Source of the DNA: Gilvimarinus xylanilyticus
GTDB taxonomy: Bacteria > Pseudomonadota > Gammaproteobacteria > Pseudomonadales > Cellvibrionaceae
Direction: 5' to 3'
Length of the DNA stretch: 44,336 nt
Assembly (NCBI RefSeq): GCF_024195295.1
Contig: NZ_JAMFTH010000009.1
Coordinates: 1-44,336 of the forward strand
This document shows positions 1 through 44,336 of this stretch, piece after piece; position 1 is the stretch's first letter, and every line of letters begins with the position of its first letter. The notes under the pieces were generated by a model, which was given only the letters and a program-made list of their open reading frames with translations, searched no databases and was not told the DNA's origin. Made by a program: the position numbers and the translations under genes.

Positions 1-155
1 AGGCGCCGTGAGCGAAGTTTGGTTACTCCAAATAAGCGATCGGCAACAACGCTGGGGACAAAACTGGCTCCAGCCCTTCGGGTTGCGGCTAAAAATCCGC
101 CACCCTGCGTTGCTCGTCGTTCATTTGGAATAACCAAACCACTCTCCTCGCGCCT
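1..155. repeat. 155-nt imperfect palindrome (REP/MITE-like intergenic repeat)
   Basis: The two ends are imperfect inverted copies. The left arm starts AGGCGC and contains GTTTGGTTA followed by TCCAAAT at about 18-32. The right arm at 123-155 carries ATTTGGAATAACCAAAC and ends GCGCCT. The dyad centre is at about 78, where CAGCCC (71-76) pairs with GGGTTG (80-85) around a TTC loop. No transposase or long ORF lies inside. The sequence up to about 210 may belong to the same repeat family, which from memory resembles intergenic repeats of marine gammaproteobacteria. The element may begin before the window. Confidence 0.6.
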
Positions 156-222
156 TGATTGACGAATTTTTAGTCACAACAGGCTGCATTTAATTAGCGT
201 GAACAGGCCCTAGCGAGCCAAT

Positions 223-250
223 CCCAAGCATCGTAAAAACGGTGCTTGGG
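223..250. terminator. Strong hairpin, likely the end of the small minus-strand ORF
   Basis: Twelve base pairs form between CCCAAGCATCGT and ACGGTGCTTGGG, with one T-G wobble and an AAAA loop. The hairpin lies immediately after the stop codon of the small minus-strand ORF at 253-369. It has no clear T tract on either side, so it could act in RNA stability instead of Rho-independent termination. Confidence 0.45.
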
Positions 251-252
251 GG

Positions 253-369
253 TTATACCTCCCGATCCCCCTCCGGCACCGTAAGGTCATGCCAGGTTTT
301 GCCATGCGTGGTCAGTAAATCACCAAACTGTGCGCTGGTGCAGCACTTTTGGTCATTCCGACTACTCAT
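253..369 (-). CDS. Possible 38-residue small protein of unknown function
   Basis: An ATG at 369 opens a 38-codon frame closed by TAA at 253. The product begins MSSRNDQKCCTSAQFG, is hydrophilic, carries a CC pair near the N-terminus, and has an acidic, charged tail ending EGDREV. I do not recognise it. In favour of a gene are a GC-rich body behind an AT-rich upstream region (370-430) and a 12-bp hairpin directly after the stop. Against it are its short length and the lack of a convincing Shine-Dalgarno site. It may instead be the 3' remnant of a larger decayed gene, because the frame stays open upstream to about 430. Confidence 0.3.
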   Translation of the reverse strand: MSSRNDQKCCTSAQFGDLLTTHGKTWHDLTVPEGDREV

Positions 370-404
370 TGAACACAGATTACAAACTTTTACTAGATAA
401 ACTA

Positions 405-432
405 TTTCCACCAATAAAATATTAATTTATAA
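405..432 (+). promoter_or_regulatory. Promoter candidate for the first TonB-dependent receptor
   Basis: TTTCCA (405-410) and TTATAA (427-432) are separated by 16 bp inside an AT-rich stretch. The same layout, TTTGCR plus 17 bp plus TTATAA, occurs before the second receptor and again after the halogenase gene. The predicted 5' leader is about 115-120 nt. Confidence 0.5.
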
Positions 433-556
433 CGTCCCACCACAACTGCGGTAAAAATTCTGACAAAAAACCGACATCACTTCTGGCGCCGCTGGAAGTT
501 CGCGTAGCAATACCTGAACAACCCAAGATTAAGATAATAAACCTGAGGAGATCCCT

Positions 557-3493
557 GTGACTAAACTCAAGTCGCTTGCCCAAGCCGTTAACGTTGAACA
601 GCTGTTGAAAACCAGCGCCTCTGTGTTGACCCTGAGTGCCTTAATGGCCCCCGCATGGGCGCAGACCGATACCGACACCACCGAGCCCGCCGAACAGGAA
701 ATTGCGCTGGAAGAAGTGGTGGTAATGGGCCAGCGTGCCAGCGTTATCTCGGCGCAAAACATCAAGCGTGACTCGCCCCAATTTGTGGACTCTATTGTCG
801 CGACCGATATCGGTAAGTTGCCGGATATGAACGTCGCCGAGTCGCTGCAGCGCATTTCGGGGGTGCAAATTACCCGCAATATGGGCGAGGGCAGCGGCAT
901 TGCCATTCGCGGCCTGACCCAGGTGCGCACCGAACTGAACGGTCGCTCCAGCTTTACTGCCAACGAAGGCCGCAGCCTGAGCTTTGAGGACGTTCCCTCT
1001 GAGTTGATGGCCGGGGTAGATGTGTACAAAAACCCCTCGGCGAAAATGATTGAGGGCGGCATTGGCGGCACCGTGGATTTGCGCACCTTTAAGCCCTTCG
1101 ACTTTGATGGCCGTAAAATCAGCGCCACCGTGGGCTCCACCTATTACGATCTGATCGACGAGTTCAACCCCAATGTATCCGGCCTGTTTAGTGACCGCTG
1201 GGATACCGGCATGGGTGAAATGGGCTTTATGATCAACGTCTCCTACCAGGAGGCGGCCTTCCGCCAGGACACCACCTCTATTGAGCCCTACTGGGAGCGC
1301 GACGCCGCCGAGTTTGGTGGCACCGAGGGTGAGAGTGTGTACGTACCCGCCGGCGGCGGTATTAACAGCTCCTTTGGCGATCGCGAGCGTTTGGGGGTGG
1401 CCTCGGCGTTCCAGTGGCGCCCCAACGATGATCTGGACATCTACGCCCAGTACATCCGCTCTGACTACACCATGAGCCTGTTTGACTATTCCTACTTTGC
1501 CTTTTTACCCGCCGAGGCGAGTGAGGGCGGCGATAACCTGGTGCCGTTTGATAACAGCGATTTTTCGTTTAACGACAAGGGCGAGATGTTGACCGGCTCG
1601 TTTGCCGGGGTGAATATTGACTCCAACACCGGGTTGAACAAACGTCACTCGATTACCGAAGATTTTGCGGTAGGGTTTGAATGGCAAACCAACGATAATC
1701 TCAACCTGAGCGGTGATGTGCAGCACGTTAAAGCCACCACCGAGGGTGAAAACTTTATTCTCAGCGTTAATGCTCAGGCCCCGGTGCTGGATGTGGATGT
1801 CACTACCAGCTTTCCGCAATTGGGAGTGCGCCCTTCAGATCCCAGCGACCCCGAATCGGCCGATTTATCCGATCCCGACAATTACAAGTGGAGCTGGTTG
1901 ATTCCGCACCACCAGGAAAGTGATGGCAGCCAGACCGCTGCGCGCTTTGACGGCGAGTGGGAGTTCCACGACGGCGGGTTTATCAGCGCGGTCTCGACCG
2001 GGGTGCGCTACTCGCACCGCGAAGCCACCACCAAATCCATGGAGTGGACGCCCTGGACCACAATCGATGCCCCGGCCTGGACCTGCACCGACTGGGCGAC
2101 CATGGGACCCAGCACACCCGAGTGTAACCCGGACAATCTCGACCCCTCAGACCCGGCTAACCAGGGCAGCTGGGGCGAGACCTTTTTGTTAGACGACCCG
2201 CGTTTTTACAACGACGACGGCAGCGCTAACTGGGCACAAAACCAGTTCACCGACTTTATGCGCGGCAGTGCCGATGCGTTTGGTTTGACTCTGGCCGCCT
2301 CATCCGACTTGGCCGGACGTTTCTCGGATGAAACCATTCGCTTTTTAACCGGCAATCACCCCAACCCCGAGTATCGCCTGGACGGCATTCCCGACTATGG
2401 CCCGCAGCAAATCAACGATCAGGAAGAAGACACCCTGGCCGCCTACGGCATGGTGAGCTTTGCCTCTGAGCTGCTGGGTATGCCGCTGGACGGTAATGTG
2501 GGCGTGCGGGTGGTGGAAACTCAAACCACCGCGCGCGGCGCCAATGCCTCGTGCGATGCCGATGGCAACAATTGCGAATACACCGACTCGATTTTCGAAA
2601 ACAAGTACACCAACACGCTGCCCAGCCTGAACCTGCGCTGGTCGCTGCAAGAAAACCTGTACCTGCGCTTTGCCGCCTCTAAGGGCATCAGCCGTCCCGG
2701 TTTCGACCAGATGGACCCCAACATCAACCTGAATGTATCGGTGGATAACGAGTCGGGCACCATTACCGACCTGAGCGCCTCGGGCGGTAACCCAGACTTG
2801 AAGCCCATGGAAGTGGCCCAGGCGGATGTGGCGCTGGAGTGGTATTTCTCGGATGCGGGCATGGCCTACGGCACCGTTTTCTACAAAGACGTGCAAAGCT
2901 TTATTGCCAACGGCACCGTGACTCGCGACTTTGAATACCAGAACCCACTGACAGGCGAGACCGAAACCGGCGCCTTTGATTCGGATATTCCGCTCAACGG
3001 TGAAGACGGCAAAATTGAAGGCTTTGAAGTGGGTGTTTCCGGCTTTTTCGACTTCCTGCCCGAGCCCTGGAATGGTCTGGGTGGCCAGGCGAACTACACC
3101 TACGTAGACAGTGAAGCCCCCAGCCCCTTCGCCACGGATATTCAGGGCAATGCGATGCTGGTGCCGCTGGAAGGCCTGTCGGAAAACAGCTACAACCTAG
3201 TGGGTATGTACGAATATGGCGACTGGTCGGTGCGTCTGGCCTACAACTGGCGCGACGATTACCTGGATACGACCGCCGGTACCGGTACCGGTAATCTGCC
3301 CATCTACAACGACGCCTATGGTCAGCTGGATGGCTCGATTAACTGGACCCTGAACGACACCTTCACCCTGCAGTTCGATGCCGTGAATATTACCGATTCG
3401 CGCAACGATACCTACCAGGGTTCATCGTCTCGCTATCGCGATAGCTATCTGGGCGATCGCCGCTACGGTGTGACTTTGCAAGCGGAGTTTTAA
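557..3493 (+). CDS. TonB-dependent outer-membrane receptor (Caulobacter type)
   Basis: Predicted outer-membrane beta-barrel that imports a large substrate with energy from TonB-ExbBD. The 978-residue product has a signal peptide ending near AWAQ (residue 36). A TonB-box-like EEVVV follows at 52-56. The plug domain has IAIRGL and a conserved MIEGGIGGTV segment, and a long barrel ends in a terminal Phe as BAM substrates do. Length and motifs fit the large receptor subfamily often linked to carbohydrate uptake. The start is GTG with GAGGAG about 8 nt upstream. It is followed by its own terminator and by a paralogous receptor and a halogenase-type gene, so the three probably serve one substrate. 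The ligand cannot be read from the sequence. The family call is secure; the role in glycan uptake is inferred. Confidence 0.93.
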   Translation: MTKLKSLAQAVNVEQLLKTSASVLTLSALMAPAWAQTDTDTTEPAEQEIALEEVVVMGQRASVISAQNIKRDSPQFVDSIVATDIGKLPDMNVAESLQRISGVQITRNMGEGSGIAIRGLTQVRTELNGRSSFTANEGRSLSFEDVPSELMAGVDVYKNPSAKMIEGGIGGTVDLRTFKPFDFDGRKISATVGSTYYDLIDEFNPNVSGLFSDRWDTGMGEMGFMINVSYQEAAFRQDTTSIEPYWERDAAEFGGTEGESVYVPAGGGINSSFGDRERLGVASAFQWRPNDDLDIYAQYIRSDYTMSLFDYSYFAFLPAEASEGGDNLVPFDNSDFSFNDKGEMLTGSFAGVNIDSNTGLNKRHSITEDFAVGFEWQTNDNLNLSGDVQHVKATTEGENFILSVNAQAPVLDVDVTTSFPQLGVRPSDPSDPESADLSDPDNYKWSWLIPHHQESDGSQTAARFDGEWEFHDGGFISAVSTGVRYSHREATTKSMEWTPWTTIDAPAWTCTDWATMGPSTPECNPDNLDPSDPANQGSWGETFLLDDPRFYNDDGSANWAQNQFTDFMRGSADAFGLTLAASSDLAGRFSDETIRFLTGNHPNPEYRLDGIPDYGPQQINDQEEDTLAAYGMVSFASELLGMPLDGNVGVRVVETQTTARGANASCDADGNNCEYTDSIFENKYTNTLPSLNLRWSLQENLYLRFAASKGISRPGFDQMDPNINLNVSVDNESGTITDLSASGGNPDLKPMEVAQADVALEWYFSDAGMAYGTVFYKDVQSFIANGTVTRDFEYQNPLTGETETGAFDSDIPLNGEDGKIEGFEVGVSGFFDFLPEPWNGLGGQANYTYVDSEAPSPFATDIQGNAMLVPLEGLSENSYNLVGMYEYGDWSVRLAYNWRDDYLDTTAGTGTGNLPIYNDAYGQLDGSINWTLNDTFTLQFDAVNITDSRNDTYQGSSSRYRDSYLGDRRYGVTLQAEF

Positions 3494-3501
3494 TCACCCC
3501 C

Positions 3502-3533
3502 GACGCCCGCCCGTGCGGGCGTCGATTTTCTCT
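3502..3533 (+). terminator. Rho-independent terminator after the first receptor
   Basis: GACGCCCGC (3502-3510) pairs with GCGGGCGTC (3515-3523) around a 4-nt loop, followed by GATTTTCTCTTT. It lies 9 nt after the stop codon. Confidence 0.85.
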
Positions 3534-3819
3534 TTCTTTGATCCCTTCCCTATTCGGCCATCGCTCTAGATTGCGGTGCGCTATGCCCGCCTCAACCTTT
3601 TTGCGGTATCACTTTGGTATTGGTATTTATCTGATTTAATATCCATACGGTTTTACATAAGAAAATATTTGCGCCTGTAAAACATATAGGTTATAAATTA
3701 GACGGTGTATTTTTACAAATAAAAGCACTTTTTATAAATATAACCCAGTTTTATGCGTCGTACACCAAACCTGACAGACGGCGCTATCTGGAATCACACG
3801 ATAATAATAGGAGAGAACT
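3534..3819 (+). promoter_or_regulatory. Intergenic leader of the second receptor with promoter candidate
   Basis: No ORF is supported here. The left part is unremarkable; the right part is very AT-rich. TTTGCG (3668-3673), a 17-bp spacer and TTATAA (3691-3696) make a plausible sigma-70 promoter with a leader of about 120 nt. The sequence around it aligns closely with the orphan promoter near 8381-8430. Confidence 0.55.
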
Positions 3820-6774
3820 GTGATTGCTCACCCCTCAATCCGTCGTAATATGCGTCCATTGGCGAAAACCAGCGTATCTGCCCTGGTGTTATGCGCTCTG
3901 GGTGTTGTCGGCTCTGCCGTAGCGCAGGAAACTGATGAAGAACTCGCCATTGAAGAATTAGTTGTTACCGGCCAGCGCGCCAGTATTGAGTCTGCTCAGG
4001 AAATTAAACGCGATGCGGAAATGGTGATGGATTCCATTACCGCCGTAGACATTGGCGCCTTGCCCGACCGCTCGGTCGCCGAGGCCCTGCAGCGTGTGCC
4101 CGGGGTACAGCTGCAGCGCACTAACGAGGCCCGCGACCCGGCCCGTCTGGCCGCCGAGGGCGGTGATGTGTTTGTACGGGGCCTGAACTGGGTGCGTACC
4201 GAGCTGAATGGCCGCGATATTTTCTCGGCTTCCAACGGCCGCTCGCTGGGTTTTGAGGACGTCTCCGCCGACTTAATGGCCGGGGTAGACGTGTATAAAG
4301 CCCCCACTGCCGACATGATTGAAGGCGGTATTGGCGGCACGGTTAACCTGCGTACCCGCAAGCCGTTTGACTCGGACGACATGATTATCGCCGCTTCGGC
4401 TGATTACAACTACGCCGAGCTGTACGAAGAGGGCTTCCCCTCGTTTAACGGTTTGTTCAGCAACCGCTGGGATACTGCCATCGGTGAAATTGGCTTTTTG
4501 GTGTCGGCCAGTGTGGCCGAGATTGGCAACCGTACCGACAGTATTCAAACTGGCCGCTACGTGGGTTATGACGCCAATGGTGAGGCCTCTAGCGCCAGTG
4601 GTCTGGCGGCACAAAACTACCTGCCCAATGGTTTGGGATTCCGCCGTATTGATTGGGAACAAGAGCGTGATTCACTGGCTGGGGTGTTGCAGTGGGCGCC
4701 TACCGATACCCTGGAATTTACCCTGGAAGCGATTCAAACTTCGGCCTACGCCGAAGATATCGAGCGCGCTGTGGGCCTAAATGCCGACTGGGGTAATGAC
4801 ATCATGCCCTGGAACGGTGATTTCACATACGACGACGAAGGCTTCTTAACCGGCGGCACACTCTTTAACGCCGGCATGAGCAACAACCTGCGTTACGGCG
4901 AGCGCGACGCCGAAACCAGCGACTACTCTTTCGCGGTCGAGTATGCCCCCACCGAAAACTGGACCATTAAAGGCGATCTGCAATACGTCGACTCTACTAC
5001 CGCAGTGCTGAGCAACGCGTTGTTTACGCAATTGGCGGGCGAAGAGCGCGGACCGTCGTCCAACTCAAACGTTGAGGTGGACTTCGGCTTTGGCAGCGAC
5101 CCCTGGATGGACGTGACCGACGACACTCGCCAAGCGCAGCAAAGCGCCTACTGGTGGGGCGCGGCCATGGACCATATTGAAGACAACGAAGCTGACTCGC
5201 TGGCGGGCCGGGTGGATGTGGATTATCACTTTACCGATAGCGACTTCATGCGCAGTGTATCTGTGGGTGTGCGCCACTCGGATCGTGAAGCCATTACCCG
5301 TCAATCTGGTTGGAACTGGTCGCTGCTAAACAACCAATTCTGGGGCGGTGCACCAACCCCCGAAGACATTGTTTACCTGGATCAAGACACCCAGGACGGA
5401 ACCGAGCTATACACCTTTGATAACTTTTACGGGGGTGATACCGATGCGCCTGCAGTGGGTTGGTTTCCCACTTATGAGCTAACTCGCGATCCCAACTACG
5501 CTTACGAACAATTGGCTGACGTGCAGCGTGCTGGTTGGGGCTGGGTGCCTTTGGACCCTGAAACCGCTTACGACTTGAACCCTCGGGCGGATAACGTGAG
5601 TGCCGGTATCAACAACCAAAACGAAGTGAACACTGCCGCTTATGTGATGGCGCGTTTTGGCGATGACGGCGGGGATCTGTTTGGCATTCCGTTTGACGGT
5701 AATGTCGGTGTGCGCTTCGTTGAAACCGAACTGACCGCCCGTGGCCGCTCCGCAGCTGGTGGCGCGGGTGATTCGTGCGCGGCCAACCCATCGGCCGACT
5801 GTGACGGCGCCCAGGCTTTTGCCGATGCCTACAATGCCGCCTACGGCGAATACGCCGATTACACGCACAGCTATACCAACGTACTGCCCAGTCTGAACTT
5901 GCGCTTTGGTATAACCGAGCAGTTGCAAGCGCGCTTTGGTTTATCGCGTGCGATGGTTCGTCCCGGCTTCCACCAAACTCAGCCGTATACCACTCTCGGC
6001 TTTGATTTTATGGATAACGCCTTTGATCCTAACACCCCTTACGAGGGTACGGGTACTGGGGGTAACTATGAGCTCGAGCCCACGGTATCGGATCAGATTG
6101 ACCTGAGTCTGGAGTACTACTTTGGCAATGCCAACAGTGTGACTCTGGCGCTGTTCCACAAAGATATTGAAGATTACATTGCCACTACTAACCAAGTTGA
6201 AAGTATCACCTCGGGTGGACAAACCTACGACTTCGAAGTCACCCGTCAGGTGAACGCAGCCGAAGGTAAGCTGCAGGGCGCCGAACTGGCTTACCAGCAG
6301 TTTTTCGATATGCTGCCCAGCCCGTTTGATGGTTTAGGGGTGCAAGCTAACTACACCTTTATCGACAACGAAGGCGGTATGAACCAGGCGGTTAACATCT
6401 TTGAGGCGCCGCAGGTTGAAGGCTCTACCGATGAGTCGTTGCCCATTGAAGGTATATCGGACAACAGCTACAACCTGACATTGATGTACGAAAAGTACGA
6501 TGTGTCAGCGCGTTTGGCCTACAACTGGCGCGAGCGCTACCTGCTGACTACCTCGGCGGCGAACATTAACCGTCCGGTCTGGTTTGATGACTATGGTCAG
6601 CTGGATGGCTCGGTGTTCTACACCATTAACGACAATGTGAAGGTCGGTCTGCAGGTGACTAACCTGACCGCCGAGTCTACCAAGCTGGAAGTGGGCGACA
6701 CTCAAATCGCCGGCGATTACAGCTGGACTCAGGGTGACCGTCGCATTGCCTTTGTGGTGCGTACGCAGTTTTAA
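3820..6774 (+). CDS. TonB-dependent outer-membrane receptor, paralogue of the first
   Basis: A 984-residue TonB-dependent transporter. The signal peptide ends near AVAQ (residue 36) and a TonB-box-like EELVVTG follows at 45-51. The plug domain shares the segment around GFEDV, LMAGVDVYK and MIEGGIGGTV with the upstream receptor, so the two are clear paralogues. The C-terminus ends in Phe, as expected for a BAM-folded barrel. The GTG start has AGGAGAG 5 nt upstream. The extracellular loop regions differ strongly between the paralogues, which suggests different ligands or different lengths of the same polymer. It has a separate promoter and a terminator, so the two receptors can be expressed independently. 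The ligand is unknown. Confidence 0.93.
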   Translation: MIAHPSIRRNMRPLAKTSVSALVLCALGVVGSAVAQETDEELAIEELVVTGQRASIESAQEIKRDAEMVMDSITAVDIGALPDRSVAEALQRVPGVQLQRTNEARDPARLAAEGGDVFVRGLNWVRTELNGRDIFSASNGRSLGFEDVSADLMAGVDVYKAPTADMIEGGIGGTVNLRTRKPFDSDDMIIAASADYNYAELYEEGFPSFNGLFSNRWDTAIGEIGFLVSASVAEIGNRTDSIQTGRYVGYDANGEASSASGLAAQNYLPNGLGFRRIDWEQERDSLAGVLQWAPTDTLEFTLEAIQTSAYAEDIERAVGLNADWGNDIMPWNGDFTYDDEGFLTGGTLFNAGMSNNLRYGERDAETSDYSFAVEYAPTENWTIKGDLQYVDSTTAVLSNALFTQLAGEERGPSSNSNVEVDFGFGSDPWMDVTDDTRQAQQSAYWWGAAMDHIEDNEADSLAGRVDVDYHFTDSDFMRSVSVGVRHSDREAITRQSGWNWSLLNNQFWGGAPTPEDIVYLDQDTQDGTELYTFDNFYGGDTDAPAVGWFPTYELTRDPNYAYEQLADVQRAGWGWVPLDPETAYDLNPRADNVSAGINNQNEVNTAAYVMARFGDDGGDLFGIPFDGNVGVRFVETELTARGRSAAGGAGDSCAANPSADCDGAQAFADAYNAAYGEYADYTHSYTNVLPSLNLRFGITEQLQARFGLSRAMVRPGFHQTQPYTTLGFDFMDNAFDPNTPYEGTGTGGNYELEPTVSDQIDLSLEYYFGNANSVTLALFHKDIEDYIATTNQVESITSGGQTYDFEVTRQVNAAEGKLQGAELAYQQFFDMLPSPFDGLGVQANYTFIDNEGGMNQAVNIFEAPQVEGSTDESLPIEGISDNSYNLTLMYEKYDVSARLAYNWRERYLLTTSAANINRPVWFDDYGQLDGSVFYTINDNVKVGLQVTNLTAESTKLEVGDTQIAGDYSWTQGDRRIAFVVRTQF

Positions 6775-6782
6775 GCCCGCCT

Positions 6783-6817
6783 GCCACCTCTGGCCCTTGT
6801 GCCAGGGGTGGCTTTTT
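6783..6817 (+). terminator. Rho-independent terminator after the second receptor
   Basis: GCCACCTCTGGC (6783-6794) pairs with GCCAGGGGTGGC (6801-6812), with one wobble pair, followed by TTTTT. It lies between the receptor and the halogenase gene, so the halogenase may depend on read-through or on its own weak promoter. Confidence 0.8.
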
Positions 6818-6858
6818 GCTTCACTCAAGCATCCTTTTGATCGTGATGCGCTCTCCTT

Positions 6859-8364
6859 ATGAGTCACCCGCAGATTAACAATATCCTTATTCTCGGTGGC
6901 GGCACCGCCGGCTGGATGGCCGCTGCCGCGATGAGTAAATTTTTCGCCGGGCAGCCGGTTAGCATTCAACTCGTAGAGTCGCCCGAGCTTGGCACCGTGG
7001 GGGTAGGCGAGGCCACCGTACCGGTTATCCGCCAGTTCAATCGCTATCTCGGGCTGGACGAAGACAGCTTTATTCGCCGCACTCAGGGCAGTTTTAAACT
7101 GGGTATTGAGTTCTGTGATTGGCTTCAACCCGGCAGCCGTTATTTTCATGGCTTTGGCGATTTCGGAGCCGCTGTGCAGGGCGTGCCTGCGCACCAGCTG
7201 TGGCTGCGCTCGCAGGCGCTGGGTAACCAGGCGTCTTTGCTGGATTACTGCTTTGCCGCGCAAGCTGCGCGCCATAATTGCTTTGCACCGCCACCCGATG
7301 AACCCCGCCTGGCCGCTATTGCCGCCTTTGATTACGCCTATCACTTTGATGCCGGCCTCTACGCTCAGCTGTTGCGAGAGTGGGCCTGTGAGCGGGGGGT
7401 TGAGCATCTACAGGGGCAGATACAAGGTGCAAACCTAGACCCCGGTAACGGCGATGTGGCCTCTGTCGGCCTTGCGGATGGCCGCACCCTTAACGCCGAC
7501 TTTTTTATTGATTGCACCGGCTTTCACGCCCAGTTGATGCACTGCGCGCTTCAGGTGCCCTATTGCAACTGGAGTGCTCATCTACCCTGCAACCGCGCCC
7601 TGGCGTTGGCCTGTGAGCGCCGCGAACCCTTGACGCCCTATACCCGTGCCACCGCGCGCAGTGCGGGGTGGCAGTGGCGTATTCCTCTGCAGCACCGGGT
7701 GGGTAATGGCCTGGTGTACGCCAGCGATTATTTAAGCGATGAGCGGGCCGAGCGCGAGTTGCGCCACAACTTGGAGGGCGATGCCATTGGCGATATCAAG
7801 CGCCTGCGTTTTACCACCGGCCACCGTGAACACTTTTGGTATCGCAACACTCTGGCATTGGGGCTGGCTGCGGGCTTTTTAGAGCCCCTTGAGTCCACCA
7901 GCATTCAGTTGATTCAAACGGGTTTATTACGCTTTTGGGAACTGTTGCCGAGCGGCGCCAACCCCGCCTCGGTGCAAGACGAGTACAACCGAATTACTCG
8001 GGCCGAGTACGAGCGTCTGCGGGATTTTCTTATCTTGCACTACTGCACTAACCAACGCCCCGGTAGCGACTTTTGGCGCTACTGTCGCGAGCAAGCTTTG
8101 CCCGCTGCCTTGGCCCATAAAATAGCGGTATTTCGCGACTCGGGCAGGGTGCCTTTATACGATAACGAGTCTTATAGTGAGGCCAGTTGGGTCGCTATAT
8201 TGACGGGCCAAAATATAATGCCTCAGCACTGGGCTTTGCAGGCCGATCAGATGCCAGCGTCACAACTTGTGCAACTACTGGAGCAGCGCCGTCGCGATAT
8301 TGCCGCTATTGTCAGCAAAATGCCCTCACACGAGTACTACCTGGAGCATTTAGCTGCTCACTGA
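6859..8364 (+). CDS. Flavin-dependent tryptophan-halogenase-family protein
   Basis: A 501-residue flavoprotein of the tryptophan halogenase family, which in characterised members uses FADH2, O2 and halide to chlorinate or brominate an aromatic ring. The FAD-binding GGGTAGW is at residues 13-19. K80 matches the catalytic lysine, the WxWxIP signature is at 271-276, and E345 in LEPLEST matches the catalytic glutamate of PrnA. All key residues are present, so it is probably active. It lies behind two TonB-dependent receptors. This pairing recurs in polysaccharide-uptake loci of Caulobacter, Xanthomonas and Shewanella relatives, where the true substrate is mostly unknown. No flavin reductase is visible nearby, so FADH2 must come from elsewhere. 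The family is certain; the substrate is not. Confidence 0.9.
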   Translation: MSHPQINNILILGGGTAGWMAAAAMSKFFAGQPVSIQLVESPELGTVGVGEATVPVIRQFNRYLGLDEDSFIRRTQGSFKLGIEFCDWLQPGSRYFHGFGDFGAAVQGVPAHQLWLRSQALGNQASLLDYCFAAQAARHNCFAPPPDEPRLAAIAAFDYAYHFDAGLYAQLLREWACERGVEHLQGQIQGANLDPGNGDVASVGLADGRTLNADFFIDCTGFHAQLMHCALQVPYCNWSAHLPCNRALALACERREPLTPYTRATARSAGWQWRIPLQHRVGNGLVYASDYLSDERAERELRHNLEGDAIGDIKRLRFTTGHREHFWYRNTLALGLAAGFLEPLESTSIQLIQTGLLRFWELLPSGANPASVQDEYNRITRAEYERLRDFLILHYCTNQRPGSDFWRYCREQALPAALAHKIAVFRDSGRVPLYDNESYSEASWVAILTGQNIMPQHWALQADQMPASQLVQLLEQRRRDIAAIVSKMPSHEYYLEHLAAH

Positions 8365-8380
8365 CAATCTTGCCGCTAGT

Positions 8381-8582
8381 TTTTATATAAAAATGTTTGC
8401 ACAAGTAAAAAATATCAGTTATAAAATAGCTGTACTTAGCAACATTACCCCGATAGATACGGTGCGACGTATTTACCGGCTAAGCAAACGTACCAAACAC
8501 GGAGACTGACTCCGCTATACATGAGCTGATGTTTTGCATCGTTAATGGGCGGCGCTTGCCCCGGCAAGCGCCGCATTTTTTT
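8381..8582 (+). ncRNA. Orphan receptor-type promoter plus leader ending in a terminator (sRNA or gene scar)
   Basis: TTTGCA (8396-8401), a 17-bp spacer and TTATAA (8419-8424) repeat the promoter of the second receptor, and the flanking bases align with it over about 50 nt. Further downstream, CGTACCAAAC and CCGCTATA resemble the leader of that receptor. No receptor gene follows; a perfect terminator comes after about 150 nt. Either a small RNA is made from here, or a receptor gene was deleted leaving promoter and terminator fused. No convincing peptide frame exists in the stretch. Confidence 0.4.
8549..8582 (+). terminator. Strong Rho-independent terminator
   Basis: A perfect 11-bp GC-rich stem forms between 8549-8559 and 8564-8574 with a 4-nt loop, followed by A and seven T. 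It can end transcripts from the halogenase gene and from the orphan promoter upstream. Between it and the next gene (8583-8748) I see no further gene. Confidence 0.9.
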
Positions 8583-8748
8583 GCCACTTTTACGCTCACG
8601 CTTTCCTATTTACACGACTCGCCGTGTTTCTCTTATCAACGGGCCCTATATAGCCTAAGCTTTACAGATATATTCACCCGAACAGGGCTCGGCGCAAACC
8701 TTGCTTCCTGTATTAAGTTAAATGGATTAGCCAAAAGGGGAATCAACC

Positions 8749-11484
<2,736 letters not shown>

Positions 11485-11530
11485 CTGATTGGTTTACGGG
11501 CTACAGTAAACGTAGGACGGAAAAACATAG

Positions 11531-11555
11531 GGGCAGCTTTTAGCTGCCCTTTTTT
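11531..11555 (+). terminator. Rho-independent terminator of acnA
   Basis: GGGCAGCT pairs with AGCTGCCC around a TTT loop, followed by six T. It lies about 45 nt after the acnA stop codon. Confidence 0.88.
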
Positions 11556-11768
11556 CGATTAATAGAGAACGTGAATCCGATCTGATACCACCTTGCTGGC
11601 TTGCACAGCGACGTCGGCTCTGCTTGAAGCGGGGTTCGGTTTTCAATTAACAGAAAACTTTTATAGTCAATCACTTAACCAGTGTGGAAGGTGAAGTAAC
11701 AAGACCGGGGTGTGCGAGATAACGCGCACGCACGATATACAAATGTTAATACCTCAAGAGGTCGAACA

Positions 11769-12275
11769 TTGGACATTAAGATTCGTAATGAGGGCAAAGG
11801 TGATGTTGAGCCAATCCACCGAGTTACAGTGTTGGCTTTTCGGGATGCCCTTCATACTGATCACACCGAGCAATTTATTGTGAAGGCTCTTCGTCAGGCT
11901 GACGCATTGTTTCTGTCTCAGGTCGCTGAATCAGATGGCGAAGTTATAGGTCACGTTGCCATTTCTCCAGTAAAAGTTTCTGATGGCTCAACCAACTGGT
12001 TTGGGCTTGGGCCGATCTCGATGCTGCCTGAGTATCAGGGTAAGGGGGTTGGCTCAAAGCTTATGGAGAGCGCCCTTGCAGGCCTCAGAGAAAAGGGGGC
12101 GGAAGGCTGCGTAGTACTCGGAGATCCTAGTTATTATGGGCGCTTTGGCTTCAAGGTTGTCGATGGGGGCGTGTTTCCAGGGGTTCCGGTGAAGTATTTT
12201 CAGGCACTGTCGTTCGGTAGTGGTTTTCCGCAGGGAGAAGTTACGTACCATGAGGAATTTTCGGCACAGGGTTAA
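11769..12275 (+). CDS. GNAT N-acetyltransferase (YhbS-like)
   Basis: Probable acetyl-CoA-dependent N-acetyltransferase of unknown substrate. About 168 residues form one GNAT fold. The acetyl-CoA loop is visible in LPEYQGKGVGSKLM, followed by GDPSYYGRFGF, which is typical of YhbS-like proteins. I chose the TTG at 11769 because AGAGG lies 7 nt upstream and homologues usually start just before the first strand (IKIRNEG). The open frame extends back to a GTG at 11712 but has no ribosome site there. Codon use is visibly more AT-rich than in acnA or the neighbouring KAS gene. With the small gene that follows it forms a short, possibly acquired block. Confidence 0.8.
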   Translation: MDIKIRNEGKGDVEPIHRVTVLAFRDALHTDHTEQFIVKALRQADALFLSQVAESDGEVIGHVAISPVKVSDGSTNWFGLGPISMLPEYQGKGVGSKLMESALAGLREKGAEGCVVLGDPSYYGRFGFKVVDGGVFPGVPVKYFQALSFGSGFPQGEVTYHEEFSAQG

Positions 12276-12345
12276 CAATCGGCTGCACTGCGTAAACTTC
12301 CCCGAAGCAATTAAAAAAACAAGAAAATCAACAAGGAATAGTAGC

Positions 12346-12564
12346 TTGCGAGAAAATCTTAGAAAAAAGATTATTGAAATTTGTAATCTTAAAATTGCGA
12401 AAAAGGGCGAGAATGTGGGGTTATCCTTCTATGCGTTTTTTAAAAACAAAAACGATCAGCCCGAGGTTCTTATGGAGGCCGCTCGGTGGTGGATTGAAAC
12501 CCATCAATTAGATCATTTCGAGAAGGCCAGTAAAATTAGAAAAATGGTCGAAGCCGGTGTTTAA
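12346..12564 (+). CDS. Small DUF6500-like protein
   Basis: A 72-residue protein that begins with LRENLRKKIIEICN and contains LSFYAFF and AARWWIETHQLDHFEKA. It matches my memory of the DUF6500 family, which has no known function. It is predicted to be mostly helical and soluble, with a basic N-terminus and no signal peptide. The TTG start at 12346 is preferred because AAGGAA lies 7 nt before it. The frame is open further upstream, but that part overlaps the acetyltransferase and is low in complexity. Spacing to the acetyltransferase is about 70 nt on the same strand. AT-richness matches that gene and differs from the flanks. Confidence 0.6.
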   Translation: MRENLRKKIIEICNLKIAKKGENVGLSFYAFFKNKNDQPEVLMEAARWWIETHQLDHFEKASKIRKMVEAGV

Positions 12565-12729
12565 GGTTATCTACGAATCACCTATGCCAGTTCTTCTGCC
12601 GCCATACTAGGCTTCACTGCCGTATTGGCCGAATAGAAGCTCGCCTGGATCCTTGGTTGAAGGAGCGGTTGCGCATTATATGGTAGCCATTTTTATGGCT
12701 TGCAGGTGGTCTGGTATTTTCATAGGTTC

Positions 12730-14001
12730 CTACATCCTTACTTTACTGATGATCAGAGCTGCATTCACTCCGCCAAAGCCGAATCCGTTACACAGTACGT
12801 GCTCTGTTGGGTGCTCGCGCGCGGCGGCGCAGACAAAGTCTAAGTCATCGAGACATTCATCAGGATCTGTCAGGTTTTGGGTCGGGGGCAGATGATTGTG
12901 CATTACCGATAGGGCGGAGAAAATCCCTTCCACGCCACCAGCGGCACCGAGTAGGTGGCCTGTGGCCGACTTAGTCGCGGAAATTGGAATACCGGCAAGT
13001 GCATCGCCGAAAGCGTTGCGTAGTGCCGCTATTTCCGCTCGGTCACCCACCGGCGTCGAAGTGGCATGAGCATTGATATGATTGATCGCGCCGGGAGCCA
13101 ATCCCGCCATTTGCAGGGCCGCTCGAATGGCCGCCGCCGCACCGCCGCCGTCCTCGGGGCCTGCGGTAATATGATGTGCATCGGCACTGGTGCCGTAGCC
13201 ACTGAGAACGGCCAATGGTGTTGCCCCTCGTGCTTCGGCGTGGGCTAAGGTTTCGATCACAAGCATTCCCGCGCCCTCCCCCATGACAAAACCGTTGCGT
13301 GCTCGATCGAACGGGCGCGATGCGCAGGTGGGATCGTCCTGTTCGGTGGATAACGCTTTCATGGCGTGAAAGCCGGCAAGCGACAGCGGATCGATACAGG
13401 CTTCCGCACCGCCCACCAAGGCTACATTCGCTTCGCCGCTGCGTATCAAACGCATGCCGTCGCCTATAGCCTGCAGTCCGGCGGCGCAGGCTGTAACGGG
13501 ACAGCCCAACGGTCCGCGCAAGCCATAACGAATGGAGACGTTCCCCGCCGCCAAGTTAGCCAAAAAAGCCGGCACAGTGAAAGGCGAAAGGCGGCGGTGT
13601 CCACGGGTCGACAAAGTATTTTGCGCCTGGGTAATGGTGGGGAAGCCGCCGATGCCAGAACCTATAATGGTCGCCGTGGCCAGTCGGTCCGCGTCGTTCG
13701 CCGGAAACCAATTGGCCTGAGTCAGTGCCTCTTCGGCGGCCGCTAAAGCGTATAGACTGAACAGCTCCAGCTTGCGCCGGTCTTTTGCATTGGCCACGCG
13801 ATCTGGGTCAAAGCCCGCTTCCGGATCCACATTGAGCCCAGGGACTGAGCCCGCCACCTTGATGGGTAGCTCGGCGGTATCGAATCGGCTGATTAAAGAA
13901 ATGCCGGAACGGCCAGCCAGAAGACGCTCCCAACTTGCCTTAACCCCGCTGCCGAGTGGATTGACTGTGCCCATGCCAGTGATGACGAGCGGTGACTGCA
14001 T
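12730..14001 (-). CDS. 3-oxoacyl-[ACP] synthase II (KAS II, FabF-type)
   Basis: Decarboxylating condensation of acyl-enzyme with malonyl-ACP, extending fatty acyl or related chains by two carbons; cytosolic. The 423 residues contain the full catalytic set of the KAS I/II class: C172 in VTACAAG, H312 in NAHATST, and K344 and H349 in the SATKSATGH segment. The start is ATG with AGGAAA about 6 nt upstream. It is not inside a fab cluster: no acyl carrier protein, malonyl transferase or reductase is adjacent. Instead it is divergent from a TetR regulator with a palindromic site in the gap, so it is probably an extra, regulated condensing enzyme and not the housekeeping FabF. A role in altered chain length or saturation is inference only. 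Confidence 0.88.
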   Translation of the reverse strand: MQSPLVITGMGTVNPLGSGVKASWERLLAGRSGISLISRFDTAELPIKVAGSVPGLNVDPEAGFDPDRVANAKDRRKLELFSLYALAAAEEALTQANWFPANDADRLATATIIGSGIGGFPTITQAQNTLSTRGHRRLSPFTVPAFLANLAAGNVSIRYGLRGPLGCPVTACAAGLQAIGDGMRLIRSGEANVALVGGAEACIDPLSLAGFHAMKALSTEQDDPTCASRPFDRARNGFVMGEGAGMLVIETLAHAEARGATPLAVLSGYGTSADAHHITAGPEDGGGAAAAIRAALQMAGLAPGAINHINAHATSTPVGDRAEIAALRNAFGDALAGIPISATKSATGHLLGAAGGVEGIFSALSVMHNHLPPTQNLTDPDECLDDLDFVCAAAREHPTEHVLCNGFGFGGVNAALIISKVRM

Positions 14002-14046
14002 AGTAGTTTTCCTGCATAGTGGATGTTGTACTACGCTACCACCGGT

Positions 14047-14072
14047 CTTAATATGATCAAGATAATATTAAG
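14047..14072. promoter_or_regulatory. Operator candidate for the TetR regulator
   Basis: CTTAATAT and ATATTAAG form a perfect 8-bp inverted repeat with a 10-bp spacer in the gap between the divergent KAS and TetR genes. Its size and symmetry fit a TetR-dimer site, and binding there could control both genes. Confidence 0.6.
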
Positions 14073-14092
14073 CATGGAAAAGTGAGCCCTTC

Positions 14093-14752
14093 ATGACCCA
14101 CCCGACAAATCGCAAGGCCAAGTCGCGAGAGCGCATCCTCAAATCGGCTATCGAGTTGTTCAGCCGCCAGGGCTTTGAGAAGGTATCTCTCGGCCAGATT
14201 ATGAAGCTTGCCAAGATGACCCATGGTGCTTTTTACGCGCACTTCGCTTCGAAAGAAGCGCTTTATCAAGCCTCGGTACGAGAAGCCTTGGAGCGCAGCC
14301 GTGCGGCCAGGTTGGTTAAAGGGCCCCTATCGGTGCAGCATTTGACGGAGCTGGTGGCGAATTGTTGCAGTCTTCGGGAGCTGGAGCGAACCCGTACACC
14401 GGGGCCCGAATCGGTACTGTTCAATGAAATTGGCAATGAGAACGCTGAAATCCGTACCTTGTTCGAAGCGTCATACTTGCGCATGAAGAAAATGCTGGAG
14501 ACCCGCCTCATTGCGCTGAGTCGCCTAAAAAAGCTCCCATTCGACCCAGATCGCAAGGTTGTTGCGGATAAGTCTCGCGCTATTCTGGCGTCACTGATAG
14601 GCGCGGTAGCCATTGCCAAAAGCCTACCTACCGGGCAGGAAGGCAACGACATCCTTAACATCGCCCAACGTAATATTTTACAGATGCTGGGTGTTAAGGA
14701 GAGCGAGGTGGAGCGTATGCTGGCAAACGTGGGGCAAGCGGCGGCGACATAA
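14093..14752 (+). CDS. TetR-family transcriptional regulator
   Basis: A 219-residue repressor-type protein. The N-terminal TetR DNA-binding domain covers about residues 10-57, with ILKSAIELFSRQGFEKVS leading into the helix-turn-helix and the recognition part in MTHGAFYAHFASKEALY. The C-terminal ligand domain is all-helical and not assignable to a ligand from sequence. It is divergent from the KAS II gene, with a 91-bp gap carrying a perfect dyad, which suggests autoregulation plus control of the KAS gene. An acyl-CoA or fatty-acid effector would be logical but is inferred from the neighbour only. No terminator is evident after the stop. Confidence 0.9.
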   Translation: MTHPTNRKAKSRERILKSAIELFSRQGFEKVSLGQIMKLAKMTHGAFYAHFASKEALYQASVREALERSRAARLVKGPLSVQHLTELVANCCSLRELERTRTPGPESVLFNEIGNENAEIRTLFEASYLRMKKMLETRLIALSRLKKLPFDPDRKVVADKSRAILASLIGAVAIAKSLPTGQEGNDILNIAQRNILQMLGVKESEVERMLANVGQAAAT

Positions 14753-14954
14753 ATGTGAATAATAAATGGCGCTTTAAATTTGTTGTGTTACTCGCCTGAG
14801 CATTTGTGCATGTAGCAATTGTTTTTAATGGGCAGAATTGGCTCGGGTAATTGATAGTTTTTTATCCCGCCTGGATAAACCCTCAGTAAGTTGTTCGGTA
14901 GCCTCAGTTAAAGGTCGTTTCCCCGTTTGTAAAACTGATATTTTCGACCTTCAG

Positions 14955-15413
14955 TTAAGGTGCTGAGGTCTCCTCCTCAGCGCGAATCCAGGTCTGACTG
15001 CGACCGAATAATGATATGCCGATAAACCCGCGAACGGTCAGGGAGTTGTGGTCTTCTGCCAGCTCGGCTTTGGCTTTGTAGATTTTGCCGGATTTGGGGT
15101 CGAGGATGCTGCCGCCGCTCCACTGTCCCGGTTCGTCCTGGGTGAGCCCCCACATAAATTGCAGGCCTTGGATGGGCTTATTGTTGAAGTCACCGGGGCA
15201 TTTCTTACACAACTTGCCCTGGCTTTCGGGCTGCAGGAGTCGGGTGATGGTGCCGGTTAGCTCGCCGTCGGTTACCGCAAGGCTGACCAGGCTTTTGCGG
15301 CTGTCGTCTTTATCGTCAATGGTAACCCACTGCCCTTCAATGGGGGCGGCACCAGCGCTGATGCTTAAGCAAAATAACAATCCAGTCGTTATTCCCATAC
15401 GTAAAGCGTGCAT
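14955..15413 (-). CDS. Exported DUF2147 protein
   Basis: A 152-residue protein with an N-terminal signal peptide cleaved near AGAAP (about residue 23), followed by one DUF2147 domain. The domain shows GQWVTIDD, then KCPGDFNNKPIQG, GGSILDPKSGKIYKA and LTVRGFIGISLFGRSQTW, all typical of the family. Members are periplasmic, lipocalin-like beta proteins of unknown function. The paired cysteines in LCKKC are a common feature. ATG start with GAGGG 7 nt upstream. It stands alone between the TetR gene (opposite strand) and the diguanylate cyclase gene. Confidence 0.9.
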   Translation of the reverse strand: MHALRMGITTGLLFCLSISAGAAPIEGQWVTIDDKDDSRKSLVSLAVTDGELTGTITRLLQPESQGKLCKKCPGDFNNKPIQGLQFMWGLTQDEPGQWSGGSILDPKSGKIYKAKAELAEDHNSLTVRGFIGISLFGRSQTWIRAEEETSAP

Positions 15414-15490
15414 AGATGAGCCCTCGTGAGTTGGTGCCGGTGTAATTCTTTAGCTAACTATAGAGGCAATCGGGCCCGTTCGCCAAGCGG

Positions 15491-16393
15491 TTAGAGTTGC
15501 TGGCAGTAGGTATTGCGGCCATTGCGCTTGGCGTTGTAGAGGGCCTCGTCGGCGCGGCTGATCAGGTTTTCGATGGTGTCGTCGTCTTCGCGGGCAATGG
15601 TCAGGCCCAGGCTGATGGTGATATTGCCGATATGCTGGAAACTGTGCTCGGCGATGGCTTTACGCAGCCGCTCGGCGGTGGTGGCAGCTTCGGTGGCACG
15701 GATGTTAGGCAGGATTAAGGCGAACTCTTCGCCGCCAAAGCGGCCCAGGGTGTCGTGGTCGCGAATCAGTTCGGCGCACAGTTCGGTCAGCTCCTGTAGC
15801 ACAGCGTCGCCGCGCAGGTGACCGTATTTGTCGTTGACCTGTTTGAACAGGTCAATATCGAAAATAATCAGTGAGAGCGGGTGATGGTAGCGCCGAAATT
15901 CGGCGAAGCGACGTTCCAGCTCGGCGATAAGCTTGCGGCGGTTGTAAAGGCCAGTCAACTCGTCGGTTTCGCTTAAATGTTGTAGCTGGTTTTGCAGTCG
16001 GTGGCGCTCGGTGATGTTGCTGGCCAGCCAGATGACTGCGCGCTCGCCTTCAATGGGCTTGGGCAGCGGTTGAATTCGGCCCTCAAACCAGAGCTCGCCT
16101 TCGGGCCCGCCATCGGTCGGCAGCCCTTCAACATCTTCAGCCGCCAGCGGGTATTCGACGATGCGCAGGGCGTTTTTTTCCAGAGTCAATTGTATTTGTT
16201 CCAGAAACCAGGCGGCCTTATCGGCGGGCAGAACGTCGTTTAAGTGAAAGTTCACCAGGTGGTGGCCGTCGTGGTAGTACTGGCGGTCGTGTCCGCCCAG
16301 CAGGGCAATATAGCGGCCCGACTCGCTGATAATAAACATCGGGTCGGGCAGCGCTTGAAGCGCATCTAGACAAAGCTCATTGGCGTCGATCAT
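15491..16393 (-). CDS. PAS-GGDEF diguanylate cyclase
   Basis: Predicted to make cyclic di-GMP from two GTP. The 300-residue protein has an N-terminal PAS-like sensor domain (about 10-130), a short coiled linker, and a C-terminal GGDEF domain. The active site reads GGEEF at 220-224, an active variant. An RDHD motif at 211-214, five residues before it, is a complete I-site for product inhibition. SETDELTGLYNRR at 141-153 is the usual domain entry. There is no signal peptide or membrane segment, so it should be cytosolic and sense a soluble or redox cue. ATG start with AGGA about 6 nt upstream. It has no partner gene in an obvious operon. Confidence 0.93.
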   Translation of the reverse strand: MIDANELCLDALQALPDPMFIISESGRYIALLGGHDRQYYHDGHHLVNFHLNDVLPADKAAWFLEQIQLTLEKNALRIVEYPLAAEDVEGLPTDGGPEGELWFEGRIQPLPKPIEGERAVIWLASNITERHRLQNQLQHLSETDELTGLYNRRKLIAELERRFAEFRRYHHPLSLIIFDIDLFKQVNDKYGHLRGDAVLQELTELCAELIRDHDTLGRFGGEEFALILPNIRATEAATTAERLRKAIAEHSFQHIGNITISLGLTIAREDDDTIENLISRADEALYNAKRNGRNTYCQQL

Positions 16394-16438
16394 TTGCGTC
16401 CTGCGTTTGGATTTTATCCCTGGTACCTTTGGGAGCTG

Positions 16439-16879
16439 CTAACGGCGCAAAGGCACGGGTACAGGGTTGGGTTCTACCAGCGCGGGCTCGGCTTCAAAGC
16501 GCTGGTAAGCGTCGTTATGCACCTCGCCGATGCGGGCCAGAGCCTGCTCCAGGCGCGGGTCTTCGCAGCCTTCCAGCTGCCCAAAGAGCTTTTCCACGGT
16601 GTCGGCGGCGTCCTTTTTAAGGTTGGACTGATTGATCTTGATCATCAAATTAATATAGTTCTGCATGCCCACCTTGTTTTGCATTTGCTTTTCCACCGAT
16701 TGGCGCGGTGGAATATCCGGCAAGCTTGCCTCGGCGCAGCGCTGTTTAATATTACTCAGCATATTGTAGTTAGACAGCATGGTACGAAAATCCAGGCCCA
16801 TCTGGCGCGGGCTGGCGGTGGCGGTCAAGCTGGCGCAGCTCAGCAGGCAAGATAAAACGATGCTAGCGGTAGTTTTCAT
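16439..16879 (-). CDS. Exported protein of unknown function
   Basis: Not recognised. From the ATG at 16879 the 146-residue product starts MKTTASIVLSCLLSCASLTATASP, a clear signal peptide with cleavage near TASP. The mature part is about 120 residues, helical and charged, with two cysteines (one near QRCAEA, one in EGCEDP) that could form a disulfide. A Pro-rich tail ends PNPVPVPLRR. The longer frame from 16924 would put 15 residues before the signal peptide and is less likely. It lies 46 nt after the DUF885 gene on the same strand and is probably co-transcribed with it. Periplasmic location is inferred. Confidence 0.7.
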   Translation of the reverse strand: MKTTASIVLSCLLSCASLTATASPRQMGLDFRTMLSNYNMLSNIKQRCAEASLPDIPPRQSVEKQMQNKVGMQNYINLMIKINQSNLKKDAADTVEKLFGQLEGCEDPRLEQALARIGEVHNDAYQRFEAEPALVEPNPVPVPLRR

Positions 16880-16925
16880 AGTAAAAGGCTTATCTGTGAT
16901 TTTAAAAAGCGCACACTCTACCATC

Positions 16926-18725
16926 TTACGGTGCGCTTTGAGAGTCCAGCCACTGCTGGACTCGCTGTTCGAGAATATCCAGCGGCAGCGCCCCGCCGCT
17001 TAGGACAAGGTCGTGAAACTCGCGTACCGAAAAATCCTCGCCCAAGGTGTGTTGCGCGTGTTCGCGCAGCTGCATGATTTTCATCATGCCCACTTTGTAG
17101 GCGGTGGCCTGGCCCGGCATCACGATGTAGCGCTCGACCTCGCGGGTGGCGTCGGCGCGGGTCATGGGCGAGTTGGCGACAAAGTAGTCGATGGCCTGCT
17201 CGCGGCTCCAGCGGTGGTGGTGAATGCCGGTGTCCACCACTAGGCGAATCGCACGCCACAGTTCAAAGCTTAAGCGACCAAAGTCGGCGTAGGGGTCGTC
17301 GTACAGGCCCAGCTGGGTGGGTATCCATTCGGCGTACAGCCCCCAGCCCTCTATGTAGGCGGTGTAGTGGTTGTGGCGGCGAAATTCGGGCAGCTCGTCC
17401 AGTTCTTGGGCGATGGCAATTTGCATATGGTGGCCAGGCACCGCCTCGTGATAGGCGAGCGCGCGCATCTGATAACGGGGCATGGCGCGCAAATCGTGTA
17501 GGTTGACGTAGTAAATGCCCGGGCGCGAACCGTCTTGGGCGGGGGACTGGTAAAAGGCTTTGCCCGCGGACTTTTCCCGGAAGGGTTCAACCGCTTTCAC
17601 GCTGAGCTCCGCCTGGGGCAGACGGGTGAAGAGTTCAGGTAGGTGTGCCTCCATTTGCTCAATGAGTGCGCGCGTATCGGCTAAATACTGGTCTCGGCCT
17701 TCCTCGGTGTCCGGGTAGTAAAAGCGCGGATCTTCTTTGAGCGTGGCAAAAAAGTCGGTTAAGTCGCCATCAAAATTCAGCGATTGAATAATCGCACGCA
17801 TGTCGCGGTGAATACGCTCGACCTCGTCCAGACCGATTTGGTGTATCTGCGGGGCGGTTAAGTCGGTGGTGGTGGTCGCTTGTAAGCGAGCGCGGTAGTA
17901 GGCCTCGCCAGCGGGGAATTTCCACACCCCGGCGCGCTTGTCGGCGTGCTGCTGGAGTCCCTCAAGAGCCTCAATCAATTGCTGATAGGCGGGTTTAACC
18001 TGCTCGACGAGTGCCACACGGGCGTTATTGCTTAGCTTGTCCTGCGTTTCGGCCGACAGATTCAGAGCTTCCAGCTTTTGGGTAAAGTCGCGCCACAAAG
18101 GGCTTGCTGGCTGGTCGTCAAAAGGCGCTCCGCTGATGATATTGCGGCTGTCATCAATCACATAAGGGTAGACAAAATCCGGGGCAATAATCTCCGTCCG
18201 GGCGCGGCGCTCTAGGTTGTTTATAAGCTGGTCAAACAGCGGTTTTATCCCCCGCAGGCGCTCGATATAGGCCTCGGCATCGGCCTGGGTATCGACCTGA
18301 TGGGTGTTAATCAAAAAAGACACCACCCCGGCGTGCAGACCAAACATCTGGTTCACCGGATAGCCGTAGTCGCGCCAGCGGTAGTGTTCTATTTGTTGCT
18401 CTAATTCGGCGCGCAGCAGCTGCACATTCAGCCGATTGGCCGGGGTGAGTTGCTCGGTATTCAATCGCGCCAGGCGTTGTAATTGGTCAGCGGCCAGACG
18501 CTGTGCCAGTTCATCGCCTTTGGGGCTGATATCGTCCCACTCGCCATAGTGGGTTTTGCGCCCCAGACTCGCCTGGTACATGGGGCTGAGGGAGACCTGC
18601 TCGTTAAAAAATCGCTCGAATAAATGCTCGGCGCGGGCGTTTTCGGCTCGTTGCGGGCTAACAGAGGCGTAGGTGAAGCAGCTAACAAGGGCGAGTAAAA
18701 GCCCCAGGTTCTTGATCCAGTGCAT
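16926..18725 (-). CDS. DUF885 metallopeptidase-like protein
   Basis: A 599-residue protein with a signal peptide (residues 1-20, ending TYAS) followed by a full-length DUF885 domain. The zinc-site-like motif HEAVPGHH is at 426-433, and YIEGWGLYAE about 30 residues later supplies a further glutamate, as in helical M32/M2-like metallopeptidases. Family members are thought to be peptidases or carboxypeptidases, but most are uncharacterised. The export signal suggests periplasmic or lipid-anchored location; the C16 near the signal-peptide end lacks a good lipobox. The stop codon of the preceding membrane-protein gene is 3 nt before this start, so the two are tightly coupled. Confidence 0.88.
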   Translation of the reverse strand: MHWIKNLGLLLALVSCFTYASVSPQRAENARAEHLFERFFNEQVSLSPMYQASLGRKTHYGEWDDISPKGDELAQRLAADQLQRLARLNTEQLTPANRLNVQLLRAELEQQIEHYRWRDYGYPVNQMFGLHAGVVSFLINTHQVDTQADAEAYIERLRGIKPLFDQLINNLERRARTEIIAPDFVYPYVIDDSRNIISGAPFDDQPASPLWRDFTQKLEALNLSAETQDKLSNNARVALVEQVKPAYQQLIEALEGLQQHADKRAGVWKFPAGEAYYRARLQATTTTDLTAPQIHQIGLDEVERIHRDMRAIIQSLNFDGDLTDFFATLKEDPRFYYPDTEEGRDQYLADTRALIEQMEAHLPELFTRLPQAELSVKAVEPFREKSAGKAFYQSPAQDGSRPGIYYVNLHDLRAMPRYQMRALAYHEAVPGHHMQIAIAQELDELPEFRRHNHYTAYIEGWGLYAEWIPTQLGLYDDPYADFGRLSFELWRAIRLVVDTGIHHHRWSREQAIDYFVANSPMTRADATREVERYIVMPGQATAYKVGMMKIMQLREHAQHTLGEDFSVREFHDLVLSGGALPLDILEQRVQQWLDSQSAP

Positions 18726-18728
18726 AAG

Positions 18729-19160
18729 TTAATCTTTTGGCTGAGAGCGGTGGTCTTGCATGGCAAAGTCGGCGCGATTTTTTAAGCGATCTTTGCGGCG
18801 AATGTCGGCAAACGGATCGGCGCTTGGCTCGCTGGGTTGTTGCGGCTGTGCGCGTTTTTTATTCGGTTGCGAACGGGTTTGTGCGAAGGCGTCGTCGCGC
18901 TTTTTGGGCTTGGGCCGCAGGGCGTATTTTAGATACCAATAGTAAAGGCTGGTGACCAGCACATAGCCGCCCCACTTGGCAAAGTAAGACAGCCATAAAA
19001 AGCCGGTGACACCAGTGCTGCGAGCATAGTCTGTATAGTCGCTATGCAGGGCGGCAATCAAAAAGTAGCTGATAAGCAGGGTCAGTGTGGAGATAATGAC
19101 GCGGTTATAGCGCTTCCAGATAACGGTGGCGACGGCGGACTTGGCGAGAAACCGAAACAT
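18729..19160 (-). CDS. Small two-helix membrane protein of unknown function
   Basis: Not recognised. From the ATG at 19160 the product has 143 residues. Two hydrophobic segments (about 21-40 and 54-72) are separated by a short loop. A long, hydrophilic, basic and Pro/Gln-rich cytosolic tail ends in DHRSQPKD. The frame is open upstream to 19196, but that start would overlap the previous gene. It begins 13 nt after the upstream hypothetical gene and ends 3 nt before the DUF885 gene, so the three form one operon. It may be an inner-membrane accessory factor, which is inference only. Confidence 0.65.
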   Translation of the reverse strand: MFRFLAKSAVATVIWKRYNRVIISTLTLLISYFLIAALHSDYTDYARSTGVTGFLWLSYFAKWGGYVLVTSLYYWYLKYALRPKPKKRDDAFAQTRSQPNKKRAQPQQPSEPSADPFADIRRKDRLKNRADFAMQDHRSQPKD

Positions 19161-19173
19161 GGGCTGTGAGTAA

Positions 19174-19452
19174 TTAGGGAAACAAACTGATGCCAAGCGC
19201 CGCGACCAGGGCGACCAGGCCGCGAGATTTGTACTCGCTGATGATTTTATCCTCTTCCTCTTTAACGATCACCTCGAGAATATCCGGCTCGTAATCTTCG
19301 GGGCTGCGCCCGTGCAGATAAATACGAGTTTTGGCCCGCTCAATGGCCTTGTCGCGAATCTTACCCGCGTATCTGCGCCGCACGTTGTCGTAACTGCGAC
19401 GCAGTATATTGCGGCTGTATTCGGGTTTTAGTTCGTTTTCGGGTAGTGTCAT
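19174..19452 (-). CDS. Small tail-anchored hypothetical protein
   Basis: A 92-residue protein, not recognised. It is strongly charged with a helical body (many Arg, Lys and Glu, for example in KIRDKAIERAKTRIYL). A short hydrophobic end, GLVALVAALGISLFP, looks like a C-terminal membrane anchor. The start is ATG at 19452 with only a weak GAG upstream. A 4-copy heptamer array lies 25 nt upstream of the start. It is first in the minus-strand run leading to the DUF885 gene. Confidence 0.6.
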   Translation of the reverse strand: MTLPENELKPEYSRNILRRSYDNVRRRYAGKIRDKAIERAKTRIYLHGRSPEDYEPDILEVIVKEEEDKIISEYKSRGLVALVAALGISLFP

Positions 19453-19476
19453 TGCGTGACTCGTTGTTGATTATTT

Positions 19477-19504
19477 GGGGTACGGGGTACGGGGTACGGG
19501 GTAC
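19477..19504. repeat. Heptamer tandem repeat, 4 copies of GGGGTAC
   Basis: Four perfect copies of a 7-bp unit lie 25 nt upstream of the start of the small hypothetical gene, in its 5' leader on the minus strand. Read from the other strand the unit is GTACCCC. No frame contains a stop in this array. Confidence 0.95.
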
Positions 19505-19552
19505 GGTGCCGCTCTGCCCGAGCTTGACAGGGTGTTCGACGAAATCCAAAAT

Positions 19553-19697
19553 TTCACCGTTCACCGTTCACCGTTCACCGTTCACCGTTCACCGTTCACC
19601 GTTCACCGTTCACCGTTCACCGTTCACCGTTCACCGTTCACCGTTCACCGTTCACCGTTCCCCGTTCACCGTTCACCGTTCACCGTTCACCGTTCAC
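19553..19697. repeat. Heptamer tandem repeat, about 20.7 copies of TTCACCG
   Basis: A 145-bp run of a 7-bp unit with one visible variant, TTCCCCG at 19658-19664 (copy 16). On the minus strand the unit reads CGGTGAA. The right end overlaps the last codons and stop of the GH5-like gene. On the plus strand all three frames are open through the array, which gives spurious peptides with a TVHRSPF period. Confidence 0.97.
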
Positions 19698-20693
19698 TAA
19701 ACATTCCCAATCGGGTTTTACCGCGTTGTTGGCAATGGCATATTCTTCGTCCAGCATCACCTCGCGGCCCCAGCCGGTTAGCCCCTCAAACGAGCCGTCG
19801 TCGGTCATATCCAGGTGCTTTTGCGGTTTGTTGCCTGGGCCCCAGGACCAGGGCAAAAAGCTGACGTCAAACTCCAGTGCGGTTTTAATAATGGTGCGAT
19901 AGGCGATGGCGCCGCCCTCAGTGTCGTCCCAGCGGTTGCCGAATTCGCCGATCACCAGCGGCAAATTGGTTTCTACCGATTCGACTATTTCGGCGCGAAT
20001 TCGTTCATCGTTGTAGCCCCACATTTGCGGCCACCACATATGCACCGACAGCAGAATATTGTGTTTGGGGTCGGCGTCTATCAGAGTGGGACCGGCCGCC
20101 TGCAAGGTGTCTATATCTTTACCCCAGCCGGGGGCGTCGATCATGAGCGGGGTCTGGTAGCCCGCTTCGCGCAGGCGTTTAATGGCCTTGCTGTAGCCTT
20201 GGGTGTATTCCTCAAGGGGGACTTTGTCGCCTACCTCGTTGCCGATGTTGACGATGGTGTAGCGCTGGTGACGGGCGATAACGGCGGCAATGTCCGGGCG
20301 CGTCCAGTAATCGACCAATAATTGCAGTTTGCTCCAGTCGCCGGTGGCATCGTGCAGCTCGATAATGGGCACCAGCTCAAAGCGGCGGGCGTTTTTCAGG
20401 ACCGTGTCCAGCTCGCCCGGCTTTCCTTCGGTGGTCCAGACGATGCGTACGGTATTGGAGTCGGTTTTGGCAATCTCGCTAAAGCTGGACAGCCCGGTGC
20501 GGTCCATCCAGTAGACCATACGGTTGGGGCCCATGAGGGTGATGGGGGCGTTACAGGCATCAAACAGCTGGCGCCCCTCTACGTAAAAGCCGGGGTGAGT
20601 GTCCGAGGGGGGCTCGCTGGCGAGCGCGGAAAGGCAAACCCCGCAAATGAAGGCCCCTGAAAGCAGCACACGTGTCAGCATTAGAGTACTCAA
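19680..20693 (-). CDS. Secreted GH5-like glycoside hydrolase (cellulase/mannanase fold)
   Basis: A 337-residue protein with a signal peptide ending near SALAS (residue 26) and one (beta/alpha)8 domain of the GH5 type. N152-E153 in IVNIGNEVG is the acid/base and E250 in LVIGEFGNRW the nucleophile, so the retaining catalytic pair is present. The N-terminal GFYVEGRQLFDACNAP and the overall size recall the bacterial endo-mannanase subfamily GH5_8, but that assignment is from memory. The TTG start at 20693 has GGAAG 5 nt upstream; an ATG four codons later is an alternative. The last codons and the TGA come from the adjacent heptamer array, so the original C-terminus may have been overwritten. It follows phoR on the same strand. 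Confidence 0.85.
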   Translation of the reverse strand: MSTLMLTRVLLSGAFICGVCLSALASEPPSDTHPGFYVEGRQLFDACNAPITLMGPNRMVYWMDRTGLSSFSEIAKTDSNTVRIVWTTEGKPGELDTVLKNARRFELVPIIELHDATGDWSKLQLLVDYWTRPDIAAVIARHQRYTIVNIGNEVGDKVPLEEYTQGYSKAIKRLREAGYQTPLMIDAPGWGKDIDTLQAAGPTLIDADPKHNILLSVHMWWPQMWGYNDERIRAEIVESVETNLPLVIGEFGNRWDDTEGGAIAYRTIIKTALEFDVSFLPWSWGPGNKPQKHLDMTDDGSFEGLTGWGREVMLDEEYAIANNAVKPDWECLVNGER

Positions 20694-20729
20694 ATAGTCT
20701 TCCGATGCTCTAGTGTACCTCTTAGCCGC

Positions 20730-22034
20730 TTACTTGTCCGCAGGGCGCACGCCGGTTTGTTGATCGTTGGCGGGAAATACACAGGTGAATACGCTGCCCT
20801 GGCCCACTTCGCTGTTAATTTGCAGCTCGGCGTCGTGGCGCAAGAGTACATGTTTAACAATGGCCAGCCCCAGTCCGGTGCCGCCGGTTTTACTGTTACG
20901 ACTGGCATCTACCCGGTAAAAGCGCTCGGTTAAATGAGGAATGTGTTTGGTTTCAAAGCCCATGCCGTTGTCGGTGACCGAAAAGTACACATAGGGGCCG
21001 CTGCGCCACAGCCGCATGTCGATTTTGCCCTCTTCGGGGGTGTATTTAACGGCGTTAATAACCAGGTTAGAGCAGGCGCTGTGAAGCTCTTTTTCGTTGC
21101 CGATAATGCTGATATCCGGGCTGGATTCCAGGGTAATGGTCTGGTGTTTTTCGCCCGCGAGCACCGAGGCCTCGGATTTAATGGTTTGCAGCAAAGGCTC
21201 CAGCGGCAGGCGCTTTTGGTTAAAGCCGGTGTCGGTGGTTTCCAGCTTCGAGAGCATGATCAAATCGTTAATCAGCAGCGACATGCGTTTGGATTGCTGC
21301 TGCATTTGCTCCAGCGGTTTGTCCCAGGCGGCAATGGCGTTGTTGTCGGCCAGGGTTTCCAGGTAGCCGCTGATAACGGTAAGCGGGGTGCGCAGCTCGT
21401 GGGAAACGTTGGCGACAAAGTCTTTGCGCATTTGCTCTAGGTGGTAAATCTGGGTGATGTCGCGCACCACAATCAGTCGTTCGTTTTTACCGAAGCGGGT
21501 AATCTGAAATTGCAGGCGTTTGTCGGGAAAGCGCGGCGAGGGAATATCCAGCGGCTCGGCGTATTCGCCCGCCTCAAAGTAATCCACAAAGCGCGGGTGG
21601 CGAATAAAGTTGATCACCGACTGACCCTGATCGGAGTTGTAAAATCCCAGTAAGCGCTGCGCCGAGGGGTTCCACCAGTCCAGATAGCCGCGCCAGTCCA
21701 GCAGTATTACGCCGTCTTTAAGGGCCGAGGTGGTTTCCTGCACCCGGTTGATGACCGCCTGCAGGTTTTTCTTTTCGCGCTTTTGGCGCCGCTGCAGATG
21801 GTAGATAGCATCAAAGACTTCGCCCCACAAACCGCTGGACTCGGGGGGCTGGGCTTTGCGTTTGCCCTGCAGCCAGATGTTTAAGCGCAGCATTTGCCAC
21901 AGGTGCCAGCCGATGTACCAGCTGGCGCAAAACAGTAAGGTCCAGGCGAGCTGGTCAATCAATAAACCGATAACAATAGCGATGGCCAGAATGACCACCA
22001 GACGCTTAACTTCAGCGTGAAATCCCTGTAACAA
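20730..22034 (-). CDS. phoR: Phosphate regulon sensor histidine kinase
   Basis: Autophosphorylates under phosphate limitation and passes the phosphate to PhoB; inner membrane. The 434-residue protein begins with two hydrophobic helices (about 11-45) and continues with a linker and PAS domain (about 95-195). The HisKA box VSHELRTP follows with H212, and the HATPase domain ends with GGTGLGLAIVKH. Architecture and length are those of PhoR. The TTG start has AAGG about 8 nt upstream. It follows phoB after 51 nt on the same strand, in the order ubiC, ubiA, phoB, phoR. Confidence 0.95.
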   Translation of the reverse strand: MLQGFHAEVKRLVVILAIAIVIGLLIDQLAWTLLFCASWYIGWHLWQMLRLNIWLQGKRKAQPPESSGLWGEVFDAIYHLQRRQKREKKNLQAVINRVQETTSALKDGVILLDWRGYLDWWNPSAQRLLGFYNSDQGQSVINFIRHPRFVDYFEAGEYAEPLDIPSPRFPDKRLQFQITRFGKNERLIVVRDITQIYHLEQMRKDFVANVSHELRTPLTVISGYLETLADNNAIAAWDKPLEQMQQQSKRMSLLINDLIMLSKLETTDTGFNQKRLPLEPLLQTIKSEASVLAGEKHQTITLESSPDISIIGNEKELHSACSNLVINAVKYTPEEGKIDMRLWRSGPYVYFSVTDNGMGFETKHIPHLTERFYRVDASRNSKTGGTGLGLAIVKHVLLRHDAELQINSEVGQGSVFTCVFPANDQQTGVRPADK

Positions 22035-22085
22035 TGCGGAGCCTTCTCGGGTCGGTGCCCGGCCGGGCCGGGCGTGAAGGGGTGT

Positions 22086-22781
22086 TTACCCCGCTTTGGT
22101 GGAAAAGCGGTAGCCGGTGCCGCGCACGGTTTGCACCAGGTTTTCGTGCTGGTCAACGGTCAGCGCCTTGCGCAGGCGGCGAATGTGAACATCCACCGTG
22201 CGCTCTTCCACATACACATTACCACCCCACACATGATCCAACAATTGGCTGCGGGTGTAGGCGCGCTCTTGATGTGTCAGGAAGAACTGCAACAGGCGAA
22301 ACTCGGTGGGGCCCATGTCCACTTCGCGCTCGTTAATGGTTACGCGGTGGCTGGCCGGGTCCAGGCACAGGCCCTGTACTTTGATCGGCTGGCTGGACGA
22401 TTGCGGATCGGCGCGGCGCAATACCGCCTTTAAACGCGCGACTAGCTCGCGGGGCGAGAAAGGCTTGGTGATGTAATCATCGGCGCCTACTTCCAGCCCC
22501 TGAATTTTATTGTCCTCTTCGCCTTTGGCGGTGAGCATAATAATGGGGATATTGGCGGTGACCTCGTCGCGCTTTAGGCGTCGGGCCAGCTCAATGCCGC
22601 TGGTGCCGGGCATCATCCAGTCGAGCAGAATCAAATCTGGCTTTTCATCGATAATCAGGCCGTGGGCGTCCTGGGCATTGGAGGCCTCTAAACAACGGTA
22701 TTCGGCCATTTCCAGCGCAATGCGCAGCATATCGCGAATAGCGGATTCGTCGTCAACGATAAGGATGGTGCGACTTGTCAT
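22086..22781 (-). CDS. phoB: Phosphate regulon response regulator
   Basis: A 231-residue OmpR-class regulator. The receiver domain has the acidic pair D10-D11, the phosphoacceptor D54 in LLDWMMPG, T84, and K106 in ITKPFSP. The C-terminal winged helix covers about 130-228. MGPTEFRLLQFFLTHQERAY and the recognition stretch RTVDVHIRRLRKAL are nearly those of PhoB. ATG start. A Pho-box candidate with a well-placed -10 lies about 100 bp upstream, consistent with autoregulation. It pairs with the adjacent phoR. Confidence 0.96.
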   Translation of the reverse strand: MTSRTILIVDDESAIRDMLRIALEMAEYRCLEASNAQDAHGLIIDEKPDLILLDWMMPGTSGIELARRLKRDEVTANIPIIMLTAKGEEDNKIQGLEVGADDYITKPFSPRELVARLKAVLRRADPQSSSQPIKVQGLCLDPASHRVTINEREVDMGPTEFRLLQFFLTHQERAYTRSQLLDHVWGGNVYVEERTVDVHIRRLRKALTVDQHENLVQTVRGTGYRFSTKAG

Positions 22782-22862
22782 AGTGCTTGCCTGTGGTCCA
22801 TCAGTGTATAGCGGAGTCTTGTGGCGGGAGCGGGTGCTTTAGGGCCCCTCCCGTGCAAGCGT

Positions 22863-22896
22863 ATTTAATGTATAAATTGTTGCATATTTATGACAG
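22863..22896 (-). promoter_or_regulatory. Pho box and -10 element upstream of phoB
   Basis: On the minus strand CTGTCATAAATATGCAAC (22879-22896) matches the Pho-box pattern: the first CTGTCAT half is perfect and the second half is degenerate. Ten bases later TTAAAT (22863-22868) sits where the -10 falls in the E. coli phoA promoter. It lies about 100 bp before phoB, in the gap after ubiA. Confidence 0.65.
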
Positions 22897-22914
22897 TTCG
22901 GCGCTCAATTTTAC

Positions 22915-23799
22915 CTATTGTGCGCTGGGTGCACCCCAGTAAGTTCCTGCAACAATGCCCACCAACACCACAACCCCCACCCAGTGGTTGTTTAAAAAGG
23001 CCTGAAAGCAGGGGCCGCGCTGGCGATAGCGAATCAGCTTTTGCTGGTATACGAATAAGCCGGCGGCCGCCGCAACGCCCAGGTAGTACACGCTGTACAG
23101 CTCAAAGCGGCTTTTGATCATCAGCAGCCCCAAAATGACCAGGGCCTGCAACGTAGCGGTAATTACCCGGTCCTGATCGCCAAACAGCACGGCGGTGGAT
23201 TTCACCCCGATGCGCAAATCGTCGTCGCGATCGACCATGGCGTAAAAAGTGTCATATACCACGGTCCAGATCAGTACCGTGAAATACACCAGCCATACTT
23301 CGGCGGGCACGGTATTGCGCACACTGGCAAAGGCCATGGGAATGCCCCAGGCAAAGGCGGCGCCCAGCACTACTTGGGGGAGATGGGTATAGCGCTTCAT
23401 AAAGGGGTAGCAGCAGGCCAGCGCCAGGCCGCCAAAAGCCAGCCACAGGGTGAGGGTGTTGGTGAACAGCACTAGAATAAACGCCAGTGCCACCAGCGCG
23501 GCAAACACGCCCCAGGCTTCGCGCACCGAAATCTTGCCCGTGGTCAGAGGACGGTCCTGAGTACGCTTAACGTGGCTGTCGATTTTGCGGTCGGCGAAGT
23601 CATTAATCACACAGCCGGCCGAGCGCATGACAATGGCGCCCAGAGAGTAAATAAACAGCAAATCCAGCGGCGGGAAACCGTCGGCCGCCAGCCACAGGCC
23701 CCACAGGGTGGGCCACAATACCAGCAGCCAGCCGATGGGCCGGTTTAGGCGGGTAAGCTGGATGTAGAGCGCGAGCCGCTCCGTCAGGCTAGATTTCAT
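22915..23799 (-). CDS. ubiA: 4-hydroxybenzoate octaprenyltransferase
   Basis: Joins the polyprenyl tail to 4-hydroxybenzoate in ubiquinone synthesis; integral inner-membrane enzyme. The 294-residue protein has about eight to nine hydrophobic helices and both Asp-rich motifs: NDFADRKID, about 66-74, and YDTFYAMVDRDDD, about 186-198, which bind prenyl diphosphate through Mg2+. KRTQDRPLTTG after the first motif is characteristic of UbiA. The start overlaps the ubiC stop by 4 bp (ATGA), so translation is coupled and substrate passes from UbiC to UbiA. Confidence 0.96.
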   Translation of the reverse strand: MKSSLTERLALYIQLTRLNRPIGWLLVLWPTLWGLWLAADGFPPLDLLFIYSLGAIVMRSAGCVINDFADRKIDSHVKRTQDRPLTTGKISVREAWGVFAALVALAFILVLFTNTLTLWLAFGGLALACCYPFMKRYTHLPQVVLGAAFAWGIPMAFASVRNTVPAEVWLVYFTVLIWTVVYDTFYAMVDRDDDLRIGVKSTAVLFGDQDRVITATLQALVILGLLMIKSRFELYSVYYLGVAAAAGLFVYQQKLIRYRQRGPCFQAFLNNHWVGVVVLVGIVAGTYWGAPSAQ

Positions 23800-24389
23800 G
23801 TGTCTTCCTCGGTGAAAAAACGCGCCGCAAAAGCGGGCAAAAACACTTCGCTGACCAGTAATTGTTTGCCTTTAAGTGAGAACACCGAGCGGCGTCCCCA
23901 CAGTAGTTTATCCCCTTGCAGTGACTCGGGTACACCCGAGCCCGGGGGCAGGGCCGCCACTGATAAGGGCGAGCGCCCCAGGTGGGGGTGGCTGAATAAA
24001 TAACCCCCCAGGGGGCGGTTATCCAGCTGGCGCAAATGTCGCAGCGAGCCGGTCAGGCTGGCGGCCGGGAACAGGCTGCGGGCGTACACCCAGGGTTCTT
24101 CGTACGGGCCGCACAAAATCACTTCGCGAATCAAACCGTGTTGCGTGATGTCGACTCCCAGCGCCCGCGCCTCGCTCAGACGCGGGCGGCCCCAGCTTTG
24201 GCGCAGAATGTGTACGCTTAATTGGTTATGGCTCAGTTGGCGCAATTTGCGCGTCAGCGACCCGGGATCCAACAGCCAGGGCCTTACCCCCGCAGGCAGC
24301 AGATGGCCGCCCGGTGCGCGCTGCCACAGGCCCAGGCCCCGGCGGGCAAAACGACGATTGAGCAATAATTGAGAGTTGGCAGGGGGCAA
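23796..24389 (-). CDS. ubiC: Chorismate pyruvate-lyase
   Basis: Converts chorismate to 4-hydroxybenzoate plus pyruvate, the first committed step to ubiquinone; cytosolic. The 197-residue length fits UbiC. Family features include WLLDPGSLTRKLR near residue 40, REVILCGPYEEPWVYARSL in the middle (an Arg that binds substrate and the LCG segment), and LGRSPLSVA with a FLP-containing end. The TTG start at 24389 has GAGG 8 nt upstream; no ATG is suitably placed. It overlaps ubiA by 4 bp and is divergent from the symporter gene. Confidence 0.9.
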   Translation of the reverse strand: MPPANSQLLLNRRFARRGLGLWQRAPGGHLLPAGVRPWLLDPGSLTRKLRQLSHNQLSVHILRQSWGRPRLSEARALGVDITQHGLIREVILCGPYEEPWVYARSLFPAASLTGSLRHLRQLDNRPLGGYLFSHPHLGRSPLSVAALPPGSGVPESLQGDKLLWGRRSVFSLKGKQLLVSEVFLPAFAARFFTEEDT

Positions 24390-24577
24390 AAAAACCTCGG
24401 CGCGACCGGTCTGAAAGAGGCGCTATTCTAACAGGCGCAATCGGCATCGCCACCTTTACCCGTCACCCCGGCCTTGGTTTAATGGCGGCTGATGATAACT
24501 GGCGCAGGAACACCTATGGATTGGCAAACAAGAATAAAAGCGAAACGACAACCCCGGCAGCGACTAGGGGGTGACTT

Positions 24578-25828
24578 GTGAGCTTAACCAAGCGCATTTT
24601 GCTGGCGATGGTATTAGGGATTGCCCTGGGGCTGTTGCTTAATGGCTTTACCTCGCCCGGAGGCTGGATTGAACGCTACCTGGTCGAGGGGCTGTTCGAT
24701 ATGGTGGGCACCATTTTCGTTAACTCGCTTAAGTTGCTGGTGGTGCCACTTGTGTTTGTCTCGCTGGTGTGCGGTACCGCCTCGCTGGGTGAGACCAGCC
24801 GGGTGGGCCCCATGGCGGGCAAAACAGTAGGTTTGTATGTACTTACTACAGCCATAGCCATAACCCTAGCGATCGGTGTGGCCAGTTTATTGGGGCCGGG
24901 CAAAGGCCTGTCGCTGACCGCCACCGGTGGTGCTGAGATGGATGTGGGGCTGTCGCTTAAAGACACGATTGTTAATATTTTCCCCTCCAACCCCATTCAG
25001 GCCATGGCCGATGGCAGCATGCTGCAGGTGATTGTGTTCTCGCTGTTGTTTGGTTTTGCCATTAGTCGCAGTGGGGAAAAGGGTCGCGCCATTGCCGGCT
25101 TTTTTAATAACCTGAATGAAGTGGTTATGCAGATGATCCTGATGCTGGTGCAGTTGGCACCCTATGGGGTTTTCTGTCTGCTGGCCAAGCTGTTTGCCAG
25201 TATGGGTTTTGAGGTTTTTGAAGACCTGGTGTTTTACTTTTTCACCGTAGTCGGTGTGCTGCTTATGCAGTGTCTGCTGGTCTATCCGGCGCTGCTGCGC
25301 GCTCTGGCGCGGGTTAACCCCATCACCTTCTTTCGCAAAATGTACCCGGTGCAGGTGTTTGCCTTTAGTACTGCCTCCAGCAACGCTACCCTGCCCTATA
25401 CCCTGAGCACCGTGGAAAAAAAGCTGGGTGTGGATAACAAAGTGGCCTCGTTTACGCTGCCTTTGGGGGCCACCATTAATATGGATGGCACCTCCATTAT
25501 GCAGGGGGTTGCCACCGTGTTTATCGCCCAGGCCTATGGTGTGGATGTGGGCATTATGGGTTATCTAATGGTGGTACTGACCGCGACCCTGGCCTCCATT
25601 GGCACCGCCGGCGTGCCCGGCGTGGGCATGGTGACCTTAACCATGGTGCTGCAGCAGGCGGGCCTGCCGATCGAAGAGGGTATCGCGTTGATTATCGGCG
25701 TCGACCGACTGTTGGATATGTTGCGCACCTCGGTCAATGTCACCGGCGATGCGGCGGTGACCACCGTGGTCGCGAACAGCGAGTCACTGTTGGATAGCGA
25801 TACCTATGAGGCCCCCGCGGATCGCTAG
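24578..25828 (+). CDS. Dicarboxylate/amino acid:cation symporter (DAACS family)
   Basis: A sodium- or proton-coupled transporter of acidic amino acids or C4-dicarboxylates in the inner membrane. The 416 residues contain the family hallmarks: FSTASSNATLPYTL (about 265-278, the serine-rich re-entrant loop), NMDGTSIMQG (the NMDGT ion/substrate motif), and GVDRLLDMLRTSVNVTGDA near the C-terminus. About eight membrane helices are evident. It most resembles GltP/DctA-type carriers, but substrate specificity cannot be read here. The GTG start lies closely behind GGGGGTGA. It is divergent from ubiC, with 188 bp between them, and convergent with the HDOD gene. Confidence 0.92.
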   Translation: MSLTKRILLAMVLGIALGLLLNGFTSPGGWIERYLVEGLFDMVGTIFVNSLKLLVVPLVFVSLVCGTASLGETSRVGPMAGKTVGLYVLTTAIAITLAIGVASLLGPGKGLSLTATGGAEMDVGLSLKDTIVNIFPSNPIQAMADGSMLQVIVFSLLFGFAISRSGEKGRAIAGFFNNLNEVVMQMILMLVQLAPYGVFCLLAKLFASMGFEVFEDLVFYFFTVVGVLLMQCLLVYPALLRALARVNPITFFRKMYPVQVFAFSTASSNATLPYTLSTVEKKLGVDNKVASFTLPLGATINMDGTSIMQGVATVFIAQAYGVDVGIMGYLMVVLTATLASIGTAGVPGVGMVTLTMVLQQAGLPIEEGIALIIGVDRLLDMLRTSVNVTGDAAVTTVVANSESLLDSDTYEAPADR

Positions 25829-25832
25829 CGAG

Positions 25833-25853
25833 CGGGGGCGTTGCCCGCCCCCG
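25833..25853. terminator. Hairpin between convergent symporter and HDOD genes
   Basis: CGGGGGCG (25833-25840) pairs with CGCCCCCG (25846-25853) around a 5-nt loop in the 26-bp gap between two convergent genes. No T tract follows on either strand, so termination is plausible but not certain. Confidence 0.5.
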
Positions 25854-25854
25854 G

Positions 25855-27258
25855 TTAAGCGCCGGGGCTCAGGGTGCTGGCAATGTGTTGGAGGTCTTCG
25901 TCAGACTCCAGTACATGCTGCACGGTGGTTTCGGCTTTTTCCCGGCTCAGGCCCAGCTCGGTGAACAGGGCGTCCGGAATCGAGTGTTTGGGGCCGCGGC
26001 CAATGCCGTGCTGGCGCAGGAGTGCTTTGGCTAGGTAGACAAGCTTAGCGTAGGCGGCGTTTTCGCCTTGGTAGGATGGGTTTTGCTGGTGGCGCAGGCC
26101 CACTACAACCTCTTCGGGCATACCCCACATTTCCATTAGCATGCTGGCGATCTGATCGCGGCTAATGCCCAACAGGTGGCGTTCGATGGCTTGGGGTGAG
26201 GCGTGGGGGTTGGCCTCGCTCAGACGGCAATATTGACTGTAATGAGGCGGAAAAACTTCGGCCATCACCAGAGCGCCAAAGTTATGCAGCAGACCGGTTA
26301 AGTAGGCCATGCCGAACCCCGGGCGTTGCTCGCGGGGAATGGCGGTGACTAGGCCCTCAATGGTGGCGGCGATGTAGACCGACTGCTGCCAATAGGGAAG
26401 CTCGCTCTCGGGGCCGTCTTTGGGCAGGGAAATACTTTTACCCAGCGCCAAGCCCAGTGCCAGGTTGAGCACCATGTCAAAACCCAGCACCCGCACAATG
26501 GCGTCGTGGATGGATTTGATTTTGCCCGGCGCGGAGTAATAGGGCGAGGCCGCCCAGCTGACCACCTGCGCCGCCAGGCTCGGGTCGGTTTCGACAATTT
26601 GTGCCAGATCGGAGATATCCGCATCCGGGTCCACCCGCAGTTTGATAATGCGCTGCGCGGTGTCCGACAGTGGCGGTAATTCTAAGGTTTCCTCCAGGCG
26701 CTGTTTAATGCGCAGCTGGGTAAAGCCGCGAATCGCGCCCTCCACCTGCTCGCTATCTTGCGAGGTGTCCGACTCGTTTTCCAGGGGATCCAGCGGGGTG
26801 GAAAGCTCGCATACAATGGCGTCGGTTAAGGTTTGCTGAAACTGGGTACTGTCCACCCGTATCAGCTGGGTTTCGTCGCCCGAGTCCAGCAGCAAATCGT
26901 CTTTATCCAGCAGGGTTTTATCCACCAGGGTCAGCAGTCCGGCCACCTGGGGCAGTGCGGGAATTGACTGACACTGATGGGTTTCGTAAAACTGGTTGAG
27001 GTCGTGGTCGCTCAGGGCGCGCAGCTGGCGATTTAAGTGGCGGTTGACCGCTTCAATATCCAACAGGCTGTCGGCGGAAAAAATAACCTGCACCTGACTG
27101 ATGTTGTCTTGCAGTAGAACCGAGCGCGCCGCCCCGGCTTTGCGTAAATGCTCGTCGTGCCAAAGGGGGCGATCATCCTTGTCTACCGGCGCAGCCGCCA
27201 GATCGTAGTGAATATTCTGGGTGCTTAGCAGTGTTTCAACATTAGTAGGTACTGGCAC
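25855..27258 (-). CDS. YbaK-like/HDOD fusion signalling protein
   Basis: A 467-residue protein in two parts. Residues about 1-150 look like a YbaK/ProX aminoacyl-tRNA-deacylase-type domain (LLSTQNIHYDLAAAP, AARSVLLQD, LLDIEAVNRHLNRQLRAL). Residues about 190-400 form an HDOD domain (LPPLSDTAQRIIKLR, LAQIVETDPSLAAQVVSWA, LGFDMVLNLALGLALG, LTGLLHNFGALVMAEVFP). HDOD modules usually lack catalytic residues and act as signalling scaffolds. Together they suggest a sensor that may respond to amino-acid or tRNA state, but no partner is evident. The GTG start has AAGGAG 9 nt upstream. It is soluble, with no signal peptide. Confidence 0.85.
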   Translation of the reverse strand: MPVPTNVETLLSTQNIHYDLAAAPVDKDDRPLWHDEHLRKAGAARSVLLQDNISQVQVIFSADSLLDIEAVNRHLNRQLRALSDHDLNQFYETHQCQSIPALPQVAGLLTLVDKTLLDKDDLLLDSGDETQLIRVDSTQFQQTLTDAIVCELSTPLDPLENESDTSQDSEQVEGAIRGFTQLRIKQRLEETLELPPLSDTAQRIIKLRVDPDADISDLAQIVETDPSLAAQVVSWAASPYYSAPGKIKSIHDAIVRVLGFDMVLNLALGLALGKSISLPKDGPESELPYWQQSVYIAATIEGLVTAIPREQRPGFGMAYLTGLLHNFGALVMAEVFPPHYSQYCRLSEANPHASPQAIERHLLGISRDQIASMLMEMWGMPEEVVVGLRHQQNPSYQGENAAYAKLVYLAKALLRQHGIGRGPKHSIPDALFTELGLSREKAETTVQHVLESDEDLQHIASTLSPGA

Positions 27259-27432
27259 GTTTTACGTCTCCTTTTGAACTGACAGACTCTATCGAAGAGA
27301 AGGCGTTCGTGTTTTATTATCGCAAGTATAGTGGTAAGTCGCGGCGCGTCTTATGCGAAGTAGCAGTAAATATAGTGTTTTATAGAGGGCAATTCTATGG
27401 CTCGTGAGTCTTACAGCCGGATTTATGTCTCA

Positions 27433-29514
27433 TTATGCGCCCAAATAACGTTCGCGACCGCCGAGCCAGCGTTCTACCACGGCGGCACTTAGCTCGGGGT
27501 AGTCTGCCATCATCAGCTCGCCGGCCTGGCGTACCTGGGGCAACAGATGGCTGTCGCGACCTAAATCGGCAATTCTGAATTCCATTTCGCCGGTCTGTTT
27601 GGTCCCCAGTACCTCGCCGGGGCCCCGTAATTCCAGGTCTTGCTCAGCAATATAAAAGCCGTCGGTGCTCTCGCGCATGACTTTAAGGCGCGCTTTGGCG
27701 TGTTTTGACAGAGGTGTGCCATACAGCAATACACAGGCGCTGGCGGCTGCGCCGCGCCCTACCCGACCGCGCAGCTGGTGCAGTTGCGACAGGCCCAGCC
27801 GCTCGGGGTTTTCGATGATCATCAGGCTGGCGTTGGGCACGTCTACCCCCACTTCAATCACTGTAGTGGCGACCAGCAGGTGCAGTTCCCCCGCTTTAAA
27901 CGCAGTCATTACCGCCTCTTTTTCGGCGGCTTTCAGGCGCCCGTGTACCAGCCCGACCTTGAGATTGGGCAGCTGCTCTTGCAGGTTTTCAGCCGTCGCT
28001 TCGGCGGCTTGAGCCTCCAGCGCTTCGGATTCTTCAATGAGGGTGCACACCCAGTAGGCCTGCCTGCCTTCGGCGCAGGCGGCGCGTACCCGCTCGATCA
28101 CCTGGTTGCGGCGCTCGTCGGCAATCACGGCGGTGGCTACCGGGGTGCGGCCGGGGGGCAGCTCGTCGATGACTGAGCAGTCCAAATCGGCGTAGGCGCT
28201 CATGGCGAGGGTGCGGGGAATGGGGGTGGCGGTCATAATCAGCTGATGGGGAGTAAAACCGGTGGCGGCTTTTTCACTGAGCGCCAGGCGCTGGTGAACC
28301 CCAAAGCGGTGCTGCTCGTCGATAATCGCCAGGCCCAAATCGGCAAACGCTACGTCTTCCTGAAACAGGGCGTGGGTGCCAATCACCATCTGCGCCTCGC
28401 CCGAGGCAATCAGTGCCATGGCCTCCCGCTTGGCTTTGGTGCGCAGCCGTCCGGATAAAAATACCGGGGTAATGCCCAGCGGTTTTAGCCAGGCGGTAAA
28501 GTTAAGGCGGTGCTGCTCGGCGAGAATCTCGGTGGGGGCCATGACCGCCGCTTGTTTGTCGCAGGCGATGGCACTGAGTGCCGCCAGCGCCGCGACAATG
28601 GTTTTGCCCGAGCCCACGTCCCCCTGCACCAGCCGCAGCATGGGTTCGCGGCGCGCCAGATCCTGCGCAATTTCGTTTTGTACCCGGGTTTGGGCCCCGG
28701 TCAGGGCAAAGGGCAGCTGCTGTTTTAGCGCCTCGCCCAGGCCTTTTTTATCCACTAGAGGCGCGGCCTGTAAGCGCCGCGCGCGGGCTCGGAATTGCAG
28801 CATGCTCAGTTGCTGGGCCAATAGCTCTTCAAAGGCCAGGCGTTGCTGATAGGGGTGCACCCCGTCGGCCAGTTGTTGTTGATCGACATTAGCCGGAGGG
28901 TGGTGCAGCAGTCGCAGGGCATCGGCCAGGGGGATTTGATGCAGCTGGCGGCGCACTCGTTGCGGGAGCAGTTCGTCGATGGGGGTGTGCTCCAACAGCT
29001 CCAGCGTTTGCTGGGTAAGGGCACGCAGGCGCGGTTGGGTGAGCCCGTCAGTCGTCGGGTAATGGGGGGTTAAGCGTTGGGCGAGGGGTTTGGGGCTGGC
29101 GCCGTCCAGTAGCTCGTATTCGGGGTGCACCATTTCCAGCGCTGCCGCGCCGCGCCTGGCTTCACCAAAGCAGCGAATGCTTGCTCCAGCGCTTAAGCGC
29201 TGCTTTTGCGCGGCGCTAAAATGAAAAAAGCGCAGGGTAAGGCTACCCGTGCCGTCCTGCACCCGGCACACCAGCGAGCGCCGCCGCCCGTAAACCACAT
29301 CGGCGGCACGCACCTGAGCCTCGATAACGGCGCTTACCCCCGGTTGCAACGCCCCGATCGGTTGCACCCGGGTGCGGTCGGCGTAGCGGCTGGGCAGGTG
29401 GAACAGCAGCTGTTGGACCGTGTAAATGCCCAGCTTTTCCAGCTTTTGCGCCAGCGCCGGGCCCACCCCCTTAAGAGTGCTGACCGGGCGGGTGGCGAGC
29501 GTGTCTTCCGCCAC
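27433..29514 (-). CDS. recG: ATP-dependent DNA helicase RecG
   Basis: Branch-migration helicase that remodels stalled forks and Holliday junctions. The 693-residue length is typical. An N-terminal wedge/OB domain (about 60-150) is followed by helicase motifs: Walker A GDVGSGKT at 298-305, DEQH at 399-402, MTATPIPRTLA, and the C-terminal motifs TTVIEVGVDVPNA and QLRGRVGRG. All are intact. The start is GTG with AGGAAA about 5 nt upstream. The stop of oxyR is 9 nt before this start, so the two are co-transcribed. Confidence 0.98.
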   Translation of the reverse strand: MAEDTLATRPVSTLKGVGPALAQKLEKLGIYTVQQLLFHLPSRYADRTRVQPIGALQPGVSAVIEAQVRAADVVYGRRRSLVCRVQDGTGSLTLRFFHFSAAQKQRLSAGASIRCFGEARRGAAALEMVHPEYELLDGASPKPLAQRLTPHYPTTDGLTQPRLRALTQQTLELLEHTPIDELLPQRVRRQLHQIPLADALRLLHHPPANVDQQQLADGVHPYQQRLAFEELLAQQLSMLQFRARARRLQAAPLVDKKGLGEALKQQLPFALTGAQTRVQNEIAQDLARREPMLRLVQGDVGSGKTIVAALAALSAIACDKQAAVMAPTEILAEQHRLNFTAWLKPLGITPVFLSGRLRTKAKREAMALIASGEAQMVIGTHALFQEDVAFADLGLAIIDEQHRFGVHQRLALSEKAATGFTPHQLIMTATPIPRTLAMSAYADLDCSVIDELPPGRTPVATAVIADERRNQVIERVRAACAEGRQAYWVCTLIEESEALEAQAAEATAENLQEQLPNLKVGLVHGRLKAAEKEAVMTAFKAGELHLLVATTVIEVGVDVPNASLMIIENPERLGLSQLHQLRGRVGRGAAASACVLLYGTPLSKHAKARLKVMRESTDGFYIAEQDLELRGPGEVLGTKQTGEMEFRIADLGRDSHLLPQVRQAGELMMADYPELSAAVVERWLGGRERYLGA

Positions 29515-29523
29515 TGGGTTTCC

Positions 29524-30459
29524 TTAATTGAGCAGCGTAATCAGTGGGTTGCCTTTTTGGCAGCGGCGGATGGCGTTGCGCAGGGCATCCACCGCTTTAA
29601 AACGGGGGAAGCTGGCGCGCCAGGCCAGGGCCACCGTGCGGCGCGGGCCATTGCCTTTAAAGGGCCGGGTTACCAGTACATCGTCGCCATAGCCGGTGGT
29701 GCTGGCCGCTGAGACCGGTAAGATGGTAATGCCCAGGCCCGAGGCCACCATATGGCGCAGAGTCTCAAGCGAGCTGCCTTCGGCGGCGGTGCGCACCTTG
29801 CCCTTGCTGCCTTCCAGCGAGGTTTTCAGATTGGGGCAGGTTTCCAACACCTGATCGCGGAAACAATGGCCCTCGCCCAGAAGCAAGACCTCTTGCTCAT
29901 CCAGCAGTCCCGGCTCAATCTCTGGGTGGTCCGCCAGGGGATGATCCCTGCGCAACAACACCACAAAGGGCTCTTCGTACAAGGGCTGGGTGACCACGTC
30001 CGCCTCGGTAAAGGGCAGCGCGACGATGATCACATCCAACTCGCCTTTGCGCAGCTTGGTACGCAGAGTTCCGGTGTAGCCCTCTTCGACGTAAAGGGGC
30101 ATAGCGCTGGCTTCTTTTTGCAGTTCGGGAATAAAGTAGGGCAACAGGTAGGGGCCAATGGTAAAAATGGCCCCCACGCTCAAGGGGCTTGAGAGCTGGT
30201 CTTTACCCTCGTTGGCGATATCTTTGATGGCCGAGGTCTGCTCCAGCACCAGGTTTGCCTGGGCGACTACTTTTTCTCCCAGTGGGGTGGCCGACACTCG
30301 CGACTTAGAGCGCTCGAACAGGGCCACACCCAACTCTTCTTCCAGTTTTTTAACCGCAATGCTTAAGGTGGGCTGGCTGACAAAGCAGCGCTCGGCGGCG
30401 CGGCCAAAATGTTGTTCTTGAGCGAGGGTGACGATATAGCGCAATTCTGTCAGAGTCAT
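29524..30459 (-). CDS. oxyR: Hydrogen-peroxide-sensing LysR regulator OxyR
   Basis: A LysR-type activator switched by peroxide through a reversible disulfide. The 311-residue protein has an N-terminal helix-turn-helix (about 18-37, AAERCFVSQPTLSIAVKKLE) and a C-terminal effector domain. C199 in GEGHCFRD and C208 in LETCPN match the two redox cysteines of E. coli OxyR in number and context, so sensing should be intact. It is divergent from an epimerase gene with only 46 bp between them, leaving room for an OxyR site that controls both. recG follows 9 nt after the stop. Confidence 0.95.
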   Translation of the reverse strand: MTLTELRYIVTLAQEQHFGRAAERCFVSQPTLSIAVKKLEEELGVALFERSKSRVSATPLGEKVVAQANLVLEQTSAIKDIANEGKDQLSSPLSVGAIFTIGPYLLPYFIPELQKEASAMPLYVEEGYTGTLRTKLRKGELDVIIVALPFTEADVVTQPLYEEPFVVLLRRDHPLADHPEIEPGLLDEQEVLLLGEGHCFRDQVLETCPNLKTSLEGSKGKVRTAAEGSSLETLRHMVASGLGITILPVSAASTTGYGDDVLVTRPFKGNGPRRTVALAWRASFPRFKAVDALRNAIRRCQKGNPLITLLN

Positions 30460-30505
30460 GGGTATTCTTAATCTTTAAATGAACGTTGGGTAACAATCTA
30501 GCAAA

Positions 30506-31324
30506 ATGGATAGAAAAAAACTATTGATAATCGGTTGCGGCGATTTGGGCGAGCGCTTGGCGGCCTGTGCCGGAGATGAGTTTGACGTCTACGGTTTACG
30601 CCGCCACCCACCCGCCGACGCCAGGGCTGGTATCCATTATCTGCGCGGCGATGCCTCAGACCGGGCGACGATGGACCGGGTGCTAGCCCGAAACTTTGAC
30701 GCCATTGTACTTACCCTGACCCCCGCCGCGCGCAGCGACGAGGGCTATCGCCGTGGCTATGTGACGCCCTGCGAAACCCTGATTGAGGCCCTGGCGGGGC
30801 GCAGCCCCCGGATACTGTTTATTAGCAGTACCTCGGTTTACGGCCAGGCTAATGGCGAGTGGGTGGATGAGGCTACCGCTGCCCGGCCGCCGCGTTACAA
30901 CGGGCAGCGCGTGCTGGAGGCCGAGCAGTTACTGGCCGCTGCCGGCTTGCCTTTGGTGGTGCTGCGCCTGGCGGGTATTTACGGGCCCGGCCGCACAAGG
31001 CTGATGGATTCTGTCGCGGCGGGTAAAACTGAGGCGACCGAGGCTTACACCAATCGCATTCATGCGGACGATGCCGCCGGTTTTATGGCCTGGGTGCTAA
31101 AAATGGACGAGCCGGCGTCACTGTATTTGCTAAGCGACGGCGAGTCGCCGCGCAAAGGGCAAGTGGTTAACTGGTTAGCCCAGCAGTTGGGGGTGGCGCC
31201 TCCGCCTGAAGGCGAGAGCGCCAGCTTGAATAAACGCATCGATAACCGCGCGATGCGCGCCAGCGGTTATCCGCTGCGTTATCCAGGGTTTAAAGCGGGT
31301 TTTGCCGAGCTTATCCGGCGGTAA
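30506..31324 (+). CDS. NAD(P)-dependent epimerase/dehydratase family protein (YeeZ-like)
   Basis: A 272-residue SDR-extended-type oxidoreductase of unknown substrate. The Rossmann glycine motif GCGDLG is at 10-15, [16 protein letters not shown] supplies the Ser and Tyr of the active-site region, and [10 protein letters not shown] is typical of sugar-nucleotide epimerase relatives. The usual YxxxK is replaced by Y-N-G-Q-R, as in the YeeZ subgroup, so classical epimerase activity is doubtful. Cytosolic. It is divergent from oxyR, and its 3' end overlaps the convergent ridA gene by 14 bp. Confidence 0.85.
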
Positions 31325-31700
31325 CCATAATGCCGTCGGCCTCGACCTGAGCGCCTTTGGGCAGCTGGCTGATGCCGATGGCGGCGCGGGCTGGAAAGGG
31401 CTCGTCAAAGTACTGAGTCATGACTTCATTGACGATGGGGAAGTTGCCCAGATCGGTCAGATAAATATTCAGCTTTACGATATCCTGCAAGCTGCCGCCC
31501 GCCTCAACGCATACCGCGCTCAGGTTTTTAAAAACCTGGTGAGCTTCGGCGGCAAAGTCGCCCTCTACCAATTCCATGGTTTCGGGCACCAGCGGAATTT
31601 GGCCCGACAGGTAAACGGTGCCGTTTACTTTTACTGCCTGAGAGTAGGTACCAATGGCCGCGGGCGCGTTTTCGGTATGGATAATCGCTTTGTTAGGCAT
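31311..31700 (-). CDS. ridA: 2-iminobutanoate/2-iminopropanoate deaminase
   Basis: Hydrolyses reactive enamine/imine products of PLP enzymes (from serine or threonine) to 2-oxoacids and ammonia. From the ATG at 31700 the protein has 129 residues and the YjgF/RidA signature: [21 protein letters not shown] at the N-terminus, the catalytic Arg in [20 protein letters not shown], and a C-terminal Glu in that segment. The frame extends to 31763 but that extension is atypical. It lies near spoT, where I recall a ridA gene in Pseudomonas too, here separated from spoT by two lipoprotein genes. Confidence 0.95.
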
Positions 31701-31759
31701 GTTTAAATCCGTCTGTGCAAAAACGATCGAGTATAACCTTTCGCCCATGGGTGCGCCAA

Positions 31760-32407
31760 TCACTCGCCGGGCGAGTCCTGAACCTCCAGATAAACCTCCG
31801 GGGTATCTTTGACAAACACGTTGCCGTCGTCCAGCTCGATGGTAATGGTAAAAGTGTGTCGTTCGTACTGCGGGGCCTGGGTAAAGAATAAATTGAGCGA
31901 GCGCCGTGCCGGGGGTTGTTCAGCAATGTAGGCGGAAACACTGTCGGCGTGCACGCCATAGTCATCCCCATAACGGTTCATAATCGCGGCCAAATCGGTA
32001 CCCGCCGGGTAAGCATCGGTATAGGCGTTATCGCTGACTATTTCAATAGACTGGATGGTTTGCGTGGGCTGCGGTGGCACGGGGCTACAGGCATTGGCGG
32101 TGGGGAAAAGACTCCAGCGCGTGGTCGCCTCGCGCGCCACATAGACGTTCGCCTGGCTTTCGAGTTGGATACCCAAGTGGTTCCATGGCACCGGCTCGGT
32201 GGTGGTCGCCTCGCCATAGACGTAGGTGGTCGTTGTTACCGGTTCGCTGTGGTGTCGGGTGGAAATATCGTAATCGGTAATGACGAATTCCCGGTACGGG
32301 GGTAAATCTCCGCATTCGGCCACCCCGTCGCTGCTGCCGCCACACGAAACGCTTACAAGAGCGCCGGTGAGCACGCAGATAAAACCCAATCTAAAACCAT
32401 AGAGCAT
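31760..32407 (-). CDS. Predicted lipoprotein of unknown function, copy B
   Basis: A 215-residue protein with a hydrophobic N-terminus ending in VSVSCGG (C22), a marginal lipobox. The mature domain is acidic and beta-rich. It shares [15 protein letters not shown] and [16 protein letters not shown] with the neighbouring gene, so the two are tandem paralogues. I do not recognise the family. Two further cysteines (in AECGD and NACSP) could form a disulfide and are matched in the paralogue. ATG start. Probably exported and membrane-anchored; function unknown. Confidence 0.75.
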
Positions 32408-32495
32408 GGTGTTTCCTTTTAATTCGTTTACGTGGTTCGTTGGGCACAGCGGTTGTAAGCGTTCCAGGTCCGGTATCGCTAAGCGCGGGCGATTG

Positions 32496-33128
32496 CTATT
32501 GCTGCGTAGTGATTGAGGGCATTAAAGCCAGCTCGGGAAAATCCTTTACGAACACGCTGCCGTCGTCCAGCTCGACGGTAATGGTGAAGGTGTGTCGTTC
32601 GTACTGGGGCTCAAGGGTAAAAAATAGCCTTAGCCATTCCCGGGCCGGAGGTTGGCTGGCGACAAAGTCCTGGAGATTGCCCTCCACGCTGTGGTAGCCA
32701 TACACGGCTATAAGTTCGGACAAGTCACTACCCGCCGGATACTCGTCGGTATAGGCATTGTCGCTGACCAGGCTAATGTGGGTGATGGACTGTATAGGTT
32801 CTGGTGCGGGTAGCGAACATGCCTGAGACTGGGCGAATAGGCTAAAGCGCATTTTATCTGGTGTGTTTTGAGCAACGGATTTGACGATTTCCGCCTCAAG
32901 CTCTAGGCCTACATGGTCCCAAGGCACAGCCGTGCCCTCGAGCGCTTCTGCCCAGAAGTTGGTCTCTCGGGTAATAGGCTGGTCGTGGTTGACTGCCCGG
33001 CTGGTGTAATCGGTAATGCTAAAGTGAGAGTAATAGCCCTCCAAGTCGCAAGGGTGAACATAAGAGTCGCCGCCACAGGCGCTGAGCAAAATACAAAGAC
33101 AAAATAAACGGGTGAGTGCCAGGCGCAT
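32496..33128 (-). CDS. Predicted lipoprotein of unknown function, copy A
   Basis: A 210-residue protein with a classic signal and lipobox, LLSACGG (C18). The mature part repeats the plan of its neighbour: an EGYYSHFSITDY-like opening, a PWDHVGLELEAE segment, SDNAYTDEYPAGSDL, then [16 protein letters not shown] and VFVKDFPE. The two proteins are about the same length and look like an old duplication, with much divergence outside the shared motifs. The conserved C-terminal segments suggest one compact beta domain. An 88-nt gap separates the two genes. Confidence 0.75.
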   Translation of the reverse strand: MRLALTRLFCLCILLSACGGDSYVHPCDLEGYYSHFSITDYTSRAVNHDQPITRETNFWAEALEGTAVPWDHVGLELEAEIVKSVAQNTPDKMRFSLFAQSQACSLPAPEPIQSITHISLVSDNAYTDEYPAGSDLSELIAVYGYHSVEGNLQDFVASQPPAREWLRLFFTLEPQYERHTFTITVELDDGSVFVKDFPELALMPSITTQQ

Positions 33129-33241
33129 TCTCGACTCCTTGAGACAAGTATTGTGTTCAGGAGGAGAGTGTAAGCAATTTAATGTTGCTTAAGGAGTCGT
33201 TGTAACAATTTTTAACAAGGCGATTTAGCGCCCGAATAGAA

Positions 33242-35356
33242 TTAATTTTTCGCCCGCTGAATCCGAATGACAAAGCTCAGGTTGCGGATACGGCGCATAA
33301 TATTGGCCAGGTGAATCCGGTTTTGCACCCCGATGCACAGATTGATCACGCTGTTGTGAGCGTCGCGCTCATCCACATGGATGTGCTCGATATTACCGCC
33401 CTGCTCGGTAATACGGGTGGCCAGGGTGGCGATAATACCGCGTTCGGATTCTACCTCAACCCGTATATCCACCAAAAACTCGCCGGACACCGTGGGGGCC
33501 CAATTCACATGGTTAATTTTTTCGGGGTTGTGGCGAATTTCGGCCAGGTTATGGCAGGTTTCCTGGTGGATGACTAGGCCTTTACCCGAGCTAATATGGC
33601 CGATAATCGGGTCGCCCGGAATCGGTCGGCAGCACTTGGCGAAAGTAATTAACACCCCGTCCGAGCTGTCGATAGTAAGCGGTGAATAAATGCTGCCCCC
33701 GCGCGGGGTAATATCGGCATCGGGCTGGGCCAGTTTGGCGACGGCGTAGGCAATGCGATTGCCCAGGCCAATATCTTCGCAAATGGCTTCCAGCGAGCTT
33801 AATCCCGTGCCCGCCAGCAGCTTTTGTTCGTGTTCTTCGCTTAAGTTGTCGATGTCCAAATCGAGATCCGCCAAGGCGCGCCCCAGCATCTTTTTGCCCA
33901 GGGCGACCGATTGGTGATGGCGCTGGTTTTTCAAAAAGTGGCGAATCGCGCTGCGCGCTTTACCCGAAATGGTGAAATTCAACCAGGTGGGATTGGGCTG
34001 GGCGCCGGGGGCGGTAATGATGGTCACCTTTTGCCCGCTTTGCAGCGGTTGCGACAAGGGCGCTAAACGGCCATTGATGCGGCAGGCGACGCAGGTGTTG
34101 CCGATGTCGGTGTGCACGGCGTAGGCAAAGTCCACCGCCGTGGCGCCGTGGGGCAGCTCGACAATCCGGCCCTTGGGCGTGAACACATAAACTTCGTCTG
34201 GGAAGAGATCAATTTTAACGTTCTCGATAAATTCCAGCGAATCACCGGCGCGGCGCTGCATTTCCAGCAGGCCTTTGACCCATTGGCGGGCGCGGTTGTG
34301 GCTACTGCTTAGGGTGTCGCTGCTGTCGGATTTATACAAAAAGTGCGCGGCGATACCCGTGTTGGCCATTTCGTCCATTTCTTTGGTGCGTATTTGCACC
34401 TCGATGGGCACCCCGTGCATGCCCACCAGCACCGTGTGCAGCGACTGGTAGCCGTTGGCCTTGGGGATGGCGATATAGTCTTTAAACTCGCCCGCGACGG
34501 GCTTGTACAGGTTGTGAATAACCCCCAGCGCGCGGTAGCAGGCGTCTACGCTGTCGACAATAATGCGAAACGCGTAGACGTCCATAATCTCTTTAAAGAA
34601 TTTTTTCTTCTGCCGCATCTTTTGGTAGATGCTGTACAGATGCTTCTCGCGCCCGATCACCACGGCGTTGACTTTTTCCCGCCCCAGGCGCTTTTCAATC
34701 GAGGTCTGAATTTGCTCAACCAGCTCTTTGCGGTTGCCGCGCGCGGTTTTAAGGGCGGCCTGCATTCGGGTGGCGCGCAGCGGGTACATGGCGTAAAAGC
34801 CGCGATCTTCAAACTCCAGGCGCAAATCGTTCATGCCCAGGCGGTGGGCAATGGGGGCGTAAATTTCCAGGGTCTCTTTGGCGATGCGGCGTTTTTTGTG
34901 GGGCGGCATGGCGCCCAGGGTACGCATATTGTGCAGGCGGTCGGCCAGCTTGACCAAAATCACCCGCAGGTCATCGGCCATGGCCAGTGCCATTTTCTGG
35001 AAGTTTTCGGCCTGCTTTTCGGCCTGGGACTCAAACTCGATTTGGGTGAGCTTGCTCACGCCGTCCACCAGCTCGGCCACGGTATCGCCAAACTGTCCGG
35101 CTATCGCTTTTTTGGGAATGCCGGTGTCTTCAATCACATCGTGCAGCATGGCGGCCATCAGGCTCTGATGGTCCATATGCATGGCGGAGAGAATATCGGC
35201 GACGGCCAATGGGTGAGAGATGTAGTCTTCGCCCGAGCGGCGCTTTTGACCGTCGTGTGCCTGTTCGGCGTAATAATAGGCGCGCCTGACCTTATCGATC
35301 TGAGGGGGTTCCAAATAAGACGAAAGCCTGTGGCTCAGTGCCTCAATGGTTAACAA
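33242..35356 (-). CDS. spoT: Bifunctional (p)ppGpp synthetase/hydrolase
   Basis: Makes and degrades (p)ppGpp in the stringent response. The 704-residue protein has an N-terminal HD hydrolase domain (H48, H72-D73 in AAMLHDVIEDTG), a synthetase domain with EFKDYIAIPKANGYQSLHT, a TGS domain at about 385-445 (VYVFTPKGRIVELP), and a C-terminal ACT domain. The intact HD motif distinguishes it from monofunctional RelA. The TTG start at 35356 has GGAGGAG 4 nt upstream. It sits behind rpoZ on the same strand, in the usual gmk-rpoZ-spoT order. Confidence 0.97.
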   Translation of the reverse strand: MLTIEALSHRLSSYLEPPQIDKVRRAYYYAEQAHDGQKRRSGEDYISHPLAVADILSAMHMDHQSLMAAMLHDVIEDTGIPKKAIAGQFGDTVAELVDGVSKLTQIEFESQAEKQAENFQKMALAMADDLRVILVKLADRLHNMRTLGAMPPHKKRRIAKETLEIYAPIAHRLGMNDLRLEFEDRGFYAMYPLRATRMQAALKTARGNRKELVEQIQTSIEKRLGREKVNAVVIGREKHLYSIYQKMRQKKKFFKEIMDVYAFRIIVDSVDACYRALGVIHNLYKPVAGEFKDYIAIPKANGYQSLHTVLVGMHGVPIEVQIRTKEMDEMANTGIAAHFLYKSDSSDTLSSSHNRARQWVKGLLEMQRRAGDSLEFIENVKIDLFPDEVYVFTPKGRIVELPHGATAVDFAYAVHTDIGNTCVACRINGRLAPLSQPLQSGQKVTIITAPGAQPNPTWLNFTISGKARSAIRHFLKNQRHHQSVALGKKMLGRALADLDLDIDNLSEEHEQKLLAGTGLSSLEAICEDIGLGNRIAYAVAKLAQPDADITPRGGSIYSPLTIDSSDGVLITFAKCCRPIPGDPIIGHISSGKGLVIHQETCHNLAEIRHNPEKINHVNWAPTVSGEFLVDIRVEVESERGIIATLATRITEQGGNIEHIHVDERDAHNSVINLCIGVQNRIHLANIMRRIRNLSFVIRIQRAKN

Positions 35357-35412
35357 AGTACTCCTCCGATCCGGTTAACGAGCGCGCCTTTAATGGTAAC
35401 AGGCCGTATAGC

Positions 35413-35670
35413 TTATATCTGCGGGTCGAAGTTGGTTTCTTCAAGCTGAGGCGTGGGTGCCGGCTCGTCGCGCTCGGCCAGAATGCTGGCGTCGATAAAA
35501 CCTTCTTCAATTTCGCGCAGGGCGATCACGGTGGGCTTATCGTTTTCTTCCGGAACATGGGGGTCTTTACCGCCCACGGCGATCTGACGAGCGCGTTTGC
35601 TGCCTACCATCACCAGCTCAAAGCGGTTGTCGACGTGATCGAGGCAATCTTCAACTGTAATACGTGCCAT
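35413..35670 (-). CDS. rpoZ: RNA polymerase omega subunit
   Basis: Assembly factor of RNA polymerase that binds beta-prime and is part of a ppGpp site. The 85-residue protein begins [20 protein letters not shown] and continues with [11 protein letters not shown] and [13 protein letters not shown], all diagnostic of RpoZ. The acidic C-terminal tail is variable, as usual. ATG start. It lies between gmk (148 bp before it) and spoT (56 bp after it). Confidence 0.97.
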
Positions 35671-35818
35671 AAAATGTCCGTTGTTTTACTCAAAATGTTC
35701 GGGAGCTCGCGAGAATCGCGGCCTTTGGGCTATTATGCGCGAGAAACGCGCCAAGAGCCAGCGAGGGCGGTCGCGAGCGGGGGCGATATTGTACACAAAT
35801 TGCTCAGGCTGGGAAGAG

Positions 35819-36508
<690 letters not shown>

Positions 36509-36530
36509 CTATTCACACGCAGGAGATTCC

Positions 36531-36740
36531 ATGACCGATCATTACACCCTGGCCCAAAGCGCCGAATATTTGCAGGTGAGTGAAAACTTTGTACGCACCA
36601 TGGTCGACAAAAAGCGCCTGACCCCCGATGCCGAGGGCCGGGTTACTCAGGCGCAGCTGGACGAGTTGGCCCAGCTGATTGGCAAGCTTAAAGGCGGAGG
36701 TATTGCCGCCATGGTCTCCAGTGTCGATCAGCACTTGTAA
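36531..36740 (+). CDS. Small excisionase-type helix-turn-helix protein
   Basis: A 69-residue protein from the ATG at 36531, which has AGGAG 5 nt upstream. The sequence LAQSAEYLQVSENFVRTMVDKKRL is a MerR/excisionase-type winged helix (HTH_17 style), in which a short domain reads DNA or acts as an antitoxin or adaptor. The C-terminal half is a short helix with GKLKGGG. No toxin, integrase or phage gene is next to it, so it is not obviously an excisionase. It is divergent from gmk with 97 bp between them. Confidence 0.75.
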   Translation: MTDHYTLAQSAEYLQVSENFVRTMVDKKRLTPDAEGRVTQAQLDELAQLIGKLKGGGIAAMVSSVDQHL

Positions 36741-36809
36741 TGAACGCCGGGCAGCTGTGTCTTTCTTGTGCTCGATCCGCCTGAGAGATGTAGAAGTTTT
36801 TCCGTCTTG

Positions 36810-37724
36810 CTACCTTCTTTGTTTTGCCGTTTCCTGCAGCTTGCTCCAGTCCGCCCCCGGTAGAGCGTTGCTAAACGATTCTATAGTGCCGCGCTTTTGC
36901 ATGGTGACAAAGGCGCGCTTGCCGTCTGGGCCGCCAAAGGTGATGTTAGTGGGGTGCTGCCCGGTTAGCTGGATCGTTTGGGCCAGCTCGCCCTGGGGGG
37001 TGAGTACGGCGATTTCCCCAGCGCCGTAGCGGGCAATGTACAGGTTGCCTTGCGTATCGGTCGACATGCCGTCTAGGCCGTAGTCGGTAAAACGAAAAAA
37101 CTCGCGTTTATGGTCGAGGCTTCCATCGGCGTTTACACGATAGGCCCATACGATACGTTGCACGCTTTCGTTGACGTAGAGGGTGTGCCCATCCGGCGAT
37201 AATTCAATGCCATTGGTGGTACCCATATCGCTTTCCAATAGCCGTGTTGCGCCATCGGGTTTTATCAGCCACAACTGGCCGGTGTTATCGGTCCAGTTGG
37301 GATCGGAGGCATAAACGAAACCGTTATCGGCAACCGCAATATCATTGGGTTGGTGCATCTCGGGGTTGTGGGCCAGGGTGCTCACTGTCTTCTGTGCTGG
37401 ATCAATGCGCAGAATATTATGGCCGGTGTAATCGGCCACTAGCATGGTTCCATCGGGAGCAAAGCGCAGTGCATTGCCGGTGCTGCCTTGGGGCAGTTCT
37501 AGCCAAAGTTGTGCGGCATTTTTATTGTTTACCGCCCCTATGGTGCCCTCGCGGGCAAAATTAACCGCGTACAAGGTTCCGTCGGGGCCCACCACGGGTC
37601 CCTCTATTCCTTGGGTAAAGGTGTTTTCTGCCAGCCAGTCTTCGCTCACCGTTTGCGCTGTCACCTTAAGGCCGGTAGCCGCACTCAGGCAGCTTGCTAA
37701 AATAATCAAAAGGCTTTTTTTCAT
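36810..37724 (-). CDS. Exported SMP-30/gluconolactonase-like protein
   Basis: Probable periplasmic lactonase-type six-bladed beta-propeller. The 304 residues start with a signal peptide ending near VTAQ (residue 24). Propeller repeats include EGPVVGPDGTLYAVN, LRFAPDGTMLVADYTGHNI, QPNDIAVADNGFVYASDP and NGIELSPDGHTLYVNES, which carry the metal-binding Asn and Asp positions of the SGL family. The substrate is unknown; sugar lactones are typical. The start overlaps the GH20 stop by 4 bp (ATGA), so the two are translationally coupled. A role in amino-sugar or D-amino-acid catabolism is suggested by position only. Confidence 0.85.
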   Translation of the reverse strand: MKKSLLIILASCLSAATGLKVTAQTVSEDWLAENTFTQGIEGPVVGPDGTLYAVNFAREGTIGAVNNKNAAQLWLELPQGSTGNALRFAPDGTMLVADYTGHNILRIDPAQKTVSTLAHNPEMHQPNDIAVADNGFVYASDPNWTDNTGQLWLIKPDGATRLLESDMGTTNGIELSPDGHTLYVNESVQRIVWAYRVNADGSLDHKREFFRFTDYGLDGMSTDTQGNLYIARYGAGEIAVLTPQGELAQTIQLTGQHPTNITFGGPDGKRAFVTMQKRGTIESFSNALPGADWSKLQETAKQRR

Positions 37725-40114
37725 GGGGTCGCTCTCAAGGTGTTAACGCCGTAAGCGGCGGCGATAATAATTTCGTGTTGAATGTTAACGGCTTGATGAA
37801 GAGTGTGTGTTTGCTGTGTGGTTAGAGGCGTTAACGTTTCGCCCTCGCTAATCTGGGCCACCGCGCTCAAACCAATCGCACAGACTTGCTCAAGGTGTTG
37901 ACTTAACTGATGCAACTCGGGGTGTTTGTTATGGCTGTAGGCAGTCAGGCGGTTCGCCGCGCTTTGCCAGCGTTTTAGTTGACCGACAATGCGCTGCTTT
38001 AAGTCCGAGTCTGCGGGATCTTTCGTCCAGGCGTCCACCCACTGATTAAACTGTCGCAGAGTTTTATTTTCGGCGGGCAGACTATCAGCGAGCCGGTTCA
38101 GCGGATCGCGACGTGAGTAGGTTTCGTGTGCCGACTTTTCGTGATGACGATGATAATAATGAGCCGGTTCCAGCGCCGAGCTGAGCACGAGCAGATCACT
38201 CAAGGACGCGTCAGGGTAGCGTTTTTTTAGGGCCGCTTGCTGCTGTGCAAAATGTTGCAAGCCTGCCGATATTTCTGCCCACTGTGTTATTTGATCCAGG
38301 CGCAGATACATGGACTGTTCATCCCGTACCTGGGCGCTGGACCACAAGCGTTCGGCGACCACAAAGCCGCGGGGCCAGAGGCGCAAATCAATGCTGTTTT
38401 CGTCAATCATTTCTGCCCAGAGTGCGGCTTCGCCGCCCCAAAGCAGAGGTTGTTTGGCGGCGCTAACAATATCTTTTGTTAGCGCGACAGGCGGATGACT
38501 ATTGGCAATCGAGTCGCTCGCAATTTTTTTACCGCGCAGCGAGTAGGGGGCATTGCCCGCGATTAAATGGCCTTCGATCATAGAGTCCCGGATGGTCAGT
38601 TTGGCTTTGACCGGCCCCATCCAGGTGTCTACCGCAAAGCTGAGGGTTTGACCCTCGAGGTTTAGATCGCGAAGCGCTTGACGGGATTTGTTTTTAAAGT
38701 CGATATAGCCGCGCGGGTTATCCGCCTTACCTATAACCGTTAGGGTGCCGCTAATGGCACTGCCGCGTTTGCGCGGGGCGCTAAACTGCCACGTGTTCCA
38801 GGGTTCATCGGCATTTGGGGTTGTCTCTATGCTAAGTGGTTGGGGAAGCAGATGAACCCGGTGGTGGTAACTGGCGTACTGGGGCTGGTCCAGATAAAAG
38901 CCGGTGGAAAGCAGAGCCGGGTAGCCCATGTTAATGGCGCGCCCTAAAGCGTCTGGCCCTTGCCAGGATTGTACGACGGTGCCTTGGGGTAAGTCGGGGT
39001 GGAGCACTTCATCCCAGCCGATCATATGGCGGTCTAGATTTTTTAAAAGCTCCGCTAAACGTTGATTAAAATAGGTGTGTAATGCCTGACTATCCGCCAG
39101 CTTATGTTGTTCGCGAAATTGTTGTATCTGCGGGTTTTGTTCCCAGTGTTCCGGGTCGACTTCGTCGCCGCCGATATGCACATAGGGAAAGGGAAAGAGC
39201 TCCGCAACTTCGGTCAGTATTTTGTTCGCGAAAACGTAAACTTGTGGGTTAGCGGGGTTCAGCAATGGTTTGTGAACGCCCCAGCGGTCTTCCTGGGCGT
39301 AGGGGCCCGGCGCGGACATCAGTTCCGGGTAGGCGACGGCTATGGCGCTGGCGTGCCCGGGCATGTCAATTTCGGGTAGAACATAAATGCCGCGCCTTTG
39401 GGCGTAGGTGATTACGTCTTTAATTTGCTCGCGGGTGTAGTAGTGGCCGTCTTGGTTTTTTTGCTGCAGTTTGGGGTAGGCTTTCGAGGGAAAACGCCAG
39501 CCCTGGTCGTCGGTTAAGTGCCAGTGCAGCACATTCAGTTTGGCCGCCGCCATGCCATCTATCTGGCGTTTGATCGTCGCTACCGAAAAGAAGTGACGCA
39601 CCGAATCCAGCAGCAGCCCACGCCAGGCAAAACGCGGATGGTCCTTAATATGAACCCCCGGTAATACCACTGGCTGATGGGTGCCCGCCAATTGCAGTAA
39701 GGTCTCTAAACCGTGTAGCGCGCCCGTGGTGGTGGCCGCGGTTAGTTCAATACCCGACGAGTGAACACGAAGCTCGTAGGACGCCTCTTGGGCCTCTGGC
39801 AGAGTATGAGTGTTAACCGGCGACATGTCCCGCGCTACCGAAATCGTGAGTTCGGGGGCATCGGGAGACTTTGTTAAACCTGTTTGCCGCTGCAGCCTTT
39901 GGGTAAAGCGCTCTATGGCTTTATCGAGAGTGTCACTGTGGGCGCCTTTAAACTTAACAGTGGGCAGCGACTGGAGTGCTAGGGCTTCATCGGTCGGAGT
40001 CAGGTTTTGCGGCCAGGGCATAAGCGGCAGGGACGCGGAGTTTGGCTCGGCAAAGCTGATAGAGCTTAATGCGCAGCTGGCGTAAAGCAATAAACTAATA
40101 ACGAATCTGAGCAT
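37721..40114 (-). CDS. Exported GH20 beta-N-acetylhexosaminidase
   Basis: Removes terminal GlcNAc or GalNAc from glycans by substrate-assisted catalysis. The 797-residue protein has a signal peptide (ending near SFA, residue 22) and an N-terminal GH20b-type domain (about 30-155). The catalytic barrel starts RGLLLDSVRHFF; LHWHLTDDQGWR and the catalytic pair D317-E318 in HIGGDEVDPEHW are intact. The C-terminal part from about 445 includes a large insert and is longer than in a minimal enzyme. Likely substrates are chitin oligomers or peptidoglycan-type fragments. It begins 1 nt after the stop of the DSD1-type gene and overlaps the lactonase gene by 4 bp, so all three are one operon. Confidence 0.93.
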   Translation of the reverse strand: MLRFVISLLLYASCALSSISFAEPNSASLPLMPWPQNLTPTDEALALQSLPTVKFKGAHSDTLDKAIERFTQRLQRQTGLTKSPDAPELTISVARDMSPVNTHTLPEAQEASYELRVHSSGIELTAATTTGALHGLETLLQLAGTHQPVVLPGVHIKDHPRFAWRGLLLDSVRHFFSVATIKRQIDGMAAAKLNVLHWHLTDDQGWRFPSKAYPKLQQKNQDGHYYTREQIKDVITYAQRRGIYVLPEIDMPGHASAIAVAYPELMSAPGPYAQEDRWGVHKPLLNPANPQVYVFANKILTEVAELFPFPYVHIGGDEVDPEHWEQNPQIQQFREQHKLADSQALHTYFNQRLAELLKNLDRHMIGWDEVLHPDLPQGTVVQSWQGPDALGRAINMGYPALLSTGFYLDQPQYASYHHRVHLLPQPLSIETTPNADEPWNTWQFSAPRKRGSAISGTLTVIGKADNPRGYIDFKNKSRQALRDLNLEGQTLSFAVDTWMGPVKAKLTIRDSMIEGHLIAGNAPYSLRGKKIASDSIANSHPPVALTKDIVSAAKQPLLWGGEAALWAEMIDENSIDLRLWPRGFVVAERLWSSAQVRDEQSMYLRLDQITQWAEISAGLQHFAQQQAALKKRYPDASLSDLLVLSSALEPAHYYHRHHEKSAHETYSRRDPLNRLADSLPAENKTLRQFNQWVDAWTKDPADSDLKQRIVGQLKRWQSAANRLTAYSHNKHPELHQLSQHLEQVCAIGLSAVAQISEGETLTPLTTQQTHTLHQAVNIQHEIIIAAAYGVNTLRATP

Positions 40115-40115
40115 A

Positions 40116-41354
40116 TTAAAAGCAGGTGTTTACCTGTTCCACAAGGGTGTAGTTATCGTCAATGATATGCAGCTGGCGCCACTTATCAAACGTTAAACAC
40201 GGGTGAGAGGTCGACAGGGCAATCATGTCGCCCACCTTAATATCTGCACTTGGCGACACGCGCATGGCGCTGTGCTGATCCATGATATGAAAAACCTCCC
40301 AGTCTTCGGGGGGCGCAACCGGTACCTCCGTGCCGGGGCGGTAGTGCAGTGACGGTTGCGGCAGTCCGGCGTCGAAGGCACAGTCGCGTTTTCCCAGAGT
40401 TAAAATGGCCAGCCCCGGTTCGGGCAGCGACTGAACATAGGCCCAGACTTCCAGCGCCGATTGTAAGTCTCCGGCCACATTGCAGTTGTCGCCCAAGCGC
40501 TCGCGCACTTGCTGCTGCGCTTGCATGTAAATACCTTTATCGTGAATTAAATAACAGCCGGGGCGAATGACCGGAATAATGCGATCGGCAGGAGTATCGC
40601 CAAACACCTCGGCCACCAGGTCGTACCAGGCCGAACCGGCGCCGGTCAGTATGGCTTGCGGGTGGGCAAATAACCCCTGCTGTTGGAATCCGAGGGTGAT
40701 ATCTCTCACCCATTCCAGATGGGTACGGATTTTGTCGCAGGCATCCGGCCCGCCAATGACCCCTTCGTAGGTTTCTATGCCGCGCAGGTTTAGTCCGGGG
40801 TGTGGCTGAATGGATTGTGCCAGCTGGCGCGCCTCGTCCTCACTGCGACAACCACAGCGGCCGCCGGGTACGCCCATTTCAATCAATAGATTTAAAACCA
40901 GGCCGCGCTGGTGAAAGTAATCCCCCAGCTGGCGGGCGTTGTCTGGCGAGTCAACCAGGCAAAAAAACTCGACCCCGGTGGTTTCCATCAGCTCGGCCAC
41001 CAGCTGCATATTGGCTTTGCCCACTAATTGGTTGGCCATAAGAATACGGTCAATACCCGCTTGGGCCGCCGCGATGGCCTGGGGTGCACTGGCCAGGGTA
41101 ATGCCCCAGGCGCCGGCCTCGCGCTGTAGCTGAAAAAAGCGCGGGGTCATGGTGGTTTTGCCGTGGGGGGCAAGCTTAACCCGCTGCGAATCGGCGTAGC
41201 TTTGCATCCAGTGCAGGTTGTTGGCCAGGCGCGAACGGTAAACAACAGCGGCGGGTAAACTGATGTTTTCGCTCAGCAAGCTGGGCAAGGCCCGAGGCCC
41301 GACAGTGCGGCCTTTCGTGGGGGTAAGGGACGGCGAACGAGGAGGAGAAACCAT
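40116..41354 (-). CDS. D-serine dehydratase/D-threonine aldolase-like PLP enzyme (DSD1 family)
   Basis: A fold-type III PLP enzyme that acts on D-amino acids, cleaving D-serine to pyruvate or D-threonine-type substrates to glycine and aldehyde. From the ATG at 41354 it has 412 residues. The Schiff-base lysine is K66 in KLAPHGKTTM. H384 and C386 in STSHPCLTF are the zinc ligands of the eukaryotic-type D-serine dehydratases. An Arg in the GGRCGCR segment probably binds the cofactor phosphate or substrate. The open frame extends to a TTG at 41393 but has no ribosome site there. It leads the minus-strand operon with GH20 and the lactonase, divergent from rpiR. Dehydratase versus aldolase cannot be separated by eye. 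Confidence 0.88.
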   Translation of the reverse strand: MVSPPRSPSLTPTKGRTVGPRALPSLLSENISLPAAVVYRSRLANNLHWMQSYADSQRVKLAPHGKTTMTPRFFQLQREAGAWGITLASAPQAIAAAQAGIDRILMANQLVGKANMQLVAELMETTGVEFFCLVDSPDNARQLGDYFHQRGLVLNLLIEMGVPGGRCGCRSEDEARQLAQSIQPHPGLNLRGIETYEGVIGGPDACDKIRTHLEWVRDITLGFQQQGLFAHPQAILTGAGSAWYDLVAEVFGDTPADRIIPVIRPGCYLIHDKGIYMQAQQQVRERLGDNCNVAGDLQSALEVWAYVQSLPEPGLAILTLGKRDCAFDAGLPQPSLHYRPGTEVPVAPPEDWEVFHIMDQHSAMRVSPSADIKVGDMIALSTSHPCLTFDKWRQLHIIDDNYTLVEQVNTCF

Positions 41355-41429
41355 AAGTAAAAGCCATAAACTGCACGCTAGTGCATGAACCAATAATAGA
41401 TATTTAGTAACACGATAATATATATTTTC

Positions 41430-41458
41430 TTGTTAGTATATATCAAAAGCACTTATAC
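41430..41458 (+). promoter_or_regulatory. Promoter candidate of the rpiR operon
   Basis: TTGTTA (41430-41435), a 17-bp spacer and TTATAC (41453-41458) form a sigma-70-type promoter, with a start site expected at about 41465. The AT-rich stretch to its left (41395-41425) could hold the divergent promoter for the DSD1-type gene. Confidence 0.55.
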
Positions 41459-41461
41459 TGC

Positions 41462-41485
41462 CCCCGAGCGGGTGTACACTCGGGG
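41462..41485. promoter_or_regulatory. Operator candidate of the RpiR regulator
   Basis: CCCCGAG (41462-41468) and CTCGGGG (41479-41485) form a perfect 7-bp inverted repeat with a 10-bp spacer. Inside lies the 8-bp palindrome GTGTACAC (41472-41479). The dyad overlaps the predicted transcription start, where a repressor would act. Confidence 0.5.
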
Positions 41486-41514
41486 CGCCAACCATGAACA
41501 CAAGGAGCCCGGCG

Positions 41515-42381
41515 GTGACCCATGAACCGGATATTGTCTCGCGCATTAATGCCCTGTTTGGCCAGCTGCGCGATGCCGAACAAAAAATAGCCAGAGTCAT
41601 TCTGGAAGATATTGAGTTTGCTTCGCAGGCCAGTATCGGCGAGCTGGCCCAGCGCGCCGATGTGAGCGAGGCCACCATCACCCGCTTTGCGCGGGCGGTG
41701 GATTGCAAAAATGTGCGCGATTTAAAACTGCGTTTGGCCCAGTCGCTGGCGGTGGGGCAGAGATTCTACAGCGATGTGCCCGCCGAGCCCGAAGGCCTGC
41801 ATACGGTGTACGAGGCGATTAAAAAAGCGTTGGACCACAACGCCCGGCTGGTGACCGACGCGGTGATTGAACCGGCGGTAAACGCTTTGGCCGAAGCGCG
41901 CCAAATTCTGATTTTCGGGGTGGGCGGCGGCTCCACAGTGTTGGCGCAGGAGTGCCAGTATCGCTTATTTCGCCTGGGGTTTACCGCCTCGGCTTACTCG
42001 GACCCCATGCTGATGCGCATGGCGGCCGCGGCGTTGGATGCCAATGATGTGGTTATTACCCTGTCCGCCGGGGGTTACAGCCCCGATGTGCAGGAGGCCG
42101 CGGAAATTGCTCAGGAGTATGGCGCTAAGGTCGTCGCCATTACGACCGACGGCTCGCCCTTGGCAGCCGTGGCTAATTACCTGGTGCCCATGGAGCCGCA
42201 AGAGACAGATTATATTTTTAAGCCCAGTGCCTCGCGCTACGTAATGATGGCGGCCATTGATGTACTGGTAATGGAGCTAGCCGTAAGGCACAAACGCAAA
42301 AGCCGGGAAACACTGCGGCGCATTAAACACACGCTGGATAACCACAAGCAAGGGGACGACCGCCTGCCTTTGGGCGATTAA
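41515..42381 (+). CDS. RpiR/HexR-family transcriptional regulator
   Basis: A 288-residue regulator of sugar or amino-sugar catabolism type. The N-terminal HTH_6 domain (about 5-75) contains LGELAQRADVSEATITRFARAV-type features. The C-terminal SIS domain (about 110-245) has the phosphosugar-binding-like GVGGGSTVLAQE and LSAGGYSPDVQEAAEIA. I chose the GTG at 41515 because AAGGAG lies 7 nt upstream; an in-frame ATG at 41494 has no such site. It is divergent from the DSD1-GH20-lactonase operon and co-directional with the deacylase and RidA genes, so it most likely controls both arms. The effector is probably a phosphorylated amino sugar, which is inference. Confidence 0.9.
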   Translation: MTHEPDIVSRINALFGQLRDAEQKIARVILEDIEFASQASIGELAQRADVSEATITRFARAVDCKNVRDLKLRLAQSLAVGQRFYSDVPAEPEGLHTVYEAIKKALDHNARLVTDAVIEPAVNALAEARQILIFGVGGGSTVLAQECQYRLFRLGFTASAYSDPMLMRMAAAALDANDVVITLSAGGYSPDVQEAAEIAQEYGAKVVAITTDGSPLAAVANYLVPMEPQETDYIFKPSASRYVMMAAIDVLVMELAVRHKRKSRETLRRIKHTLDNHKQGDDRLPLGD

Positions 42382-42417
42382 CGTTTGCCGCGGTGAACAG
42401 GGTGTTGAGGAGAAATT

Positions 42418-43854
42418 TTGTTCGACACCTTAATTCGCAAGGCACAGGTTATTGACGGCTCGGGCGCGCCCGCCTTTAGCGCCGATGTGGCTCTGCAGGA
42501 TGGCAAAGTGGCCGCGATTGCAGATACCTTAGGCGATTGCGCACAAACCGTTATCGATGCACACGGCCAGTGCCTGGCGCCCGGTTTTATCGATGTGCAC
42601 ACCCACGACGACCTGAACGTGATTCACAATCCGCCCATGCTGGAAAAAATCAGCCAGGGCGTCACCACCGTTATTGTGGGCAATTGCGGCATTAGCGCCA
42701 GCCCGGTGGTATTGACGGGTGAGCCGCCCGATCCGTTAAACCTGTTGGGCGGGCAAAGTGCTTTTACCTATCCCAGTTTTTCATCCTACACCGACGCCGT
42801 TGTCGCCGCCCGACCAGCCGTTAATGTGGGAGCTCTGATTGGTCACACCGCGCTGCGCAACAATCATATGAATGATTTGCAGCGCTGCGCTAACGCGGAT
42901 GAAATCGCGGCGATGCAACAGGATTTGCGCAGTGCTCTGGCTGAGGGTGCCCTGGGGATGAGTTCGGGGCTCGCCTATGCCAGCGCCAAGCAGTCGGATA
43001 CCGAAGAGGTAATTGCTCTGGTGCAAGAGCTGGGCGCGGCCGGCGGTGTCTACACCACTCATTTACGAACCGAATTTGACGGCGTTATTCAGGCTATGGA
43101 TGAAGCGTTTCACACCGCCCGCCGTGGCAAAGTGCCGCTGATTATTTCGCATTTAAAATGTGCAGGTAAGGGCAACTGGGGACGCAGCAACGAACTGCTG
43201 ACGCATTTGCACAATGCTGCGCGGCAGCAATCGGTGGCCTGTGATTGCTACCCGTATGCCGCCAGCTCCAGCACCTTAGACCTGGCCCAGGTCACCGAAG
43301 ACACCGACATTTTTATTACCTGGTCGACCCCCCACAGTGAACAGGCCGGGCGTTACTTGGGCGATATCGCCCGTGACTGGAACCTTAGTTTAATGGAGGC
43401 GGCGCAGCGCTTAATGCCCGCCGGGGCGGTTTACTACTGCATGAGTGAAGACGATGTGGAAAACATCGTTCGCCACCCCAAATCCATGATCGGCTCCGAT
43501 GGTTTACCCAACGATCCACACCCGCATCCGCGTTTGTGGGGCGCTTTTCCTCGCGTGCTGGGGCACTACAGTCGCGATAAAAACGCGCTGTCACTGCCCC
43601 AGGCGGTGCACAAAATGACGGGCTTATCCGCCACTGAATTTCGCTTGCACAATCGCGGTTTTATTCGACCCGGTTACTGCGCCGATGTGGTGTTGTTTAA
43701 CCCGGACACGGTTCTAGATACCGCTAGTTTTTCTCATCCTAAACAGCGCGCGCAGGGTATTGAAAAAGTCTGGGTAAACGGTGTTTTAAGTTACCAATAC
43801 GGCGCCGCCCCCACCGGGCGAGCCGGCCAGTTTTTGTATCGACAGTCTCAGTAA
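42418..43854 (+). CDS. N-acyl-D-amino-acid deacylase (D-aminoacylase)
   Basis: Hydrolyses N-acyl-D-amino acids to D-amino acid and a carboxylic acid; amidohydrolase superfamily, metal-dependent, cytosolic. The 478-residue protein has metal ligands H61 and H63 in HTHDD, the characteristic bridging Cys (C90 in GNCGIS), SHLKC near residue 245, and the catalytic Asp (D361 in MIGSDGLP). Length and motifs match the Alcaligenes D-aminoacylase type. The TTG start has GAGGAG about 6 nt upstream. It follows rpiR after 36 nt and precedes ridA after 12 nt, which places it in one operon with the regulator. Confidence 0.93.
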   Translation: MFDTLIRKAQVIDGSGAPAFSADVALQDGKVAAIADTLGDCAQTVIDAHGQCLAPGFIDVHTHDDLNVIHNPPMLEKISQGVTTVIVGNCGISASPVVLTGEPPDPLNLLGGQSAFTYPSFSSYTDAVVAARPAVNVGALIGHTALRNNHMNDLQRCANADEIAAMQQDLRSALAEGALGMSSGLAYASAKQSDTEEVIALVQELGAAGGVYTTHLRTEFDGVIQAMDEAFHTARRGKVPLIISHLKCAGKGNWGRSNELLTHLHNAARQQSVACDCYPYAASSSTLDLAQVTEDTDIFITWSTPHSEQAGRYLGDIARDWNLSLMEAAQRLMPAGAVYYCMSEDDVENIVRHPKSMIGSDGLPNDPHPHPRLWGAFPRVLGHYSRDKNALSLPQAVHKMTGLSATEFRLHNRGFIRPGYCADVVLFNPDTVLDTASFSHPKQRAQGIEKVWVNGVLSYQYGAAPTGRAGQFLYRQSQ

Positions 43855-43866
43855 GGAGTATACATT

Positions 43867-44256
43867 GTGAGTATTAAACGTTATGGCCCCGAGGGCAGCA
43901 CCGGTACCGGCGGACAGCATTTGCCGTTTTCGATGGCCACCGAAGCGGCCGGTTGGTTATATGTGTCCGGCCAGACGCCCATGTTGGATGGCGAGGTCGT
44001 GGAAGGTTCGGTGGTAGAGCAGTCGCAACTGGCCATTGATAACTGCTTAAAAATTATGAAAAACGCCGGTTACGATAAGGAACATGTGGTGCACTTAACC
44101 GTGATCTTAACCGACGCCCGCTACTTTCAGTCGTTTAACAAAGTGTTTAAAGAAAACTTTGGCGAGCACCCACCCGCGCGCATTTGTTCGGTGTGTGATT
44201 TGGTGGTGGACTGTAAAGTTGAAGTGGGGGTGGTCTGTTATAAGCAGCCGGCATAA
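43867..44256 (+). CDS. RidA-family imine deaminase (second copy)
   Basis: A 129-residue YjgF/RidA-type protein, distinct from the ridA near spoT. It shows LPFSMATEAAGWLYVSGQTP, NCLKIMKNAGYDKEHVVHLTVILTD, and the conserved Arg in HPPARICSVCDL, followed by Glu in VEVGVV. The Arg and Glu are the usual imine-binding residues, though the context (ICSVCDL) differs from housekeeping RidA. The GTG start has AAGGAG 7 nt or so upstream. It sits 12 nt after the deacylase. Its likely job is to clear 2-aminoacrylate or other imines made by the DSD1-type enzyme of the divergent operon, which is inference. A heptamer array starts 3 nt after its stop codon. Confidence 0.9.
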   Translation: MSIKRYGPEGSTGTGGQHLPFSMATEAAGWLYVSGQTPMLDGEVVEGSVVEQSQLAIDNCLKIMKNAGYDKEHVVHLTVILTDARYFQSFNKVFKENFGEHPPARICSVCDLVVDCKVEVGVVCYKQPA

Positions 44257-44259
44257 TTT

Positions 44260-44336
44260 CTGAACGCTGAACGCTGAACGCTGAACGCTGAACGCTGAAC
44301 GCTGAACGCTGAACGCTGAACGCTGAACGCTGAACG
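44260..44336. repeat. Heptamer tandem repeat, 11 copies of CTGAACG, cut by window end
   Basis: Eleven perfect copies of a 7-bp unit follow the stop of the RidA gene by 3 nt and continue to the window edge, so the true length is unknown. In the plus direction each of the three frames hits TGA within 21 nt. Confidence 0.95.

What the first reader, a model, noticed from the sequence alone, without database searches (positions are those of the whole stretch)
8381..8582. Orphan copy of the receptor promoter with a leader and strong terminator but no gene
The promoter and about 50 nt around it align with the region before the second TonB-dependent receptor, with the same 17-bp spacing between TTTGCR and TTATAA, and parts of the leader also match. 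A perfect terminator follows about 150 nt later. Two readings are possible: a small RNA co-regulated with the receptors, which might pair with their leaders because of the shared sequence, or the scar of a deleted third receptor.
Basis: partly seen in the sequence, partly recalled or inferred. Interest (0 to 1): 0.75.

Follow-up and report, generated by a model that had tools for sequence, protein, structure and literature searches.

The report
Conserved small RNA beside carbohydrate receptors
The gene-less stretch with a promoter and a terminator looks like a real, previously undescribed small RNA gene that several species of the marine bacterium Gilvimarinus keep at the same place, probably switched on together with neighbouring outer-membrane receptors, and not the remains of a deleted receptor; what it regulates is not yet known.

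Summary
Window genome: Gilvimarinus xylanilyticus HB14 (size and contig count match). Orphan promoter, absence of a gene and perfect terminator are confirmed. The promoter block matches that of receptor 2 beyond chance (0 of 500 shuffles); the claimed leader match does not (128 of 500). The unit sits upstream of acnA in 5 of 8 Gilvimarinus genomes; its motif is in none of 136 other genomes of the family. All five copies have a promoter, a variable 5' part, a conserved CATGAGYTGATG-N5-6-CATCRTT module and a terminator whose stem sequence differs while pairing is kept. An operator-like 26-nt pattern occurs 15 times in 8 genomes, 14 of them at this cassette: GH95 and receptor promoters and, in the window, the orphan. 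No genus genome has a third receptor here. The scar reading fails; the co-regulated small-RNA reading is supported; pairing with the receptor leaders is not. No target was found. Best explanation: a trans-acting, probably Hfq-assisted sRNA co-induced with a GH95/TonB-receptor cassette. Transcription and targets are untested. New member of a known kind.

The parts
8385..8410 (+). operator-like block ATANNAAANNNNTTGYNCNNRTAAAA, overlapping the -35 of the orphan RNA gene
   Evidence: exact match; 15 hits with up to 1 mismatch in 8 genomes, 14 at this cassette, reversed control 1 hit; orphan against receptor promoter block: 0, 9, 0, 8, 0 of 500 shuffles in five species
8397..8425 (+). predicted promoter: TTGCAC (8397-8402), 17 nt, TATAAA (8420-8425)
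   Evidence: same spacing in all five orphan copies (-10 TATAAG in G003)
8432..8582 (+). predicted small RNA, about 151 nt (start assumed 6 nt after the -10, end at the last T of the terminator)
   Evidence: no shuffle of 200 folds as well in the window
8500..8514 (+). hairpin H1 (CGGAG-ACTGA-CTCCG), variable in sequence between species
   Evidence: not significant alone (93 of 500 shuffles)
8515..8546 (+). conserved module: linker CTATACATGAGC and hairpin H2 (8527-8541)
   Evidence: 18 of 32 positions identical in five species
8549..8582 (+). intrinsic terminator, stem 8549-8574, T tract to 8582; may also end halogenase read-through
3657..3682 (+). same operator-like block before receptor 2
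   Evidence: 0 mismatches
3668..3697 (+). receptor 2 promoter TTTGC-N19-TATAAA
557..3493 (+). TonB-dependent receptor 1 (TIGR01782 type)
3820..6774 (+). TonB-dependent receptor 2 (TIGR01782 type)
6859..8364 (+). tryptophan-halogenase-like flavoprotein
   Evidence: PF04820 E 4.1e-170
8749..11484 (+). acnA, aconitate hydratase; fixed downstream neighbour of the RNA gene

Best explanation
The stretch is a small RNA gene, about 151 nt in this strain, that belongs to a GH95 / TonB-receptor (/ halogenase) cassette lying upstream of acnA in Gilvimarinus. Shown by sequence: a promoter with the cassette's own operator-like block, no shared reading frame, a conserved linker-hairpin module, a structure-conserved terminator, and conservation at the same place in five species. 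Inferred: the RNA is made when the unknown regulator of the cassette switches on the receptors. It is stabilised by its terminator hairpin and U tail, probably with Hfq. It acts in trans by base pairing through the conserved single-stranded linker UACAUGAGYUGAUG on mRNAs outside the cassette, so that uptake of this substrate is coordinated with other uptake or central metabolism. In four of the five species it lies directly behind the halogenase gene, so its terminator probably also ends that transcript.
For: Motif CATGAGYTGATGN5-6CATCRTT: 5 of 144 family genomes, all Gilvimarinus, all just upstream of acnA, single copy; 0 of 136 others; no control hits; none in 100 shuffles of the window. Covariance model of it: five genus hits with E up to 1.3e-5, next hit 0.009. 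Promoter with the same 17-nt spacing in all five. Promoter block like the receptor promoter of the same genome: 0, 9, 0, 8, 0 of 500 shuffles (window, G003, G007, G001, G004). Operator-like pattern at this cassette in 14 of 15 hits. Whole predicted RNA folds better than shuffles in all five: z -2.2 to -5.2; 0, 6, 0, 2, 3 of 200 shuffles. Between G003 and G007 the RNA body is 85-92% identical and 29 of 29 aligned motif bases are, against 75 of 127 aligned bases in the spacer behind it; H1 and terminator stems differ but keep pairing, with one and two compensatory pairs read from the folds. One compensatory pair in H2. Hfq gene in 8 of 8 genomes.
Against: No transcript data. 3 of 8 genus genomes lack it, two of which (G002, G005) keep the receptor. 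Predicted length varies from 151 to 288 nt. H1 alone is not significant (54 to 150 of 500 shuffles). H2's one compensatory pair is no more than shuffling gives with five rows (153 of 500). The orphan promoters of the other four species do not match the operator-like pattern at up to 1 mismatch, nor does receptor 1. The 5' part alone folds better than shuffles in three of five species only (27 and 43 of 200 shuffles reach it in G003 and G004). No target: no conserved full complement, no better-than-background pairing with neighbours. No Rfam family.
Confidence: 0.6

Rival explanations
1. A 3'-end element of the halogenase transcript (terminator and mRNA-stabilising hairpin, or a processed 3'UTR RNA), the promoter being secondary.
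For: In the window only 15 nt lie between the halogenase stop and the shared AT-rich block; halogenase also directly in front in G003, G007 and G004. The scan shows no other + strand terminator between halogenase stop and motif in the window.
Against: In G001 there is no halogenase at this place and the receptor has a terminator of its own (L103 13761-13788, 12 pairs) before the RNA promoter, yet promoter and motif are kept. G002 keeps the halogenase and lacks the element.
Confidence: 0.15
2. A short regulated leader with a conditional terminator for acnA: transcription starts at the orphan promoter and runs into acnA when the terminator is opened.
For: Always just upstream of acnA on the same strand.
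Against: A TTTAC box and some further columns between terminator and acnA are invariant in all eight genomes with or without the RNA, which hints at a promoter of acnA's own (weak, mean column identity 50%). The terminator stem changes freely while the motif does not, and the motif is not complementary to the stem by eye, so no antiterminator partner is visible.
Confidence: 0.12
3. A short mRNA for a small protein.
For: ATG AGY TGA is kept in the motif of all five; in G001, G003 and G007 longer frames end there.
Against: No such frame of 9 codons or more with ATG/GTG/TTG start in the window or G004; no ribosome-binding site seen by eye before the ATG AGY TGA.
Confidence: 0.06
4. Scar of a deleted third receptor: promoter and leader remained after loss of the gene.
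For: Promoter block like that of receptor 2.
Against: No receptor between halogenase and acnA in any of 8 genus genomes; leader similarity not above chance; the motif and a structure-conserved terminator are kept in a species whose acnA protein is only 83% identical.
Confidence: 0.04

Closest known systems
FopS sRNA family of Bacteroides thetaiotaomicron (abstract of PMC11697453)
   Same: small RNAs tied to glycan uptake; they repress SusC-like glycan transporters
   Different: a family of 14 paralogs in another phylum; here one copy inside one cassette, no pairing with the neighbouring receptors found
DonS-type antisense RNAs of Bacteroides PULs (passages of PMC7366714)
   Same: RNA gene belonging to a locus with a SusC-like receptor
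   Different: DonS types are divergently encoded cis-antisense RNAs; here same strand, downstream of the receptor genes
ChvR and CrfA of Caulobacter crescentus (abstracts of PMC6237742 and PMC12559287)
   Same: proteobacterial sRNAs; ChvR represses a TonB-dependent receptor, CrfA is induced by carbon starvation
   Different: ChvR is under a two-component system and CrfA is a sponge for other sRNAs; here the promoter block is shared with the receptor cassette; their sequences were not compared here
sRNA genes with their own promoter behind a coding gene, sharing its terminator (recalled class, from no call)
   Same: own promoter directly behind a coding gene
   Different: promoter block shared with the genes in front of it

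Membership tests
bacterial small regulatory RNA gene | own promoter in an intergenic stretch | tested here: met
   sequence level only:
bacterial small regulatory RNA gene | Rho-independent terminator | tested here: met
   all five species
bacterial small regulatory RNA gene | no conserved reading frame | tested here: met
bacterial small regulatory RNA gene | conserved in relatives more than its surroundings | tested here: met
   5 of 8 genus genomes
bacterial small regulatory RNA gene | transcript detected | not testable with these tools
   no expression data held
Hfq-dependent trans-acting sRNA | Hfq present in the organism | tested here: met
   8 of 8
Hfq-dependent trans-acting sRNA | binds Hfq | not testable with these tools
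   needs co-immunoprecipitation
Hfq-dependent trans-acting sRNA | conserved pairing with a target mRNA | tested here: inconclusive
   only neighbours and an exact 12-mer complement genome-wide were tested; none found
any Rfam family | match to a covariance model | tested here: not met
DonS-type antisense RNA | encoded antisense to the receptor gene | tested here: not met
   same strand, downstream
FopS family | multi-copy family | tested here: not met
   single copy in all five
leader of acnA | acnA depends on the orphan promoter | tested here: inconclusive
   invariant columns before acnA also in genomes without the RNA; not decisive without transcripts
scar of a deleted receptor | receptor present here in a relative, leader homologous | tested here: not met

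The most novel reading that the evidence does not exclude
A regulatory RNA built into a proteobacterial carbohydrate-uptake cassette and driven by the cassette's own operator, which when the substrate is present turns down competing TonB-dependent receptors or central carbon genes elsewhere: an RNA arm of substrate priority in Cellvibrionaceae, comparable in role to, but not derived from, the Bacteroides FopS/DonS RNAs.
Probability: 0.25. Interest if true: 0.7.

Novelty: new member of a known kind. Interest (0 to 1): 0.45.

Why it matters
Small RNAs that act on glycan-uptake systems are described in Bacteroides and, for single receptors, in Caulobacter. A search of the held papers for Gilvimarinus together with sRNA found none. 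A conserved RNA tied to a GH95/TonB-receptor cassette gives a small, testable case in marine polysaccharide degraders. The cassette also exposes a dedicated operator-like sequence kept in front of receptors that are only about 36-47% identical to one another's counterparts, which makes the unknown regulator searchable.

Tried and rejected
Rfam: no match in the window, in 8364-8748 at E up to 1, or in seven relatives' loci at gathering score. Blastn of 237 bases in the plasmid collection: none. Blastn of the stretch in 58 genomes of relatives: only the window's own and one weak match, G001, which led to the motif. Weak covariance-model hits outside the genus: all 14 were read; 12 lie in open frames of 238 codons or more, L130 and L138 do not; with 144 genomes searched an E of 0.009 is expected by chance; only the 50 best first-look candidates of each genome were scored, so distant relatives may be missed. 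Genome-collection scan with the motif: 17 stretches, 3 Gilvimarinus and 14 in other bacteria and archaea, about the number expected by chance on my own estimate of 15.

Local pairing: the linker against start regions gave 16 tests with background fractions from 0.015 to 0.993; two were at or below 0.05 (receptor 2 of G003, halogenase of G007), without agreement between species. Some start coordinates in that call were off: halogenase of G003 and G007 by 18 and 15 nt, receptor of G001 by 1 and acnA of G004 by 3; the halogenase start of G004 is unsure. The repeat with the whole RNA used alignment starts for the halogenases, kept the small offsets in G001 and G004, left GH95 out, and depends on base composition, so it has little power. 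Exact 12-mer complement of the linker: 10 hits in 8 genomes against 3 controls, 5 of them the RNA gene itself; the other 5 (G002, G005, three in G001) lie in different surroundings. The looser pattern TTTGC-N19-TATAAA gave 42 hits in 8 genomes against 18 controls, 7 at this cassette, so it is weak alone. The 22-nt block with up to 3 mismatches gave 10 hits, 7 at this cassette, against 6 controls. Gain and loss on the acnA tree: two changes, no clustering beyond shuffles (158 of 500), so the age of the RNA within the genus is unsettled. My first idea that the cassette always lies between sco1 and acnA was wrong: it does in G001, G002, G004 and G005, not in G003 and G007.

Full report
What was claimed.

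Where it is. The genome that holds the window has 3,930,865 bases in 13 contigs; these numbers are those of Gilvimarinus xylanilyticus HB14 (passages of PMC9638140). Around the stretch lie two TonB-dependent receptors of the TIGR01782 type (557-3493 and 3820-6774), a tryptophan-halogenase-like gene (6859-8364) and acnA (8749-11484).

The observation. The block up to the -10 is shared with receptor 2 (score 53, 0 of 500 shuffles; 62 over the whole stretch, 0 of 2000 shuffles). Written as TTGCRC-17 nt-TATAAA it has canonical spacing. The terminator is a perfect 26-nt hairpin followed by T's. The further claim that the leader also matches does not hold: beyond the -10 the best match is reached by 128 of 500 shuffles.

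Relatives. The genus is represented by eight genomes. The exact motif is single-copy, found in 5 of 144 genomes of the family and in none of the 136 outside the genus. A covariance model gives the same answer, with 14 further hits of E 0.009-0.5 outside the genus that I judge to be chance. G002, G005 and G006 lack it. G006 has neither receptor nor halogenase in the 12.9 kb before acnA; there sco1 is the last gene before acnA. G002 and G005 keep a receptor but not the RNA. On the acnA tree this needs at least two changes: one origin with two losses, or several gains.

The cassette. A GH95 gene stands before the receptor(s) in the six relatives that have the cassette (Pfam); window contig 13 begins before receptor 1, so GH95 is not seen there. 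The gene before GH95 is sco1 in G001, G002, G004 and G005, but an LPMO10 gene on the other strand in G003 and a copper/zinc superoxide dismutase gene on the other strand in G007. So the cassette stays with acnA, not with sco1. The receptors at this place are not all orthologs: receptor 2 is 84-90% identical in G002, G003 and G007, but the receptors of G001, G004 and G005 are only about 36-47% identical to receptors 1 or 2, while acnA is 83-96% identical over the genus. Even so similar promoter blocks stand before all of them and before GH95. The pattern ATANNAAANNNNTTGYNCNNRTAAAA with up to one mismatch has 15 hits in the eight genomes: 14 at this cassette (GH95 and receptor in six relatives, receptor 2 and orphan in the window), one on another contig in G006; the reversed control has one hit. 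I derived the pattern by eye from these promoters, so the hits that it was made from count as fit; the absence of others is the test. Receptor 1 and the orphan promoters of the other four species do not reach this pattern, although each of those orphan promoters resembles the receptor promoter of its own genome (9, 0, 8, 0 of 500 shuffles for G003, G007, G001, G004).

The RNA. With a start assumed 6 nt after the -10, the predicted RNAs are 151, 283, 288, 233 and 183 nt long (window, G003, G007, G001, G004). All fold better than their shuffles (0, 6, 0, 2, 3 of 200). A hairpin of different sequence (H1) ends a few bases before the motif in each, not significant alone (93, 140, 150, 54, 85 of 500). 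The motif gives a conserved linker and a small hairpin (H2) in which all 30 cells pair, with one compensatory pair; with five rows this is no more than shuffling gives (153 of 500). The terminators have different stems in the five species. Between G003 and G007 the two halves of the 5' part are 85% and 92% identical, the aligned motif bases 29 of 29 (3 gap columns), the spacer behind the terminator 75 of 127 aligned bases and the last 60 bases before acnA 47 of 59; H1 changes with one compensatory pair and the terminator with two. No reading frame with a start codon is common to the five. Rfam has no match.

How it most likely works. Shown at sequence level: a conserved, terminated, apparently non-coding transcription unit with the promoter block of its cassette. 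Inferred: it is co-induced with the receptors and acts as a trans-acting sRNA through its conserved linker, probably with Hfq, which all eight genomes encode. The targets are not the neighbours as far as predicted pairing can tell (0 of 16 start regions at or below 0.05 of background; 2 of 16, in different genes, with the linker alone; both calls have limits told under tried and rejected), and no full complement of the linker shared between species exists in the genus. I put the RNA gene itself at about 0.85 and the base-pairing mechanism at about 0.5 to 0.6.

Rivals. A 3'-end element of the halogenase transcript remains possible, since the unit begins 15 nt behind the halogenase stop; but in G001 it exists without a halogenase and behind a receptor with its own terminator. 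An acnA leader is made less likely, not excluded, by invariant columns before acnA that are kept with or without the RNA. A scar is disfavoured by the absence of a third receptor in all eight genomes and by the conserved RNA features. A small protein has no common frame.

What is known. Bacteroides has PUL-linked antisense RNAs (DonS; passages of PMC7366714) and the FopS family that represses SusC-like transporters (abstract of PMC11697453). Caulobacter ChvR represses a TonB-dependent receptor (abstract of PMC6237742), and CrfA is a sponge RNA induced by carbon starvation (abstract of PMC12559287). Gilvimarinus occurs in 36 held papers (30 listed) and none holds both Gilvimarinus and sRNA. The kind is known; this member appears undescribed as far as these searches reach.

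Noticed in passing
window 3657-3682; relatives' receptor and GH95 promoters (L101-L105, L107): An operator-like block of about 26 nt, nearly confined to this cassette, stands before GH95 and before receptors that are not orthologs of each other; no regulator gene was recognised among the cassette genes that I scanned.
   Followed up: partly
leaders of the receptors, e.g. L102 8693-8730, L107 8919-8960: A second AT-rich copy of the left half of the block (ATAAGAAAATATTTTT-like) lies downstream of the -10 in several receptor leaders and, less clearly, in the RNA genes of G001, G003 and G007: possibly a second regulator site.
   Followed up: no
window 6783-6812: A strong terminator separates receptor 2 from the halogenase gene, so the halogenase is probably fed by partial read-through or by its own promoter.
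   Followed up: no
G000 whole genome: 14 places encode relatives of this halogenase (E up to 1e-60); 12 to 19 in each of the eight Gilvimarinus genomes.
   Followed up: no
receptor leaders just before the ribosome-binding site, e.g. window 3800-3815: A GATAATAA-like stretch before GGAG recurs in leaders of non-orthologous receptors of the cassette.
   Followed up: no
L101, L102 (G003, G007) against L103, L104, L105, L107: The cassette and acnA are a unit with different upstream neighbours: sco1 in four species, LPMO10 or superoxide dismutase in two.
   Followed up: partly
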